From: a bacterium
GTDB taxonomy: Bacteria > Actinomycetota > Acidimicrobiia > Spongiisociales > Spongiisociaceae
DNA: 64,000 nucleotides
Reading direction: 5' to 3'
NCBI GenBank assembly: GCA_028820935.1
Contig: JAPPHZ010000051.1
Location: 1 to 64,000 of the forward strand
This document shows positions 1-64,000 of the stretch, in pieces. Under the pieces are notes generated by a model. It ran no database searches. It was given only the letters and a program-made list of their open reading frames with translations, and was not told the DNA's origin. Both the position numbers and the translations under genes were made by a program. The stretch's first letter is position 1. Each line of letters opens with the position of its first letter.

Positions 1-367
1 GGGGTGGGGAACTTCGACGATCAACTCCGGGGAATCTCACTGATCGCCATCACTACGACCAGGGACTCAGACCGCAACCCACGAGCGGAGGTAGCGCTCA
101 GGTGTTAGGTTTCGCCCTTGAGTTCGAGGGGCCGACCCAATGGAACAGGCGGTGGACCTCACATCGAATCATGGCGTTCAGATGTCCTTCTGTATGGCGC
201 GACTAACCGGCTCGGTCGGCTGCGCAGAACCGACATGCTGTCGATCGTCCGATTCGACTAGCTGAGGCCTGAGCCCCGAGCATGGATCGCTTAGATACGG
301 CAAGACGGAGCGGCCCGCGTCGATTCTGCGGGCCATAGCTTCTGGTAAGCAATCGGAAGGCTCAAGA
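1..367. other. Left-edge region without a recognised gene
   Basis: A plus-strand frame is open from base 3 to the TAA near base 203 (about 66 codons), but its product shows no family motif, so it may be the tail of a gene cut by the edge or chance. The final 20 bases hold a GGAAGG ribosome-binding site for the gene at 368. I see no RNA gene or repeat here. Confidence 0.4.
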
Positions 368-1018
368 ATGGATGACGAGGGTGTATGGCCCCGGAAGGGC
401 ATGAGTCTCTTCGACACGACCAACGAGAGAGACTGGCGCCCGAACGCAAATATGTCCTGGGGACCTGACTGGACGCTCTACCAATACGGCTACGCAATGG
501 CGGCAAAGCTACTGATGCGACGCACCGCTTCGGGCAAGGACCAGGACTTCTTGATCTACCCGATTCTGTTCACGGCGCGTCAGGCGATCGAGTTGGGTCT
601 TAAGGAGATCATCCTGTGCGGAAAGCGACTTCTGGACCAAGATGCCCCGGATCTGATCAGCCACGATCTACGCTACCTGTGGAAGACGGCCAAGGCCTTG
701 CTCACCGATCCTGAAGCTCTCTACGATCCTGAGGTTTCAGATGACGAGTCCACCACGGCCTTTGAGGGTCTGCTCATGCAGCTCAGCGCCGCGGATCCCA
801 ATTCTATGACTTTCCGTTATCCGGTCGACACGGAAGGGCGCCCGTCCTTCGTCGTCGGTGATCGCAACGGAAAGGTCCCCGCATTGATCAACACGCGTGA
901 CCTCAGCTACACATTGGAGGCGATGTTCAATTACCTGGACGGAGTCGGTGCATGGTTGGCGGAACTCGAAACAGTCGAGGACTCGCACGCTGACTTCTCG
1001 CCACACTACGAGTGGTAG
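368..1018 (+). CDS. Hypothetical HEPN-like protein
   Basis: This encodes 216 aa starting at ATG, preceded by GGAAGG at good spacing. No signal peptide or membrane segment is visible. Around residues 60-100 it has a helical pattern in which an Arg before a run of hydrophobic/Glu residues (RQAIELGLKEII) is followed by HDLRYLW, a pattern found in HEPN-type and abortive-infection proteins of mobile or defence contexts. The family assignment is weak: I see no clear Rx4-6H RNase motif. It stands alone, with about 300 bp before the UvrA-type gene on the same strand. It could act on RNA or simply be an all-helical protein of unknown role. Confidence 0.5.
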   Translation: MDDEGVWPRKGMSLFDTTNERDWRPNANMSWGPDWTLYQYGYAMAAKLLMRRTASGKDQDFLIYPILFTARQAIELGLKEIILCGKRLLDQDAPDLISHDLRYLWKTAKALLTDPEALYDPEVSDDESTTAFEGLLMQLSAADPNSMTFRYPVDTEGRPSFVVGDRNGKVPALINTRDLSYTLEAMFNYLDGVGAWLAELETVEDSHADFSPHYEW

Positions 1019-1313
1019 GCAGGAGTGGTGGCGAGACTATTCCATGTTGCCACCATCGTCGCAGCGATGCTCCTGACCTAGGAGAGTTGCGGATGGAGAT
1101 CCTGTTACGGGTATGGAACGGAGGATGGGTTACGCGTACGTCTATTGAGCAGGGCGACTACCCGCATCTCTGACGCATACAGGCGATTCGAGCGAGCAGG
1201 GATCCTTACCGGCCATGCGCCGGAGCCACAGCCGACAGACCTCGAAGTGAGGGACACATGCTCGTAGAGGCCGGGCTGCCGTGGAGCCGCCGCGAGTCGG
1301 TAGCGTGGTCGCT

Positions 1314-3665
<2,352 letters not shown>

Positions 3666-3672
3666 AGCCCCC

Positions 3673-3751
3673 GGAAGTGCGTAAACCCCGGCTCCAGTCC
3701 TAGTCGACCCTGACGGATCCTCGGACCGGCACTCCGGGGTTTGCGACTTCC
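3673..3751. repeat. Long imperfect inverted repeat after the UvrA-like gene
   Basis: The left arm at 3673-3691 (GGAAGTGCGTAAACCCCGG) is complementary, apart from a 3-4 base internal mismatch, to the right arm at 3734-3751 (CCGGGGTTTGCGACTTCC), with a 42-base spacer. It begins 8 bases after the UvrA-like stop. It could fold as a transcription terminator without a T-tract, or be a relic of a small mobile repeat. The remaining bases to about 4150 hold no gene I can support, apart from a 7-bp hairpin at 4134-4151 before the next gene. Confidence 0.6.
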
Positions 3752-4170
3752 TCCCGGAGTATCACCGGAAGGCCATTTCAATCTATCAGGCTGGAATCTG
3801 TTCTACGGAAAGTTCGACGCTGTCTCGTGGTCTCGGACAGGTCGGGGTCGATTCCATCTGCGTTGCTAACAGTCACTCGACGTTGTCATGGGCGCGAGTT
3901 CGGGGACAGGTCCCCCGGAGCCGGTTCGTCACGATGCGAGGCGGGGATCAGTCGGGGTTCCCCGGGAGGCTGTCGAAGAATGTCTCGAACTCGACCCCAC
4001 CCTGCTCTGCAGCCTCGGCGCGGGCGCTTTCGATCGCCGCATGGCCAGCCTCGTCCGCCGCCCCATCCGCCAGCCATGACCGCTGGCCCGGTCGAATACA
4101 GCCCGGCCGGCGTTAGGGTCGGTATCGAAACGTACCGGGGCGCTCCCCGGTGGCAACGAATGGAACTCGA

Positions 4171-5733
4171 ATGACGGGATGCGGTCCGTGGCCCGGCCGC
4201 AAACGGCTCGCAGGGTTCCTGGCCACCGCGGTGATGGTGGGATGGTCGGTGGCGCTGTCCGGTAGCGCGGTCGCCAAGGATGCGTGCTCGCCGGAACGCG
4301 CCGAGGTCACATTCTCGACCGTGCCGGATACGACTGCTTTCGGTTCGGGGACCATCGCCTACAACAGGCAGCGACCGGATGCCAGCCGGGCCGGGATCTG
4401 GGTGGCGGACGCGGACGGCGCCAACCCCCGGTTGCTGGCCGACGCGGGATCGGATGCCGCATGGTCGCCGGACGGGCGCCGCATCGTCTACTACCTGTCG
4501 GGCGTGGATTCCGGAGTGTGGGTGGCGGACGCGGACGGCGGTGATCGGCGGTGGCTGGTAGGCGGTTACGACCCGGCCTGGTCGCCGAACGGGAAGCACA
4601 TCGCCTTCGCCGACGGGGGCGAGCTCTCCGGGATCTGGGTGGTGGACGCGGACGGCGGCAACCAGCGGCAGTTGACCAGCGGCGGCTCGGGCCCGCAGTG
4701 GTCGCCGGACGGACGGCAACTGGCCTACTCGATACCGGTCGAGCAGGTTCCCGAGATATGGGTGGCGGATGCCGCCGGGCACCGGATGATCACCGACGGT
4801 TCGGGGCCGGTGTGGTCTCCGGGCGGCGGCCATATCGCCTACACCAGGTCGGATGGGGAGGGTGTCGGAGTATGGGTGATGGGCGCCGACGGCAGCGACA
4901 CCCGGCGGCTGGCTCGCAGAGGTTCCGAACCTGCGTAGTCCCCGGACGGGCGCCTTGTCGCCTACGCGGGGGAGGGCGGAGCGGTCTGGGTGGCGGAGAT
5001 GGATGCCGGTACCGGGCGGCGGCTCACCGACGACTGGCGGCCGAACTCCAGCTACGGCGGTCTGAACCTGAGCTGGTCCCCGGACGGCGCCCACATCATC
5101 TACCACAGATGGGTTGCCGAATCCGGTCGCGAGGTCTGGATCGTGGCCGCCGACGGCGGCGATCCCCGGCGGCTGATCGACGGTTCGGAGCCTACGTGGT
5201 CCCCGGACGGACGGCGCATCGCCTACGAGAAGGCTCTCGACTTCACCAACGAGGTCTGGGTGACGGATCCCTCCGGCGACAGTCCACAGCGGCTGGCCGA
5301 CGGTTCGAGCCCGGTGTGGTCTCCGGATGGGGACTACATCGCCTACGTAGGGAACAGTGTCATGGTGATGGATGCCGACGGGGCCGGTGGCCGTCCGGTG
5401 AGCGACGACTTCGGCTGGGCCCTGGCATGGTCACCCGACGGGAGCCACCTGGCCTACTCCACCACATGTGACGGCCGCTCCGAGGTCTGGGTGGTAGATA
5501 TGGCGAGTTCGGAATCATGGCTGCTGGCCGAAGGTGCCTCCCGTCCGGCCTGGTCGCCGGCATCGGGGGCCGGAACCGGAGCCTCCGAAGACGGGCTGGC
5601 GGATGCGTCGATGCCGTGGGGGACCTCGGTGGGGGGCTTCCTCATCCTGGTGGGCCTGTTGGTGTTCTGGCGACGTCGATACCGCGCCCGGCCTTCCCGT
5701 GGATCTGGCCCAGCTACGCGGACCGGTGATTGA
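4171..5733 (+). pseudogene. TolB/PD40 beta-propeller protein split by an in-frame amber codon
   Basis: The reading frame encodes a secreted, membrane-anchored propeller. From ATG 4171 it has a basic N-terminus and hydrophobic signal (about residues 15-35), about ten WSPDG-type repeats with IAY/LAY strands, and near the C-terminus one membrane segment (GGFLILVGLLVFW) followed by basic residues. At 4936-4938 a TAG replaces the Trp of one repeat: the text reads GSEPA, stop, SPDGRLVAY where sister repeats read GSEPTWSPDGRRIAY. The frame is unchanged on both sides, so a single G-to-A change (TGG to TAG) explains it. Translated pieces would be 4171-4938 and a downstream piece from about 4990. It may be a recent pseudogene, a strain variant or a sequencing error. 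GTG 4150 is a less likely start because it lies within a hairpin. The substrate or partner is unknown. Confidence 0.78.
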
Positions 5734-5907
5734 ACTTGGTCGGCTGCGAGGCCTGAGACCGACTCCATCCCGGCCGACCCACCGGTTGGTTTCGCTGAGC
5801 GCGGTAAGATCGCGCGCCGCGGGCTTCCAGACCCGGAACGATCCGCACAGGGACCAGCTACACGGGGATCACTCGCGTGCCTCGCACCGCACAGACGCTT
5901 TCGAACG

Positions 5908-6537
5908 ATGGCAGCGCCCATGGCCACCAAGCCGACCACCCCTAAAGGCCGACGGACGCGTCAGACGATTCTCGACGCAGCGTCGAAGGTCTTCACCAGG
6001 GACGGCTACGTCGATGCCCGCATGAGCGATGTCGCGGTACAGGCCGGGCTCTCCCTCGGAGGCCTGTACAGGTACTTCGACAACAAGGAGGACCTCTTCG
6101 GGACCGTCATCCGGGACCTCCACGAGGAACTCTTCCGGAGGAGCCGGTCTTCGACGCCCATCGCCGAGGACCCTGAAGCCGCTCTGTTCGACGCCAACCT
6201 CGGATACCTCCAGCACTATCACGACAACAGGGGCGTGCTGCGGGCATTCATAGAGGCGACGACGGTGGAAGAGCGATTCACCACGATCTGGTGGACCATG
6301 CGCGAGCGCCATGTCGCCCGGTTCGTGCATGCGATCAGGAACGACGAACGCGTAGAGCTCGACGGACTCGATCCGGCCACGGTGGCCCGGGCTATGGCCT
6401 CGCTGGTCGAGCAGACCGCGTACACGACGTTCGCCCACGCCGCACTCAACGAGGCGCCGGTGGATGTGGAGACAGTTGCGCGCATCGTGACCAGGGCCTG
6501 GTACCGCAGCTTCTACGGGAATGCCCCCGCAGGCTGA
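5908..6537 (+). CDS. TetR/AcrR family transcriptional regulator
   Basis: A 209-aa regulator (ATG 5908; ATG 5920 also possible). The N-terminal helix-turn-helix is clear: TRQTILDAASKVFTRDGY, then MSDVAVQAGLSLGGLYRYF and DNKEDLF, the classic TetR DNA-binding signature at about residues 17-63. The C-terminal 140 residues are helical and variable and would bind an inducer. It is followed by the convergent proX gene and preceded by the propeller pseudogene, so its target is not obvious. A GGCGAC/GTCGCC stem at 6582-6600 sits in the convergent gap. Many such regulators control a neighbouring transporter or their own promoter. Confidence 0.9.
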   Translation: MAAPMATKPTTPKGRRTRQTILDAASKVFTRDGYVDARMSDVAVQAGLSLGGLYRYFDNKEDLFGTVIRDLHEELFRRSRSSTPIAEDPEAALFDANLGYLQHYHDNRGVLRAFIEATTVEERFTTIWWTMRERHVARFVHAIRNDERVELDGLDPATVARAMASLVEQTAYTTFAHAALNEAPVDVETVARIVTRAWYRSFYGNAPAG

Positions 6538-6628
6538 CAGCACCCGACCACGGGATTAGCGCCGGCGGACGCCGTGACTTTGGCGACGAAGCGCGTCGCC
6601 GGTCGGCTTCTGGCGGCTCGTCTGACGA

Positions 6629-7726
6629 TCAGGCCGCAGCGAGCGCGGCCTCGATCCACGGATCGATCTTGTCGCGGTTGGCTGCGATCCACTCGGCAGC
6701 CGCGGCTGCGATCTCGGCGTCGGAGTTGGCGCCGGCGTCGATGGCGACGGCCTGGACGGCCACCGCGAGCGGATCCAGCTCGAAGTTCTCGAGCAACGAC
6801 GCCGCAGCCGGGTTGGCGGCCAGGAAGTCCTTGTTGGCGGTCACCACGATGTCGGAGGGCGTGAACATCGTCGTGCAGGGATCGTTGGTGCAGGCATCGC
6901 CTACCGCCGAGACCCCATCCTGGCCTTCGAGGGCCTGTTCGGGCTCGATGGCGAGCCACAGCACGTCCCTACCCGGGACGAGCTTGCCGACGAACGCGGT
7001 AGGCGTCCAGACGTACTGAAGCACCGGGCCGCCCGCCGTGAAGCTTGCCTGCGACTCCGCGAACAGTGCGGAGTGAGTAGCCGACACCTGCGCCGCCCGG
7101 TCGTCCCAGCCATTCTTGGCGAGGGTGTCGTTTATGACCTTCTGGCAGCCCCAACCGTCGTCGCAGCCGTTGATGTCGGCCTTGCCGTCACCGTCGCTGT
7201 CGAAGTGGGCCACCGCCTCGGGGTTATCGAGCAGCTCTCCGAGCGTGGTGAAGCCGAACCGTTCGACGCTGGGAATGTCCACCAGAAGGCCCTGAAGCGC
7301 GCCTGACGCCATCATCTTGCCGATGTAGCGCGCCTTGTCGCCGAAGGTGCCGCCATCGGGGCTCTCTCCTTCGAGGAGGGGAGTGTGGTTGAGCGGCCAC
7401 GATGACGCCCAGAGGTCGTAGTCGCCCTGAGCCACCGCCGGGAAGAACGTCGCCGGCGCGATCTCTTCGGGGTCGGTTACCTCATATCCGAGCTCTTGCA
7501 GTAGCTGCTGGACCACATAGTTCTGGAAGTTGGTCTCGATCCAGTTGCCCCGCGCCATCGTGACGGTCACACCCTCACCAGGCAGTGCCGCCTCGGGTTC
7601 GGCTGGTTGGGCTTCCGTGGTTGCGGGGGCTGTGTCGGTCGTAGAGCTGTCGTCGCCGCATGCGGCGGCCATCAGCATCAACGCAGTAAGCACGGCGAGA
7701 AACGCTCGCCTGCGGCCGGTGTTCAT
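6629..7726 (-). CDS. proX: Glycine betaine/proline ABC transporter substrate-binding lipoprotein
   Basis: This encodes about 365 aa from ATG 7726, with a strong GGAGGGG site upstream. The frame extends to 7807, but the signal sequence starts at 7726. The N-terminus is a lipoprotein signal (RRRAFLAVLTALMLMAAAC) followed by an acidic/Thr linker, so the mature protein would be tethered outside the membrane. The body matches the OpuAC/ProX fold: VTMARGNWIETNFQNYVV near the start, and DLWASSWPLNHTP in the ligand-binding lobe, rich in Trp residues that box quaternary amines. It follows proW by 129 bp, the third gene of a proV-proW-proX unit. Ligand identity (betaine, proline or choline) cannot be read from sequence. 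Confidence 0.9.
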   Translation of the reverse strand: MNTGRRRAFLAVLTALMLMAAACGDDSSTTDTAPATTEAQPAEPEAALPGEGVTVTMARGNWIETNFQNYVVQQLLQELGYEVTDPEEIAPATFFPAVAQGDYDLWASSWPLNHTPLLEGESPDGGTFGDKARYIGKMMASGALQGLLVDIPSVERFGFTTLGELLDNPEAVAHFDSDGDGKADINGCDDGWGCQKVINDTLAKNGWDDRAAQVSATHSALFAESQASFTAGGPVLQYVWTPTAFVGKLVPGRDVLWLAIEPEQALEGQDGVSAVGDACTNDPCTTMFTPSDIVVTANKDFLAANPAAASLLENFELDPLAVAVQAVAIDAGANSDAEIAAAAAEWIAANRDKIDPWIEAALAAA

Positions 7727-7855
7727 GCGGTCCCCTCCAGTGTCTAGGGCTCCGGTGCTTCGAACCTCGGAGCGCCTTTGTGTCTCGCTCTTCCCAACGG
7801 TGATCATACAGGGGATGCAATAGCGACGTCTCTTTTTTTCAGTCTTATGGCCTGG

Positions 7856-9826
7856 TCAGCGCGGGTTAACGGCACGCCAGCCCATGGCGGCAATGATCAA
7901 GCCGCCGATGACTACCAGGAACGAGCTGGCACCGGGTGTGAGGGCCGGGGTGGCTAACCGGACGAAGGTGGCGATCCAGGCCGCGCCGACCGCAGCGATG
8001 GCGCATCCCAGCCCGAATGTCATGAGGGCGAGGAAGCGCTGCACGGTATGTCGGCGTACGAGCCGGCCGAGCACAGCCGCCATGGCCGCCACCGTGAGAG
8101 CGAGGATGATGTAGCCGATCCGCGGCCCGTTGGTATCCAGGCCACGGACGGCGACGCGGCGGGTCTCGGACAGGGCCTCGGCCAGCACCTCGGCGGCCAG
8201 GCCGCCCTGGTCGGCGCCCTCTGCCTCGGCCGCCAGCTCGGCGGCGATCTGGGCGGCGTCGCTGCGCTGGTCCAGGATCCAGGATCCCGACGCTCCGGCG
8301 AATCCGAGGAACAGTGCCAGCACGACCATGCTCGCCACCTCTCGTGCGCCCGCGGGGGTTGGAGCGTCGTCGTGCTTCCCGCGGAGAGTGGTCCAGCCAC
8401 CCCCTACAAGAACGATCAGAGCGCCGACGAGCGCCAGCCACACACCTGTGCCGTGGCTGTAGTTCTCGCCCCGGGGCGAAACGGTCAAGTAGGCGACGGT
8501 CAGCGAAGCCAGCACCAGGCCGGCCGCGAGGTAGACGCCTCCACTCGCGATGAACTTCTCTCGGCTACGGGGACGCCAGAGCGCCGATGCGCCCCCGAAC
8601 GCGACCGTCAGGCCGACGAGGGCCAGCACGATCCCGAACCACGAGCCACCGGTGGCCCCCACGCCGCTATGGGCGCCGGGAAGGTCGGTGTCGCCGAATC
8701 GGGCGTAACCCGACAACAGACCGGCGTCGTTGCCCCAGGTCAGCAGCGACGCAAACGCAGCGAGCAGACCGCCGGTGAGGGCCGCCGCGGCCCCGAGCCG
8801 GTGGGAGGCGGTCAACTCGGGTGCGGCCGGGACTGCAGCCACAACGGGAGTCTCCGGCTCGGCTTGCAGACCGGGCATGGCGGGGACCGCGGGGTCGGCC
8901 CGTGTGGACCAGGCGACGCGTATGCGCGCGAAGAGGCTGCGCCTGTCGCGGCTGCCCTCGGGCTGGGAGATCCGGTCGAGGAGCACCCCCACGAAGTAGA
9001 GACCGGCTCCGGCCGACGCGCCGATGGGGATGTCGGCGGTGTTGAGGGCGGTGAGGATCGGTTTGCCGAGACCTCCGCCGGCGATGATCGCCACGATTCC
9101 CACCATTGACAGCGACAGCAGCAGGGTCTGGTTGAGTCCGGCCATGATCGCGGGCCGGGCCAATGGTATCTGGACCTCGCGCAGGATCCGGGTCTCGGTC
9201 GCTCCGAACGCACGGGCCGCCTCCACCACGTCTGCGGGGACCTGGCGGATCCCCAGGTTGGTGAGCCGAACGATCGGGGGAAGGGCGAAGACCAGCGTGG
9301 CGAGCACGCCGGGGGTCCGGCGGACGCCGAACAGGAAGATGATGGGCAGCAGGTAGACGAAGGGATGGATCACCTGCATGCCGTCGAGGACGGGCCGCAG
9401 CCTGCTCCAGAACGCATCGATCCGGGCCGCCAGGATCCCCAGCGGGATGCCGACCACCGTGCAGATGATCACAGCAACGATGATCATCCCGATCGTCTCC
9501 ATGGTGAGATCCCAGTACTCGTTGCCGAGCAGCCCGCACACGAGGAGGCCGGCCGCGCTGCCCAGCCCAACCAGGAAGTTCCTAGTTGTGACCCCCAGCA
9601 GGAAGAACAGCAGCAGCACGACCGGCCACGGGAGCCAGTCCTGGAGCAGGTTGTCGATGATGAGCTCCAGCAGCTGGTCGACGGGCCACTTGACGGCCTC
9701 GAGGAACCCCTTTATGTGGGTGGTCAGCCAGAAGACGATCTCCTCGATCCACAGACCGAAGGGGATCTCCCACTCGTCGAGGTTGCGGTTGTCCCAGAAT
9801 CCGGAGGCGAGCGTTCCGGGGTTCAT
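7856..9826 (-). CDS. proW: Glycine betaine/proline ABC permease with C-terminal membrane extension
   Basis: A 656-aa integral membrane protein whose start overlaps the proV stop (ATGA). Residues about 1-310 match ProW/OpuAB: an amphipathic N-terminus, a first membrane segment near LPWPVVLLLFFLLGV, then the permease core with the EAA-type loop EAARAFGATETRILREVQIPLARPAIMAG. Typical family members end there. This protein adds about 300 residues with roughly eight more hydrophobic segments (for example FGIVLALVGLTVAFGG, VASMVVLALFLGFAG, YIILALTVAAMAAVL) separated by charged or Ala-rich linkers. I do not recognise the extension. It may be a fused membrane domain for regulation or stability. Confidence 0.88.
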   Translation of the reverse strand: MNPGTLASGFWDNRNLDEWEIPFGLWIEEIVFWLTTHIKGFLEAVKWPVDQLLELIIDNLLQDWLPWPVVLLLFFLLGVTTRNFLVGLGSAAGLLVCGLLGNEYWDLTMETIGMIIVAVIICTVVGIPLGILAARIDAFWSRLRPVLDGMQVIHPFVYLLPIIFLFGVRRTPGVLATLVFALPPIVRLTNLGIRQVPADVVEAARAFGATETRILREVQIPLARPAIMAGLNQTLLLSLSMVGIVAIIAGGGLGKPILTALNTADIPIGASAGAGLYFVGVLLDRISQPEGSRDRRSLFARIRVAWSTRADPAVPAMPGLQAEPETPVVAAVPAAPELTASHRLGAAAALTGGLLAAFASLLTWGNDAGLLSGYARFGDTDLPGAHSGVGATGGSWFGIVLALVGLTVAFGGASALWRPRSREKFIASGGVYLAAGLVLASLTVAYLTVSPRGENYSHGTGVWLALVGALIVLVGGGWTTLRGKHDDAPTPAGAREVASMVVLALFLGFAGASGSWILDQRSDAAQIAAELAAEAEGADQGGLAAEVLAEALSETRRVAVRGLDTNGPRIGYIILALTVAAMAAVLGRLVRRHTVQRFLALMTFGLGCAIAAVGAAWIATFVRLATPALTPGASSFLVVIGGLIIAAMGWRAVNPR

Positions 9827-11046
9827 TCTCGAGCGTCCCTGGCATTGGTGAGCTTCAACTGTTCAGAGACGCCCTCGACCCGCCCCAGCTCGGCCAGGAC
9901 TTGGAGGGGGCGGACCGATCCGATGAGCCTGCCCTCCCCGTCGATCACCGCGACAGGCAGGCCCGACTCGAAGAGCTGGTACACCTTGGCCAGCACCGTG
10001 TCATCGGTGACGGTCGGTACCGCTTCGATCAGAGGCCCCAGCGGCTGGTGCCCGCGGGCTCGCGCCCGCTCGGCCGACTCGCGGGTGATCACCCCGACGG
10101 GCCGCCCTGCGGCATCGACCACGTGGGCCGCTTCCGTCCCGAGGCTGTCGATGGCGTGCAGCACCTCGCCGGCAGTCGCGCTCGGAGCGACCGCCGCGGC
10201 ATCCTCGCGCACGGTCTCGACGGCCAGTACCCGGCCCTGGTCGACATCCTGGACGAACTCCGCCACGTACTCGGTCTCGGGGCGCATGAGGATGTCCTCG
10301 GGCGTGCCGATCTGATGGATGGCTCCGTCCTTCATGATGCACACCCGGGTACCGACCCGGAGCGCCTCGTTGAGATCGTGGGTGATGAACAGGATCGTCT
10401 TGTGGAGCTTGTCCTGGATCTCCATCAGCTCGTCCTGCATCTGGCGGCGGATCAGCGGATCGAGGGCGCTGAAGGCCTCGTCCATGAGCAGGATGTCGGG
10501 GTCGGTGGCAAGCGCCCGGGCAAGCCCCACCCTCTGCTGCATGCCTCCGCTGAGTTGCCGGGGGAAGCTGGCCTCGTAACCGCTAAGTCCGACGAGCGCG
10601 AGCGCCCGCTCCGCCGCCTCGTTGCGCGCCTCCTGATCGACGCCCTTCACCCTGAGTCCGAACGAGACGTTGGACCGTATGTCCTGGTGGGGAAACAGCG
10701 CAAAGTGCTGGAACACCATGCCGGTGCTCTCGCGGCGAAACGCCTGAAGCTCCTTGGGACCGAGGCCTGTGATGTCTGTCCCGTCGACGACGATCCTGCT
10801 CGCGGTCGGTTCATGGAGCCGGTTCACACAGCGCAGGAGGGTGGACTTGCCCGAGCCGGACAGGCCCATCACCACGAAGATCTCCCCTTCCGCCACATCG
10901 ATGCTGGCGTTGTTCACGCCCACGACATGGCCCGTTCGCTCCCGGATCGCCTCTTTCGAGCAGCCGGCCCTCAGCAAATCGAGCGCCTCACCCCTGGGCT
11001 CGGCGCCAAAGATCTTCGTGACATTGGCGAGTTCGACTTTGGTCAA
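9823..11046 (-). CDS. proV: Glycine betaine/proline ABC transporter ATP-binding subunit
   Basis: A 407-aa ATPase that energises ProW. The start is TTG 11046, chosen because GGAAGG lies 4 bases upstream and the product begins with the usual VELANVTKIFG. Motifs in order: the ProV-specific N-terminal helix region, Walker A GLSGSGKST (about residue 71), Q-loop, signature LSGGMQQR, Walker B ILLMDEAFSALD, and H-loop ITHDLNEA. After residue about 280 come two CBS-like repeats (VVDAAGRPVGVITRE and VIDGEGRLIGSVRP), which in OpuA/ProV sense ionic strength. It is the first gene of the operon. The 350 bp upstream presumably holds the promoter, although I could not pick one out. Confidence 0.93.
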   Translation of the reverse strand: MTKVELANVTKIFGAEPRGEALDLLRAGCSKEAIRERTGHVVGVNNASIDVAEGEIFVVMGLSGSGKSTLLRCVNRLHEPTASRIVVDGTDITGLGPKELQAFRRESTGMVFQHFALFPHQDIRSNVSFGLRVKGVDQEARNEAAERALALVGLSGYEASFPRQLSGGMQQRVGLARALATDPDILLMDEAFSALDPLIRRQMQDELMEIQDKLHKTILFITHDLNEALRVGTRVCIMKDGAIHQIGTPEDILMRPETEYVAEFVQDVDQGRVLAVETVREDAAAVAPSATAGEVLHAIDSLGTEAAHVVDAAGRPVGVITRESAERARARGHQPLGPLIEAVPTVTDDTVLAKVYQLFESGLPVAVIDGEGRLIGSVRPLQVLAELGRVEGVSEQLKLTNARDARE

Positions 11047-11399
11047 CTTGCCTTCCCGTCCACAGGCCTGGTGCGAAGCCCTTGCATTGGCAGAGCACGC
11101 TCGATGGAACCTGTTGCGACGATCGTAATGCCTGAAACCGACGTCGTCTTTTGTTTTCTTCAGCGTGACCGGCTGACCGAGAATCCTTTCCTGGCAGCTG
11201 TGGCGATGATCGCCCTGGTGGCGCTCGCCTGTCCGGCAGCCGGCATCTTCTCAACCCGGCCGGCTGGGGCAAACGAGCCGGTCCGGGAATCGATGGCGCC
11301 GGGAGGCGTCGACACCGCAGTCTCGGCCGCTGTGTGGTCAGGTTCCTTTGACGCCGCTCGTTCGTGTCCGTTCGGCTACGTGTCGGGTGATGATGGCCC
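11047..11399. other. Intergenic region upstream of proV
   Basis: This separates the proVWX operon from the end of the seven-gene catabolic operon, both on the minus strand, so it should carry the proV promoter and the terminator of the upstream operon. A plus-strand frame starting at ATG 11104 has a signal-peptide-like hydrophobic stretch but runs on into the antisense of the MaoC gene, so I do not call it. No clear -35/-10 pair or riboswitch is visible. Confidence 0.4.
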
Positions 11400-12188
11400 T
11401 TATTGGAAGGTGAATGCGCCGGACATGGTCGTCATGCCGTCGACCGAGGCCTCGACATGTGCGGTGGTCTGGTGGGTCTCGGCGTCGACCTGCATCCGGC
11501 ACCCGGGGTAGACCGGTCTGGAGAAGCGCACCGTGGCTGCGGACAGGTCCGCCGGATGGGCGCTCACGGCTTCCGCCGCGACCCTGGCTGTGATGCCCAT
11601 GGTGGCCAGCCCGTGCAGGATCGGCCGGTCCAGTCCCATGGCGGCGGCCGCGGATGGATCGACGTGGACAGGGTGCTTGTCGCCGGTGAGCCGGTAGAGC
11701 ACCGCTGCCTCCGGTGCTACTTGGGCCGTTGCGGTCCAGGTCGGCGCCAGCCCGGTGGTCTTGTCGGTCGGCGGAGGCGGGTCGCCGCCCCAGCCTCCGA
11801 CCCCGGGTAGCAGGATCGTGTAACCGGCTTCGAAGCTGGAGGCGGTCACCTCGACTCGGACGATGGTGAGCCTGCCCTTGTCGTACACGGAGTGGACACG
11901 GCCGCTCATGGGGGTTGGCCGGGGCTGCAACGGCTCGTGGACCACCAGGCTCTGGCCGACATGGAGGGACCGGGTGGGATCGTAGGCGCCGAGGCGGCCT
12001 GCTGCCTCCACTGCCCACACGCCGAGCGCGCAGGCATACGTCGGAAGGACTCGCAGGTCGCGCTCGTAGACCAGGTCGAGTTGCGAGGCCGAGGCACCCA
12101 CGGCGAGGGCGTAGAGGATGGCGTCGTCGGCTGAGAAGTCGACGGTACGGGTGCCGAGGTCGTGGCCCGCCAGGTCCCTCAGGTTCAT
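11400..12188 (-). CDS. MaoC-like (R)-specific enoyl-CoA hydratase
   Basis: A 262-aa double hot-dog hydratase that would add water to a 2-enoyl-CoA. The hydratase-2 motif is in the C-terminal half: LYRLTGDKHPVHVDPSAAA (catalytic Asp and His) followed by RPILHGLATMG. The N-terminal half is a degenerate hot-dog fold, as usual for this length. It is the last gene of a seven-gene chain, and its ATG overlaps the stop of the enoyl-CoA hydratase gene by 4 bases, so translation is probably coupled. With the upstream CoA ligase and SDR it suggests beta-oxidation-like shortening of an acyl-CoA, but no thiolase or acyl-CoA dehydrogenase is present. Confidence 0.88.
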   Translation of the reverse strand: MNLRDLAGHDLGTRTVDFSADDAILYALAVGASASQLDLVYERDLRVLPTYACALGVWAVEAAGRLGAYDPTRSLHVGQSLVVHEPLQPRPTPMSGRVHSVYDKGRLTIVRVEVTASSFEAGYTILLPGVGGWGGDPPPPTDKTTGLAPTWTATAQVAPEAAVLYRLTGDKHPVHVDPSAAAAMGLDRPILHGLATMGITARVAAEAVSAHPADLSAATVRFSRPVYPGCRMQVDAETHQTTAHVEASVDGMTTMSGAFTFQ

Positions 12189-12964
12189 TCCTTCTGCTCC
12201 CTTCGGATAAAGGCCCGGTGGGTCTCGAGGGCTTCCCGGCGGGCCGGTGAGGCCAGCAGGGCTTCTCGCTCTGCCCGCCAGCGGGCGGGGTCGAACCCGG
12301 CATGGCTGTCGAGGGAGGCGAGCAGGGCCTTGGTGGCCCGGGTGGCGTCGCGGTCAGCGGAGACCGCCTGGACGAGGCGCACGGCGGTCTCGACCGCCGC
12401 CCCCGGCTGCACGCCTAGCGCCGACCCGGGTGGAAGGTCCCGGCCTTCCAACTCCTGCTGGAGGACCATGAGACGGCGCACGACCGACGAGCCGAGCCGG
12501 GAATGCAGGCGGGCGACCGACGCCGGGTTGTAAAGGATTCCCAACCTGGTCGACGGCACGGCGAGGCGCGCCTCTTCGGAGACCACGACCGCATCGCAGG
12601 CCCAAGCCAGGTCGACGGCTCCGCCGTAGCAGGCACCCTCCACCGCGGCCACTACTGGCAACGGGCTGTGGGTGATCCGGTGGCAGAGCCGTTCGAGCTC
12701 GTTGTCGAACTCGATGTCCTCGAGCGATCCGGTGAAGGCGGCCAGGTCCGCTCCGGCGCTGAAGTGTCTCGATCCTCCGGTGATGACCACGCCGCTGACA
12801 TCTGTGCCGGGGAGCCGGGTCGGGTCGGATCCGGGCGCTTCGGCTGCATCGAGTCCGGTTTCGAGTTCGCGGATCGTGCGGCACAGCAGAGCGTTGGCGC
12901 GATCCGGACGGCTGATCTCCAGAAGGAGAGCGGAGCCCTCGAGCCTTCGGGTTACGTCGCTCAT
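12185..12964 (-). CDS. Enoyl-CoA hydratase/isomerase (crotonase family)
   Basis: A 259-aa crotonase from ATG 12964. The longer open frame upstream overlaps the amidase antisense and is not coding. The start overlaps the amidase stop (ATGA). Family marks: an N-terminal beta strand LLLEISRPDRANAL, the oxyanion-hole region HFSAGADLAAF, and VVAAVEGACYGGAVDLAWACD. The second usual acidic catalytic residue region reads VPSTRLGILYNPA, so the exact activity (hydration, isomerisation or thioester hydrolysis) is open. It is cytosolic and acts on a CoA thioester made by the ligase that heads the operon. Confidence 0.88.
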   Translation of the reverse strand: MSDVTRRLEGSALLLEISRPDRANALLCRTIRELETGLDAAEAPGSDPTRLPGTDVSGVVITGGSRHFSAGADLAAFTGSLEDIEFDNELERLCHRITHSPLPVVAAVEGACYGGAVDLAWACDAVVVSEEARLAVPSTRLGILYNPASVARLHSRLGSSVVRRLMVLQQELEGRDLPPGSALGVQPGAAVETAVRLVQAVSADRDATRATKALLASLDSHAGFDPARWRAEREALLASPARREALETHRAFIRREQKE

Positions 12965-14340
12965 GAGGCCGGGATTCGGGACGGCAGCCGGGCGAAGGGC
13001 CGGAGGTTCAATCCGGATTCGAGTTGCTCGGCGAGGGAGAGCAGGTCGAGGTCGGCATCGTGCCGCCCGACGAGTTGGATAGCGACCGGTAGGCCGTCCA
13101 CGAAACCCACCGGGAGCACTATGGCGGGATGTCCGGAGACGTTGAAGGGCACCGCGAACGGGAATGCCCCCCACAGCCGTCCCACCCGCCGGCCGGCGAT
13201 GGTCCCCGGCCGGCGTCCGAGCTCGAAGGCGGTGGTGGCGGTGGCGGGGGTGGCGATCACGTCGTGGTCACGGAAGTACCGGTCCACCCGTGCCCGGTAC
13301 TGCGCGAGGGCCGAGCGGGCGTCGTGGAGGGTCTCCGGGTCCAGTTGCTCGGCCGCTCTGAGGGATCGCTCCTGGTACGTCGTCAGCCGGTGGGGACCGC
13401 GGAGCAGGTGGCCGCGGCGCTCGCCCTCCTCGGCGAGCACGAGCGTCCCGAACAAATCCTCCCATCCTCCGAGGTCCAGTTCGACCTGACTGACGTGGTG
13501 ACCGCAGGCGGCGAGCTTCTCCACCGCCGAGGTGACGACGGCAGCGAGACCGGGGTCGACCGGGCGGTCCTCCGGGTTGGAGCACCATGCGACACGGCGC
13601 CGGCCCGTCCCTGCGGCGGTGCCCGGGGCTGCGGTGCCGGCTGCAGCGAGGACGGAATGCATGTATCGAGCGTCGTCTACGGATCGGGCCAGCGGGCCGG
13701 CGGAGACGAACGGGCTGAAGGCCTGGAAGCCGCCGGCGTCGTCCACGGCGCCGTAGGTGGGTTTCAGGCCCACCAGGCCGCAGAACGCCGCCGGGATGCG
13801 GATCGATCCCCCGCCGTCGGAACCGAGCCCCAGAGTGCAAGCCCCCGAGGCGACCGAGGCCGCGGCGCCGCCGCTGGACCCTCCCGTGGTGCGGCCGGGG
13901 TCGAAGGGGTTGGCGGTGTCGGGACCGAGCAGGTTGTCGGTGGTGGCCGACTGGCAGAACTCCGGGACGTTGGTCTTGCCGACGAACACGGCTCCGGCCC
14001 TACGCAGGCGGCGCACGGCGCCTGAGTCGTGGCGGGCCACGTCGCCCGTGTGGGCCAGCGAACCGAGCGTGGTGACCTGGCCCTCGACGTGGAAGGCGTC
14101 CTTGATCGAGACCGGGACGCCGGCGAGGGGGCCTTGGCGGCCGTTCCTGTATGCCGCCTCGGCCGCCGTAGCCTGGCGCTTGGCCAGCTCGGGGGTGGCC
14201 AGGACGAACGCATGGAGGATCGGATCGGTCTCGGCGATGCGGGCCTGGGCCAACTCCGCTACCTCGACGGGCGAGAGCGAGCCGTCGCGGTAGGCCTTGA
14301 CCAGCCGCGGCACGGGCCACCAGAGGGGGCCGTCATCCAC
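12961..14340 (-). CDS. Amidase (amidase-signature family)
   Basis: A 459-aa hydrolase of amides. The start is taken as GTG 14340, which overlaps the end of the SDR gene by 8 bases. The Ser-cisSer-Lys triad is visible: Lys80 in VPVSIKDAF, Ser155 in [10 protein letters not shown] and Ser179 in [14 protein letters not shown]. There is no signal peptide, so it is cytosolic. Family members hydrolyse fatty amides, indole-acetamide, peptide amides or lactam products, and the substrate cannot be told from sequence. Its place inside a tightly coupled operon suggests that the substrate handled there carries, or gains, an amide bond. Confidence 0.9.
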
Positions 14341-15094
14341 GGGCGGACACGCCTCCCGAGACGGTGAACACCTCGCCCGTCACGTAGCTCGCTTCGTCCG
14401 AGGCCAGGAAGGCGACCATGCTCGCCACGTCGTCGGGCCGTCCCACCCGGTCGAGGAAGGCCTTCTCGGACAGGTAGCGGTCGAAGAACTCTTCGGGGTA
14501 GATCCTGCGGAGGAAGTCGTTGTGGATGAGGCCCGGGGCGACGGCGTTGACGCGCACCCCGTGGACCCCGTTCTCGGCCGCCGCGACCCGGGTGAGGGCC
14601 AGGACGCCGGCCTTGGCGGCCGAGTAGGCCGCGCCGTGGTCGGCCGACATCTCCCAGGCCGCGATCGACGAGATGTTGATGATCGAGCCGCCGCCATTGG
14701 CGATCATGGTGGGGAGCGCGTAGCGCATGCATGCGAACGTGCCGGTGAGATCCACGTCGAGGCAGCGCTGCCAGGTCTCCAGGGACATCTCGGCCACCGG
14801 CTCGATCTTGGACCATCCCGCGTTGTTGACCAGCACATCGAGGCGGTCCCTGCGGGCCACCACGTCGTCGATGACGGCGCGCACCTGCGCGTGGTCGGTC
14901 ACGTCGAGCGGGTACGAGAGGACCTCCCGCCCGAGCTGGTCGGACAGGGTTCGGGCGAACTGGCGGCACCGGCGCTCGTGGGCGTCGGTCACCACCACGT
15001 CGAAGCCGTCCGAGGCGAGCCGGCGCGCCACCGCCGCTCCGATGCCGGCTCCCGCGGCCGCGGTTACCAGCGCCACCGGAAGGTTGTCGTCCAT
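14333..15094 (-). CDS. Short-chain dehydrogenase/reductase
   Basis: A 253-aa classical SDR from ATG 15094. The first base of the start is shared with the previous stop (TGATG). The cofactor loop is [13 protein letters not shown] near the N-terminus, followed by DVTD and NNAGWS, then the catalytic Ser in INISSIAAW and YSAAK (Tyr and Lys). The C-terminus ends with [15 protein letters not shown], typical of FabG-like 3-oxoacyl or hydroxyacyl dehydrogenases. In this operon it probably oxidises a hydroxyacyl-CoA or a cyclic alcohol with NAD(P)+. The substrate is not known. Confidence 0.9.
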
Positions 15095-16107
15095 CAGCTC
15101 TCTCCTGCTGTCTCGACGGCGGGGATCACGGTGCCTGCCAGGTGGGCGAGACGCTGCTGCCGCCCGCCCGACAGGAGGGCGAACGTGATGCGGTCGATGT
15201 CGAGTCGCCACAGGCGGCGGAGCCGGTCGACGCAGGTGTCCAGGTCGCCCGCCAGCGCCACCGACCGGGCGAAGTCGTCCGACACGATCTTCTTGTGCCG
15301 GGCCTGCAGCGAGAGGTGATCGACGAGATGGTAGGCGTCGGCAGCCCGTGCGAACTCGGGGCGGAACCTCTCCCACGCCGGGGGCATGCGCTTCCACGGG
15401 TGGAACGTGGCTGCCTGGCTGGTGGCCCAGGCCCGGATGTCCGCGATGGCGGCTGCCTCGTCGTCACCCACCGACATGGTGACGAACAGGTCGATCGTCA
15501 GTTCCTCGCGGTCGCGCCCGACTGCCGCCAGGCCCTCATGGATGAAGTCGATCTGCCACGAGCAGAACTCGGGGTCGGCGGCGCCCATCAGCACGACGCC
15601 GTCGCAGACCTCGCCGGCGAGGCGCAACATGGCGGGCTGCGAGGCGGCCAGGTAGATGGGGATCTGGCGGGTGGCGGCCGCCAGGCGGACCCGGGTGCCG
15701 TAGAGGTCGCATGCCTCGCCGGTGAACAGCCGGCGGAATCCGTCGATCCCGGCCCGGAGGTCGCCGAGCTTCGACGGCCTGCCACCGGCGCCCAGCACCG
15801 CTGACCAGCCCGCGCCGAGGCCGAGAACGGCCCGACCCTCGGAGAGCTCGTCGAGCGCGGCCGTCGCGTTGGCGGTGACGGTGGGGTGCCGGGTCACCAG
15901 GTTGGTGACGCCCGCTCCGATGAGCACTCTGCTGGTGGACAGCGCGGCCAGGTTCATGGCCGCGTACACGTCCTTCATCCCGAGCTGGAAATCGATGTAC
16001 CAGAGGGCGTCGAAGCCGCTCTCGTCGATGGCCCGGGCAAGCTCGGACGTGCGGCTCAGGGGCTCCCGAGGGCTCACCCCCAGCGAGATGCCGTAACTGT
16101 GCGTCAT
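15094..16107 (-). CDS. LLM-class flavin-dependent oxidoreductase
   Basis: A 337-aa luciferase-like (beta/alpha)8 enzyme using FMN or F420. It starts [23 protein letters not shown], with the typical FDALWYIDF and [10 protein letters not shown] strands. [21 protein letters not shown] and LGLGAGWS are hallmarks of the F420-dependent methylene-H4MPT reductase-like subgroup common in actinobacteria. The ATG overlaps the hydrolase stop (ATGA). It could oxidise or reduce a ring or side chain early in the pathway of this operon. The choice between FMN and F420 needs more than sequence reading, although the subgroup favours F420. Confidence 0.88.
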
Positions 16108-16898
16108 CGGGTGGCCGATCCGCGCAGGAGCCGGGCGAGCAGCCGGCCGTAGGCTTCGGGCCGGTCGACCGAAAGCAGGTGACCTGCGCCGGCGATCTCG
16201 TGGAAGCGGCTGTGGGGCACGGCGTCGGCGATGATATCCGACGCCCGGCGGGGACAGAAGACATCGCGGTCCGCTCCGACGATGTCGAGAGGCGCCGTGA
16301 TCCGCGACAGGAGCGGGTTGAGCGGTTCGGCCCGGATCCCGATCATGGCTCTGGCGGCGTTGATGTAGCCGTGGCCGTCCCCCACCGCGGCCACCCGGTC
16401 AGCGGCAAGGGAGTCGAGATCCGCCTCGGTGACGATCTGGAGCGCCGTGTCGTCGCGCAGGCCCGCGGCGAAGCCGGTGCTGTCTCCGGATTCGAGCTGG
16501 GCGATGCGGCCGGCGAAGAACCCGGCTGCGGCCCTCCCGACGACCGACGAGGTGGCGACCACGACGAGGTGGCCGATCAGGTCCGGTGCGGCGGTCGCGG
16601 CCTGAAGCCCGATGGTGCCGCCGAGCGAGTACCCGACGACCGCGGCCGGGCCGGTGACGGCCTGCAGGAACATGATCAGGTCGTCACCCAGCTGCGACAG
16701 CGTGCCGGCACCCCGGCCGGCGGTCGTCCGGCCGTGGCCCCGGAGATCTACTGCGTAGGTGGTGAATGAACCCAGGTACGGAGCGACGGAGTCCCACGAG
16801 CGGTGGTCCTCGGCGAGGCCGTGGAGCAGCACGACGGCCGGGCCCGAACCGCGCCGGCAGTAGTTGACAACGATGTCTCCCAGCTCGACCTCGGTCAT
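16104..16898 (-). CDS. Alpha/beta hydrolase
   Basis: A 264-aa soluble alpha/beta hydrolase. Visible features: oxyanion-hole motif [15 protein letters not shown], nucleophile elbow [10 protein letters not shown] with Ser91, an acid residue in [10 protein letters not shown], and the catalytic His in IAGAGHLLS near residue 238. Such enzymes hydrolyse esters, lactones or C-C bonds. The start overlaps the CoA-ligase stop by 4 bases (ATGA), placing it second in the operon. A ring-opening lactone or ester hydrolysis after the LLM monooxygenase would make chemical sense, but that is inference. Confidence 0.88.
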
Positions 16899-18541
16899 CG
16901 ATGTGCCTCCCCATGGTCTGGACCCGCGTTCCCGGAGGTCCGGCTTGCGGCGCCGCGGGCCCGGTCGACCAGCGCGCTGCGGAGTTCGGGCTTGCGGATC
17001 TTGCCCGCGGCCGTGCGGGGGAACCGGTCGACCAGTTCGAGACGCTCGGGCCAGAAGCGGCGGGACAGGCCCCGGTCTGCGCAGAAGGCCACGACCTGTT
17101 CGAGGTCGAGAGGGGCGGTGGTCTGGACGACGGCGCAGATGCGCTCACCGAGGCGCTCGTCCGGCCAGCCGATCACGGCCACGCCGGTCACGTCGGGGTG
17201 GGCGGCAATGGTGTTCTCGGTAGCGACGGGCGAGATGTTGACCGCTCCGCGGATGATCAGGTCCTTGACCCGTCCGGTGATCGAGACGTAGCCGTCGGCG
17301 TCGATGCGTGCCAGGTCGCCGGTGCGGAAGAACCCGTTGCCGACCAGGTGCTCGGCGTACAGCTCGGGCTGGCCGAAGTAGCCGTTGAACACTCCGGGCC
17401 CGCGCATGACCAGTTCGCCTGCACCGGAGTCCTGCATCCCGGTCTCGGAGTCGAGAACTCGAAGATCCAGGCCGGGAAGCCCGATGCCGACGGTCGTCTC
17501 GACCTGGTGGTCGGTGGAGCTATCGACGCAGGTGGTCAGACCACCCTCGGTCATGCCCCAGAGTGGCGTCACGAACGTGTTCGGGAACTCGCTACGGCAG
17601 CGCCGGATCAGCGCCGGCGGCACCTGGGCGCCGCCGCACAGGAAGCTCCGGAGCGGGGCCAGCTTGGGTTCGGCGCTTCGCCACGGGGCGTTGGCCAGGT
17701 CGAGCAGGAACGGCGTCGCCGCGGCGGTGAACGCCGCCCGGTGGCGTGACACGAGCTCAAGGGCGGTGGCGGCGTCCCAGCGGTCCTGGAGGATGAGCGG
17801 AGCGCCCAGGAACATCGACAGCCGGGCGCCGTGGATGGCGCCGACGCTGTGGCCGAGGGGGGACGGCATGAAGACGGGCGTGCGGGCGTTGAGGTCGAAA
17901 CGCTGTGCAAACTGGCGGTTCAGGGTCGCCAGGGAGTCCTCGCTGTGGCTCACGGCCTTCGGCGGTCCGGTGGTGCTGGAGGTGAACATGAGGTGGGCAG
18001 TGGTCCCGGGAACACGGCCGGATCCCGCCCGGCCGCTACCGGTGCTATGCAGGTCAAGGGCAGTGTGATCGGCCAGGCCCACGGCCACGCCGCCGGTCCG
18101 GGCGGCGGCCTCCCGGATGGCCTCGGCGGGCGCCGACCGCCGGTGGCGGCTCACGGAAATGGCGAGAGCGGGTTTGACCAACTCGAAGATGTGAAGCAGG
18201 TGGCCCGCCTCGGTGGTCACGGGAGGGGTCGCCGGAACGTGGCCGGCCCGCAGCACGGCCAGGAACATCACCATCCAGGGAGTGGTGTTGGGCAGGTGTA
18301 CCACCACGACCCGCCCTGCGTCGCCGACAGCCGCCCGGATCTGTTCGGCTGCTTCGCCCGCCGCGTTCCAGAGGTCGCCCCGTGACAGGGTCTCGCGGGC
18401 GCTTACCAGTGCCGGCTCGTCAGGGGACTCGGACACGTGGGACTCGAAGCGATCCACCAGTCGCTGGCCGGTGCACCACCCGGCACGCCGGTAGCGGGCC
18501 GCGGCATCGCCGGAGAGGTCCTCCGAGTCAGCCGGCGCCAT
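16895..18541 (-). CDS. AMP-forming acyl-CoA ligase
   Basis: A 548-aa adenylate-forming enzyme from ATG 18541. The frame runs further upstream but without family sequence. Core motifs in order: [16 protein letters not shown] (phosphate-binding loop, slightly divergent from TSGTTGxPKG), PLWGMTEGG (A5), [20 protein letters not shown] (A7/A8 hinge) and the final [14 protein letters not shown] with the catalytic Lys. Resemblance is to cyclohexanecarboxylate- or medium-chain acyl-CoA ligases. It heads the overlapping seven-gene operon and would activate a carboxylic acid with ATP and CoA for the downstream hydratases and dehydrogenase. Confidence 0.9.
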
Positions 18542-18892
18542 GGCGTCGATACCCGTGACCGCGCTGTCTAAAGGAGGCGGGGTCGACCTGGCATGACCGG
18601 AACGGTAGCCGGAGCCGCGGGAGCGGCACCGTCGGAGACCTGCTGGATCCACGGCCCGGCCGCTCGAGGTCGGCGATGCGGTTGACCCCTGGCCGAGACC
18701 CGTCCATGAAGTACCTACTACCCGTGCTGCCGGACTCGCCTACATCCTCAGCCCAGGGCTTCCGTCGCGTCGATCAGGACGCATGGACTCGCGGGTGCCT
18801 GTTGGACTGCCGGGGGAGATCGGACCATTCTCGCCTTTGGGGAGTCCCGTACTCCGCAAGCCGGCCACGTCTCCCTCGCTTGTATGTCGTGT
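18542..18892. other. Intergenic region upstream of the catabolic operon
   Basis: About 350 bases without a supportable gene lie between the CoA ligase and the DUF1648 gene, both on the minus strand. It should hold the promoter of the seven-gene operon and the end of the GntR unit. Short open frames here lack family motifs, and I see no clear operator. Confidence 0.4.
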
Positions 18893-19858
18893 TCAGGTAC
18901 TTGTAAGGCGCGAGGCCTCGGCGTTCAGCAGTCGGGCCGGGATGTCGGGATCGTCGACAGTCACCACGAACACCTTCCCGTCGTGAAGGTCGAGGCGGAT
19001 GCCGGGGCCGGCGCGCAGGACCACGGCGGCGCGGTTCATGAGGGTCAGGTTGCCCCGGTATCCCCATCCTCCCCATTCGGAGGGGCGGACGTCTATGGCC
19101 TGGGCGGTGGCGATGCGACTCAGGGGCACGAACGTACCGGGCCACCCGAGGAACCCGTAACGGACGGTTAGCCCCGATCGGTCGGCGGTCACGCGTATGC
19201 GGCTGAAGGTGGTGGTGATGAGCGCCGGCGCCAGCAGGACCAGCGCGAACCACGGTTCCACCAACTGCGTGAGGACCAGGACTACGAGAACGGTGACCAG
19301 GCCCAGCAGCAGCGGCCACCTAGCAGACAGGGTGGCGGTCCAGAAGGCCCGCTCGCCCGGAGCGAGGTCCATCGCCGGCGGCGCTGTGTCGATGCCGGGG
19401 TCGTCGGCGGTCGGAAGGGCCGAGGCGATCCAGGCTGCCGCGCTGCCGAAGATGAGGCTGCCGCCGATCCACAGGATCAGTACCCAGGGGGACAGCGTCG
19501 CCTCCTGCCACCGTTCCAGCCCTCTCTGGCCGATGGCGGTGGTGGCGAGTATCCCTGCCGCCAGCGCTCCGATGAACGCTCCGATGAACGACGCGCCCAG
19601 GCCGACCATCGGCTGGAGCCTCTCCCGGATCAGGGCGACGGCCACGCACATCCCCAGGCCGATCACCATCAGCGCTCCGACAACGAAGAGGAACAGCTCC
19701 GGTGACATGGAATCGTCCGCCCGGCCGGAGATGCCGAAGTGACTTGCCACCCGATCCGGGAGGTCGGACCGGTAGGCAAGGTACGGGCCGAGGCCCGCAC
19801 CCACCACGGCGGCGGGGATGCCGGCGCCCAGGACCGCTCTCCGTGTCCGTTCGTTCAT
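18893..19858 (-). CDS. DUF1648 membrane protein
   Basis: A 321-aa integral membrane protein. The N-terminal DUF1648 signature is present: a hydrophobic segment followed by YRSDLPDRVASHFGISGRADD, the usual LPxxxxxHFxxxGxxD pattern. About six further hydrophobic segments follow (for example FVVGALMVIGLGMCVAVAL and LLLGLVTVLVVLVLTQLV). The last 110 residues are a soluble PH-like part with ADRSGLTVRYGFLGWP. The start overlaps the stop of the GntR regulator (ATGA). In Firmicutes and actinobacteria, DUF1648 proteins pair with YtrA-type GntR repressors and respond to cell-envelope stress. The molecular function is unknown. Confidence 0.85.
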   Translation of the reverse strand: MNERTRRAVLGAGIPAAVVGAGLGPYLAYRSDLPDRVASHFGISGRADDSMSPELFLFVVGALMVIGLGMCVAVALIRERLQPMVGLGASFIGAFIGALAAGILATTAIGQRGLERWQEATLSPWVLILWIGGSLIFGSAAAWIASALPTADDPGIDTAPPAMDLAPGERAFWTATLSARWPLLLGLVTVLVVLVLTQLVEPWFALVLLAPALITTTFSRIRVTADRSGLTVRYGFLGWPGTFVPLSRIATAQAIDVRPSEWGGWGYRGNLTLMNRAAVVLRAGPGIRLDLHDGKVFVVTVDDPDIPARLLNAEASRLTST

Positions 19859-20202
19859 AGTTGCACCTCTACCAGTCGGAGGATCTCACGGTTGCCCAGC
19901 CCAGCGCGGCGCGCTTCGCTGACCAGGCTGCGGGCGAGCTCGACGTGGCGGGCCGCCGACTTGGCGTCCCGCGCCACCGATGTTCCGCGGCCTCTGCGGA
20001 CCTCCAGCAAGCCCTCGTCGCGCAGCGTCTGGAACGCCCGGAGGACCGTGTGCATGTTCACCCCCAGGCCCTTCGCCAGGTCACGAGCCGGGGGCAGCTT
20101 CTCGCCCTCCGCGAGCTCACGAGCGGCGATGCCACGCCGTATCTGACCGGCCAACTGTTCGTGAAGGGGCTGCGGTGACTGCGCATCGATCTTCCAGAGC
20201 AT
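19855..20202 (-). CDS. GntR-family regulator, YtrA subfamily
   Basis: A 115-aa repressor from ATG 20202. The frame extends upstream, but a near-consensus promoter ends 6 bases before this ATG. It carries the N-terminal winged helix of GntR proteins: PLHEQLAGQIRRGIAAREL, then GEKLPPARDLAKGLGVNMHT and VLRAFQTLRDEGLLEVRRGR. A short C-terminal dimer segment of about 40 residues is the YtrA hallmark, with no effector domain. It is followed in overlap by the DUF1648 membrane gene, the standard partner. A perfect inverted repeat over its own promoter implies autorepression. Confidence 0.92.
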   Translation of the reverse strand: MLWKIDAQSPQPLHEQLAGQIRRGIAARELAEGEKLPPARDLAKGLGVNMHTVLRAFQTLRDEGLLEVRRGRGTSVARDAKSAARHVELARSLVSEARRAGLGNREILRLVEVQL

Positions 20203-20237
20203 AGTTCTATTATAACTAGAACTATACATATAGGCAA
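20200..20237 (-). promoter_or_regulatory. Promoter and operator of the GntR/DUF1648 operon (leaderless)
   Basis: On the minus strand, TTGCCT (20237-20232), a 17-base spacer, TATAAT (20214-20209) and 6 bases precede the ATG at 20202, so the transcript should start at or next to the start codon without a leader. A perfect 9-bp inverted repeat, ATAGTTCTA (20201-20209) and TAGAACTAT (20217-20225) with a 7-base spacer, covers the -10 element and reaches the start codon. This is the expected position for an autorepressor site. Sequence elements are direct observation; repressor binding is inferred. Confidence 0.75.
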
Positions 20238-20405
20238 TCCCGGCGAGGCCGGGCTCCGGCGTCGGAGCATCGGTTTCGCTGAGCCCTACTGGAGCCGCCG
20301 GCTTATATGGCTTAGGTATCGATGGAGGCGTAGTCCAACACAGGAATCGAAGATCAACAACTTCCGGGGGGCCGGAATCGTGCGATCGTCCCCGCACGGC
20401 CGTAT

Positions 20406-21077
20406 TCACCAGCCGAGTTCGGGAAACCTTGTCGGGTCGGGCCGACTGTCTCTAGCGCTGAGATGCTCCAGCTCGTTACGCCAGCTGTTGATCTGTGTTC
20501 GTAGCTGCTGCCACTCGCGATCGCTCAGATCGAAGTCTCCCCTCGGCAGTGCCTCGAATACAGCCAGCGAGCGTAGCAACTGTCCGGGATGCAGCTTCGG
20601 GTGTTTCCGTTGAGCCAATTCGTACAGGCGAGCAAACCCGACCCGATCCGCTAGCGCTGCGACGTCGATGTAGTCGCGGGCCTCGCCTCGATCGGCGAGT
20701 GCTAGGAGCTTGTCAGCTCCCAACTCCCGCTCGGAGAGGAGAACACTCCCTTCGATCATGTCCGGCGGCCACAGCCGGACGTCCCAAGCCAGATCAATGC
20801 GTGCGGTGTCTTGCCCATCGGAAACGCTGAGCCTGGCGAAGCCCGGGTGGTCCTGGACCCGTCCCGTGCGGAGGCCTTCTTGTTCGAGGCGGGCTTCGAG
20901 GGCTGGGAGAAGCCGATCGACATCTCTCAAGGATGTCGCGAAGTAGTCCAGGTCCGCGGTCGCGCGCGCTACAACACCGCGGACGATCAGAGCACCCCCT
21001 CCGGCCAATGCCACATCGGCCGCTTCGGGGATGGTGTCGATGATCTGCCGCAGGCGACGCTGCAAGGGGGACAGCAT
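20406..21077 (-). CDS. AbiEii/AbiGii-type nucleotidyltransferase toxin
   Basis: A 223-aa protein of the nucleotidyltransferase fold used by type IV AbiEii toxins. The catalytic region near the N-terminus reads DVALAGGGALIVRGV followed by RATADLDYFAT, giving the GG and DxD elements expected of the fold. A later segment, SERELGADKLLALADRGEARDYIDV, matches the region in these families where a Lys and an acidic residue bind nucleotide. It starts 9 bases after the stop of the small upstream gene, so the two are probably one toxin-antitoxin or abortive-infection unit. Related proteins also serve as tRNA-modifying toxins or kanamycin-nucleotidyltransferase-like enzymes. Confidence 0.8.
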   Translation of the reverse strand: MLSPLQRRLRQIIDTIPEAADVALAGGGALIVRGVVARATADLDYFATSLRDVDRLLPALEARLEQEGLRTGRVQDHPGFARLSVSDGQDTARIDLAWDVRLWPPDMIEGSVLLSERELGADKLLALADRGEARDYIDVAALADRVGFARLYELAQRKHPKLHPGQLLRSLAVFEALPRGDFDLSDREWQQLRTQINSWRNELEHLSARDSRPDPTRFPELGW

Positions 21078-21086
21078 GCCGTTGCT

Positions 21087-21413
21087 CTATAGGAGACCGC
21101 GCTGGTGTAACCATGGCCCCCACACGTCTCTCACATACGAGGGCAAGATCATCTGGCGCCACAAACGAGCGAGTTCCTCAACCCGGATGAACCGGCGGAC
21201 ATCCTCGGCGACGCCATGGGACAGCACCTGCTTGTACACGGAAATGCGGTCCGCTACATCGTCGAGGTCGTACACCCGATCTCCGCTCCAGCGAACATGG
21301 CGCGGCAACTCGATCCGCCCGCTCGCCTTGACCACCCAAGGGGCGTCAACATCGTCGGGTACGGCTACGGGCCGGTACCAGGCAGTTGGACGGGCTGAAC
21401 TAGAGGAACTCAT
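21087..21413 (-). CDS. Small partner protein of the AbiEii-type gene (putative antitoxin)
   Basis: A 108-aa protein from ATG 21413 (a GTG codon immediately precedes it). There is no membrane segment. The middle contains the pattern RIELPRHVRWSG, then RVYDLDDVADRISVYKQVL, EDVRRFIRVEELARLW and ILPSYVRDVWGPWL, which I recall in small actinobacterial proteins encoded just before AbiEii-like genes. It is not the classical AbiEi antitoxin and has no visible winged helix. Position, size and spacing (9 bases) support an antitoxin or chaperone role, but this is inference. Confidence 0.65.
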   Translation of the reverse strand: MSSSSSARPTAWYRPVAVPDDVDAPWVVKASGRIELPRHVRWSGDRVYDLDDVADRISVYKQVLSHGVAEDVRRFIRVEELARLWRQMILPSYVRDVWGPWLHQRGLL

Positions 21414-21426
21414 CACCGCACGTATG

Positions 21427-21436
21427 GTACCGGTAC
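21427..21436. promoter_or_regulatory. Palindrome upstream of the AbiEii-type pair
   Basis: A perfect 10-bp palindrome, GTACCGGTAC, lies 14 bases upstream of the putative antitoxin ATG (minus strand). It is in the right place for an autoregulatory operator, but it is short and could be chance in this GC-rich DNA. Confidence 0.3.
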
Positions 21437-21688
21437 AGCAGACCGGCCACCCGACCTCTGTCCATACGGCCGCTCACCAAGTCCCACGCCCGGCCTGGTC
21501 AGATGGTGCCGCGGGCCGACATCGAGCCGCTTGAGCGATATGGCGTTGCTCGTGTCACAACACGTAGTTACGTTTCCTGAGGAGATGCGCGAGGTGTGCG
21601 TGGGCAGATTGAGGGGACCGCGGGTGTCCGACTCGGGCTGCGACCCTCAACAGCACTGAGGAAGACGGGGCCGCGGGAGGTCGGTTTG

Positions 21689-22633
21689 ATGCGGAACGAC
21701 GACTCGCTGGCGACCATCCTCCTGGTGAGCAGGATGGCGCGTGACGGCGTGGCGCCTCTCAATGCTTCGCAGTTCTGGCGCCTGGTCGATCAGGTTGGGG
21801 ATCCGGGTGGTCTACCCGGAAGGTCCGAGGACGATCTGATCGGCTCCGGGTTGGGGGCGGAAGTGGCGGCCCGGGTGGTGAGACTCCTTTCGCGGGGTGT
21901 CGCGATGGCGTTCGAGTTGGACCGGCTCGACCAGTCCGGAATGTCCACTTTGACGCCGTTCGACGAGGGCTATCCGGAGCGCTTGCATGCGAGGCTCGGA
22001 TCGAAGAGGCCAGCGATCCTCCATGCCGCCGGCGCCCTCGAGCTCCTCGATCAGCCGGGTGTCGGTGTCGTCGGAAGCCGCAACGTGAGCAGGGAGGGCG
22101 CCGAAGTCGCCAAGGCGCTGGGACGGCAGGCCGCCTCGCTTGGGCTTCCTCTCATCTCGGGCGCGGCACGGGGAGTCGACCAACTGGCGATGAGCGCGGC
22201 ATTCCAGGCCGGAGGAACCGTGGTCGGAGTCCCGGCCCACTCGCTCGTCCGGACGCTGAGGTCTCCCGATGTGCGGCGGGCGGTCCACGAGGGGCGGACG
22301 GCGATGTGCTCTCCATACGCTCCGGACTCCCCCTTCACGGTGGGCAAGGCGATGGGCCGCAACAAGCTCATATACGCGTTGTCGGACGTGACGGTGGCGG
22401 TCGCCGCTGACAACGGCTCGGGCGGAACCTGGTCGGGCGCTACGGAGGCCATCAGAGGCGACTACTGCCGGGTGGCCGTGTGGAGGGGTGGCGGAGAGGG
22501 CCCCGGCAATGAGCCGCTCGAGCGGAGAGGCGCCTTACCCCTGACCGATACATCGGATCTCGACCAGATCCTGAGTGACGCCCGATCCGACCTTGAACAG
22601 ACCTCGCCTGCGAAACAGGCCGCGCTCTTCTGA
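21689..22633 (+). CDS. DprA/Smf-family DNA-processing protein
   Basis: A 314-aa Rossmann-fold protein from ATG 21689, chosen for the GGGAGG site 6-9 bases upstream; the frame is open from 21596. DprA hallmarks: GVGVVGSRNVSREGAEVAKAL, LISGAARGVDQLAMSAAF, GGTVVGVPAHSL, and GRNKLIYALSDVTVAVAA followed by a GGTWSGA loop. In natural transformation DprA loads RecA on incoming single strands. Stand-alone, somewhat divergent DprA proteins like this also sit in defence regions. Its neighbours, an AbiEii-type pair on the other strand and broken toxin-antitoxin loci within 5 kb, fit the latter context, but no competence genes are visible either way. Confidence 0.85.
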   Translation: MRNDDSLATILLVSRMARDGVAPLNASQFWRLVDQVGDPGGLPGRSEDDLIGSGLGAEVAARVVRLLSRGVAMAFELDRLDQSGMSTLTPFDEGYPERLHARLGSKRPAILHAAGALELLDQPGVGVVGSRNVSREGAEVAKALGRQAASLGLPLISGAARGVDQLAMSAAFQAGGTVVGVPAHSLVRTLRSPDVRRAVHEGRTAMCSPYAPDSPFTVGKAMGRNKLIYALSDVTVAVAADNGSGGTWSGATEAIRGDYCRVAVWRGGGEGPGNEPLERRGALPLTDTSDLDQILSDARSDLEQTSPAKQAALF

Positions 22634-22685
22634 CCTGGTCCGTACCATGCGCGTCCGTCGATCGTGCGCCGGGTGCTGGAGTTGT

Positions 22686-23627
22686 CTACAGGCGGGCGAT
22701 CACGCCCTTCCAGGCTTCGGGGTTGACGATGTGGGGAGGTCTGCGTCCCTCGATGACCATGATCGCCTGCTCGACGGCGGGCTGGAACATTCGCACTCGG
22801 GCTTCGTCGGTGCCGGCGGCGACATGGGGGGTCACGGTCACGTTGGGTCGGTGCAGTAGCGGGTGGGAGGTGTCGAGCGGCTCGGGATCGGTCACGTCGA
22901 GGCCTGCCCCGAAGAGGTGGCCGCTGTCCAGCGCCTCCAGCAGGGCATCGTGGTCGACGAGGCCGCCGCGCGCCGCGTTGACGAACACCGCGCCCGGCTT
23001 CATCGTGGCGAACGCCTGGGCGTCGAACATCCGCGCATTGGTGGGGGTCATGGGCACGTGGACCGACACCACGTCGCTTGCTATCAGCAGCTCCTCCAGG
23101 GTCCCTGCCCGGACCACCGTCGAGGGGAAGGCGCCTTCGGCGATGTAGGGGTCGTACGCCTGTACGTGCATGCTCAGGCCGGTTCCGATGGCGGCGACCT
23201 GGCGGGCGATCCTTCCGAATCCGACCAGGCCGAGCGTCTTGTCGCGCAGCTCGATCCCTAGGTGGGACGCGTAGTGGTCACCGTCGCCGCACGCGTTGCG
23301 GAGTTGGTTCCCGGCTCGCAACAGGCTCTTGGAGACTGCCAGCATCAGGGCGACCGTGTGCTCGGCGGTGGATATTGTCGGTCCGTCCGGAGCGTTGCAG
23401 ACGGCGACTCCGCGGCGGGTGGCGACCTCCAGGTCGATGCTGTCACAGCCGATCCCGGTCCGGCAGATGGCCACCAGATCCGGCGCCCGGTCGAAGACGC
23501 GTTCGTCGAACCGGGACCTGGCGACGATGGCCCCCTGGGCCGTTTCTATGCCGGCGTGGGTGTCCTCCGGGCGGCCGGGCCCCAGCACCTCGACGGACGA
23601 CGGAACGTAGGGCCGCAGGAGGGGCAT
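22686..23627 (-). CDS. D-isomer-specific 2-hydroxyacid dehydrogenase
   Basis: A 313-aa NAD-dependent enzyme reducing 2-keto acids to D-2-hydroxy acids or the reverse. The NAD-binding loop is LGLVGFGRIARQVAAIG. The catalytic Arg is in FVNAARGGLVDHDAL, Glu in DVTDPEPLDTSHPL and His in VTPHVAAGT. The N-terminal ICRTGIGCDSIDL and NAPDGPTISTAEH resemble C-terminal-binding/phosphoglycerate-dehydrogenase-like members. It lies 102 bases after a SMP-30 lactonase gene on the same strand. Together they suggest sugar-acid metabolism (lactone hydrolysis, then hydroxyacid oxidation or keto-acid reduction). The start ATG lacks a clear ribosome-binding site. Confidence 0.88.
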   Translation of the reverse strand: MPLLRPYVPSSVEVLGPGRPEDTHAGIETAQGAIVARSRFDERVFDRAPDLVAICRTGIGCDSIDLEVATRRGVAVCNAPDGPTISTAEHTVALMLAVSKSLLRAGNQLRNACGDGDHYASHLGIELRDKTLGLVGFGRIARQVAAIGTGLSMHVQAYDPYIAEGAFPSTVVRAGTLEELLIASDVVSVHVPMTPTNARMFDAQAFATMKPGAVFVNAARGGLVDHDALLEALDSGHLFGAGLDVTDPEPLDTSHPLLHRPNVTVTPHVAAGTDEARVRMFQPAVEQAIMVIEGRRPPHIVNPEAWKGVIARL

Positions 23628-23729
23628 GATCCGACGTTCGAACCAGATACGCGCTATGCGGGATCTCTCCTGGGCGGGTCGGAGGATGCTAGCACTGGAG
23701 CATCGAGACGCCCTGCGGGTACCAGGACC

Positions 23730-24614
23730 TCAGGTGCCGGCGAACGGGGCGTCGGGTAGGCCGGCGACGCCGGGTTCGATGGCGAACAGGTCACCGGCTC
23801 GCGGTTCGGCGGCTTTCCGCCGATGGCTGCCCCCGCCGCCGATCGAGGTCACGAACAGCGTGCCCAGATCGGATCCGCCGAATGCAACCATGGAGGGTTT
23901 GGCCACGGGCAGGTCGATACTGAGGTCGAGAGCGCCGTCCGGCGTGAACCGCAGCACGGCCGATCCGCGGACCGCCGCGACCCAGTAGCAGCCCTCGACG
24001 TCGATGCATGCCCCGTCCGGCCGTCCCGGGATGTCGCCGAACTCGACGAAGACCCTCCCGTTCCTGGCCTCTCCCGTCTCGAGGTCGTAGTCGTAGCACA
24101 GCACGGTACGGCTCAGGGAGTCGGCCCAGTACATCCGGTCCCGTACGGTGTCGAAAGCCAGCGCGTTGGGTACTCCCACCCCGGCTCGGGTGACGGTGAA
24201 CGACCCGTCGCCCTCGACGCGGTACAGGCGGCCGGTATAGCGCTCGGCGGCAGCGAACTCGTACATCGAACCCACCCAGTAGCGGCCCACCGGGTCGGTA
24301 CGGCCGTCGTTCATCCGGTTTCCGGTTCCCGGGGGTTCCAGCGTCACCCAGGGAGTGGTGTCCCCGGTCGCCCAGTCGAACCAGACCAGCTCGGTCTCCG
24401 CCGCTATCAGGAGGCGTCCGGGCTCCGACGTGAGAACCATCGAGCCGGGCCGTCCCGGCAGCTCACGGGTCAGGTCCTCACCGGTTGCGGGGTCGTAACG
24501 GTGCACCAACCGAGCGTCGATGTCCTCCCAGTAGAGCACTCCCTCCTCGGGACTCCAGAGCGGGCACTCACCGAGCTGCGCGCCCGCCCGGAGGGCTACA
24601 TCAACCTCTACCAC
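23730..24614 (-). CDS. SMP-30/gluconolactonase-like protein
   Basis: A 294-aa six-bladed propeller lactonase, start GTG 24614. It has the family pattern: AQLGECPLWSPEEGVLYWEDI (metal-binding Glu), GNRMNDGRTDPVGRYWVGSM (Asn and Asp near the metal), GVPNALAFDTVRDRMYWADS and GRPDGACIDVEGCYWVA (second Asn/Asp region). There is no signal peptide. Members hydrolyse sugar-acid lactones with a divalent metal. The following gene encodes a hydroxyacid dehydrogenase, which supports a role in sugar-acid catabolism. The exact lactone is unknown. Confidence 0.88.
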   Translation of the reverse strand: MVEVDVALRAGAQLGECPLWSPEEGVLYWEDIDARLVHRYDPATGEDLTRELPGRPGSMVLTSEPGRLLIAAETELVWFDWATGDTTPWVTLEPPGTGNRMNDGRTDPVGRYWVGSMYEFAAAERYTGRLYRVEGDGSFTVTRAGVGVPNALAFDTVRDRMYWADSLSRTVLCYDYDLETGEARNGRVFVEFGDIPGRPDGACIDVEGCYWVAAVRGSAVLRFTPDGALDLSIDLPVAKPSMVAFGGSDLGTLFVTSIGGGGSHRRKAAEPRAGDLFAIEPGVAGLPDAPFAGT

Positions 24615-24849
24615 GAGAGCACTCCGGAGCCGGAGAGAGGCGAGGGACCAGCCGGGACGGCCGGGCAGCCAGGCCCGCAGACCGTGGGGGACCTACCGCA
24701 CGTGTTCTTCATGGTCAATCCCTTCGTCTGTTCGATCAGTGCCACCGGAACCGTCCAGGGGAGATGGCCTCTCGGGGACATGTCACCGCCGATCCCGCCG
24801 AGCGGCCTCGCCGGACCGGTGCGCAGTTTCTCCGGCAGGGCGAGAGAGG

Positions 24850-25137
24850 TTAGACGCCTTCTGCCAGGATCATGCGCCCCGTCGAGGTTCGATCGATGAT
24901 CTCCCGGAGTTCCGTGAACTCGGGGGAGTCCGCGAAAGTGCGCGCCTGCTCGAAGCTGCCGAACTCGATCACCACCACGCGGCCCGGCTGCCAGTCACCG
25001 TACCGGTACTCGGTCCTTCCACCCCGGACCACGTACCTCCCGCCGTATGTCGCTATGACGTCCGGTATGCGCTCTATGAACTCGGCGTACCCCTCCGGGT
25101 CGGTTATTTCAGTGTTGACGATCGCGTATCCTCGCAT
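24850..25137 (-). CDS. DUF1330 domain protein
   Basis: A 95-aa ferredoxin-like-fold protein of the DUF1330 family: RGYAIVNTEITDPEGYAEF at the N-terminus, GGRYVVRGG in the middle, and RVVVIEFGSFEQARTFADSPEF towards the end. The ATG has GGAGAGG upstream. It lies 31 bases after the permease gene on the same strand, so the two may be co-transcribed. Its function is unknown; the fold is related to dimeric alpha-beta barrel enzymes. Confidence 0.88.
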   Translation of the reverse strand: MRGYAIVNTEITDPEGYAEFIERIPDVIATYGGRYVVRGGRTEYRYGDWQPGRVVVIEFGSFEQARTFADSPEFTELREIIDRTSTGRMILAEGV

Positions 25138-25168
25138 CGTTCGTCCTCTCCTTTCGTGTCGGGTGTTG

Positions 25169-26908
25169 TCAGGACTCGGGTAGGGACTCCACCTGTACCG
25201 AGACGATGTCTATGCCGTAGTACTTGCTGTGCCGGACCGAGGATGCGTAGTGGCGCAGCAGGCGGAACGACATGTCACGCTCGTCCGGAGTGTCGGTGTG
25301 TTCAACCAGGTACGCCAGGTGGTCCTCGATGTTTCCCTCACCGAAGATAGCCATGAACTCCAGATCGATTGCCCGAGCACTGCCCTGGGCCGTGAGTATC
25401 AGGCGCGGCGTGGCCTGATCCGCGTAGTCCTCACGTAGCTGCAACATGGTCGAGAGGGTCTCCTCTCCGGCGGCGGTCAGGCGTTCTGTCGAAGCTGCAC
25501 TCCAGCCGGCACGGGCGGCAAGCTTGGTGAGGAACGTGTTGATCCTGGGAAGGTCGGACATGTCGAGTCCCACCTCCAGCCGCTTGCGGCGCGGGCTGGA
25601 CAGTTCCATCAGGGATGTCAGCACCACCACAGCCAGGACGCCGACGACCAAGCCGCTGCCGAACACCACACCCCACGTTCCGACCAGGAGATCTTCCAGG
25701 ACGTTGTTGCTCTCCAGGCCGATGCCTAATGCGAGGGATGCTCCCGCCACCATTCCCTTCCGATGGTCGAGACCGTCCTTGACGATGGTCCGCATACCCT
25801 CCACCAGGAGCACTCCCATGATCATCAACAGGACCGCCCCCATCACCGAAGTCGGTGTGGCGAGCAGGATGGCGAGGCCCTTGGGGAACAGCGCCAGCAG
25901 GATCAGCAGACCCCCGATTACCTGCCCGACCCGGCGGGAGGCGACCCCGGTGAGGTTGATCAACGAGATGGAGCTTGCCGAGACCATGATGGGAGGAACC
26001 GTCCCGGCCATCCCCGACAGCAGCATCGTCACTCCGCTGACATTGAGAGTGCCCTGCACCGTGCGGAAGTCCGTGGCGCGCGGACGGCGGCGTGAGACCT
26101 GCTGGATCACGGCGCCGTCGCTGCTCGACTTGACGGCCACGACCAGGCTCACGATCAAGAACATCGGCAGCAGTCCCCAGAACTCCGGACCCGGCGTCAG
26201 GTCCAATCCCGGCCATGCGGCCGCTTCCGGCAGATCGAACCAGGGCGTGTCCATGACCGGCCCCAGGTCGTACAGCCCCACCGCCGCGGCGACCAGCGAG
26301 CCGGCGCCGATCCCTATGGGTATCGCCCACAGGCGCCAGATGCTCGTGCCTCGCAAAACGAGGAACAGGAAGGCGAGGGCCGCCGCCCCGGAGGCCGCCA
26401 AGCCCTGGGATGGCGACGTTCCGGCAGGTGTGTCCACCAACCTGGCGATGGCTACCGGTATCACTGTCGTCGCTATCAGCATGTGCGCGGTCCCGGCTAC
26501 GACGGGTGTGATGATCCGGCGCATCTTCGGGAGCCATGTGGCCACCAGGAACTGGAGCACGGACGAGACGACCAGCAGCATCGCCAGCGTGGCCGGACCG
26601 GCTTCGGTCATCGCCACCACGCAGACACCTATGAACTGGCCGCCCGATGCCATCATCAGAATGTGCCCCGCTCCGAGCTTTCCCAGGCGGCTGGCCACCA
26701 ACAGGGTGCCGAGTCCGGTGATCATCAGGGCAGCGAACACCGCCCAGGAGAGATAGGCCCTGTCCTCGCCTGCCCCGAGGACGAAGATCGTCACCACGAT
26801 GACGGTGATCGACAGGCTGATCATGGTCCCCTGCACCGCCACGCCCAGCGTCAGGCGGGCAGAGCAGCGTTCGTCGGGCTCGTACCGGATGTATTCGTTG
26901 ACGCGCAT
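25169..26908 (-). CDS. NCS2-type purine/xanthine permease with ATPase-like C-terminal domain
   Basis: A membrane protein of about 579 aa from ATG 26908, chosen because the NCS2-type opening YIRYEPDERCS follows at once; the true start could be slightly upstream. Residues about 25-440 contain some 12 hydrophobic segments and the family-like stretches MMASGGQFIGVCVVAMT and GTLNVSGVTMLLSGMAGTVP. From about residue 450 the chain is soluble: DLPRINTFLTKLAARAGWS, TERLTAAGEETLSTML and LEFMAIFGEGNIEDHLAYL, resembling the HATPase fold of anti-sigma/RsbW-type kinases. NCS2 carriers usually end without such a tail, so ligand import may be coupled to nucleotide sensing. That part is inference. Confidence 0.78.
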   Translation of the reverse strand: MRVNEYIRYEPDERCSARLTLGVAVQGTMISLSITVIVVTIFVLGAGEDRAYLSWAVFAALMITGLGTLLVASRLGKLGAGHILMMASGGQFIGVCVVAMTEAGPATLAMLLVVSSVLQFLVATWLPKMRRIITPVVAGTAHMLIATTVIPVAIARLVDTPAGTSPSQGLAASGAAALAFLFLVLRGTSIWRLWAIPIGIGAGSLVAAAVGLYDLGPVMDTPWFDLPEAAAWPGLDLTPGPEFWGLLPMFLIVSLVVAVKSSSDGAVIQQVSRRRPRATDFRTVQGTLNVSGVTMLLSGMAGTVPPIMVSASSISLINLTGVASRRVGQVIGGLLILLALFPKGLAILLATPTSVMGAVLLMIMGVLLVEGMRTIVKDGLDHRKGMVAGASLALGIGLESNNVLEDLLVGTWGVVFGSGLVVGVLAVVVLTSLMELSSPRRKRLEVGLDMSDLPRINTFLTKLAARAGWSAASTERLTAAGEETLSTMLQLREDYADQATPRLILTAQGSARAIDLEFMAIFGEGNIEDHLAYLVEHTDTPDERDMSFRLLRHYASSVRHSKYYGIDIVSVQVESLPES

Positions 26909-27086
26909 CAACGGCCGGCTGCGACCGGCGTATGGTGGCGGTGCTCCGGGATCCGCTGGTAGACCACGGCCTTCAAGAGTAATAGCCGCGTTGTTGGCTG
27001 AGCGATCGATCCCCTCGGTGTCGTAGGGCTTTGACCCGAGAATCGGGCTGTCCTTGTCCCGGCCATCGGATGGTATACGTTTAGGT

Positions 27087-27305
27087 ATGCCTGAAACGAC
27101 CATCAAGGTCTCGGTCCGGACTCGGGATGCTCTCCGTGAACTCGCTCGTCGTGAGGGGCTCACCTTCGATGCCCAGATCGCGAAGCTGGTGCGACGAGAG
27201 CGTCGCCGCATCATCGGTGCTCAACTCGCCAGCGCCCCACTCGATGCTGACGATGAGGCCGTGCTCGATGCGTCTGCGAGCGATGTCGCCGATGCGAGAG
27301 GGTGA
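27087..27305 (+). CDS. Ribbon-helix-helix-type antitoxin of a MazEF-like module
   Basis: A 72-aa protein from ATG 27087. The N-terminus PETTIKVSVRTRDALRELAR fits a ribbon-helix-helix DNA-binding strand and helix, followed by an Arg-rich segment and an acidic tail (DADDEAVLDASASDVADA) of the kind that binds a toxin. Its end overlaps by 14 bases the start of a MazF-like frame at 27292, as in real MazEF operons. The gene is intact, whereas the toxin is not. Divergent to the permease gene. A GGTATAC/GGTATGC direct repeat lies across its start and might be an operator. Confidence 0.75.
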   Translation: MPETTIKVSVRTRDALRELARREGLTFDAQIAKLVRRERRRIIGAQLASAPLDADDEAVLDASASDVADARG

Positions 27306-27609
27306 CGTAGTCCCGCTGCGATTCTTGGGACGCCGTCACGAGGCGAGCCGGGCTTCGTCCGCCCGGCCGTTGTGGTCACTTCCGATGACGTGCTCGAGTT
27401 CCGGCGACACGCGATCGTGGTCGTACCCTGCACGACCAAGAGGCGAGGATGGCTGAGCGAGGTTGACATCGCCGGTTTCGGTGTCGCCCAAGCGCAACCT
27501 ACCGACCACCATCAGCGTTGACCGGATTGTCGACGCCACGGGCACGAACATCGGACCCGTCGCGCTGCAACAGATTCGAGAACTCGTCGCCGACCTGATC
27601 GGACTCTGA
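27292..27609 (+). pseudogene. MazF/PemK-like toxin remnant with frameshifts
   Basis: Translation from ATG 27292 gives MREGDVVPLR. The family sequence then continues in another frame from about 27321 (GTPSRGEPGFVRPAVVVTSD, later HAIVVVPCTTKRRGWLSEVD), and after about 27500 returns to the first frame for the C-terminus (ISVDRIVDATGTNIGPVAL to the TGA at 27607-27609). Normal MazF-like toxins of about 110 aa have all three parts in one frame, plus about 20 residues that seem missing between the second and third. At least two indels are needed, so this should not make a working endoribonuclease. Confidence 0.75.
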
Positions 27610-27655
27610 ACCAGCTACGGGGCGGCCCGGATGCCGCCATCTGCCCGGCCGAGGC

Positions 27656-27961
27656 CTATGGGTTGGTGAGTGCGGGTACCGGAGGTTCGACAGGTCCTAC
27701 GACGATCTCGGCATCGCGTAGCCGGGCTTGCGCAAGGTCGTACGCAGCCTGGCGGCGCATCCAGAACTCGGCGTTGGACCAGCCGATCTTCTCGAGCCGT
27801 ATTGCCATTTCCGGGGAGATCCCGGCGTGGCCGTTGAGGATACGCGACAGGGTGTGTCGGGCTACACCGAGCATCTTTGCCGCTTCCGTCACGGTCATTT
27901 CCCCCTCCAGACATCCCTCCCGGATGCTGACCCCGGGATGGGTGGGATACTCCGATACCAT
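27656..27961 (-). CDS. higA: HigA-family antitoxin
   Basis: A 101-aa antitoxin/XRE regulator: [13 protein letters not shown] at the N-terminus, then the helix-turn-helix [20 protein letters not shown] and [20 protein letters not shown], followed by [18 protein letters not shown], all typical of VapI/HigA proteins. In HigBA modules the toxin gene comes first, ending just before higA. Here only a fragment of a HigB-like C-terminus can be made out upstream, so the antitoxin appears orphaned. It may still repress its own promoter or neutralise toxins from elsewhere in the genome. Confidence 0.88.
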
Positions 27962-28040
27962 GGTTCTTGCCCTCGACGTCTGCGGATGCCTTGCACCAGA
28001 ATACGGTGCTCGTCACCCTCTACGGCCGCCCGACCTCTCG
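27959..28040 (-). pseudogene. Possible HigB toxin C-terminal remnant
   Basis: Just upstream of higA, the minus strand reads in one frame [11 protein letters not shown] and, after a shift, in another [10 protein letters not shown]. Together they resemble the end of HigB toxins (R-I-x-F-x-W-Q-G-I-x-A-x-D-V-E-x-x-N-Y-H). Only about 25 codons of the usual 90 could fit before the neighbouring lipoprotein gene and its hairpin, so the rest of the toxin has been lost. The similarity is short, and I give it as a candidate only. Confidence 0.35.
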
Positions 28041-28054
28041 GAAGGGCCGCAGGA

Positions 28055-28073
28055 CCGCCGGGTTGCCCGGCGG
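28055..28073 (-). terminator. Hairpin after the VWA lipoprotein gene
   Basis: A perfect 8-bp stem, CCGCCGGG and CCCGGCGG with a 3-base loop, begins 15 bases beyond the stop of the minus-strand gene at 28089. It has no T-tract, as is common in high-GC actinobacteria. It marks the border between the lipoprotein gene and the broken toxin locus. Confidence 0.5.
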
Positions 28074-28088
28074 GTGGCTTCAGTTGCC

Positions 28089-29630
28089 TTACTGGTCGTT
28101 TTCGGGAGTCTCTGACGGCTCGGCGTCCGTGGGGCCGTGCAGGTCTGCCAGCTCCTCGGCGACTAGGCGCACTATCAGGTCGTCCAGGGACAGTTCCTCG
28201 TAGTCGCGCTGGTCGATGTCGCTGGCGCCGCCGGTGGCGCGGCCCTCGGCGCCGTAGGTGAGGAACACGTAGCGGGCGCCGGTGAACTGGGCGAGCTGGC
28301 GGAACACGAACTCGGCCTGGTCGTCGGTGCCGGACGAGGACACCGGGAAGATCTTGATACCCCGCCGGGCGGCGTCGCGCATCGAGTCGGTGTAGGGCAC
28401 CGGGACCTGCCGCAGCACCTGAGGGGGAGCGTCGGCCACCAGGAAGATCAGCTGCACCGTCTCGGAGGGAGACCGCCACGACGGCTTGGACAGAGCGTCG
28501 GCGAGCGCCTCATCGAGGGCTTCCGGATAGTCGCCGCCGTCGTTCGCCACCACCTCCGAGAGGGCCTGGGCGAAGGCCTCTGCGTCCGGCGTGAGGTCGA
28601 ACGTCCGCGTCAGGAACACGTCGCCCTCGTCGCGGTACAGGGTCATGCCCAGGTGCACGTCCACGTCGCCGGGGAGCCGGTGGATGCGCATTGCCACCTC
28701 GTCGATGGTGATCTTGAGCTGGTGGATCTCATCGTCCATCGAGCCGGTGGAGTCGAGCAGGAACAGGACGTCGAGGGCGACGGTCTCGCCGGCCATGGTC
28801 GGCAGCGAAGTCTCGAGGGCGACGCTCTCGCCTCGGGCGGCCTGGGCGCTGGCGCCGCCGGCGGACACCGTGAACGGTCCGTCGCCCAACTCGTAGGCCT
28901 GCGGGTGGAAGCGGACCGTGCCGTCGGCGGTGGTCCTCAGGCCCACCCCTCGCTGGCCTGCGGTCACCAGGACCTCGGCGCCGGCCGCCGGGAGGCCGCC
29001 CTCGCGTGTCACCGTCACCACGATGCGTCCGCTGGGGTCGATGTCCCGCACCCGGATGCCGAGGCCGAAGAAGTCGGCGCGGTAGGCCAGGTAGTCCTCG
29101 AAGCGTTTGTTGTCGTCGATCGACCCGCCCGTGAGCCTGGCCTGCCGCAGCTCCGACTCGTGGGCGACGGCTTCCGTCTCGGGGACGACGACGTCGCCCT
29201 CGGTCGCGATCGTGGTGGCACCGGCTGCCGTGGTAGCGGGGGCGGCAGTGGGTTCGGGGGAGGCAGCTTCCTCGACGGCCCTCTCGGCGGCGTCGGCCGC
29301 CATGGCGACTTCCTCCATCGCGGCTTCCGCCATCGCCTCGAGCTCGACGGATGCGGCGGCGGCGTCTCCGTCCCAGTCGGGCTCCCCCTCGATCCATCCG
29401 TCGTCGGTAGTCGGAGCGGTCCCTCCGTTATCGGATGGGGTTGTGCCCTCGCCGGAGGGCTCGGGCCCGGGATCGACGGCCGGCGCCGCCTTTGTCTCCA
29501 CCGGGACGACGGTGGTTGCGACGGACGTGTCTACGCTCTCGGAGCTTTCGGAGCTGCAGGCGCCCGCCAGGAGGGTGACGACCGCCAGCAGCGCTATCAG
29601 GGTTCGGGTGGGGGCAGGTGTGGTCTTCAT
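28089..29630 (-). CDS. VWA-domain lipoprotein
   Basis: About 513 aa from ATG 29630. The N-terminus is a lipoprotein signal (TRTLIALLAVVTLLAGAC), followed by a long Thr/Ala/Glu-rich linker (about residues 25-170) rich in AAEAA patterns. A beta-sandwich part follows (IVVTVTREGGLPAAGAEVLV), then a von Willebrand A domain with the metal-ion site DVLFLLDSTGSMDDEI, DVDVHLGMTLYRDEGD and IFLVADAPPQ. It would sit on the outer face of the membrane and bind a protein partner through Mg2+. It is divergent from the cytochrome gene at 29771. Partner and role are unknown. Confidence 0.85.
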   Translation of the reverse strand: MKTTPAPTRTLIALLAVVTLLAGACSSESSESVDTSVATTVVPVETKAAPAVDPGPEPSGEGTTPSDNGGTAPTTDDGWIEGEPDWDGDAAAASVELEAMAEAAMEEVAMAADAAERAVEEAASPEPTAAPATTAAGATTIATEGDVVVPETEAVAHESELRQARLTGGSIDDNKRFEDYLAYRADFFGLGIRVRDIDPSGRIVVTVTREGGLPAAGAEVLVTAGQRGVGLRTTADGTVRFHPQAYELGDGPFTVSAGGASAQAARGESVALETSLPTMAGETVALDVLFLLDSTGSMDDEIHQLKITIDEVAMRIHRLPGDVDVHLGMTLYRDEGDVFLTRTFDLTPDAEAFAQALSEVVANDGGDYPEALDEALADALSKPSWRSPSETVQLIFLVADAPPQVLRQVPVPYTDSMRDAARRGIKIFPVSSSGTDDQAEFVFRQLAQFTGARYVFLTYGAEGRATGGASDIDQRDYEELSLDDLIVRLVAEELADLHGPTDAEPSETPENDQ

Positions 29631-29770
29631 GTTCCTTGTGACGACGCCGGCCGGCTCCAAGGTTCCCGGCCCGGCCGGATTGCTGCGGATTCCCGACGCT
29701 CCCCCCTTTCCCAACCATGGACGCCTGGCCCGGATCCTCTATGTATCGTCAGGAAGGAACTGGGAGCCGT

Positions 29771-30310
29771 GTGAACGAAAGTGGGAACGCGATGACCCTG
29801 AACACCCGGTCGGTCGGGCGAGGCGCGGGCATCCGAAGGATGGTCGGTGGCAGGCTGCGCCCGGGACACCGCTCGGTCCCGGTGGCCGTCCTGGTCGTGG
29901 TGTCTCTGGCGGCTTGTTCAGGGGGCGAGGAAGACGAATACTCGGCTGATGATGCCTCCGGCGCCCAGACGGTGTCGGTCGAGGTGCCCGACCTCTCGCA
30001 CGTGGCTCGAGAGGGCGCCGAACTGTTCACCGCCAACTGTTCGGAGTGTCACGGCCCCACCGCCGGTGGATCGTCGCAGGGCCCGCCGCTGGTCCACAAG
30101 ATCTACGAGCCGGGCCACCACGCCGACTTCAGCTTCGTCCGTGCCGTCGAAACGGGATCGCCCCAGCACCACTGGAACTTCGGGGACATGGAGCCGGTGC
30201 CGGGCCTGTCACCGGAGGACCTGAACAAGGTCATCTGCTACGTGCGGGAGCTGCAGTACGCCAACGGCATCTTCATCGAGCCGGCCGGTCTGGCGGCCTG
30301 CGATGGTTGA
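29771..30310 (+). CDS. Exported c-type cytochrome
   Basis: About 179 aa from GTG 29771 (GGGAG just upstream; ATG 29792 is the alternative). A basic N-terminus and hydrophobic stretch (VPVAVLVVVSLAACSGG) indicate a lipoprotein signal. The haem c site is CSECH within EGAELFTANCSECHGP. A possible distal Met lies in FGDMEPVPGLSPEDLNKV, the usual class I arrangement. It would carry electrons at the outer membrane face. It is divergent from the VWA lipoprotein. No oxidase genes are adjacent. Confidence 0.88.
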   Translation: MNESGNAMTLNTRSVGRGAGIRRMVGGRLRPGHRSVPVAVLVVVSLAACSGGEEDEYSADDASGAQTVSVEVPDLSHVAREGAELFTANCSECHGPTAGGSSQGPPLVHKIYEPGHHADFSFVRAVETGSPQHHWNFGDMEPVPGLSPEDLNKVICYVRELQYANGIFIEPAGLAACDG

Positions 30311-30351
30311 GACGTCCGGTGCCCAGCGCGGTCCGGACAGGTGGTGGTGAG

Positions 30352-31173
30352 TTGAGGGCGGCGGATCGGTGGCGGGCCGAGCTGGAGGCCTGGGTGATTC
30401 CACAGAGGCTGCTCGATGCGGCTGACGAGTCACCCTATGGCTGGGTGCCGTGGGTTTGGGAGCGCATGTCGGCGGAGGCGCGCTCTGCGCCCCCTCCGGT
30501 CACGTTCGAGGTGACGAGACGCCTTGCCGGGGAGCACGGTTCGGTGCTCGATGTGGGTGCCGGCAGGGGGCGGGCCTCGCTGCCCCTGGCGGTCCTAGGT
30601 CATGACCTCACCGCGGTGGAGCCCGACGCCGGGATGGCAGACGGTTTCGAGGAGGAGGCGGCCCGGCTCGGTGTTCCCGCCCGGCTGGTGCGGGGACGCT
30701 GGCCGGAAATGGCGGGACGGGTGCCGCAGGCCGACGTCGTGGTGTCGGCCAATGTCGTCTACGACGTGGCCGACATCGGTCCGTTCGTGGCGGCTCTCGA
30801 CGGCGCTGCCCGCCGGGGAGTGGTGATCGAGATGACCGAACGGCATCCCCGGGTGACCATCGCGCCGCTGTTCCGGGCCGTCCACGGCGTCGACCGTCCG
30901 GGCGGCCCATCGGTCGACGACCTGGTGGAGGTGATCGGTGAGGAGGTCGGAGTCCGTCCCGAGGTGGAGCGCTGGGAGCGACCGGCGTCGCTGTGGTTCG
31001 AGAGCTGGGACGAGATACTCGCCTTCTACGGGAAGAGGGTGACCCTGCCGGTCTCCCGCCGCCATGAACTGCGGCCCCTCCTGGAACCGCAGGTCACCGA
31101 GGAGGACGGCCGCCTCTACGTCGGTAAGCGCATGGGCCGGCACAGCACCCTCTGGTGGCACCCGAAACGATGA
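30352..31173 (+). CDS. Class I SAM-dependent methyltransferase
   Basis: About 273 aa from TTG 30352 (a GTG at 30319 in the same frame is also possible). Motif I for S-adenosylmethionine is VLDVGAGRGRASLPLAV, followed by the acidic loop LTAVEPDAGM and ADVVVSANVVYDVADI (motif IV region). The last third is specific to this protein and unrecognised. There is no signal peptide. It starts 41 bases after the cytochrome gene. The substrate cannot be inferred. Confidence 0.82.
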   Translation: MRAADRWRAELEAWVIPQRLLDAADESPYGWVPWVWERMSAEARSAPPPVTFEVTRRLAGEHGSVLDVGAGRGRASLPLAVLGHDLTAVEPDAGMADGFEEEAARLGVPARLVRGRWPEMAGRVPQADVVVSANVVYDVADIGPFVAALDGAARRGVVIEMTERHPRVTIAPLFRAVHGVDRPGGPSVDDLVEVIGEEVGVRPEVERWERPASLWFESWDEILAFYGKRVTLPVSRRHELRPLLEPQVTEEDGRLYVGKRMGRHSTLWWHPKR

Positions 31174-31305
31174 ACGAACCGCCGCCGGACAGGGTGACAC
31201 AGCCCGGGTAGCCCCGCGCCTCGAGCGCCCGGGACCAGCCGGTGGAACCAGCCTGGACACGAATTGCCGGGTCGGGCCTTTAACTTCTTGCTAACAGAGC
31301 ACTCC

Positions 31306-31317
31306 TACACTCGGCGG
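31306..31317 (+). promoter_or_regulatory. Possible leaderless promoter of the SpoIID-like gene
   Basis: TACACT at 31306-31311 is followed by 6 bases and then the GTG at 31318, the spacing of actinobacterial leaderless transcripts. No good -35 hexamer is visible. Confidence 0.35.
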
Positions 31318-33303
31318 GTGTTCCGGAGGCTGATACTCGCAGCGGTTCTGGTGGGATTGACCCCGGCTATCGCCGCCGATGCCCACCACACTCCGGGGTT
31401 CGACTTCGAGGGTGCGGGATGGGGCCACGGTGTGGGCATGGGCCAGTGGGGCGCTCTGGGGCAGGCCCTCGCCGATCCGGCCAAGCCGGGTGAGGACATC
31501 GCCGCCTACTACTTCCACGGCTCCTCACCGGCGACGATGCGGGATCTCGCCCTGCCCAACGACCTGCTGTACACGCTGGACAACCCGCTGTGGATCAACC
31601 TGGGATCCCAGATCACCCTCCTGGAGTTCACCGCCGTGGGAGGTCCCCTGGATCTGTGCCTCGCGGACGACGGCGCGGGTCCGTGTCCGAAGCCACAGCA
31701 TCCCCAGGCGGGGGAGCGGTGGGAGTTCCGCCGCATCGCCCGCGGCCAATGCGGCTTCTTCCACGGTGGAGCGCTACAGGGAACGGCCGGTAGCTGCCGG
31801 GCGTCCATCTCGTGGCCCGACGCGGCCGGGGTCCGGCTCCGTCACGGTGAGAGCAGGAGCAAGCTGTGCGCCTCCCGAACCAACGAGATCTGCGAGTACC
31901 GGCACGGGGAGCTGAAGATACGGGACGACCCGGTGGAGGTCGGGTTCCACGTGGTCCTGGCGATCGGGCTCGAGGACTACCTCCGCGGCGTTGCCGAGGT
32001 GCTGGACCACTGGGCGGCGCCGGGGGTGAACGAGGCCCAGGCCGTCACTTCCCGCTCCTACGCGGCCTACAAGTTCTTCCTGTGGGAGACCGGGCCGCGC
32101 CCCGCCAACCCCGACGAGGATCCGGGAATCAATGCCGCCCGCAAGGACAGCTGCTGGTGCCATCTCTACGACAGCTGGAGGGACATCAACTACATCGGCT
32201 GGGCCAAGGAGACCCGTTCGAACGGGCAGCCCTGGCTCGACGGCGTGGAGTCGACCAGGGACCGGGTGCTCACCTACTTCGGCGCCGGTTGGGAGAAGTA
32301 CACGAAGGCGGGGATCGTGCAGACGTTCTTCTCCGCCTCATCCGGCGGGATCACCCGCACCAACGTGTACGGGTTCTTCACCGAATGGGACGGCAGGACG
32401 CCGGGAACGGAGTGGCCCTACCTGAGACCGGTCGCGGACCCGTGGGACGTGGACCCGGCCGTAGGCAACCCGAACGCCTCCTGGGAGGAACGGGTGAGCG
32501 TGGCCACGCTGTCGAGTTGGCTGGGCTGGGACGACGTCACCGAGGCGGTCCTGGTAGACAGGGAGTCCCTGTCCTCCCCGGCGCGGGTCAAGTTCAGCGG
32601 GGTCCGCGGCGGCCAGACTGTTTCGGTCACCGTAGCCGGGGCTGCGTTCCGGACCGCCCTGGGCCTGAAGTCCTCCAACATCACGGCCATCGACGGCGTA
32701 GCCCCTCCACCGGCCGACGACCCGGTGGAACCCGGGCTACCGGCCGGGCCGGGCAGCTTCGACGACGATGACGGCAGCGTCTTCGAGGCTTCGATCGACC
32801 GGTTGGCGGCGGCGGGCGTCCTGGACGGCACCGAGTGCGGCGCGCGGCTCTTCTGCCCCGGGCTGCCCCTCCAGCGCTCGACCATGGCGGTCTGGATGGT
32901 CCGGGTCCTCGACCCGGGTTTCGAGCCTTCCGGTGCCGGGACGAGGTTCGAAGATGTGGACGCCGCTGAATGGTGGGCGAGCTACGTGGAGCGTCTCGCC
33001 GAGCTCGAGGTGACCAAGGGATGCAGCGCCGATCCGCCGCGGTTCTGCCCGGACCAGGCTGTGTCCCGTGCCCAGATGGCCACCTTCCTGGTGACGGCAT
33101 TCGATCTGGATCCCGCCGAGTCGGCCGGTTTCACCGATACCGGGGGCGGCCACGAGGCCAATATCGATGCCCTGGCCGCGGCCGGCATCACCGCGGGGTG
33201 CGCCACCGATCCGCTGCGGTTCTGCCCCGAAGACCCCGTGACCCGGGGCCAGATGGCCACGCTGCTGGTGCGGGCTCTCGACCGCCTATACGATCCGGTC
33301 TGA
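31318..33303 (+). CDS. Secreted SpoIID/LytB-domain protein with SLH-like repeats
   Basis: About 661 aa from GTG 31318, which opens a signal peptide (FRRLILAAVLVGLTPAIAADA). The SpoIID/LytB part has GWGHGVGMGQWGALGQAL near the N-terminus, LEDYLRGVAEVLDHW, and AVTSRSYAAYKFF, where the catalytic-type residues of this amidase-enhancer/lytic-transglycosylase family lie. After a Pro-rich linker come three repeats of about 60 residues with Cys pairs, such as VTKGCSADPPRFCPDQAVSRAQM and ITAGCATDPLRFCPEDPVTRGQM, which resemble S-layer-homology repeats and may anchor it to the wall. The organism shows no other sporulation gene here, so peptidoglycan remodelling is more likely. Confidence 0.87.
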   Translation: MFRRLILAAVLVGLTPAIAADAHHTPGFDFEGAGWGHGVGMGQWGALGQALADPAKPGEDIAAYYFHGSSPATMRDLALPNDLLYTLDNPLWINLGSQITLLEFTAVGGPLDLCLADDGAGPCPKPQHPQAGERWEFRRIARGQCGFFHGGALQGTAGSCRASISWPDAAGVRLRHGESRSKLCASRTNEICEYRHGELKIRDDPVEVGFHVVLAIGLEDYLRGVAEVLDHWAAPGVNEAQAVTSRSYAAYKFFLWETGPRPANPDEDPGINAARKDSCWCHLYDSWRDINYIGWAKETRSNGQPWLDGVESTRDRVLTYFGAGWEKYTKAGIVQTFFSASSGGITRTNVYGFFTEWDGRTPGTEWPYLRPVADPWDVDPAVGNPNASWEERVSVATLSSWLGWDDVTEAVLVDRESLSSPARVKFSGVRGGQTVSVTVAGAAFRTALGLKSSNITAIDGVAPPPADDPVEPGLPAGPGSFDDDDGSVFEASIDRLAAAGVLDGTECGARLFCPGLPLQRSTMAVWMVRVLDPGFEPSGAGTRFEDVDAAEWWASYVERLAELEVTKGCSADPPRFCPDQAVSRAQMATFLVTAFDLDPAESAGFTDTGGGHEANIDALAAAGITAGCATDPLRFCPEDPVTRGQMATLLVRALDRLYDPV

Positions 33304-33320
33304 GGCGCCTGAGTACCCAG

Positions 33321-33354
33321 CCGCCTCACCGCGCCGCGGCTCTAGCCGAGGCGG
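33321..33354. terminator. Possible bidirectional terminator between convergent genes
   Basis: A 7-bp stem, CCGCCTC (33321-33327) and GAGGCGG (33348-33354), lies in the 68-bp gap between the convergent SpoIID-like and cyclophilin genes. No T-tract is present, so this is tentative. Confidence 0.35.
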
Positions 33355-33371
33355 GGGGCAGGTCTCCCAGG

Positions 33372-33932
33372 TCAGTCGGACTCTGTGATGGTTACCGAGT
33401 TGATGGTGACCGGGGTGAGCGGGCGGTCGTTGCGGGCGGTCGGGACCTTCTGCATGGCGTCCACAACGTCCAGGCCGTCGGTCACCTTGCCGAACAGCGA
33501 GTAGTGGGCCGGCAGGCGGGTGCCGTCTGAGCCGCTGATGATGAAGAACTGGCTGCCGTTGGTGTTTGGCCCTGCGTTGGCCATGGCCAGCGAACCCAGC
33601 TCGTAGCTGCCGGGCTGGGGGAGTTCGTCGGCGAAGCGGTAGCCGGGGCCGCCCCGACCCGAGCCGGTGGGATCACCGCCCTGGCAGACGAAACCCTTGA
33701 TGATGCGGTGGAAGATGACGCCTTCGTAGTAGTGGTAGCGGGCCAGCACCACGAAGTTGTTGACGGTGAGCGGAGCGGCGGCGGCGTCGAGAGCGATGGT
33801 GATCGATCCCATCGTGGTGTCCATCACCGCGGTGTAGCTCTTGGCGGGGTCGATGCACATCGGGGGCGGCTGGGGGAACTGGCGGCGGGCGGGACTGGAC
33901 CCGTCGGCCGCGGGGCAGGGTACGTCGGTCAC
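33372..33932 (-). CDS. Cyclophilin-type peptidyl-prolyl isomerase
   Basis: A 186-aa enzyme from GTG 33932, with GGAG upstream; the longer frame lacks family sequence. The cyclophilin core is complete: MDTTMGSITIALDAAAAPLT, VIFHRIIKGFVCQGGDPTG (catalytic Arg and Phe), NGSQFFIISGSD (Gln and Phe) and HYSLFGKVTDGLDVVD. The N-terminal 25 residues are Pro-rich without a signal peptide, so it is probably cytosolic. It speeds cis-trans isomerisation of prolyl bonds in folding proteins. Confidence 0.9.
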   Translation of the reverse strand: MTDVPCPAADGSSPARRQFPQPPPMCIDPAKSYTAVMDTTMGSITIALDAAAAPLTVNNFVVLARYHYYEGVIFHRIIKGFVCQGGDPTGSGRGGPGYRFADELPQPGSYELGSLAMANAGPNTNGSQFFIISGSDGTRLPAHYSLFGKVTDGLDVVDAMQKVPTARNDRPLTPVTINSVTITESD

Positions 33933-34079
33933 GGCTGGACTCCTCGAGTGTTGGTGGCTGGGGCGAAAGGACCGGGTAACCCTAACCGTGCTGATCGCCG
34001 GCCCGGCCGTCCGGCCATGGCGTTGCGCATGGTGCGAGCGGGGGTTTATGGTGCCTGGTTCAGTGAGCACGAGGAACCG

Positions 34080-34475
34080 ATGAGCACCGACCAGTTGAAC
34101 CATTACAAGAGCAAGCTCGACTTCGAGATGGACTCGTGGGACGTCCACGAGGCGCTGGGCAACGGAGAGCCCCTGGTCGTGGTCGACGGCCGGTCCGCCG
34201 AGGCCTACGCCCGGGAGCACATACCGGGCGCGTTGAACCTGCCGCACCGGGGTATCGACGCCGACTCGACGGCCTCGCTGGACCGGTCCCGGACCTACGT
34301 CTGTTACTGCGACGGGATCGGCTGCAACGCCTCCACCAAGACCGCCCTGAAGCTGCTGATGCTGGGCTTCGAGGTCAAGGAGTTGATAGGTGGCCTCGAC
34401 TGGTGGAAGCGCGACGGCTACCCCACCGAGGGCGACCACGCCCAGTCGGGCCGCGAAATCGTCTGCGGCTGCTGA
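34080..34475 (+). CDS. Rhodanese-like domain protein
   Basis: A 131-aa single rhodanese domain from ATG 34080. It shows LVVVDGRSAEAYAREHIPGA and the Cys-containing active loop VCYCDGIGCNASTKTALKLL, ending FEVKELIGGLDWWKRDGYP, the usual rhodanese C-terminal helix. The first Cys of the loop is the likely sulfur carrier. It may move sulfane sulfur, or serve as a regulatory or redox module. It is followed after 24 bases by a small zinc-ribbon gene on the same strand. Confidence 0.88.
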   Translation: MSTDQLNHYKSKLDFEMDSWDVHEALGNGEPLVVVDGRSAEAYAREHIPGALNLPHRGIDADSTASLDRSRTYVCYCDGIGCNASTKTALKLLMLGFEVKELIGGLDWWKRDGYPTEGDHAQSGREIVCGC

Positions 34476-34499
34476 GGCCGGGCATCGGAGGAGTCCGGG

Positions 34500-34676
34500 A
34501 TGGCGCTCGAGATGCGCGCCCGTTGCGAGCGCTGCGAAGCGCCGCTCGCAGGAGATGGAGCGGCGTTCATGTGCTCGTACGAGGGCAGGTTATGTCCCGT
34601 GGGTGCCGGCGAGATGAGCCACGTCTGTCCGAACTGCGGCGGTGAGCTGGTTCGCCGACCTCGCCGCGCGTCCTAG
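34500..34676 (+). CDS. DUF1272-like small zinc-ribbon protein with missing Cys
   Basis: A 58-aa protein from ATG 34500, with a strong GGAGGAG site. It carries MALEMRARCERCEAPL and, near the C-terminus, EMSHVCPNCGGELVRRPRR, both DUF1272 signatures. The segment between normally has further zinc-type Cys (as in CSYECTFCxxC). Here it reads CSYEGRLCPVGAGEM, so at least two expected Cys are absent while the length is unchanged. It lies 24 bases after the rhodanese gene, so the two are probably co-transcribed. The family function is unknown. Confidence 0.7.
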   Translation: MALEMRARCERCEAPLAGDGAAFMCSYEGRLCPVGAGEMSHVCPNCGGELVRRPRRAS

Positions 34677-34769
34677 TAAACGGGTCTGCGCCGATGGTTG
34701 ACAGCGGCGCAGACCCCTCGTTACGGTGCCGGGGGTGGCGTCCGTCGTAAGCCACCCTGGAGAGAACCG

Positions 34770-35789
34770 TTGTCGTTCAAGCTCTCTAACGCCCTGAAGC
34801 GCAGCACCACCGGCATTGCCCGGACCGTCAGTGAGTACGAGAAGCGCTTTCGGACGACTCGGCGCGGCAACCGGGCGAGGACGGCGCTCGACCACAAGGA
34901 GGTCAACGATCTCTACTACGACGTGGTCACGGACTTCTTCGAGTTCGGGTGGGGCAGGTCCTTTCACTTCGCTCCTCGCGGCCCGGGGGAGAGCTTCAAC
35001 GCCTCGCTGGCACGGCACCAGCACTACCTGGCCCACAAGCTCCGGCTGGGGCCCGGGATGGTCGTGGCCGACCTCGGCTGCGGCGTCGGCGGGCCGCTCC
35101 TGGAGATCGCCCAGTTCACCGGAGCCCGGATCGTGGGTGTGAACAGCAACGCCTACCAACTCGAGCACGCCCGCAAGTACGCGGAGGAGGCGGAGCTGAC
35201 CCATCTGGCCGAGTTCATGCACTGCGACTTCCTCGAGGTGGACGCTCCCGACGGCTCGTTCGACGCGGTCTTCTCAATAGAGGCGACCTGCCACGCCCCG
35301 GACAAGGTGAGCATCTACGGCGAGGCGTTCCGCCTGCTGAAACCGGGGGCCTGCTTCGCTTCCTACGAGTGGTGCATGACCGACCGCTACGACCCCGAGG
35401 ATCCCCTCCACCGCAGGATCAAGGCTGACATCGAGCTGGGCGGCGGCATACTCGAGCTCGACGAGCGTAGAACCGTCGACGAAGCGCTGGTGGCGGTGGG
35501 GTTCGAGGTGCTGGAGACCAGGGATGTAATGGTGCCGACCGGTCCGTCGGTTCCCTGGTACCAGCCTCTGGCCGGTTCGGGGATCTCGCTGGCGACCTTC
35601 AGGAGTTCGAGGATCGGGCGCTCGGTCACCCAGGCCACGCTCAGGCTGCTCGAGGCCCTCCGCATCGCGCCCAAGGGATCGGTTCGGGTGTCGGAGACCC
35701 TCAACCTCTGCGCGGTGGCCCTGGTCGAGGCGGGCCGGCTCGGCATCTTCACCCCGGCGTACTTCATCCACGCCCGCAAACCGGAGTAG
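34770..35789 (+). CDS. Sterol C24-methyltransferase-like SAM methyltransferase
   Basis: About 339 aa from TTG 34770, which sits 5 bases after GGAGAG and aligns with the start of the family. It follows eukaryotic Erg6/SMT along its whole length: VTDFFEFGWGRSFHFAPRG, ARHQHYLAHKL, motif I VVADLGCGVGGPLLEIA, FSIEATCHAPDKVSIYGEAF, ASYEWCMTDRYDPEDPLHRR, PWYQPLAG and a C-terminal FTPAYFIHARKPE. SMT enzymes transfer methyl from S-adenosylmethionine to C24 of a sterol side chain. Bacterial homologues are known, but no sterol-synthesis gene is visible here, so it may act on imported sterols or another polyprenoid. There is no membrane segment. It is a single gene. Confidence 0.85.
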   Translation: MSFKLSNALKRSTTGIARTVSEYEKRFRTTRRGNRARTALDHKEVNDLYYDVVTDFFEFGWGRSFHFAPRGPGESFNASLARHQHYLAHKLRLGPGMVVADLGCGVGGPLLEIAQFTGARIVGVNSNAYQLEHARKYAEEAELTHLAEFMHCDFLEVDAPDGSFDAVFSIEATCHAPDKVSIYGEAFRLLKPGACFASYEWCMTDRYDPEDPLHRRIKADIELGGGILELDERRTVDEALVAVGFEVLETRDVMVPTGPSVPWYQPLAGSGISLATFRSSRIGRSVTQATLRLLEALRIAPKGSVRVSETLNLCAVALVEAGRLGIFTPAYFIHARKPE

Positions 35790-35865
35790 GACCGAGCGGC
35801 CGGAACCGGTGCATGATGGGGTGTACCCCTGTGCCTTTCGCCTTCTGCCCAACTAGCTTTGTGGC

Positions 35866-37053
35866 ATGGTGTGCAAGGATGAACTAGGCCTGCCGGCCGG
35901 CGCGGAGTTGGTGATCATCGGCGCCGGGATAGTGGGTGCCTCCACGGCGTTCTGGGCTGCCCGGGCCGGGCTGTCGCCGGTGGTGCTGGAAGCCCGGCCG
36001 GTTGCCGCCTCGCTCACCACCCCGGCCTCCACCGGAGCCTTCCGGCTGCAGTTCGACAACCGGGAGGAGACCGAGCTGGTGCGGGAGACGGTCGACCTGA
36101 TCCTGAACTTCGCCGAGATCACCGGCCAGGACGCGGCGCCCCTCGCGGTCAAGCAGCCGGGCTACCTCTGGGCGACCACGTCCGAGGACAGGGCTGAGAA
36201 GCAGCGCCGGCTGGTGGCTCGCCAGCACTCCTGGGGCCAGGCCGACATCGAGGTGCTGGCCGGAGACGAGGCCCGGCGCAGGTTCCCCTACCTGAGCCCT
36301 GAAGTGGTCAGCGCCCGCTACCGGGCGGATGACGGCTTCGCCGACCCCAGGGCTCTGACCCTCGGGCTGCTACAAGCGTCGGAAGCCCCTCTCCACCTTT
36401 CGTGCCGGGTGGTATCCCTCCGGGAACTCCCCTCTGGAGGACTTGACGTGGGTACGGAGACCGGTCACATCCGGGCCGAACAGGTCGTGATCGCCGCCGG
36501 GCCCTTCACGGCCAAGCTGGCCGCCCTCCTCGGGGTGGAATTACCGCTGGAGGTAAAGCGCCGCCACAAGGTGGTGGTGCCCGAGTTGGCGCGGGTCCCG
36601 CCCGATGCTCCCATGACCATCGATGACGACACCGGCACGCACTGGCGCCCCGCCCTGGCGGGTGCCGCACTGCTGGACGCCGCGCCCCGGGGGCCGGGAA
36701 GGGCGCCTGTGGAGGATATCCCTCCCAGCTCAGGCATGGCGTTCCGGGTGCTGGATCCCTCCAGTCCGGACGCCGCCGCCCGGATCAGTCCCTTCTGGGG
36801 CGAGGCTTGGAGGAGGGGAGAGCTCTCCTGGATGGTCCACTCCGGGCAGTACGTGATGAGTCCCGACCACCGCCCCCTGATAGGGCAGGCGCCGATCGGC
36901 GGGCTGTGGGTCAACAGCGGCTACTCGGGCCACGGCATCATGTGCTCCCCGGCAGGGGGTCGCATCCTGGCCGACCTGATCACCGGGCGACTGGAGGATT
37001 CACCCTTCGCCCTCGACCGGACCTTCGTGAAGAGAAGCCTGGACCAGATCTAG
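35866..37053 (+). CDS. FAD-dependent oxidoreductase (DAO family)
   Basis: A 395-aa flavoprotein with the N-terminal dinucleotide fold ELVIIGAGIVGASTAFWAARA and VVLEARPVAASLTTPAS, and the C-terminal PLIGQAPIGGLWVNSGYSGHG, typical of glycine/sarcosine oxidase-like DAO proteins. It would oxidise a secondary or tertiary amine to an imine, passing electrons to O2 or a carrier. TAGCTT lies 6 bases before its ATG, suggesting a leaderless message. A second, related gene is at 41816-42925. The substrate is unknown. Confidence 0.88.
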   Translation: MVCKDELGLPAGAELVIIGAGIVGASTAFWAARAGLSPVVLEARPVAASLTTPASTGAFRLQFDNREETELVRETVDLILNFAEITGQDAAPLAVKQPGYLWATTSEDRAEKQRRLVARQHSWGQADIEVLAGDEARRRFPYLSPEVVSARYRADDGFADPRALTLGLLQASEAPLHLSCRVVSLRELPSGGLDVGTETGHIRAEQVVIAAGPFTAKLAALLGVELPLEVKRRHKVVVPELARVPPDAPMTIDDDTGTHWRPALAGAALLDAAPRGPGRAPVEDIPPSSGMAFRVLDPSSPDAAARISPFWGEAWRRGELSWMVHSGQYVMSPDHRPLIGQAPIGGLWVNSGYSGHGIMCSPAGGRILADLITGRLEDSPFALDRTFVKRSLDQI

Positions 37054-37091
37054 ATCATTAGTTGGTAGTGGTCCGTCGGGATCGGACAGGT

Positions 37092-38108
37092 TCAGGCGAG
37101 TTCGTCCAATAGCCGGATGACGAGCTGCTCGTCGTAGGGTTCGGGCTCGGTCAGGCGGTTGCCGAACCTGTCGAGGAGCATGAAGTCGGACGTGCTGTTC
37201 ATCCCGTAGTACTCCCAGGCGTCGCGTGCCTCGCTCCAGAGCGCCGTGAACGTGACCCCCTTCTCGACCACGAATTCCTGCGCGATCTCGAGAGTGCCGA
37301 CACCGCCGATTCCGATGACGGTGAGTCGGTTGGAGTGCTGCCGAGCGAACTGCTCGATGCCCGGGGCTTCCTCCCGGCACGTCTCTCAGAAGGGGGACCA
37401 GAACCAGAACATCAGGGGCTTCTCACCCTTGACGACCGATCGCAGGCTGATCAGCTCTCCGGTGGCCGCGTCGAACATCTCGATGTCGGGCACGTCATCG
37501 GAGATCGCGGTGGCGGGCGGCGCCGTCGTGGTAGTGGCCGGTGTCGCCGTAGTCGTGACGACCACCGTGGTGGTCGTGGTGGTCTCGGCCGCCGTGGTGG
37601 TGGTCGTGGTCTCGGCCGCGACGGTTGTGGTCGTGGTCTCGGCCGCCGTGGTGGTGGTCGTGGTGGTCTCGGCCGCGACGGTTGTGGTCGTGGTCTCGGC
37701 TGCGACGGTGGTCGTGGTTTCGGATGGCGCGGTCGTGGTGGTGGACGGGCCGGTGGTGTTTACTGTTTCCTCGGAGGTCGAGGCGGTCGTCGTGGACGTT
37801 GTCGTCGCCGAGGTGGTGGATATCGGTTCCGGCTCGGTCGTTCCGATGGTTGTATCGGGTGCCTCGGATGTAGTGGCCACGGTCGCCGCCGTGTCCGCAA
37901 CGGTGGTGGTCGCCTCTTCCGGAGCAGGGCTGGAGTCGATGGTGGTGCCCGGATCGGGGGGTGCTTGAGTGGTGGCAGGACCGGTGGCGTCTCCACCGCA
38001 GGACATGACCGCGCCGGCCAGTAGTGCCATAGCTATTACCGAACGGATCAGCCGCAAGTCCGCTCCGGGTACCTGGGGGTTGAGTGCCGGTCCAGGATAC
38101 CCCGCCAT
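37092..38108 (-). CDS. Thioredoxin-like lipoprotein with in-frame TGA at the first Cys of CxxC (selenoprotein candidate)
   Basis: Read through one TGA (37388-37386), the frame encodes 338 aa. From ATG 38108 there is a lipoprotein signal (RLIRSVIAMALLAGAVMSC), then about 130 residues of Thr-rich linker, then a TlpA/redoxin domain: PLMFWFWSPF, TGA (codon 241), ETCREEAPGIEQFARQ, LTVIGIGGVGTLEIAQEF and so on to the TGA stop at 37092-37094. Cys-type homologues read FWAPWCxxCRxEAP, so the TGA stands exactly where the first redox Cys belongs, leaving UxxC. The 97 codons after it stay open and keep the fold. Either selenocysteine is inserted or the gene is truncated by a TGC-to-TGA change. It would be an extracytoplasmic thiol/selenol oxidoreductase. 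No selA, selB or selD lies in the window. Confidence 0.65.
37341..37379 (-). promoter_or_regulatory. Candidate bacterial SECIS hairpins after the TGA
   Basis: Two stems follow the TGA. The first (37379-37358) is TGCC-GGG/CCC-GGCA with one bulged G and loop AGGAAGC, beginning 6 bases after the TGA. The second (37357-37341) is TCGAGC and GCTCGG around loop AGTTC, whose loop begins 34 bases downstream, within the spacing described for bacterial SECIS elements and with G at the second loop position. Neither proves recoding. Confidence 0.35.
37561..37720. repeat. Thr-codon-rich repeat in the lipoprotein linker
   Basis: Near-repeats of about 30-36 bases built on GTGGTCGTGGTCTCGGCC (plus strand) encode AAETTTTT units of a low-complexity extracellular linker. 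Such DNA can change length by slippage. It is coding sequence, not a CRISPR or regulatory array. Confidence 0.7.
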
Positions 38109-38186
38109 GACCACTAGGTTTCGAGGACGTGGCAATCGGGCATCGACATGGTCGAGCGCCGGCCGGCAACGATCTGGAGGATCGAG

Positions 38187-39053
38187 ATGAGGGAAGCGAT
38201 ACGGGTTCCGGGCCTACCCCGGATGTTCAGGGTGATGCTGGTGGCGCTGATCGTGGCGGCAGTGGTCGGTGCCACCGTGCTCCTGCCGTCGGCGCGAGCC
38301 GGACAGGGGGAAGGGAACGGATCGACCATGCCCGGCGAGGTCGAGATGGCGGAGCCGAAACTGACGGAGCTGGCGGTGGAGGGCGTCGGCAGCCGTAGCG
38401 TCAGCTACGACGGCGCCATCGGCCGGTTCACGGTGAGCGTGCTGCGCGACTCGCTAATCACCGCGGTGTCGGACGGGAACAAGTCGGTCCAAGCCATCGC
38501 CGACGCGGTCGCCGAGAACTGCACGAAGACCGAGCCCGAGACGGCGGATCACACGGCGCCTCCGACCTGTATCTCCCCGAACGGCCTGCAGACGGTGAGC
38601 ATCCGCATTCGGGAGGAGTTCGACTGGACCGACCAGGGCCGGGTCTCGCTCGGCTTCCTCTACGAGAACCGGCTGTCGATCGCCATCCGCGGCACCGGGT
38701 TCGCCGGCGGGCTGGTCGACATGGTGATCACCAGCGGGGGAGACCAGGTCCGCTTCGACGGGTTGGACTTCACCGTCTCGCGCCGTGCCGAGTTCGAGCG
38801 CCTTGCCCTGCTGGACGCCATCGACGACGCCCAGGCGACCGCCCGGGCCATCGCAGGGCACATGGGGTACGAGATCGTGCGGATCGTCAGGATCACCCCG
38901 GCCGGATTCGATCCCTATGCAGCCGTCGAGAGGATGCAAGGGGACGATGCGGTGGTTGCGGAGTCGGCGGCCGCGCCCACGCCCGTGTTCGGGGGCGCCG
39001 AGGTGGTCACGTCCCGGGTCTCGATGATCTTCGAGCTACGACCCAAGCCTTAG
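38187..39053 (+). CDS. SIMPL (DUF541) domain secreted protein
   Basis: About 288 aa from ATG 38187 with a strong GGAGG site. The N-terminal hydrophobic segment (FRVMLVALIVAAVVGATVLL) is a signal or anchor. The SIMPL fold follows: LAVEGVGSRSVSYDGAIGRF at the start, NGLQTVSIRIREEFDW, LDFTVSRRAEFERLALLDAI and ATARAIAGHMGYEI. Proteins of this family form oligomeric periplasmic or surface assemblies with unclear roles. It is divergent from the thioredoxin-like gene and convergent with the aldehyde dehydrogenase gene across a tandem repeat. Confidence 0.85.
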   Translation: MREAIRVPGLPRMFRVMLVALIVAAVVGATVLLPSARAGQGEGNGSTMPGEVEMAEPKLTELAVEGVGSRSVSYDGAIGRFTVSVLRDSLITAVSDGNKSVQAIADAVAENCTKTEPETADHTAPPTCISPNGLQTVSIRIREEFDWTDQGRVSLGFLYENRLSIAIRGTGFAGGLVDMVITSGGDQVRFDGLDFTVSRRAEFERLALLDAIDDAQATARAIAGHMGYEIVRIVRITPAGFDPYAAVERMQGDDAVVAESAAAPTPVFGGAEVVTSRVSMIFELRPKP

Positions 39054-39073
39054 TAGTCGGCGATATTCAACGG

Positions 39074-39133
39074 CAACTAGCAACTAGCAACTAGCAACTA
39101 GCAACTAGCAACTAGCAACTAGCAACTAGCAAC
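39074..39133. repeat. Perfect heptanucleotide tandem repeat (CAACTAG)n
   Basis: Eight perfect copies of CAACTAG plus CAAC (60 bases) fill most of the 81-bp gap between two convergent genes. Because the unit is 7 bases and contains TAG (CTAG reads TAG on both strands), it places stop codons in all six frames. The perfect array in an otherwise GC-rich, repeat-poor window implies recent expansion and a likely length polymorphism. Confidence 0.95.
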
Positions 39134-39134
39134 G

Positions 39135-40691
39135 CTACTCCCGGATGATGGTCCGGGCCTGTTCCCGCACGTAGGAGCGCATGTACCAGGGGCCGCCGCT
39201 GCCCGCTCCCGAGGTGCCGGAACCCTTCCAGCCGCCGAAGGGCTGGATGTCGGGCCACGCCCCGGTGGTGGACCCGGCCCGGCGGTTGGCGTAGACCACG
39301 CCGGCCTGGATGCGCTCGAAGAACCGGTCGACCTCCCCGTCGGTGCCGGCGAAGACCCCGGCGGTGAGCCCGAAGATGGTGTCGTTGGCCTTGTCGATCC
39401 CCTCGTCCAGGGAGTCCACCGGAGTCACGGCCACGAAGGGCACGAACAGCTCCTTCTCCCAGATCCAGGTCTCCTCCGGCGCGGTCACCACGGTGGGCTG
39501 GACGAAGTTGCCCCGCTCCAGGTCACCGTCCGTGACCACCTCGCCCCCGGAGATGATCTCGCCCCCGGCTTCACGAACGGCCTCCACCGCCGACCGGAAG
39601 CGGCCCACCGCCTCCTGGTCGATGACGGGTCCAACGAAGGTGTCGCGGTTGCGCGGGTCGCCGACCCGGAGCTCGCCGGTCTTGTCGGCGAGCAGGTTGA
39701 CGAACTCCTGGAAGGCGGGCCTTTCCACGTAGACCCGGGAGTTGGCAGAGCACTTCTGACCCGACAGGCCGAAGGCGGCCCTCATCACCCCTTCGGCGGC
39801 CAGATCGAGATCGGCGCTGGCCGTGACCACCGCCGGGTTTTTCCCACCCATCTCGCACACCACCGGCTTGGGGCGACCGGCCGCCACCGTCCGGTACAGG
39901 TACATGCCGACGTCGTAGGAGCCGGTGAAGGTGACCCCGTCCACGTCGTCGTGATGGGCGAGCCGGTCGCCGGCCCCGTCGCCGCCGGTCACGACGTGCA
40001 GAGCACCGGCGGGCAGTCCGGCCCGGGAGAATATGTCGGCCAGCAGCAGCGATCCCAGGGCGCCGGTGTTGGAGGGCTTGAGGACCACGGTGTTGCCGGT
40101 GAGCAACGCCGCCGATGTGGGGCTGGCCACCAGGGCCATCGGAAAGTTGAAGGGGGAGATGATCGCCCACACCCCCCAGGGGCGCAGGACCGAATGGTTG
40201 GTGTCGCCCACCCCGTAGGCGCCCATGGCCGTTTCCATCCCGCCGGCTTCGTCCAGGCGGTCGCAGTAGTAGTTGGCGAAGGCCACCGCCTCCGAGACGT
40301 CCCCGAGCGCCTCGAGCCGGTTCTTGCCGATCTCCAGGCTCAGGAAGCCGGCCAGGAGGGGGGTCTCCTCGTCCATGATGTCGGCCGCCCGGCGGATGAT
40401 GGCCACCCGGTCCTGCCAGGGCGTTGCCTCCCACTCGGGTTGGAAGGCGCGGGCCGCCGCCACGGCCTCGTCGACATCGTCGTCGGAAGCCTGGGAATAG
40501 ACACCCACCACCACATCGGAGTCGATCGGGGAACTTTCCGTGTAGGTCTCGGCGGTGTAACGCTTCTCACCGTTGATCAGGAGGGGGTGCGTCTGCCCGA
40601 TCTGCGCGGTGGCGGCGGCGAGACCCTCCTCGTAGGCTTGATGGAGCGCCGGATCGTCCGCCGACATCGTGGCATAGGTGATCTTTCCCAT
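39135..40691 (-). CDS. Aldehyde dehydrogenase (P5C/semialdehyde type)
   Basis: A 518-aa NAD(P)-dependent aldehyde dehydrogenase from ATG 40691. Motifs in order: AIISPFNFPMALVASPTSAA, TVVLKPSNTG (cofactor Lys), GVTFTGSYDVG, catalytic Glu in VCEMGGKNPA, and Cys in GLSGQKCSANSRVYV. The C-terminal PFGGWKGSGTSGAGSGGPWY resembles 1-pyrroline-5-carboxylate dehydrogenases. It is divergent from a proline-racemase-like gene, with a FAD oxidase beyond. Together these suggest oxidation of glutamate or 2-oxoglutarate semialdehyde in proline or hydroxyproline breakdown, although homologues act on other aldehydes too. Confidence 0.88.
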   Translation of the reverse strand: MGKITYATMSADDPALHQAYEEGLAAATAQIGQTHPLLINGEKRYTAETYTESSPIDSDVVVGVYSQASDDDVDEAVAAARAFQPEWEATPWQDRVAIIRRAADIMDEETPLLAGFLSLEIGKNRLEALGDVSEAVAFANYYCDRLDEAGGMETAMGAYGVGDTNHSVLRPWGVWAIISPFNFPMALVASPTSAALLTGNTVVLKPSNTGALGSLLLADIFSRAGLPAGALHVVTGGDGAGDRLAHHDDVDGVTFTGSYDVGMYLYRTVAAGRPKPVVCEMGGKNPAVVTASADLDLAAEGVMRAAFGLSGQKCSANSRVYVERPAFQEFVNLLADKTGELRVGDPRNRDTFVGPVIDQEAVGRFRSAVEAVREAGGEIISGGEVVTDGDLERGNFVQPTVVTAPEETWIWEKELFVPFVAVTPVDSLDEGIDKANDTIFGLTAGVFAGTDGEVDRFFERIQAGVVYANRRAGSTTGAWPDIQPFGGWKGSGTSGAGSGGPWYMRSYVREQARTIIRE

Positions 40692-40772
40692 GGTGTATTT
40701 TCCTTTGAGCGAATAGCCGGAAGGGGAGCCCCGAAAATCTAGCATGCGAAGCCTCGATCCCGATCCCGCCGG

Positions 40773-41792
40773 ATGACGTTCGCCCGCCGCGTTCGTGTCG
40801 TCGACTCCCACACGGCCGGGGAGCCCACCAGGGTGGTGGTCGGAGGCTTCCCGGAACTGGCCGGCGGCACCCTGGCGGAGAAGGAGGCGGACCTTCTCGC
40901 TAACCACGCCGACCTGATGAGGTTGCTGGTCGGGGAGCCGCGGGGCCATGCGCCGTGGCATGCCGTCCTGCCTCTAGCGCCGCTCCACGCCGGCGCGGAT
41001 CTCTCCGTCCTGATCGTCTCCGCCCTCGGATCGCTCACCATGTGCGGGCACGCCCTGATCGGTACGGTCACCACCCTCCTTGAGACGGATCGGATGCCGG
41101 CCCGAGAGCCGATGACCGCGGTGGTGGTGGAGACCCTAAGCGGCCTGGTCAGAGCCGAGGCGCGGGTGGACGGGGGCAAGGTCCACTCCGTGACCTTCCG
41201 GGGAGTGCCGTCCTGGGTAGCGGTCACCGGGCTGGCGGTGGAGGTCGGCGGGCGGATCTTCGAAGTGGACATCGGGTTCGGCGGGATCTGGTTCGCCCTG
41301 GTACGGGTGGAGCAGACCGGCATGCCGATCGCGGTGGAATCCGTGCCCGGTCTCGTGGCGCTCAGCCATCGGATCCGGCTGGAACTCAACCGGACGCTCC
41401 GCGAACGATCCGGCCGGCCGCCCGGAATGCCCGGGAGGGTCGATCAACTGCTCTACGTCGGGCCGCCCACGAGCGCCGGGGCGCACGGGCAGAACCTGGC
41501 CACCTCGACGGGCCTCGGCTTCGATCGCTCCCCCTGCGGGACCGGGTGCTGCGCCCGCATGGCCTGGCACTTCGAGAGGGGAGAGATGGCGGTCGGGGAC
41601 ACCTTCGTCCACGAGAGCGTGCTCAACACTATGTTCACCGGGACGATCCAGGCCGAGACGGAGGTCGCCGGACGCCGGGCGATCGTCCCCACCATCACCG
41701 GTTCCGCCTACCTGACCGGCTTCAACGAGCTGGTCCTGGACCGCGAAGATCCCCTAGGCGCCGGCCTCTTCCTCCCCGCCGCCGGCGGCTGA
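40773..41792 (+). CDS. Proline racemase/4-hydroxyproline epimerase family protein
   Basis: A 339-aa cofactor-independent racemase or epimerase. Both catalytic Cys are present: SLTMCGHALIGT in the first half and DRSPCGTGCCARMAW in the second. The opening RVVDSHTAGEPTRVVVGG is typical. Having both Cys argues against the trans-3-hydroxyproline dehydratase subgroup, in which one Cys is replaced. The second motif ends CC rather than the usual TS, a small oddity. The neighbouring aldehyde dehydrogenase and FAD oxidase suggest hydroxyproline or proline use. Confidence 0.87.
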   Translation: MTFARRVRVVDSHTAGEPTRVVVGGFPELAGGTLAEKEADLLANHADLMRLLVGEPRGHAPWHAVLPLAPLHAGADLSVLIVSALGSLTMCGHALIGTVTTLLETDRMPAREPMTAVVVETLSGLVRAEARVDGGKVHSVTFRGVPSWVAVTGLAVEVGGRIFEVDIGFGGIWFALVRVEQTGMPIAVESVPGLVALSHRIRLELNRTLRERSGRPPGMPGRVDQLLYVGPPTSAGAHGQNLATSTGLGFDRSPCGTGCCARMAWHFERGEMAVGDTFVHESVLNTMFTGTIQAETEVAGRRAIVPTITGSAYLTGFNELVLDREDPLGAGLFLPAAGG

Positions 41793-41815
41793 CACCCTGG
41801 GAGCTGCGCGTCGTA

Positions 41816-42925
41816 TCAGATGACCGCGGTCTCCGGAAGGATGCGCCCGGTCTCGAAGCGGGCCATGTCGAAGGGGGACAGGTCGAAGGTCGGTTCCGAA
41901 CCGAGGACCAGCTCGGCAAGGTGCTCTCCCACCACCGGTCCCTGCTGGAATCCGTGGCCGCTGAACCCGGTGGCGTAATGCAGCCGATCTAGTCGCGGAG
42001 CGGTGCCGATGATGGCGTTGTTGTCGGGGGTCACGGCGTAATAGCCCCACCAGGTGTGGGTCACCTCCATCTCGGCCACGGCCGGCGCCCGGTTGATGAC
42101 GACCGGCGCCAGGTCCTCGATCGTCTGCGCCCGCCCGCCCATGGCCAGCCCCTCCGCCTCCCTGTGGAAGTAGAAGCCGGTGGCGAAGTCGATCACCAGC
42201 GGCAACCGGCGCGGGAAGGGGTCCGAGCCCCTGGTCAGCCAGATGTGGCGCTTCACCGCCCGCACCGGCATGCGGACGCCTAAAGGGGCCGCCAGCCGGG
42301 GGCTCCACACTCCTGCGGCCAGCACTACTTCGGGGGTCGAGACGAACCCGTTCGTGGTGGTCACGCCCCGTACCTGTCCGTTCGACACGTTGATTTCCGT
42401 CACCTCACAACCCTGGACGATGGCGGCGCCGTGGCGGGAGGCGGCCTGTGCGTAGCCGAGCGCCACCGACTCGGGCGTGCACGTGCCGTCCCATGGGCAG
42501 AAGGTGGCTGCCGCCACGTCGTGGATGCGGATTCCCGGCACCATGTCGAGCGCAGCCTCGGCGGTTATCAGTTCGGACGGCACGCCGAGCGACCTCTGCA
42601 GGGCTACCGCACGCTGGAAGGCGTCCACCTCGGATCGGCGCAGTAGGAACAGGTAGCCGTGCTGCTTGAGGTCGATGCCGGTCCCGAACTCCGTCTCGAA
42701 CCTCTCCAACCGACGGATGTTCTCGACGGCCATCCGGATGTTCAGCTCGTCCGAGAACTGGGCCCGGAAGCCACCGGCCGATCTGCCGGTGGAGCCGGAG
42801 CCGATGGTGTCCCGCTCCAGCACCGCCACCTTCACCCCTGCGGCGGCCAGGTGGTAGGCGGCGGACGCACCCATGATGCCGCCGCCGATGATCACTACGG
42901 CGGCGGAGGAAGGGAGTTCTGCCAT
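41816..42925 (-). CDS. FAD-dependent oxidoreductase (sarcosine/D-amino acid oxidase-like)
   Basis: A 369-aa flavoprotein. The FAD-binding fold is AAVVIIGGGIMGASAAYHLAAA then VAVLERDTIGSGSTGRSAGG, the SoxB-like pattern in which the flavin sits beside SxGxSxG. The C-terminus has AIIGTAPRLDRLHYATGFSGHGFQQGP, as in sarcosine oxidase beta and D-hydroxyproline dehydrogenases. It ends 24 bases from the convergent epimerase-like gene and follows the sulfatase pair by 33 bases on the minus strand. It could oxidise D-hydroxyproline from the epimerase or an N-methylated amine. Confidence 0.88.
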   Translation of the reverse strand: MAELPSSAAVVIIGGGIMGASAAYHLAAAGVKVAVLERDTIGSGSTGRSAGGFRAQFSDELNIRMAVENIRRLERFETEFGTGIDLKQHGYLFLLRRSEVDAFQRAVALQRSLGVPSELITAEAALDMVPGIRIHDVAAATFCPWDGTCTPESVALGYAQAASRHGAAIVQGCEVTEINVSNGQVRGVTTTNGFVSTPEVVLAAGVWSPRLAAPLGVRMPVRAVKRHIWLTRGSDPFPRRLPLVIDFATGFYFHREAEGLAMGGRAQTIEDLAPVVINRAPAVAEMEVTHTWWGYYAVTPDNNAIIGTAPRLDRLHYATGFSGHGFQQGPVVGEHLAELVLGSEPTFDLSPFDMARFETGRILPETAVI

Positions 42926-42958
42926 TTTCCGCTCCGGGTTCGCGGCGGGTTGCCCGGT

Positions 42959-44488
42959 TCAGCCGACCGGCGGGTAGCGGGTGCGGGGGCCGGCGCCGGC
43001 CCAGTCCATGTGGTTGCGGATGTACTGGTGGGTGGCGTCGGTCGAAGGCGAGAAGTCCCACGAGTGGAGATCGCCTACCTCCATGGCGGCGTGGACGACC
43101 CGGCGCGCTCGCTGCGAGGCGAGCACCTGCTCCCGGATGGCGTCGCTGTCCCATCGCTCGGCCACCTCGGCGGCGAAGCCCGAGGCGAGGTCGGCATGGT
43201 CGGGATCCTCCGCCAGGTTGTTCCGCTCCAGCGGGTCCGCCTCCACGTCGTACAGCTGGGCCGGGTCGGTGTCGCAGTGGATGTACTTGTACCGCCCGCG
43301 GCGGATCATGAACATCGGGTGGGAGGTCATGACCCCCGTGTACTCGGAGGTGGTCTCGTCCACGGGGTCGCGGCCTCCGGTGGCGCTCTCCCAGAGGCTG
43401 CGGCCGGCGGGAGGCCGGGCCGGCTCGGGCCAGGGCCCGGCGCCGGTGACCATGTCAGACAGGGTGGGCAGCATGTCCAGGAGGGAGCAGGCGTTGGGGA
43501 CCGTGCTGTTGGTGATGTCGGGTCCGGCCATGATGAGCGGTACTCGCGCCGAGCGCTCGAAGAACGACATCTTGAACCACACCCCTCGGTCCCCCAGCAT
43601 GTCGCCGTGGTCGCTGGTGAAGATGACGACCGTGTTGTCGAGTTGTCCCGTCTCCTCCAGGACGCGCACGAGCGTGCCCAGCCACCAGTCGACGTAGCTC
43701 GTGTTGGCGTAGTAGGCGCGGCGGGCGTTCCGGCACTGGTCCTCCGTGTAGCCGACCGTATCGATCTCGATGCCGTGGCGGATGCGGACCGTGTGCGGGT
43801 CCAGCGACGCGACCGGTGGCACATCGGGCAGGTCGATCTCGTCGTGGTCGTACAGGTTCCACCATTCGGGTCGGGCCACGTAGGGATCGTGGGGGTGGAT
43901 GAACGAGGCGACCAGGAAGAAGGGCCGCTCGTCTGTGTCGCGCGCCAGGTCGTAGAGATGGCGGACGGCTGCCGAGCCGACCTCCTCGTCGTAGTCGATC
44001 TGGTAGGTGGCCAGCGCCTGGCCTGCCTCCGACAGGCTGGTCATGTTGTGCCACCACTTGCCCATCCGGCCGGCGGCCTCGTCCCAGTTGGCGGTCCAGG
44101 CGAAGTCGGCCGGGTACACGTCGGTGGTGAGCCGTTCGTGGAAGCCGTGGAGCTGGTCGGGCCCCACGAAGTGCATCTTCCCCGACAGAGTGGTGCGGTA
44201 GCCCGCCAGCCTCAGGTAGTGGGCGAGGGTCGGGATCGACGCCGGCAATTCCGAGCCGTTGTCCCACGCGCCGATCGCCGTGGCCGGCTGGCCCGTCAGC
44301 ATCGAGTACCTGGACGGGGCGCACAGCGGGTAGGGGCAGTAGGCGGTGTCGAAGCGGACCCCCCGCTCCACCAGGGCGTCCATCGCCGGGGTGCGGACCA
44401 CCGGATGCTCGTAGGCGCCGGTGAACTGCGGCGCCAGCTGGTCGGCCATCACCAGCAGGATGTTGGGCTTGGCCGAGGAGCCGGCCAT
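42959..44488 (-). CDS. Choline-sulfatase-like sulfatase (copy 1)
   Basis: A 509-aa type I sulfatase from ATG 44488. The metal-binding start is KPNILLVMADQLAPQFTG and the core CPLCAPSR places the Cys for formylglycine conversion at residue 56. GYRTTLSGKMHFVGPDQLHG and TTDVYPADFAW closely resemble choline-sulfatase (BetC). FTSDHGDMLGDRGVWFKMSFF carries further metal and substrate residues. It has no signal peptide, so it is cytosolic, as expected for choline-O-sulfate. The start shares a base with the stop of its tandem paralogue (TGATG). Maturation needs a formylglycine-generating enzyme, which is encoded at 62063-62977. Confidence 0.9.
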   Translation of the reverse strand: MAGSSAKPNILLVMADQLAPQFTGAYEHPVVRTPAMDALVERGVRFDTAYCPYPLCAPSRYSMLTGQPATAIGAWDNGSELPASIPTLAHYLRLAGYRTTLSGKMHFVGPDQLHGFHERLTTDVYPADFAWTANWDEAAGRMGKWWHNMTSLSEAGQALATYQIDYDEEVGSAAVRHLYDLARDTDERPFFLVASFIHPHDPYVARPEWWNLYDHDEIDLPDVPPVASLDPHTVRIRHGIEIDTVGYTEDQCRNARRAYYANTSYVDWWLGTLVRVLEETGQLDNTVVIFTSDHGDMLGDRGVWFKMSFFERSARVPLIMAGPDITNSTVPNACSLLDMLPTLSDMVTGAGPWPEPARPPAGRSLWESATGGRDPVDETTSEYTGVMTSHPMFMIRRGRYKYIHCDTDPAQLYDVEADPLERNNLAEDPDHADLASGFAAEVAERWDSDAIREQVLASQRARRVVHAAMEVGDLHSWDFSPSTDATHQYIRNHMDWAGAGPRTRYPPVG

Positions 44489-46002
44489 CAGCCGAGCGCC
44501 GGGAGGTGGTAGCGGGGGCCCACCACGTTCCAGTCCATGTGGTTGCGGACGTACTCGTTGGCGGCGTCTCTGGCCGGCGCGTAGTCCCAGGAGACCGGGT
44601 CGCCGGTCGCCATGGCGGCGTGCACCAGCTGCCGGGTGCGCTGGGAGTCCAGCACCCGCTCCCGGATGGAGTCGCTGTTCCATCGCTCGGTCACCTCGAT
44701 GGCGAAGCCCGAGGCGAGGTCGGCATGGTCGGGATCCTCCGCCAGGTTGTTCCGCTCGAGCGGGTCGGCCTCCATGTCGTACAGCAGGGGTGGGTCGGTG
44801 TCGCAGTGGATGTACTTGTGGCGTCCGCGGCGGATCATGAACATCGGGTGCGTAGTCATCTCGGCCATGTACTCGCAGGTGGTCTCGTCGACCAGATCCC
44901 GCCCTCCGGCGGCGCTCTCCCAGAGGCTGCGGCCGGCCGGTGCTCCGGCCAGCTCAGGCCACGGTCGGCCGCCACCGGACACATCCAGCAACGTGGGTAA
45001 CAGATCCAGCAACGAGCAGGCGTTGGGGACGGCGCCCTGGACGATGTCGGGGCCCGCCACGATGAGCGGAACCCGCGCCGAGCGCTCGAAGAACGACATC
45101 TTGAACCATGTGCCGCGGTCGCCCAGCATGTCGCCGTGGTCGCTGGTCACGATGACCACCGTGTCGTCGACCTGTCCCGTCTCGGTGAGGGCTTGGAGGA
45201 GGGCGCCCACCCACGAGTCGAAGTAGCTCGTGTTGGCGTAGTAGGCATGGCGGGCGTTGCGGCATCCGGCCTCGTCGTAGCCGACGCTCTCGGCCTGGAC
45301 GCCCCGGCGGATGCGCCGGGTGTGCGAGTCGAGAGAGTCGTGGGGTGGAACGTCGGGCAGGTCGATGTGGTCGTGGTCGTAGAGGTCCCACCACTCGGGA
45401 CGGGCCACGTAGGGATCGTGGGGATGGATGAAGGAGGCGACCAGGAAGAAGGGCCGCTCGTCGGCGTCGCGGGCCATGTCGTAGAGGTGCCGGACGGCGG
45501 CGAAGCCCACCTCCTCGTCGTAGTCGATCTGGTAGGTCGCCGATGCCCGGCCGGCCTCTGCCAGGCTGTCCATCCCGTGGAACCACTTGTCGATCCGGTC
45601 GTCTGACGACTCCCATTCGGGTGTCCAGGCGAAGTCCGCCGGGTAGATGTCGGTGGTCAGGCGGCGCTCGAACCCGTGCAGCTGGTCCGGGCCGACGAAG
45701 TGCATCTTCCCCGACAGCGTGGTGCGGTAGCCGGACAGCCGGAGGTAGTGGGCGAGGGTCGGTACCGACGCCGGCAGCTCGGCGCCGTTGTCCCAGGCGC
45801 CGATGGCCGACACGGGTTGTCCTGTCATCATCGCGAACCGGGAAGGGGCGCACAGCGGCGACGGGCAGTAGGCGGCGTCGAAGCGAGCCCCCCGCTCCAC
45901 CAGGCTGTCCATGGCCGGGGTACGGACCAGCGGATGCTCGTAGGCGCCGGTGAAGTGCGGCGCCAGCTGGTCGGCCATCACCAGAAGGATGTTGGGGCGC
46001 AT
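44488..46002 (-). CDS. Choline-sulfatase-like sulfatase (copy 2)
   Basis: A 504-aa tandem paralogue of the next gene, clearly similar along its whole length. The formylglycine Cys is residue 51 in SPLCAPSR, and TLSGKMHFVGPDQLHG and TTDIYPADFAW are shared. The two differ in the middle third (for example SSDDRIDKWFHG versus AAGRMGKWWHN) and in the metal-loop neighbour FKMSFFERSARVPLI only slightly, suggesting related but perhaps different sulfate esters. It starts 26 bases after the polyketide synthase stop, so it may share its transcript. Choline-O-sulfate hydrolysis would supply choline for betaine and sulfate. Confidence 0.9.
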   Translation of the reverse strand: MRPNILLVMADQLAPHFTGAYEHPLVRTPAMDSLVERGARFDAAYCPSPLCAPSRFAMMTGQPVSAIGAWDNGAELPASVPTLAHYLRLSGYRTTLSGKMHFVGPDQLHGFERRLTTDIYPADFAWTPEWESSDDRIDKWFHGMDSLAEAGRASATYQIDYDEEVGFAAVRHLYDMARDADERPFFLVASFIHPHDPYVARPEWWDLYDHDHIDLPDVPPHDSLDSHTRRIRRGVQAESVGYDEAGCRNARHAYYANTSYFDSWVGALLQALTETGQVDDTVVIVTSDHGDMLGDRGTWFKMSFFERSARVPLIVAGPDIVQGAVPNACSLLDLLPTLLDVSGGGRPWPELAGAPAGRSLWESAAGGRDLVDETTCEYMAEMTTHPMFMIRRGRHKYIHCDTDPPLLYDMEADPLERNNLAEDPDHADLASGFAIEVTERWNSDSIRERVLDSQRTRQLVHAAMATGDPVSWDYAPARDAANEYVRNHMDWNVVGPRYHLPALG

Positions 46003-46028
46003 CGTCGTGCCGCCTATCGCGCTACCTC

Positions 46029-49000
46029 CTATATCCAGTGCCGCCGGCGCTGGAACGGGTAGCCGGGGAGGGAAATCCGGCGCCGGACCTCGCCGGCGAA
46101 CAGGCCGGCGAAGGAGATGTCCACCCCGGCCTCGTAGGCGTCCGACACCGCGCTCAGGAACCCGCCGTCGGTCTCCGCCGCTGCTGCGTCGCCCCCCGAA
46201 CCCACCAGGGTGGAGAGCACGGTCGGCGCCGCCCCGGTCTCCGGCCAGGCCTCACGGATGGTCCGGCCCTGCGTCGGGTCGGGACCGATCACTACCACCA
46301 CGTCCGTACCGATCCCGGCCAAGGTGCCGGCGCAGCCGGACAAGCCGGCCGGTCCGCCGGCCTGCCGGAGCCAGCCGGCCAGGTCGAGTTCGTCAACCGA
46401 GCCCAATACCCGGCCGGCCGCGCCGCCGACCAGGGAGATGGACGGCGGCGAGAGGGCGAGACCGCCGACCGCTGCCTCCAGACCATCGAGAGCTGCCTGC
46501 GCGTCCCAGCCGGGGCCAGGCCGCAGCCGGGTGCCCAACTCCGCCGCCAACCGCAGACCCTCCTCCAGGCTGAGCACGCCGGCTGCCTGCGCCGCCGCCA
46601 GGCCTGGCGGACCATTCCCCACCACCGCAGAGGGGCGGACGCCGATGCTCGCCCACTGCGCGGTCAGCGCACAGGCGAGTGCATAGGAGAGCGGCTGGAC
46701 CAGGGCCGGATCGTTCAGGTGCTGGCTGGCTCCGGGCCGGCCGGCAATCACTTCGAGCAGCGATACGTCCAGGGTTCCCTCCAGCGCCTCGCCGCAACGC
46801 TCCAGCACCGTACGCGCCACCGGCTCGGTCTGGTAGAGAGCCTCTCCCGCCGCCATCCACCGGCGGTCATGGCCCGTGTACGCGAACGCCACCCTGGTTG
46901 TCCCGTCGCGTGCTCCACCGCCCGGCGCCTCGTAGCTTCCGGCCAGGCGCCGCAGACCCTGGCGGAGTTGGTCGGCATCTGCGAACACCAGCCCGGCGCG
47001 GTGCGCGAAGTGACTCCGGCCCGTGCCTGCTGTCCAGGCCAGGTCGGAGAGCAGGGCATCGGAGGCCGGACCTTCCCGACCGTCGAGCCAGGACACGTAA
47101 CGCCTCGCCAGATCCCGGACCGCACCCGGAGACCTGCCGGAGAGGGGAAGCAGGCGAGCGCCGCGCTGCCCAGCCTCTGACACGGAGAAACCGGCGACTG
47201 CTTCCGGAAGGTTCACCGGTACCGCTTGCGGGCTCCCGGCCGGCCGGTCGGTTGTCTCGCTCGCCGTGAGAGCATCCGGACCTGACTCGTAGCCCTCGAC
47301 GAGGACATGTGCGTTGGTCCCTGACAGCCCGAATGCGTTGACACCTGCCAGAGGCGGGTGACCGGAGTCGGTCGGCCACGCCGTCTTTTCCGTCGCGACC
47401 CGCACCGGTATCCGGTCCCATTCGACGTGAGGATTCGGGTCCTGCACATGCAGGAGAGGGGGAATGACCCCCTGACTCATCGAGAGAACCGTCTTGATGA
47501 AGGCCGCGATCCCGGCCGCCCACTCGGCGTGCCCGATGTTGGACTTCACGGATCCGACGAGCAATGGACGGTCGCCGCGGCGTCCGTCGCCGTAGACCGC
47601 CGCCGCCGCGTTCAACTCGATCGGGTCGCCGAGTTGCGATCCGGTGGCGTGCGATTCCAGGTAGTCGACCCGGGCCGGCGCCACGCCCGCCTGGGTGAGA
47701 GCTTCCCTCATGATGCGTTCCTGGGCCGGGCCGTTCGGCACCGTCAGGCCCGCGCTGGCGCCGTTCTGGTTGACCGCCGACCCTCGTATGACAGCCCAAA
47801 TCCGGTCGCCGTCCGCCTCCGCGTCGCTCAAACGCTTCAGGACCACCATCCCGCAGCCCTCGCCGCGTACGTAGCCGTCAGCGGAGGCGTCGAAAGGACT
47901 GCACCGCCCGGTGGGAGACAGCATCCCCACATCCATCATGAACCTGGAGATCGGAGGGGAGAGGACCACGTTCACGCCACCCGCCAGCGCCATGTCCACC
48001 TCACCCCGCTGGAGGCCCACGACCGCCTGATGGACCGCGGCCAGCGACGAGGCGCAGGCCATGTCGACCGGCATCGCCGGCCCTTCGAGACCCAGGGCGA
48101 AGGCGATCCGGCCTACGGCCACGCTTCCGGTGGTCCCGAGGTAGCTGTCGGCCCTGTTGCCGGCCGCGATCAGGTCGCGGTACTCGCTGCTGCCGATTCC
48201 CGCGTACACGCCGGTGCGGCTGCCCTTGAGTCCGTCCGGATCCATACCGGCGTCCTCCAGCGCCTGCCAGGTGGTCTCGAGCAGCATGCGTTGCTGGGGA
48301 TCCATCAGTTGCGCCTCTATCGGGGAGATCCGGAAGAACCGCGAGTCGAACCAGTCGATTCCGTGGACGAAGGCGCCTCGCCGGTACGCGATGTCCTCCG
48401 CATCGGGATCCCCGACCGCGCCGCTCCATGACCCGGCGTCCTGGCGGCCGTCGGTTACCGCATCGACGCCGTCCTCCAGAAGGTCCCAGAACGCCGCCAG
48501 GTCGCTTGCGCCGGGGAATCGGCAAGCCATGCCGACCACCGCGATCCCGTCCTCGCCGCTACGGACCGGAACGGGGGGTTCCGGTTCCGGGATGTCGGGC
48601 GCTGGGGGAGCCTCGCCGACCGTCGAGAGCTGGCCGAGCTCGTCGGCGAGATGGCGCGACATGCTCTCGATGTCCGGATAGTCGAAGACGATGGTGTTGG
48701 AGGCGACGTACTCACCGTCGAAAGCACGGTTCAGGCGGTTGCGTAGCTCGACCGCCATGAGAGAGTCCATACCCAGATCGAAGAAGCCGACCGTGGGCGA
48801 CGGCGCCTTCGGCAGCCTGAGCACCGCCTGGACCTGCTCCGCCAGGAAGGAGCCCAGGACGTCTGCGCGGTCCCCGGCAGGGGTGGTGCCCAGCCTGGAG
48901 ATGATGTCCTCCGCCGCGGTGGAGGCGCCGGCCGCGTCGGCGGCATCCGAGGACAGCAGGTCCTCCAGCAGGGAAGGCCGCTCCTCGACAGCCTCCTCGA

Positions 49001-52000
49001 ACACCGACCAGTCCATCGACATGACCACCGAGTTCGTGCTGTCCTGGCGTACCAGCCGCTCAAGCGCCCGGATGCCCTGCTGCGGTGTGAACCAGCGACC
49101 GCCGAGGGCCGCCCGCCGCTGCTCGATCCGCTCCCGCTGCTCGGCCGCCTCGCCGATGTCCGACCATGCTCCCCAGGCGATGGCCTGTCCGGCGAGGCCG
49201 CGGGCACGGCGGTGACCGGCGAGCTGGTCGAGGAAGGCATTGGCCGCGGCATGGTTGGCCTGCCCGGGATTGCCCATGACGCCGACCCGGCTCGAGAACA
49301 GGACGAAGAGGTCGAGATCGCGCCGGCGCGTGGCCCGGTGCAGGTGCCAGGCCCCGACGATCTTCGGCCACAGCACCCGCTCGAAGCTCTCCCACGTCTG
49401 GTTGGTCAGCGCGGCGTCCGACAGCACCCCCACGCTGTGGATGACGCCGCCGAGCGGGCATAGCTCCGCATCCATGCGCGCCAGCATGGCGTCGAGCGCC
49501 GCGACGTCCGTCACGTCGGCCAGCTCGACCTCGACCCGGATCCCCTTCCGGCGCAACGCCTCGATGGTTTCCCGGGCCTCGGCATCGGGATCCCGGCGGC
49601 CGTTGAGGACGATGGTCCCGGCGCCCCGGTCCGCCAGCCATTCGGCCACGGCACAGCCGATGCCCCCCAGGCCGCCGGTGACCAGGTAGGTGCGGTCCTG
49701 CCGCAGCCGACCCCGGGCGAGGGGATTGGCCGTCACCACGATCTTGCCGAGGTGCCGGGCAGCCCGCATGAACCCCAGGGCGGGTCCGGCCTCGGCCAGC
49801 GGCCACCTGCTGTGGATGAGCGGCTCCAGCACCCCCTCCGAGAGCTGGTCCATCACCTCTCGCAGTACCTCGCCGACCCACTCCGGCTCGGTCTTCTTGA
49901 GCACGTCCAGCTCCAGGATGTCGTAGCCCACGTCCGGGCGGACCGCCGCCATCTCTTCGTGGGTCAGGATGTCCCGCCGGGCCAGCTCGACGAAGCGACC
50001 ACCCTCGGCCAGGCACGCCAGCCCGGCCTCGATGAAGCCCTCGCTGGTGAGGCTGTTCAGCAGCACGTGAACGCCCTCGCCTCCGGTGGCCTCCAGGATC
50101 TGGTCGCCGAACGCGGTCTGACGGCTGTCATATACGTGTTCGACGCCCAGCGACCGGACGAAGTCATGCTTCGGAAGGCTGGCCGTGGCGAACACCTCCG
50201 CACCCGCGGCGTGTGCCAGCTGGATGGCGGCCGTTCCTACCCCGCCCGCCCCGGCGTGGATCAGGACCCGTTCCCCGGGCTCCAATCCCGAGTAATGGAA
50301 CGAGAGGGCGGCCGACACGAAGGCGCTGGGAACGGTGGCCAGGGCGGAGGGGGACACCCCTTCGGGCGCCGGCGCCACCAGCTCCTCGTGGGTGACCATC
50401 TCGGGGGCGAAGGCGCCGAACCCGAGCCCCACCACGTGGTCGCCGACACTGACATTGGAGACGTCGGAGCCGGTGTCGACCACGTAGCCGCACAGCTCCC
50501 GGCCCAGGTCTCCCTCCTCGATGAAGCCGAGCGAACGGAACACGTCCCAGAAGTTGAGGCCGGAGGCCTCGACCGCCACCCGGACCTCCCTGGGCGCCAG
50601 GGAGCGGGCGGGCAACACTTTGATCTGCGGTCTGTCGAACACGCCGTCCCGGTCCGGCTCCAGCACCCAGTTCGGCTCCTCGGGCAGGGCCAGCCGCCCG
50701 GCCACGGCGTCGGGTCGGACCAGGCGTGCCGCCAGGCGGCCTCCCGCGCGGTGGGCGATGTGGTTCTCGTGGTCGGGATACAGCAGTTCGTCGACGAGTT
50801 CTGACATCGGATCCGTGCGGTCGGGATCCAGGTCGATCATGCGCGGTTGCAGATGGGCGGCTTCCAGGGTCACCACCTTGCCCAGACCCCACAGGATCGA
50901 GCCGGACAGCTCCCCGAGCCGCTCCCGCTCCAGCACCTGCGCCCCGCGGGTGACGAACCACACACCGTTGGCCGGGGTCGTATCGGAGTCGGCCAGGCCC
51001 TGCACCAGTGCCAGCGCGCTCGCCCCGGCCTGCCGCACGTCCTCCGCCATCTCGGAGGTGGTCGCCTCCGGCCCGCGCCCTGCCAGGCCCTGCAGGTGGA
51101 CCACCCCGGCGAAGGGCACATCCGCGGGCAAATCCTCGATCAGCGATCGCCACGACTCCCGGCACTCGGCATCCAGGTCCTTCCTGATGGCCGAGCCCTG
51201 ACCGGCCGACTCCTCGCTCTCCTGAATCCGGCCGCCCGCCAGGACGACCGTCTGGTTCCGCGCCGCCAACTCCTGCGCGAGCTTCGCTGCGGCGCCGTTG
51301 CCGCCGGACGTCAGTACCCAGACTCCCGGAGGCTCCTCCACCTGCGCCGGGCCCTGCGCGACGATCACGCCCTTGTCGAGCATCTCGAACGAGAAGGAGT
51401 CGTCGACCCCGAGGACCTCGACCCCCTCGAAGCCGGCATCGCCGAGGGCGCGGCGCCACACGTCGGGGGTGGCCAGGGCGTGGTGGGGGCGGTAGTGCTC
51501 GTCGGCGAACCGCCACCAGCCGTCCAGCTGGCCGAACGTGAGATCCATCCAGCCCAGGCCGCGCAGGTTTTCGAGCGCCACCAACTGGCCCGACGGGGCG
51601 AGAAGGGTCCGGCAGTGCCCCAGCGTCTCCTCTAGGAAACGGGTGGCGTGCAGCACGTTGGAGGCGATGATCAGGTCGTAGCCGTGGGAGGCGAAACCCT
51701 GGGCGACCGGATCCCTCTCGATGTCGAGAGGCCGGTATTCGATGCAACCGTCTCCGTCGCCGAACCTCTCCTCCGCCTCGGCGAAGAACCCGGCCGAGAT
51801 GTCCGTGTACGCGTAGTCGAACCGCCCGGCGGGAAGCTCCGGCAACACCGACGCGGTGGCCGATCCGGTTCCCGCCCCGACCTCGATCACCCGCAGCCTC
51901 CTTTCCTCCGGGAGCCGGGCCAGGAGCGCCCGGACCGCGTCCCGCAGCAGGGCATTGGCGGCGCGGGCCACCGGCGCCTTGAGGTAGAGGTCGGCCGCGG

Positions 52001-54347
52001 TGGGTTCCCCGCTGCTGAAGAGGAGGGTCAGCGGATCTGCCTGACCGCGCAGCGCATCTGCCAGAGCGCCACCCGACCGGCGGAACAGCCCGACCTCGGT
52101 CTGGCCGTGGGAGTACAGCCCCGCCATGTGTTCGGCGAACCCCTCGGGATCGGGGGGTAGTTCCTCGGGCATCGGATCGTCGGGTCCCAGCACCACCTCG
52201 AACCCGCCGTCGGTCTCGGCCAGGATCCCGGACTTGGCCAGCATCTCGAGCATCCTGAGGAAGAGGCGCCGGTGTTCGGGGATCACCTCCAGGCGCTGCC
52301 GCAGCTCGTCGGGGTCGACCACCTCACCCGGTGTCCGGCGCCAACCCAGCTTCTCCAGGTTGAAGAGCGCGTAGGCACGCGACCACCGTTCCAGGTCCGC
52401 CAGCAGGCCGTTCCTGCCCTCGGGATCCACTCCGGCCGCCGACAGGTACTCGGGGAACAGCGCGGTGCCGGCCGCCACATCGGCAGGGGTCGGGAAGAAG
52501 TCGGCCGGCTGCAATCCCGACTCGAGCGAGCGATCGCGCCAGACGACCTCGTAGAGCAGGTCCTCCACGCCCTCGAACGCCGACAGCAAAGCGGCCTTGG
52601 TGGCGCGCTTCACGGTGTAACCGTCGAACCTACCGATGAGAACGCCGCTCGGGTCGTAGATGCCCATCTCCCCGCTGAGGACCTCCGGCTGCCTGCCCGA
52701 CTCCGTCTCGGTACCCGGCGAGGCCTCGTTCATGCGTACGTGGCAGAACACCCGGTCGGGAAGTCCCCCGGCCAGCCACAGCCCGTCCCATCCGAACGGC
52801 AGGTAGGTCGCCTCCTCCGGGCCGCCGACCATGTTGCGGGCTATGCCCACCACCTGGAAGCAGCCGTCCAGCACCAGCGGGTGCACGTCCAGGCGGTTGC
52901 GGCCCAGTGCCTCCGGCAGGAGCACCTCACCGACCGCCTCGCCCGGACCCGACCAGACCCTCCCCAGCGTCCGGAACGACGGACCCAGATCGATCCCGGT
53001 ATCGGACTTGGCGCGGTAGTAGGCAGGGACGTCAGCGGGCGCCAGGCGGGCTGCCACCTCGTCCAGATCGATCCTCTCGCCCGCCTCCGGCATGGGGGCG
53101 CCTGCCGACACCCGACACTCGACATGTAGCGTCCACTCCTGCTCGGTTCCCCTGCTGTAGATCTGGACACGGCGCGACGCGGACTGGTCGGGATCGTCGA
53201 GGACGACCTGCATCGTGCGGCCTACTTCGCCGGCGCCGTTCCCGGAGTCCGGCTCCGGAAACACCAGCGGGTTGTGCAGCTGCATGTCCTCCATGACCAC
53301 CGAGCCGCTACCTCCGGTGAGGGATGCGGTCGCAGCCATGGCGCCGTACAGCGCGCCCGGCGCCACGAGGCGGCCGAACACCCGGTGGTCCTCCAGCCAG
53401 GCCGGGTCCGACGGGAACACTTCCGTCTCGAAGGTGACCTCGCCCCGCGCCGACTCGTACCGGACGCCAAGCAGGGGGTGACCGGCCTCCGTGCGCCTCC
53501 GCTTGGCCGGATCCAGCCAGTAGCGTTCGCGCTGGAAGGGGTAACCCGGTAGGGAGATCCGGCGCCGCGTCTCGCCGGCGAACAACCCCTCGAAAGAGAT
53601 CTCCAGCCCGGCTGCGTAGGCGTCCGCCACCGCATCCACGAAGCCGGTGGCAGGCTCGGACGATGAACCCTTTCGGCGCGGCCGCCGCATGCTGGCCAGC
53701 ACCACCGGGGCCCCCGGGGCGTTCCGCTTACCCGCCCGGTCGGGCCATGCCAGCGTCGCCATCGGACCCAGCACCGCGTGCGGTCCTACCTCCACCACCA
53801 GGTCCACGTCGAGATCCCCCAGGGCCCGGACGCCCCCGGCGAACGCCACCGCCTCGCGCGCATGGCGCCTCCAGTAGGAACCGTCAAGCGCTGTTCCGGT
53901 CTCGACCGGTGCCCCCGTCAGGTTGCTGATCACCGTGACGGCCGGCGACTGTATCGCCACGCCATCCAACGCGGCTTCCAGATCGTCAAGAGCCGGCTCC
54001 ACGAGCGCACTGTGGAATGCCCTGGTGGTGTTCAGCCGTCTGGCCCTGATTCCCTCCGTTTCGAGACGGCCCAGGAGGACATCGATGCCAGAGACAGGAC
54101 CGCTGATCACCTGGTGGGCGCCGTTGTAGGCCGAGACGGTCACGCCGGCGCCGTTCGGCGACCCGTCCAGGCTTCCGACCACCGACTCGACCCGTTCGGC
54201 CGGGGCGAAGACCGCGGCCATGGCGCCCGGTCGGGTCCCGGACAGCAGGGCACCTCGCGCCGCGGCGAACCTCATCCCGTCCTCCAGGGTGAACACTCCG
54301 GCTGCCTGTGCTGCGGCCAGCTCCCCCACGCTATGCCCCATCACCAC
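46029..54347 (-). CDS. Type I polyketide synthase, main part after the AT1 frameshift
   Basis: An open frame of 2772 codons, continuing in a shifted frame the gene that starts at 56361. Order: rest of AT1 (GHSVGE; RAFHSALVEP, malonyl-type), dehydratase (HRVFGRLVAPG; HPLVLDGCFQ), C-methyltransferase (VIEVGAGTGSATAS), a structural KR-like part, enoylreductase (VLIHAGAGGVGTAAIQLA), ketoreductase (TYLVTGGLGGIG; the usual catalytic Tyr is His), ACP (LGMDSLMAVEL), a second KS (MACASSL, ESHATG, SNIGH) and a degenerate AT. It ends ISLPGYPFQRRRHWI without a second ACP, thioesterase or reductase. One fully reducing, methylating module plus KS suggests an iterative or partnered product such as a methyl-branched chain. 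The product is unknown. Confidence 0.85.
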   Translation of the reverse strand: MVMGHSVGELAAAQAAGVFTLEDGMRFAAARGALLSGTRPGAMAAVFAPAERVESVVGSLDGSPNGAGVTVSAYNGAHQVISGPVSGIDVLLGRLETEGIRARRLNTTRAFHSALVEPALDDLEAALDGVAIQSPAVTVISNLTGAPVETGTALDGSYWRRHAREAVAFAGGVRALGDLDVDLVVEVGPHAVLGPMATLAWPDRAGKRNAPGAPVVLASMRRPRRKGSSSEPATGFVDAVADAYAAGLEISFEGLFAGETRRRISLPGYPFQRERYWLDPAKRRRTEAGHPLLGVRYESARGEVTFETEVFPSDPAWLEDHRVFGRLVAPGALYGAMAATASLTGGSGSVVMEDMQLHNPLVFPEPDSGNGAGEVGRTMQVVLDDPDQSASRRVQIYSRGTEQEWTLHVECRVSAGAPMPEAGERIDLDEVAARLAPADVPAYYRAKSDTGIDLGPSFRTLGRVWSGPGEAVGEVLLPEALGRNRLDVHPLVLDGCFQVVGIARNMVGGPEEATYLPFGWDGLWLAGGLPDRVFCHVRMNEASPGTETESGRQPEVLSGEMGIYDPSGVLIGRFDGYTVKRATKAALLSAFEGVEDLLYEVVWRDRSLESGLQPADFFPTPADVAAGTALFPEYLSAAGVDPEGRNGLLADLERWSRAYALFNLEKLGWRRTPGEVVDPDELRQRLEVIPEHRRLFLRMLEMLAKSGILAETDGGFEVVLGPDDPMPEELPPDPEGFAEHMAGLYSHGQTEVGLFRRSGGALADALRGQADPLTLLFSSGEPTAADLYLKAPVARAANALLRDAVRALLARLPEERRLRVIEVGAGTGSATASVLPELPAGRFDYAYTDISAGFFAEAEERFGDGDGCIEYRPLDIERDPVAQGFASHGYDLIIASNVLHATRFLEETLGHCRTLLAPSGQLVALENLRGLGWMDLTFGQLDGWWRFADEHYRPHHALATPDVWRRALGDAGFEGVEVLGVDDSFSFEMLDKGVIVAQGPAQVEEPPGVWVLTSGGNGAAAKLAQELAARNQTVVLAGGRIQESEESAGQGSAIRKDLDAECRESWRSLIEDLPADVPFAGVVHLQGLAGRGPEATTSEMAEDVRQAGASALALVQGLADSDTTPANGVWFVTRGAQVLERERLGELSGSILWGLGKVVTLEAAHLQPRMIDLDPDRTDPMSELVDELLYPDHENHIAHRAGGRLAARLVRPDAVAGRLALPEEPNWVLEPDRDGVFDRPQIKVLPARSLAPREVRVAVEASGLNFWDVFRSLGFIEEGDLGRELCGYVVDTGSDVSNVSVGDHVVGLGFGAFAPEMVTHEELVAPAPEGVSPSALATVPSAFVSAALSFHYSGLEPGERVLIHAGAGGVGTAAIQLAHAAGAEVFATASLPKHDFVRSLGVEHVYDSRQTAFGDQILEATGGEGVHVLLNSLTSEGFIEAGLACLAEGGRFVELARRDILTHEEMAAVRPDVGYDILELDVLKKTEPEWVGEVLREVMDQLSEGVLEPLIHSRWPLAEAGPALGFMRAARHLGKIVVTANPLARGRLRQDRTYLVTGGLGGIGCAVAEWLADRGAGTIVLNGRRDPDAEARETIEALRRKGIRVEVELADVTDVAALDAMLARMDAELCPLGGVIHSVGVLSDAALTNQTWESFERVLWPKIVGAWHLHRATRRRDLDLFVLFSSRVGVMGNPGQANHAAANAFLDQLAGHRRARGLAGQAIAWGAWSDIGEAAEQRERIEQRRAALGGRWFTPQQGIRALERLVRQDSTNSVVMSMDWSVFEEAVEERPSLLEDLLSSDAADAAGASTAAEDIISRLGTTPAGDRADVLGSFLAEQVQAVLRLPKAPSPTVGFFDLGMDSLMAVELRNRLNRAFDGEYVASNTIVFDYPDIESMSRHLADELGQLSTVGEAPPAPDIPEPEPPVPVRSGEDGIAVVGMACRFPGASDLAAFWDLLEDGVDAVTDGRQDAGSWSGAVGDPDAEDIAYRRGAFVHGIDWFDSRFFRISPIEAQLMDPQQRMLLETTWQALEDAGMDPDGLKGSRTGVYAGIGSSEYRDLIAAGNRADSYLGTTGSVAVGRIAFALGLEGPAMPVDMACASSLAAVHQAVVGLQRGEVDMALAGGVNVVLSPPISRFMMDVGMLSPTGRCSPFDASADGYVRGEGCGMVVLKRLSDAEADGDRIWAVIRGSAVNQNGASAGLTVPNGPAQERIMREALTQAGVAPARVDYLESHATGSQLGDPIELNAAAAVYGDGRRGDRPLLVGSVKSNIGHAEWAAGIAAFIKTVLSMSQGVIPPLLHVQDPNPHVEWDRIPVRVATEKTAWPTDSGHPPLAGVNAFGLSGTNAHVLVEGYESGPDALTASETTDRPAGSPQAVPVNLPEAVAGFSVSEAGQRGARLLPLSGRSPGAVRDLARRYVSWLDGREGPASDALLSDLAWTAGTGRSHFAHRAGLVFADADQLRQGLRRLAGSYEAPGGGARDGTTRVAFAYTGHDRRWMAAGEALYQTEPVARTVLERCGEALEGTLDVSLLEVIAGRPGASQHLNDPALVQPLSYALACALTAQWASIGVRPSAVVGNGPPGLAAAQAAGVLSLEEGLRLAAELGTRLRPGPGWDAQAALDGLEAAVGGLALSPPSISLVGGAAGRVLGSVDELDLAGWLRQAGGPAGLSGCAGTLAGIGTDVVVVIGPDPTQGRTIREAWPETGAAPTVLSTLVGSGGDAAAAETDGGFLSAVSDAYEAGVDISFAGLFAGEVRRRISLPGYPFQRRRHWI
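46068..46895 (-). other. PKS degenerate, truncated acyltransferase domain (AT2)
   Basis: It resembles an AT (VAFAYTG start, ISLPGYPFQRRRHW end) but the GQGSQ motif reads GHDRRW and the GHSxG motif reads GNGPPG, so the nucleophilic Ser is lost. The region that should contain the AFHS motif and its His is also deleted. It cannot load an extender. Confidence 0.8.
47283..48554 (-). other. PKS second ketosynthase domain (KS2)
   Basis: Full-length KS with Cys in VDMACASSL, His in LESHATGSQLGDPIE (normally EAHGTGT) and His in KSNIGHAEWAAG. The triad is intact but the motifs are divergent, suggesting an altered substrate or role. Confidence 0.82.
48633..48875 (-). other. PKS acyl carrier domain
   Basis: GFFDLGMDSLMAVELRNRL carries the Ser that receives phosphopantetheine. 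This is the only carrier domain in the protein. Confidence 0.88.
49143..49697 (-). other. PKS ketoreductase domain (Tyr to His)
   Basis: NADPH loop TYLVTGGLGGIGCAVAEWL, Lys in WPKIVGAWHLH and Ser in LFVLFSSRVGV are present. The usual GQxNYAAAN reads GQANHAAANAF, so the catalytic Tyr position is His. Activity is uncertain. I recall similar His variants in other PKS, but cannot verify this here. Confidence 0.75.
49728..50645 (-). other. PKS enoylreductase domain
   Basis: A medium-chain reductase fold with SGLNFWDVFRSLGF, GRELCGYV and the NADPH loop GERVLIHAGAGGVGTAAIQLA. With an active KR it gives full reduction of the beta-carbon. Confidence 0.85.
51348..52385 (-). other. PKS C-methyltransferase domain
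   Basis: The SAM-binding motif VIEVGAGTGSATASVL and downstream YTDISAGFFAEAEERF, IIASNVLHAT and LVALENLRG identify a cMT between DH and ER. It would add an alpha-methyl from S-adenosylmethionine, complementing a malonyl-type AT. Confidence 0.85.
52593..53486 (-). other. PKS dehydratase domain
   Basis: The hot-dog dehydratase follows the AT linker. Catalytic His lies in DHRVFGRLVAPG (HxxxGxxxxP) and Asp in HPLVLDGCFQ. Both motifs are intact, so dehydration of the beta-hydroxy intermediate is expected. Confidence 0.85.
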
Positions 54348-54615
54348 GCTCGGGCGGACGCCGGCGCAGGCCCAGAGCGCGGTCAGGGCGCACTCCAGCG
54401 CGTAGAGGGCGGGCTGCTCCCACGCCGTGTCGCCCAGGTCCCCCTCCGCTGACGGTCGGCCCGAACATCACGTCGAGCAGCGAGGCTCCCCTCGCCTCGC
54501 GGAATACGTCCTCGCAGCGGTCCAGCACCGCCCTCGCCACCGGCTCTCTCTCGTACAGGTCCCGGCCCATGCCGGTCCACTGGCTCCCCTGCCCGGTATA
54601 GACGAAGGCCACCCG
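53523..54615 (-). other. PKS acyltransferase domain AT1
   Basis: It spans the frameshift. GQGSQ and the nucleophile motif GHSVGE are present. The specificity motif RAFHS is of the malonyl-CoA type (xAFH) rather than the methylmalonyl YASH. It is functional only if the frame is restored. Confidence 0.8.
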
Positions 54616-56361
54616 GGTGGCGGCCCGGGGAGCCGAGCCCTCGCCGTCCTCCGCCAGGGCGGCCAGCCCGGCCCGTAACGAGTCGGCGTCCTTGAAGGCG
54701 AGGCCGGCCCGGTGGTCGAAGTGGCTGCGGCCGATGCCCGCCGTCCAGGCCATGTCCGCCAGGCTCGAATCCGTGCTGCGATCATCGAGCCAGGCCAGGT
54801 ACCGCCCCGCCAGCTCGCCGAGTGCAATCCCTGACTTGGCCGACAGCGGCAGGAGGCGGGTCCGGCGATCACCGAGGCTTTCCGCCGGCAACGGGATACC
54901 GGCCACCGGCGGCGGCAGCGACACCGGCACGACCTGCGCGGCGCCCGCCGCCCGGTGCTCCCGGCCGCGCTCGCCATCCGGGTCGCCATGCTCCTCCACC
55001 ACGAGGTGGGCGTTCGTCCCGGATATCCCGAAGGAGTTCACCCCGGCAAGCCGTGGTCCCGGGTAATCGCTCGGCCAGTCCATCCGGGAGGAGGTGACCT
55101 TGAGGGGTAGCCGATCCCAGTCGACGCTAGGGGTGGGATCGTGGAAGTGCAGGTGCTTGGGGATCACGCCCCGGGTCACCACCAGCGCCGCCTTGATCAA
55201 TCCGGCGATGCCCGCGGCCGACTCGAGATGGCCGATGTTGGTCTTGACAGAACCGATGAGCAGGGGCCGGCCGGGCCGGCGTTCCGCTGCGAAGACGTTG
55301 GCCACGGCATCGATCTCGATCGGATCGCCCACCGCGGTCCCGGTGCCGTGCGCCTCCAGGTAGTCGATCTCCGACGAACGGACGCCCGCATCCGATAGGG
55401 CGGTCTCCATCACCTGTTCCAGTGCGGGCGTGTGGGGGACCGTGAGGCCGGTGCTGGCGCCTCCATGGTTGACCGCGGCCCCCCGGATGACCGCCCAAAC
55501 CCTGTCGCCGTCGGCCACCGCCTCGCTCAGCCGCTTCAGGACGACGACGCCGCAGCCCTCGCCCCGCACGTACCCGTTGGCGGAGGCGTCGAACGTCTTG
55601 CACTGCCCGTCGGGGGACAGCATCATCGCGTCCGCCCTCAGTTCGTAGATCCGGGTGTTGAGGATGGCCTGGACGCCGCCCACGATGGCCAGATCCGCCT
55701 TGCCCTGCTGGAGGTCCGCCACGGCGTCGTGCGCCGCCACCAGGGACGACGCGCAGGCCGCGTCCACCGCCTTGGCCGGCCCCATCAGTCCCAGGACGTA
55801 GGAGACCCGCCCGCTGGCGCCGTTCAGGTTGGTGCCGCTGAGGGCGTAGAGGCATCCGGCCGCCTCGCTTGGCTTGAGCGAGTCCACGACCATCATCCGG
55901 TACTCGTCGTTGCTGATCCCGGTGTAGACACCGGTGCGGGTTCCGCTGAGGCGGCCCGGGTCCATGCCGGCGTCCTCGAGCGCCTGCCAGCTCACCTCCA
56001 GCATCATGCGCTGCTGCGGGTCCAGAAGTTCCGCCTCGACCGGAGAGATGCGGAAGAAGGCGGCGTCGAAGCGGTCGATCCCCTCGACGAAGGCGCCGAA
56101 GCGGCATGCCTCGTTCTGCTGCTCGGCGTTGTCGAACAGGTCGGCCAGGCGTTCTCCACCCGAGCCGGGGATGCCCTCGGTCACGGTGTTGCGGCCCTCG
56201 GCCAGGACCTGCCAGAAGGACTCCAGGTTGTCGGCGCCGGGGAACCGGCACGCCATACCCACGATCGCGATCGGCTCCGCGGGCCGGAGGTCTTCCCGTC
56301 CCCTGACCGCAGGTCGGGAAGGAGGCTGTGTCGATGGACCGGTGAGGTCCTTCAGGGTCAT
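54331..56361 (-). CDS. Type I polyketide synthase, 5' part (KS1 and start of AT1, frameshifted)
   Basis: The gene starts at ATG 56361 with AGGAG upstream and no docking or loading domain. KS1 is complete: Cys203 in DAACASSL, His338 in EAHGTGTAVGDPIE and His378 in KTNIGHLESAAG. The AT then begins VAFVYTGQGSQWTGMG but the family reading ends at residue 634. A third G in the GGG at 54462-54460 shifts the frame, and the true continuation (GRPSAEGDLGDTAWEQPALY, then ALECALTALWACAGVRPS) lies in the frame of the next part. Removing one G gives a single protein of about 3443 aa. This is a real mutation or an assembly error. The residues after 634 in this frame are not meaningful. Confidence 0.82.
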   Translation of the reverse strand: MTLKDLTGPSTQPPSRPAVRGREDLRPAEPIAIVGMACRFPGADNLESFWQVLAEGRNTVTEGIPGSGGERLADLFDNAEQQNEACRFGAFVEGIDRFDAAFFRISPVEAELLDPQQRMMLEVSWQALEDAGMDPGRLSGTRTGVYTGISNDEYRMMVVDSLKPSEAAGCLYALSGTNLNGASGRVSYVLGLMGPAKAVDAACASSLVAAHDAVADLQQGKADLAIVGGVQAILNTRIYELRADAMMLSPDGQCKTFDASANGYVRGEGCGVVVLKRLSEAVADGDRVWAVIRGAAVNHGGASTGLTVPHTPALEQVMETALSDAGVRSSEIDYLEAHGTGTAVGDPIEIDAVANVFAAERRPGRPLLIGSVKTNIGHLESAAGIAGLIKAALVVTRGVIPKHLHFHDPTPSVDWDRLPLKVTSSRMDWPSDYPGPRLAGVNSFGISGTNAHLVVEEHGDPDGERGREHRAAGAAQVVPVSLPPPVAGIPLPAESLGDRRTRLLPLSAKSGIALGELAGRYLAWLDDRSTDSSLADMAWTAGIGRSHFDHRAGLAFKDADSLRAGLAALAEDGEGSAPRAATRVAFVYTGQGSQWTGMGRDLYEREPVARAVLDRCEDVFREARGASLLDVMFGPTVSGGGPGRHGVGAARPLRAGVRPDRALGLRRRPPERGDGA

Positions 56362-56485
56362 AGGGCTCTTCTCCTGAACCGCGGCGGCGCCCGGAGGAAC
56401 CGTTCAGCCCATTATCGCCAATGGTCCGTCCTTGGCAAAGCGTCGTGCCCCGTTTGTTTCCGTTGCAGAGGCGGTGGACACGGGC

Positions 56486-57508
56486 CTACCAGGCCGGCGG
56501 GGGCATCGAGCCCAGGAGTTCGATCAGGTCCACCACCCGGCTGGAGTATCCCCACTCGTTGTCGTACCACGCCACCACCTTGACGAGCCGGTCACCCAGC
56601 ACCTCGGTCCCGCCGGCGTCGAAGATGCTGGAATGGTCGTTCCCGATGATGTCGGATGACACCAGCGGCTCCTCCGAGTACTGCAGCACGTTTCTCATCG
56701 GCCCCCGCGCCGCGCTCCGCAGCGCTCCGTTCACGGCCTCGGCGGTTACGTCGGTGGACAGCTCCGCTACCAGTTCCACGAGGGACCCGTCGGGCACCGG
56801 TACCCGCATGGCCATCCCGTCCAGCCTTCCGGCGAGGGCCGGCAGCACCGTCCCGACCGCCCGGGCGGCGCCGGTGGAGGTCGGGATGATGTTCTCGGTC
56901 GCGGCCCTCGAACGGCGGAGATCCTTGTGGGGCACGTCGGCCAGCCGCTGGTCGTTCGTGTAGGCGTGGACGGTGGTCATCACGCCCCGCACGATGCCGA
57001 AGGCGTCATCGAGCACCTTGGCCACCGGGGCCAGGCAGTTGGTGGTGCAGGAGGCGTTCGAGATGATCCGGTCCGTGGCCTCGACATCGCCCTCGTTGAC
57101 CCCGAGCACGACGGTGGAATCGATGCCGTCCTTGGCGGGCACCGTGAGCAGGACCCTTCCGGCGCCGGCTGCCAGGTGCTGTTCGAGCAGATCCCGGGTA
57201 CGGAAGGCCCCGGTGGATTCGATCACCAGGTCCACGCCGAGCTCGCGCCAGGGCAGGGCTGACGGCGAGGACTCCCGAACCATCAGGATGTGGTGACCGC
57301 CCACGGTCATCCTGCCGTCCCGTACCGTCACCCTCTTTTCCAGCGTGCCCATCACCGAGTCGCGCCGGAGCAGGTAGGCGAGGACCTCATGGTCGGCCAG
57401 ATCGTTGATGGCCACCACCTCGATGGGGGAGGAGGGGCGGTCGAGGATGATCCTCAGGACCGCTCGCCCGATCCGACCGAAGCCGTTTATGGCGACCCTC
57501 GTGGTCAT
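56486..57508 (-). CDS. gap: Glyceraldehyde-3-phosphate dehydrogenase
   Basis: A 340-aa type I GAPDH with all key residues: VAINGFGRIGRAVLR, the NAD-selective Asp in INDLAD, active-site Cys154 in SNASCTTNCLAP and His181 in TTVHAYTND, then VAWYDNEWGYSSRVVD. Cytosolic, catalysing NAD-dependent oxidation of glyceraldehyde 3-phosphate to 1,3-bisphosphoglycerate. It begins 1 base after the stop of a GAPDH-like gene and ends 124 bases before the polyketide synthase on the same strand. No pgk or tpi is nearby, so it is not in the usual glycolytic cluster. A second-copy or self-resistance role is possible. Confidence 0.9.
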   Translation of the reverse strand: MTTRVAINGFGRIGRAVLRIILDRPSSPIEVVAINDLADHEVLAYLLRRDSVMGTLEKRVTVRDGRMTVGGHHILMVRESSPSALPWRELGVDLVIESTGAFRTRDLLEQHLAAGAGRVLLTVPAKDGIDSTVVLGVNEGDVEATDRIISNASCTTNCLAPVAKVLDDAFGIVRGVMTTVHAYTNDQRLADVPHKDLRRSRAATENIIPTSTGAARAVGTVLPALAGRLDGMAMRVPVPDGSLVELVAELSTDVTAEAVNGALRSAARGPMRNVLQYSEEPLVSSDIIGNDHSSIFDAGGTEVLGDRLVKVVAWYDNEWGYSSRVVDLIELLGSMPPPAW

Positions 57509-57509
57509 G

Positions 57510-58514
57510 TCACGCCCCCTCGGAGTGGTACCGGCGGAGCAACTCGACGATGCGGGCCGAGTAGCCCCAGCCCGTGTCGAACCAGACGATCGTCTTGAGG
57601 AGGTTGCCTCCGATCACCATCGTGGACAGGCTGTCGAAAATGCCCGAGAAGGTCGAGCCTCGCACGTCACTCGAGACGATCGGGTCTTCGGTGAAGCCGA
57701 AGACACCCGGATAGCCGCGACATGCCTCCCTCACCGCCGCGTTCACCTCGCTCACGGTGGTCTCGGTCCGGAGACGGGTCACCGCGTCTACAGTCGATCC
57801 GTCATCGACGGGGACGTTGAGGGCCTTGGAGGAAATCCGCCCCGCCAGGTGGGGAAAGACGCCGGACAGGATGTCATCGGTGTTGCTGGTGACCGGGATG
57901 ATGTTCTCGCCCGCCGCCCTGCTGGCCCGGAAACCCCCGCTGGGCACGTCGCCGAGCCGGGCGCGGTTGGTATAGGCGTGGATGGTGGTGAAGAACATCT
58001 GGTCGATCCCGAAGTGCCGGTCGAGGACCTGGATCAGGGGGGCTATGGCGTTCGAGGTGTTGGAGCCCGTGGCCACGATCGGCGGATCGCCGTCGAGCAC
58101 GCGGTCCGTCACGCCGCTGAGCAGGAGTGGGAGATCGCCGGGTTCCTCCGGTGTCGAGGCCAGGATCACCCTCTTGGCACCGGCGCTCAGATGCCGGCTG
58201 CACCACTCGGCCGTCCGGTACTTGCCGGTGGCTTGCACGACCGTCTCCACCCCGAGCGCCGCCCAGTCCACGTCTCCCGGCTCGACCCCTTCGATGAGGG
58301 GGATGCGGGAATCTCCGACCACCAGGATGCCGTCCTCGAGCGACACCGGCTCCGGGAAGGGGCCGTAGATCGAGTCGTACTGGAGCAGGTACGCCAGGGC
58401 CTCCGGGTCCGCGATGTCGCTGATCGCAGCCACGCGTGCCTTCTCGTCGCCGCCGATCTGGCGGAACACGTTGCGGCCGATACGGCCGAAGCCCATCAGA
58501 CCGATCGTCACCAA
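57510..58514 (-). CDS. GAPDH-like protein lacking the catalytic Cys
   Basis: A 334-aa GAPDH fold: TIGLMGFGRIGRNVFRQI, DSIYGPFPEPV, FTTIHAYTNRARLGDV (catalytic His179 kept) and IVWFDTGWGYSARIVELL. The active-site motif SNASCTTNCLAP is replaced by GSNTSNAIAP, so Asn152 stands in place of the nucleophilic Cys and the second Cys is Ala. The rest of the chain is full length and undamaged, so this is a conserved, probably non-dehydrogenase paralogue rather than a decayed gene. It is 1 base upstream of an intact gap. It may bind NAD or form mixed tetramers, or have another activity. Function is unknown. Confidence 0.85.
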   Translation of the reverse strand: MVTIGLMGFGRIGRNVFRQIGGDEKARVAAISDIADPEALAYLLQYDSIYGPFPEPVSLEDGILVVGDSRIPLIEGVEPGDVDWAALGVETVVQATGKYRTAEWCSRHLSAGAKRVILASTPEEPGDLPLLLSGVTDRVLDGDPPIVATGSNTSNAIAPLIQVLDRHFGIDQMFFTTIHAYTNRARLGDVPSGGFRASRAAGENIIPVTSNTDDILSGVFPHLAGRISSKALNVPVDDGSTVDAVTRLRTETTVSEVNAAVREACRGYPGVFGFTEDPIVSSDVRGSTFSGIFDSLSTMVIGGNLLKTIVWFDTGWGYSARIVELLRRYHSEGA

Positions 58515-58613
58515 TTGCCCCTTCTCTCCGGGAAGCTGGGGAGTCTACAGTTTCGGAGGCTCCGGCTTGCCGGCCCTGCCCGGGGCGCCGGACGCCCGAT
58601 CCGTACCCGGCCT

Positions 58614-59657
58614 TCAGGCCGGTCTGATCGCCCGGCCCCGGCGGGCCGACTCGTAGAGGGCTTCCATCACCGCGGTGGTGCGGCGGCCCTCCCGCCCGTC
58701 CACCAGCGGCGGGCGGCCCTCGGCGACCGCGGCCACGAAGTCCTCCATCTGGAGGTGATGCAGGCTCGAGTCGGCGTAGCCGGCCTGGGTAAGAGTGTCT
58801 CCACGGTCCACCGGCCCGGCGTTCATCAGCTCGTCGATCTCGGGAGAAGGACCCCCGGGCACCTCCCATTGCGACAGCCGGTCATCGACCATGCCCACCG
58901 TCCCCTCGGTGCCGCGGATGGTGAGGGTCCGGGGTTCGGGAGGCACGGCGGCGGTGGTGCTCAGCAGGGTGGCCAGCGCGCCGTTGGCGAACCGGAGCAA
59001 ACCCACTGTGATGTCCTCCACCTCGATGCGGTGGAGGGGCGAGGTGCTGTAGAAGGCGATCGCCTCCTCCACGTCGCCCAGCATCCACAGCATCAGGTCC
59101 AGGGTGTGGCTGGTCTGGGTCACCAGCGAACCACCTCCCTCGGAGGCCCACTTACCCCGCCATTCACCCGAGTCGTAGTAGGGCTGATCGCGGTAGAACA
59201 GTCCGGTGCACTCCGCCATGAGAGGCCGCCCGATCTGACCGCCGGCGACCGCATCCTTCATCCGGAGGGCGGTCTCCAGGAAGCGGTACATGTAGATGCA
59301 GCCCAGGGTCACCCCGGCCGCGTGGCAGGCCTCGATCATCCGGTCGGCGTCGGCCACGGTGGCCGCGACGGGCTTCTCGGTGAGGACGTGGAGACCCTGG
59401 GCGGCCGCTGCGATGGTCATCCGGGCGTGGTCGCCGGTCGGCGACGCCACGCACACCGCGTCGATGTCCGACCGGATCAGGTCGCGCCAGTCGGTGTGGA
59501 CCTCGGTCACCCCGTATCCGGCGCCGAAGTCGGTGGCCCGCTGCCGGTTGCGGGAGCAGACCGACACGAGCCGGGCGCCGCCGGGGCGTCCGGCCAGGGC
59601 GCCTGCGAAGAGATGGCCGCCTCCCCCGGTACCGATCAGGCCGAAGCGGAGGCTCAT
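58614..59657 (-). CDS. Gfo/Idh/MocA-family oxidoreductase
   Basis: A 347-aa NAD(P)-dependent enzyme from ATG 59657 (an in-frame extension upstream lacks family sequence). The N-terminal Rossmann motif LRFGLIGTGGGGHLFAGAL is followed by DIDAVCVASPTGDHARMT and the Gfo/Idh hallmark GLHVLTEKPVAATVADAD with the Lys-Pro pair. The C-terminal part has GGGSLVTQTSHTLDLMLWML. Members oxidise sugar or inositol-type substrates. It is divergent from the NicX-like gene, with 87 bp between starts, and lies 99 bp upstream of the GAPDH-like gene. Confidence 0.88.
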   Translation of the reverse strand: MSLRFGLIGTGGGGHLFAGALAGRPGGARLVSVCSRNRQRATDFGAGYGVTEVHTDWRDLIRSDIDAVCVASPTGDHARMTIAAAAQGLHVLTEKPVAATVADADRMIEACHAAGVTLGCIYMYRFLETALRMKDAVAGGQIGRPLMAECTGLFYRDQPYYDSGEWRGKWASEGGGSLVTQTSHTLDLMLWMLGDVEEAIAFYSTSPLHRIEVEDITVGLLRFANGALATLLSTTAAVPPEPRTLTIRGTEGTVGMVDDRLSQWEVPGGPSPEIDELMNAGPVDRGDTLTQAGYADSSLHHLQMEDFVAAVAEGRPPLVDGREGRRTTAVMEALYESARRGRAIRPA

Positions 59658-59744
59658 GCCGGGGGAAAGGAGGTGGGGCGAAGGAGGGAGGCCCTCAACA
59701 TCGGCCGTAGTATACGCCCGCAGTAGCCCCCGGAAGGTGGTCCC

Positions 59745-60794
59745 ATGCGCCGAGTCCCCACCACTGCCGCGGCCGGCGCGGAGCTGGTCCCGCTCTTCCG
59801 GGACCACTTGGAGTTGTGCAACGTGCAGCCTGGAGAGACGGTGCTCGGGTTCACCGACACCATGAGCAACCAGGTGTACAACATCGCGCTGGCGGCGGCG
59901 GCGCGGGTGTTGGGCGCCGATTACTTCCAGATCACGGTGGCCGCCGACGAGAGCTGGATGAAGTCCCAGGCCATCGTCGATGCCTGGAAGGGATCCGACC
60001 TGGTGGTGGCAACGCCCACCACGGAGTGGATCTACAGCGACGCCCACAACGCGGCCCTCGACGCCGGGGCGCGCACCTTGATGCTCCTGGAACCCGAGGA
60101 CATGCTCCGCCGCATGTTCCCCATCCCCGAGATACGGCGCCGGGCGGAGGTCAGCGAGGCCCTGCTGGCGGCCGGCACCACCCTGCACATCGAGTCCGAG
60201 GCGGGGACAGATCTCACCCTGAGCTACGAGGGGCGACCGGTCATGACCCAGTACGGGTACACGGACACGCCGGGGCGCTGGGACCACTGGCCCTCAGGCC
60301 AGGTCGTGGTGGCGCCGCTGGAGCATTCGGCGGAGGGAACGCTGGTGCTGGACGAGGGTGACTGCTTGCTCAACCTGGGTCGCTACGTGATGTCTCCCGT
60401 CCGGATGGAGCTCCGGGAGGGGAGCATCGTCTCCATCGAGGGCGGAACCGACGCCCAGCTCGCGCAGGATCACTTCGAGGCGCCCCGGGACAGGCGCTCC
60501 TACGGCGTGTCCCACATCGGATGGGGATACGAGCACCGGGCCAACTGGAACGCCCTGGGCCTTCGCTTCTGGGAGAGTGGCGGCGTGATGGACACCGAGA
60601 GCTACTACGGCAACATGCTGATCGCCTTCGGCGCTAATTTCGTGCGTCTCCTCAAGGGAGAGAACCGGGCTCCGTTCCACTTCGACATCCCCACCCGCAA
60701 CCACTCCATCTGGGTGGACGACCGCCAGATCATCGACAGGGGGAACTTCGTCATCCCCGAGTTGCAGCTCGACTACCAGGGAGGAAGCGAATGA
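59745..60794 (+). CDS. 2,5-dihydroxypyridine dioxygenase-like (NicX/M29 fold) protein
   Basis: A 349-aa protein closely resembling NicX: VMTQYGYTDTPGRWDHWPSG, SAEGTLVLDEGDCLLNLGRY, YGVSHIGWGYEHRANWNALG and PFHFDIPTRNHSIWVDD. The His in SHIGWG and the H-x-D in FHFDIP correspond to the iron-binding residues of the ring-cleaving dioxygenase. NicX opens 2,5-dihydroxypyridine in nicotinate degradation. The fold also occurs in M29 aminopeptidases. The downstream overlapping amidohydrolase could act on the ring-opened amide, but nicD, nicE and nicF homologues are not seen. The substrate is therefore open. Confidence 0.82.
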   Translation: MRRVPTTAAAGAELVPLFRDHLELCNVQPGETVLGFTDTMSNQVYNIALAAAARVLGADYFQITVAADESWMKSQAIVDAWKGSDLVVATPTTEWIYSDAHNAALDAGARTLMLLEPEDMLRRMFPIPEIRRRAEVSEALLAAGTTLHIESEAGTDLTLSYEGRPVMTQYGYTDTPGRWDHWPSGQVVVAPLEHSAEGTLVLDEGDCLLNLGRYVMSPVRMELREGSIVSIEGGTDAQLAQDHFEAPRDRRSYGVSHIGWGYEHRANWNALGLRFWESGGVMDTESYYGNMLIAFGANFVRLLKGENRAPFHFDIPTRNHSIWVDDRQIIDRGNFVIPELQLDYQGGSE

Positions 60795-62032
60795 CCAGTC
60801 TCGTGATCCGCAACGCCGAATTGCTGGACTGCACCGGCGCCGACCCGCTGGCGGGCATGGACGTGGCCGTGTCGGGGTCGTCGATCAGCGGGGTCGGACC
60901 CGGCGTGGGAAGTTCCCCGGACCAAGTGATCGACGCGACCGGACTGACCCTGATGCCGGGTTTGACCGATGCCCATGTCCATATGGGCCTGGTGTCGTCG
61001 GCGGGCGATGTGGGTGACCTGCCCTGGATCGACTACGTGTTCACCGTGCGGAGGGTGATCGAGAACACCCTCCAGGAGGGGTTTACCACCGTCCGGGACG
61101 CGGGGGGTCTGGACCCGCGCTGGGCTCGACTGGTCGAACAGGGTGTGATAGACGGGCCGCGCATCCTCCCGTCGGGATCGGTGCTTTCCCAGACCGGCGG
61201 CCACGGGGACCTGAGACATGCCCACCACCACGCCCACCCCCAGGGCAGTATCCCGGGACTGTCGGCCACCCCCGAGGTGGTGGACGGCCCCGACCAGGTA
61301 CGCAAAGCGGCCCGTGAACAGCTTCGCAAGGGTGCCACCCAGGTGAAGGTGTTCAGCTCCGGTGGGGTTCTGTCGCCGACCGATCCCTTCGACAGCCTCC
61401 AGTTCAGCTACGAGGAGCTGCGCGCCGCGGTGGAGGCGGCCGCCGACTGGCACACCTACGTACTGGCCCACTGCCACACCTCTGATGCCATCCGCCGGGC
61501 CCTCTCGGCCGGGATCCGCTCCATCGAGCACGCCAGCATCCTGGATGAGGATGCCGCCCAGCGGATCGTGGACTCCGACGCCTTTGCGGTGGTCACTTTG
61601 GCGGTCAAGTACGACCTGCTGGAGAATCCGGAGCAAGCCGGCCTCACCTCGTCCCAACTCTCCAAGCTGCAGGCGGTGGAGTCGGAGGTAGGCAGGAGCA
61701 TCGAGATCATGGGAGAAACCGGGGTCAGGGTCGGTTCGGGATCCGACATCGTCGGTCCTCTCCAGGACAGGCGTGGTCGGGAGTTACCCAACAAGGCCCG
61801 GTTCATGGGCGCGGCGGAAGCCATCACCACCGCAACCACGACCAACGCCCGGATCTTCTACATGGAGGACCGGATCGGCACTGTCGAAGTGGGCAAGGAG
61901 GCGGACCTGATCCTGGTGGACGGCCAACCGCTCGACGAGATCGGAGCGCTCGCCGACCCCGACCGGATCGTGGCGGTCATCAAGGGAGGCCGTGTCTACA
62001 AGGACACCCAGGGCCGCTGCTCGTCCACCTAG
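60791..62032 (+). CDS. Metal-dependent amidohydrolase
   Basis: A 413-aa TIM-barrel amidohydrolase of the imidazolonepropionase/prolidase-like group. Metal ligands: GLTDAHVHMG (HxH), Lys in TQVKVFSSGGVLSP (likely carbamylated), His in LAHCHTSDA and IEHASILDED, and Asp in GSGSDIVGP. Its ATG overlaps the dioxygenase stop (ATGA), so the two are translated together and may act in sequence. It hydrolyses an amide or cyclic amide in the cytosol. The substrate is not identifiable. Confidence 0.88.
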   Translation: MTSLVIRNAELLDCTGADPLAGMDVAVSGSSISGVGPGVGSSPDQVIDATGLTLMPGLTDAHVHMGLVSSAGDVGDLPWIDYVFTVRRVIENTLQEGFTTVRDAGGLDPRWARLVEQGVIDGPRILPSGSVLSQTGGHGDLRHAHHHAHPQGSIPGLSATPEVVDGPDQVRKAAREQLRKGATQVKVFSSGGVLSPTDPFDSLQFSYEELRAAVEAAADWHTYVLAHCHTSDAIRRALSAGIRSIEHASILDEDAAQRIVDSDAFAVVTLAVKYDLLENPEQAGLTSSQLSKLQAVESEVGRSIEIMGETGVRVGSGSDIVGPLQDRRGRELPNKARFMGAAEAITTATTTNARIFYMEDRIGTVEVGKEADLILVDGQPLDEIGALADPDRIVAVIKGGRVYKDTQGRCSST

Positions 62033-62062
62033 ATTCCGGGCAGGAGGGCACGGACCGGTGAG

Positions 62063-62977
62063 ATGACGGCGCCGCCCGATCGACGACAGATCCGGATCCC
62101 TGGCGGGGAGTTCCTGATGGGATCCGACCACCACTATCCCGAGGAACGTCCCGCCCGCGAGGTGCGGGTGGACCCCTTCCGGATCGATGCCTACCCGGTC
62201 ACCAACCGCCGGTTCATGGAGTTCGTAGCCGACACCGGCTACGTGACCTTCGCCGAGCGTCCTCCCGATCCCAGTCTCTACCCGGGGGCTCGTCCGGCGG
62301 ACCTGGTGCCGGGCTCGCTGGTGTTCGGGATGACGGACGGGCCTGTGGACCTGGGGGACTTCCGCAACTGGTGGGCATGGACGCCGGGCGCCGACTGGCG
62401 CCGGCCGCTCGGGCCCGGCTCGTCGCTGGATGGGCTGGACGACCATCCCGTGGTGCACGTCGCCTACCCCGACGCGGTGGCCTTCGCCCGCTGGGCCGGC
62501 ATGCGCCTCCCGTCGGAGGCCCAGTGGGAGTATGCCGCCCGGGGAGGTCTCGAGGGAGCCGAGTTCGCCTGGGGCGATCAGGACTTCCAGGAGACAATGC
62601 CTCGCGCCAACACCTGGCAGGGCCGGTTCCCCTACGAGAACACGGAGCTGGACGGCTGGACCCGGACCAGCCCGGCCGGCTCCTACGCCCCCAACGGCTA
62701 CGGCCTGTACGACATGATCGGCAACGTCTGGGAGTGGACCTCCACCCGCTACCGGGAGGGGCCACCGACGGCCGGGTCAAGGTGTTGCGGCCCGCCCAGG
62801 AGCGAGCAGCACACCCTGATCCACAAACCGGACCCCTTCCCCTCCCGCACCATCAAGGGCGGGTCGCACCTGTGCACGATCCAGTACTGCTTCCGCTACC
62901 GCCCGGCTGCCCGCCAGCCGCAGACGATCGACACCTCCGCCGGGCACATCGGGTTCCGCTGCGTATCGCCCGCATGA
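62063..62977 (+). CDS. Formylglycine-generating enzyme (sulfatase activator)
   Basis: A 304-aa FGE/SUMF1-type protein. Starts IRIPGGEFLMGSDHHYPEERPAREV, has AYPVTNRRFMEFV, HPVVHVAYPDAVAFARWAG and RLPSEAQWEYAARGG, and ends IGNVWEWTSTRYREG then KGGSHLCTIQYCFRYRP. The two Cys of LCTIQYC match the paired active-site Cys of SUMF1 that oxidise the sulfatase CxPSR Cys to formylglycine with copper and O2. The whole family chain, including SAGHIGFRC, is present, so this is likely an active FGE rather than a generic SUMF-like protein. It follows the amidohydrolase by 30 bases. The two CAPSR sulfatases at 42959-46002 are natural clients. Confidence 0.9.
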   Translation: MTAPPDRRQIRIPGGEFLMGSDHHYPEERPAREVRVDPFRIDAYPVTNRRFMEFVADTGYVTFAERPPDPSLYPGARPADLVPGSLVFGMTDGPVDLGDFRNWWAWTPGADWRRPLGPGSSLDGLDDHPVVHVAYPDAVAFARWAGMRLPSEAQWEYAARGGLEGAEFAWGDQDFQETMPRANTWQGRFPYENTELDGWTRTSPAGSYAPNGYGLYDMIGNVWEWTSTRYREGPPTAGSRCCGPPRSEQHTLIHKPDPFPSRTIKGGSHLCTIQYCFRYRPAARQPQTIDTSAGHIGFRCVSPA

Positions 62978-63034
62978 CTCTGACTCTCGGCGGGGACCAT
63001 GGGAGGCCACCCCCTTCGCGCCGCGGCGCACTGA

Positions 63035-63120
63035 TCCTGAGGATTAGGGCGTCATTTTTGGTGCGGTGATCCTCAGGTTCGGGAGCCGTGGTGTTCCTGA
63101 GGTTCAGGGCGTCATATTTG
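63035..63120. repeat. Two direct repeats, 26 bp, 60 bp apart
   Basis: TCCTGAGGATTAGGGCGTCA and 6 further bases at 63035-63060 recur at 63095-63120 with 3 mismatches. Another, inverted, fragment TCCTCAGG lies between them. They are in the 470-bp gap after the FGE gene, which otherwise has no gene I can support. They may be relics of an intergenic repeat family. Confidence 0.7.
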
Positions 63121-63127
63121 ACGCCCT
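63106..63127. terminator. Perfect 9-bp hairpin downstream of the FGE gene
   Basis: AGGGCGTCA, loop TATT, TGACGCCCT. It overlaps the second direct repeat and would fold strongly in RNA from either strand. It may end transcription of the plus-strand operon ending at 62977 or the incoming minus-strand gene. Confidence 0.45.
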
Positions 63128-63152
63128 CTGCCTCAAGAATGTCCTGAAGTCC

Positions 63153-63190
63153 CCGAACTCGCGAAAAAAGCAGGCCGAACTCGCGAAAAA
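63153..63190. repeat. Short direct repeat CCGAACTCGCGAAAAA
   Basis: Two copies 22 bases apart (63153-63168 and 63175-63190), with a related GAACGCGAAAAACTC at about 63411. No coding frame is convincing in the surrounding 63128-63447 stretch. Confidence 0.55.
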
Positions 63191-63447
63191 CCGGCGCTCC
63201 GCACCGGGCCCTCCCCCGCCACCACCTGTCCTGGTTTGGAGCGTGGTCGGCCATGCCCGGCTGGATGCCGGGAATCGGCGGTTCGCTCCATCGAGTTGTC
63301 GTGTTCCCTCGATCCGGCCGTTCCGATCGGTATCACCTCATGGGCCGGTTAGGTGCTTGGCGATAGGCAACGTATGTCGGGGGTGTGACAAGTCCGAGCC
63401 TTGCCGGAGAGAACGCGAAAAACTCTTGCCGTTCTCCCTGTGCGGGC

Positions 63448-64000
63448 TCAGCCGGGGGTGGTGGGACCCGCTAGAGAGGAGCGCAGGGCTCTGGCGTGTC
63501 CGGCCAGGTCGATGCGTTCGGCTACCTCGGCGGCTTCCTGGCCGGCGGCGTAGAGGTCTCGCGGCCGGACCGCATCGCCGATGGTGTAGATGCCGGCCGC
63601 CAGCCCGGACCGGCTCAGCTCGTCCGACAGCTCCGAGGTGGGGCGCCGGCCGCCGATCACGACCGATCCCACGTGCAACCGGTTTTCTCTTCCGCGGCTC
63701 TGGATCACCACGCCATCGCCGGTGATCGACTCCGCGGTGGCTTCACGATGGATGGTGACCCCCTGGTCCGCCTCCAGTTCGATCTCGGCCAGCAACCCGG
63801 TGAAGGCGCCGTCCGCGGCAAGGGACGCTCCGGCTTCGATGATGTGGATACCGGCCCCGGAGCGGCGGAGGTGTTGCGCAACCCGGCAGGCTACGAAGTC
63901 ACCGCCGATTACGGCCACGTCCTGCTCCCACTCGTCCGGGGGCCGTTCCAGCGCGGAGAGGACATCGAAGATCGGGACGGTGGGTTCCTGCGTGCCGGCC
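63448..64000 (-). CDS. FAD/NAD(P)-dependent oxidoreductase C-terminal part (cut by right edge)
   Basis: The minus-strand frame is open from the window edge to the stop at 63448. It shows a second dinucleotide fold DVAVIGGDFVACRVAQHLRRSGAG, then LHVGSVVIGGRRP and the late FAD motif IYTIGDAVRPRDLYAAGQEAAEV. This is the end of a 2,4-dienoyl-CoA reductase-like (NADH:flavin oxidoreductase) or pyridine-nucleotide-disulphide-type enzyme. The glycine-rich motif reads GGDFVA rather than GGGxVG, a minor divergence. The 5' end lies outside the window. Confidence 0.75.
   Translation of the reverse strand, partial: AGTQEPTVPIFDVLSALERPPDEWEQDVAVIGGDFVACRVAQHLRRSGAGIHIIEAGASLAADGAFTGLLAEIELEADQGVTIHREATAESITGDGVVIQSRGRENRLHVGSVVIGGRRPTSELSDELSRSGLAAGIYTIGDAVRPRDLYAAGQEAAEVAERIDLAGHARALRSSLAGPTTPG

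Follow-up and report, generated by a model that had tools for sequence, protein, structure and literature searches.

The 64,000-nucleotide stretch of DNA analysed here (the window), from a genome of the order Spongiisociales whose assembly comprises 3,302,434 bases and is 97.37% complete, encodes a homologue of yeast Erg6 (SMT1), and elsewhere the same genome encodes a second sterol methyltransferase homologue (SMT2), a reductase of the ERG4/ERG24 type and an hpnCDE squalene operon. We consider it probable that SMT1, SMT2 and the reductase tailor the side chain of acquired sterols, probably those of a host, and that SMT1 is a true sterol C24-methyltransferase. In the scheme that we propose, a cell that makes no sterols would import them, the likeliest source being a sponge host. 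SMT1 would transfer the methyl group of SAM to C24 of a delta24-sterol side chain; with SMT2 and the membrane reductase it would make up a tailoring kit of three parts, in which methylation, once or twice, precedes the reduction of a double bond. The product may be a membrane sterol that replaces hopanoids, or the kit may modify the sterol pool of the host. Family membership, the canonical region I of SMT1, the joint occurrence of the three genes within the order and the absence of a cyclase are read from sequence; we infer what the substrate is and where it comes from, how the steps follow one another, which bond is reduced and what purpose the kit serves.

A sterol C24-methyltransferase homologue in the window

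The initial annotation had described the gene as an Erg6 homologue from end to end, and comparison with protein families and with Erg6 bears this out. SMT1 matches the Pfam domains Sterol_MT_C (PF08498; 81.8 bits, 3.9e-23, cut-off 21.7) and Methyltransf_11 (65.7 bits), contains all four of the motifs GWGRSFHF, EATCHAP, YEWCMTDRYDP and PWYQPLAG (Table 1), and is 40.8% identical over 360 alignment columns to an unverified sequence of yeast Erg6 (EC 2.1.1.41). The CMAS domain also exceeds its cut-off (45.5 vs 27 bits), far under the Sterol_MT_C score. The DLGCGVGG sequence is the SAM-binding motif I of class I methyltransferases. An open reading frame check places the TTG codon at 34770-34772 in frame with the stop codon at 35787-35789, and the frame is open further upstream, as far as a TTG at 34698; the start at 34770 is favoured because the matching upstream stretch of a relative (L009) contains an in-frame stop.

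Table 1. Features of SMT1 and its downstream neighbour, in window coordinates
Feature	Coordinates	Strand	Remarks
SMT1, sterol C24-methyltransferase family gene	34770..35789	+	339 aa, TTG start, TAG stop
Region I FEFGWG, matches Erg6 Y81-E-Y-G-W-G86	34938..34955	+	alignment
DLGCGVGG, motif I of SMT1	35070..35093	+	sequence, alignment
EATCHAP motif, identical in Erg6	35280..35300	+	sequence, alignment
YEWCMTDRYDP motif (Erg6: YEWVMTDKYDE)	35364..35396	+	sequence, alignment
PWYQPLAG motif (Erg6: PWYYPLTG)	35553..35576	+	sequence, alignment
Sterol_MT_C domain (PF08498) in SMT1	35592..35786	+	85.2 bits at these coordinates
FAD-dependent oxidoreductase (DAO family), downstream of SMT1	35866..37053	+	Pfam, locus comparison

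Region I of SMT1 carries F81, F83 and W85 (Erg6 numbering), all aromatic, and the three positions are aromatic in 17 of the 17 SMT1-type rows of the alignment; the aromatics of the YEYGWG region of Erg6 are described as stabilising the cation in C24 methylation (PMC6997595). With that Erg6 sequence SMT1 has domains and motifs in common, and it differs from Erg6 in being bacterial, in having Phe for Tyr at positions 81 and 83, and in belonging to a genome without an ergosterol pathway. SMT1 is a genuine relative of Erg6 and the SMT family, for which C24 methylation is predicted.

A fold search with the predicted model of SMT1 (pLDDT 84.0, pTM 0.85) finds class I methyltransferases, among them MitM (Z 27.0) and geranyl diphosphate C-methyltransferase (Z 25.1), and no SMT structure stands among the best 50 rows listed; PDB 6f5z, named '24-sterol C-methyltransferase', matches SMT1 residues 106-231 only (1.9e-07). 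The fold-search matches show a shared catalytic fold, nothing further. MitM, RebM-like, geranyl diphosphate methyltransferase and mycolic-acid enzymes all match at Z 22-27, as they would if a generic SAM methyltransferase (of the cyclopropane, tocopherol, sarcosine or small-molecule kind) had been misread as an SMT, but the Sterol_MT_C domain and the 41% full-length identity to the Erg6 sequence argue against this, and intron-free bacterial genes whose order recurs at eight of eight same-genus loci argue against a eukaryotic contaminant contig; we regard either explanation as extremely improbable. Nor did placement among generic cyclopropane or tocopherol methyltransferases, envisaged at the outset as a refutation, occur in Pfam, NCBIfam, the Erg6 alignment or the tree. 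A generic methyltransferase was also sought through NCBIfam and rejected, as no model came near its cut-off among the best 25 of 27 matches (best 48.0 of 550 bits).

All five same-genus pairs of SMT1 have dN/dS of 0.120-0.262 (Nei-Gojobori); the gene is therefore maintained by selection. The copy of the same-genus metagenome-assembled genome (MAG) 277c_8 (L007:8001-9023) contains one in-frame stop, which may mean that the gene is decaying or that the assembly is in error, and eight of the nine copies of the genus are free of stops in the matched part.

Neighbours of SMT1 in the window

SMT1 is flanked by a rhodanese-like gene and by the DAO oxidoreductase, which follows it at 8/8 same-genus loci examined and at 0/3 loci of genus g45; none of the window neighbours tested recurs at the three g45 loci with SMT1. 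The families scanned identify no sterol gene among its window neighbours (eight proteins), and a sterol gene cluster, looked for at the loci of SMT1, SMT2 and the reductase, was not found.

Other genes of the window are recorded here in their own right. At 39135-42925 an aldehyde dehydrogenase, a proline racemase family protein and a DAO oxidoreductase adjoin, a trio that would suit the breakdown of hydroxyproline (from collagen or spongin); this specificity is only a guess, because none of the three proteins reaches an NCBIfam cut-off. Two adjoining genes for sulfatases of the choline-sulfatase type lie at 42959-46002, the first matching TIGR03417 (648.8 bits vs a cut-off of 433.45) and the second containing a Choline_sulf_C domain. 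On the minus strand, 37386-38135 is a Thr-rich, low-complexity open reading frame of 249 aa without a Pfam match, the product of which is perhaps secreted.

A second methyltransferase paralogue

SMT2 (G000:C11, L003:10030-11166, 379 aa) shares 44% identity with SMT1 across 300 residues and matches Sterol_MT_C at 58.1 bits, above the cut-off of 21.7. In a midpoint-rooted tree of 33 rows, the SMT1 and SMT2 types split at 100/100 and Erg6, represented by the one sequence used for the alignment, falls on the SMT1 side; one row labelled as SMT1-like (L058 of genome G105) groups with SMT2. SMT2 is under purifying selection, as judged by dN/dS, and is 65-67% identical to the copy in the Nitrospira MAG bin75.

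Its chemistry is less sure than that of SMT1, because Met occupies Erg6 position 81 in 15 of 15 SMT2 rows. One or both enzymes might methylate another position of the sterol, such as C4, as in the nematode 4-SMT, or C26: the 4-SMT is described as being without the region I aromatics of 24-SMT (PMC6997595), and SMT2 is without the first of them. SMT1 does not share this feature of the nematode enzyme, as it has all three aromatics in every one of its 17 rows, and all 15 SMT2 rows have Trp at 85 as well as an aromatic residue at 83. A different site of methylation, open above all for SMT2, is on these grounds very unlikely.

At four of the eight g45 SMT2 loci examined, SMT2 has on one side an acetate-kinase-like gene with a gene for a small membrane protein, and on the other pyruvate-dehydrogenase-like genes with an SDR, all gene names being assigned by eye. 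At loci L067, L068, L069 and L070 of this genus, the small membrane protein beside SMT2 weakly matches ERG4_ERG24 in some cases.

A reductase of the ERG4/ERG24 type

The reductase of the window genome (G000:C38, 395 aa) matches PF01222 at 109 bits (cut-off 27), and its best sequence match is the delta14-sterol reductase 4quv (2.5e-29). Its predicted model (pLDDT 77.4) superimposes on 4quv over 355 residues (Z 30.0, rmsd 3.6; next row Z 9.8), with a Foldseek value of 3.9e-14. By domain and modelled fold it is of the ERG4/ERG24 type, for which reduction of a sterol double bond is predicted; NCBIfam models assign it no name. It has its fold and C-terminal motifs in common with 4quv and with the ERG24 proteins of bacterial sterol clusters, and unlike the latter it is not surrounded by a CYP51-ERG24-cyclase cluster. 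Identity to characterised or cluster-borne delta14 reductases is 26-32%, and in the tree the reductases of its type form a branch of their own (99/97), apart from cluster ERG24. Within its genus and in genome G003, the main copy shares 92-97% identity with it, and dN/dS is 0.07-0.14 in five pairs (four within the genus and one with G003).

Tandem duplicates of ERG4/ERG24-type reductases were observed in a Chloroflexi MAG (L127:8725-11139) and an Acidimicrobiia MAG (L128:8526-10829); both MAGs encode SMT1 as well, and an hpn operon that includes a cyclase.

Missing cyclase and an operon for squalene

The initial annotation had noted that the stretch holds no sterol pathway and had proposed a search of the genome for squalene epoxidase and oxidosqualene cyclase. 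For these two entry enzymes the observation extends to the whole genome, since neither the squalene/oxidosqualene cyclase domain PF13243 nor the squalene epoxidase domain PF08491 has a match in it; a fused epoxidase-cyclase of bin75 (L013), used as a positive control, scores 184.6 bits against PF13243 and 78.7 bits against PF08491. PF13243 is likewise absent from all 15 genomes of the family and exceeds the cut-off in only one of the 138 genomes of the order (G072, which is without an SMT); weak matches below the cut-off occur in four more, none of them an SMT carrier. FA_hydroxylase (PF04116), the domain of the ERG3/ERG25 type, has no match in any of the 138.

The window genome probably makes squalene by way of hpnCDE, to judge by sequence matches to HpnC (286 bits, cut-off 250.45) and HpnE (387.6 bits, cut-off 283.05), which pass, and to HpnD (254.1 bits), which is under its cut-off of 278.6. 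A pair of strong SQS_PSY genes, neither below 199 bits, is found in 17 of the 138 order genomes, namely the 16 SMT carriers and G007, a member of the genus without SMT and reductase; weaker SQS_PSY matches occur in 18 others. The gene order hpnC-hpnD-hpnE-prenyl (FPP) synthase is found at 16 of the 17 loci, and the last locus meets the end of its contig. None of the 17 genomes with the hpnC-hpnD pair, the window genome included, has a cyclase over the cut-off. Because no cyclase stands at any of the 17 hpnC-hpnD loci either, the squalene has no known outlet. As a separate observation, the prenyl synthase that follows hpnE in the window genome (L099:12033-13028, C11) matches the family 2 encapsulin cargo polyprenyl-transferase model at 394.2 bits, with a cut-off of 450.

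Two genomes outside the list of the order retain longer operons: G139 (SB0677_bin_11) has hpnC-hpnD-hpnE-prenyl synthase-cyclase, and G138 (COS3_bin_17) has hpnC-hpnD-hpnE-cyclase and a radical-SAM gene that is hpnH-like by eye. Their SMT1 proteins are 66% (G139) and 64% (G138) identical to that of the window, and each genome encodes two adjacent reductases (62-68% identity). Because these operons run on to a cyclase, the cyclase looks to have been lost in the window's group. For the window genome a hopanoid substrate was considered and rejected, as the cyclase was not found.

Distribution across the order

SMT genes are present in 16 of the 138 genomes and in 3 of the 61 genera of the order: nine of the ten genomes of the window's own genus, one of the two in genus g3, and six in g45, a count that covers the SMT carriers listed and not the genus total. 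Assigned by best match among order genomes, SMT1 occurs in 12, SMT2 in 15 and both in 11. PF01222 exceeds its cut-off in 15 of the 138 genomes, all of them SMT carriers, and falls below it in 14 more, including G105, the sole SMT carrier of the order without a passing reductase. Fisher tests of co-occurrence give p = 4e-19 and 5e-20 with related genomes treated as independent, values that are not usable as probabilities because only three or four lineages lie behind them. The co-occurrence of SMT with squalene genes may reflect a functional link or one shared lifestyle. Among more distant genomes, G141 (Rhodothermales) has an SMT and neither cyclase nor reductase.

Sponge hosts and a symbiont with a sterol cluster

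Of seven sample codes looked for in papers, two gave a confirmed host origin, those of the MAGs 277c_8 and bin75. The same-genus MAG 277c_8 is from the sponge Petrosia ficiformis by its matching specimen code, 277c (PMC8941161), and Nitrospira bin75 (L013, accession MPMZ) is from the sponge Aplysina aerophoba (PMC5649159). RHO1_bin_64 is probably from Rhopaloeides odorabile, because RHO denotes that sponge in another paper.

In bin75 an SMT1-type and an SMT2-type gene are direct neighbours within a sterol cluster that also encodes the epoxidase-cyclase fusion, a P450, ERG24, a Rieske oxygenase and an NAD-dependent dehydrogenase; window SMT1 is 48% identical to its bin75 counterpart over about 300 residues. 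Next to this SMT pair, an odd fusion joins a GPP34 (Golgi phosphoprotein 3) domain to a P450 that follows it (L013:3886-5955); it may tie the P450 to membranes. A study of Ircinia describes ERG6 and ERG24 as enriched in symbionts and often scattered, and names Acidimicrobiia among the classes with full sterol clusters (PMC9531527), so that some Acidimicrobiia may make sterols; none of the 138 genomes of the order is such a case.

A sponge symbiont with both SMT types in a sterol cluster is also what one would expect if the three genes were a relic of ancestral de novo sterol making and alkylation, the early genes having been lost and SMT1 now decaying or minor; the in-frame stop in the 277c_8 gene and the lack of SMT in G007, of the same genus, would fit such a history. 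It is nevertheless highly improbable in view of the dN/dS values, which show SMT1, SMT2 and the reductase to be under purifying selection, the eight stop-free copies of SMT1 among the nine of the genus, and the 92-97% identity of the main reductase copy within the genus.

Sterols or squalene as substrate

Because squalene is probably made, it is the most serious alternative substrate. SMT1, SMT2 and the reductase could act on the cell's own squalene to give methylated, partly saturated squalenes, as in Botryococcus braunii, of which TMT-1 and TMT-2 methylate squalene, so that SMT-like squalene methylators exist (PMC3533583). The ends of squalene carry a Me2C=CH- group, as does the delta24 sterol side chain, and the hpnC-hpnD pair, with its cyclase-less operon, is found in every SMT carrier of the order. 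However, the TMTs are described as having variant sterol-binding domains, and region I of SMT1 is near-canonical; both SMT types occur in the sterol cluster of L013; G007 has hpnCDE yet neither SMT nor reductase; and a shared lifestyle alone could explain the co-occurrence. We regard squalene as an unlikely substrate of the three enzymes. That methylated, partly saturated squalenes serve as a membrane lipid, the enzymes being a bacterial counterpart of the Botryococcus TMTs and having evolved in sponge symbionts upon loss of the hopanoid cyclase, is a distinctly unlikely extension. In a bold variant, the symbiont would give squalene to its host, receive sterols back and alkylate them.

Sterol is a better reading of the substrate than squalene. 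For acquired sterols speak the Pfam domains and motifs, the region I aromatics, the missing cyclase and epoxidase domain, the restriction of the reductase to SMT carriers, the joint presence of both SMT types in the bin75 sterol cluster and the link of 277c_8 to Petrosia ficiformis. Against them stand the hpnC-hpnD pair in all 16 SMT carriers, which fits squalene too, Met81 of SMT2, the cyclase kept by G138 and G139, the absence of cyclase and reductase from G141, a reductase that is only 26-32% identical to delta14 reductases and nameless in NCBIfam, and a host origin confirmed for just two MAGs. The initial annotation had suggested host or environmental sterols, or a hopanoid-like substrate: the former is the best-supported reading and a hopanoid made by the cell is not, as no cyclase was found in the window genome, nor any over the cut-off in the other 16 genomes with the hpnC-hpnD pair. 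As a whole, that annotation is partly supported.

Relation to known systems

Bacterial SMTs, those of sponge symbionts included, are already published; the conserved kit is the new part. Brown et al. 2023 (PMC10070321) tested 24 metagenomic bacterial SMTs and found 20 active on sterols, 8 of the 10 from sponge symbionts and 12 of the 14 from the environment; 23 of the 24 fall in two bacterial clades separate from the clade of sponge SMTs; an oxidosqualene cyclase accompanies 13 of the 24 in the gene cluster or MAG; and three make the 24-isopropyl chain, one of them encoded by a Chlamydiae MAG that has no other sterol gene. Those SMTs resemble the present ones in being of the Sterol_MT_C type and from uncultured bacteria, many of them demosponge symbionts. 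Unlike what is described there, an SMT pair and a reductase here recur in genera without a cyclase, a comparison made by description (PMC10070321).

Botryococcus braunii TMT-1 to TMT-3 are SMT-like enzymes whose targets are the double bonds at the ends of linear triterpenes, and are set apart from SMT1 by the description of their sterol-binding domains (PMC3533583). A precedent for orphan enzymes of host sterols is Coxiella, in which the sterol-reductase homologues Stmp1 (CBU1206) and CBU1158, in a pathway otherwise missing, are thought to use host sterols (PMC8787468); unlike this intracellular pathogen, as described there with reductases only, the window genome has two methyltransferases that accompany its reductase. 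A literature search that left most subscription papers outside its scope found no report of a conserved SMT pair and reductase without a cyclase, nor of an SMT pair tied to a cyclase-less hpnCDE operon.

Implications for sponge sterols

Fossil steranes have been taken for the oldest signal of animals, and who left them depends on which organisms make the sponge sterols with alkylated side chains, a question still open, which bacterial SMTs already complicate (PMC10070321). If squalene were the substrate, its products would be a new class of bacterial lipids. If the three genes are indeed a kit for tailoring acquired sterols, host and bacterial steps would be mixed within one sterol, genomes that bear SMT need not make sterols, and the sterol profile of a whole sponge need not mirror the enzymes of the sponge.
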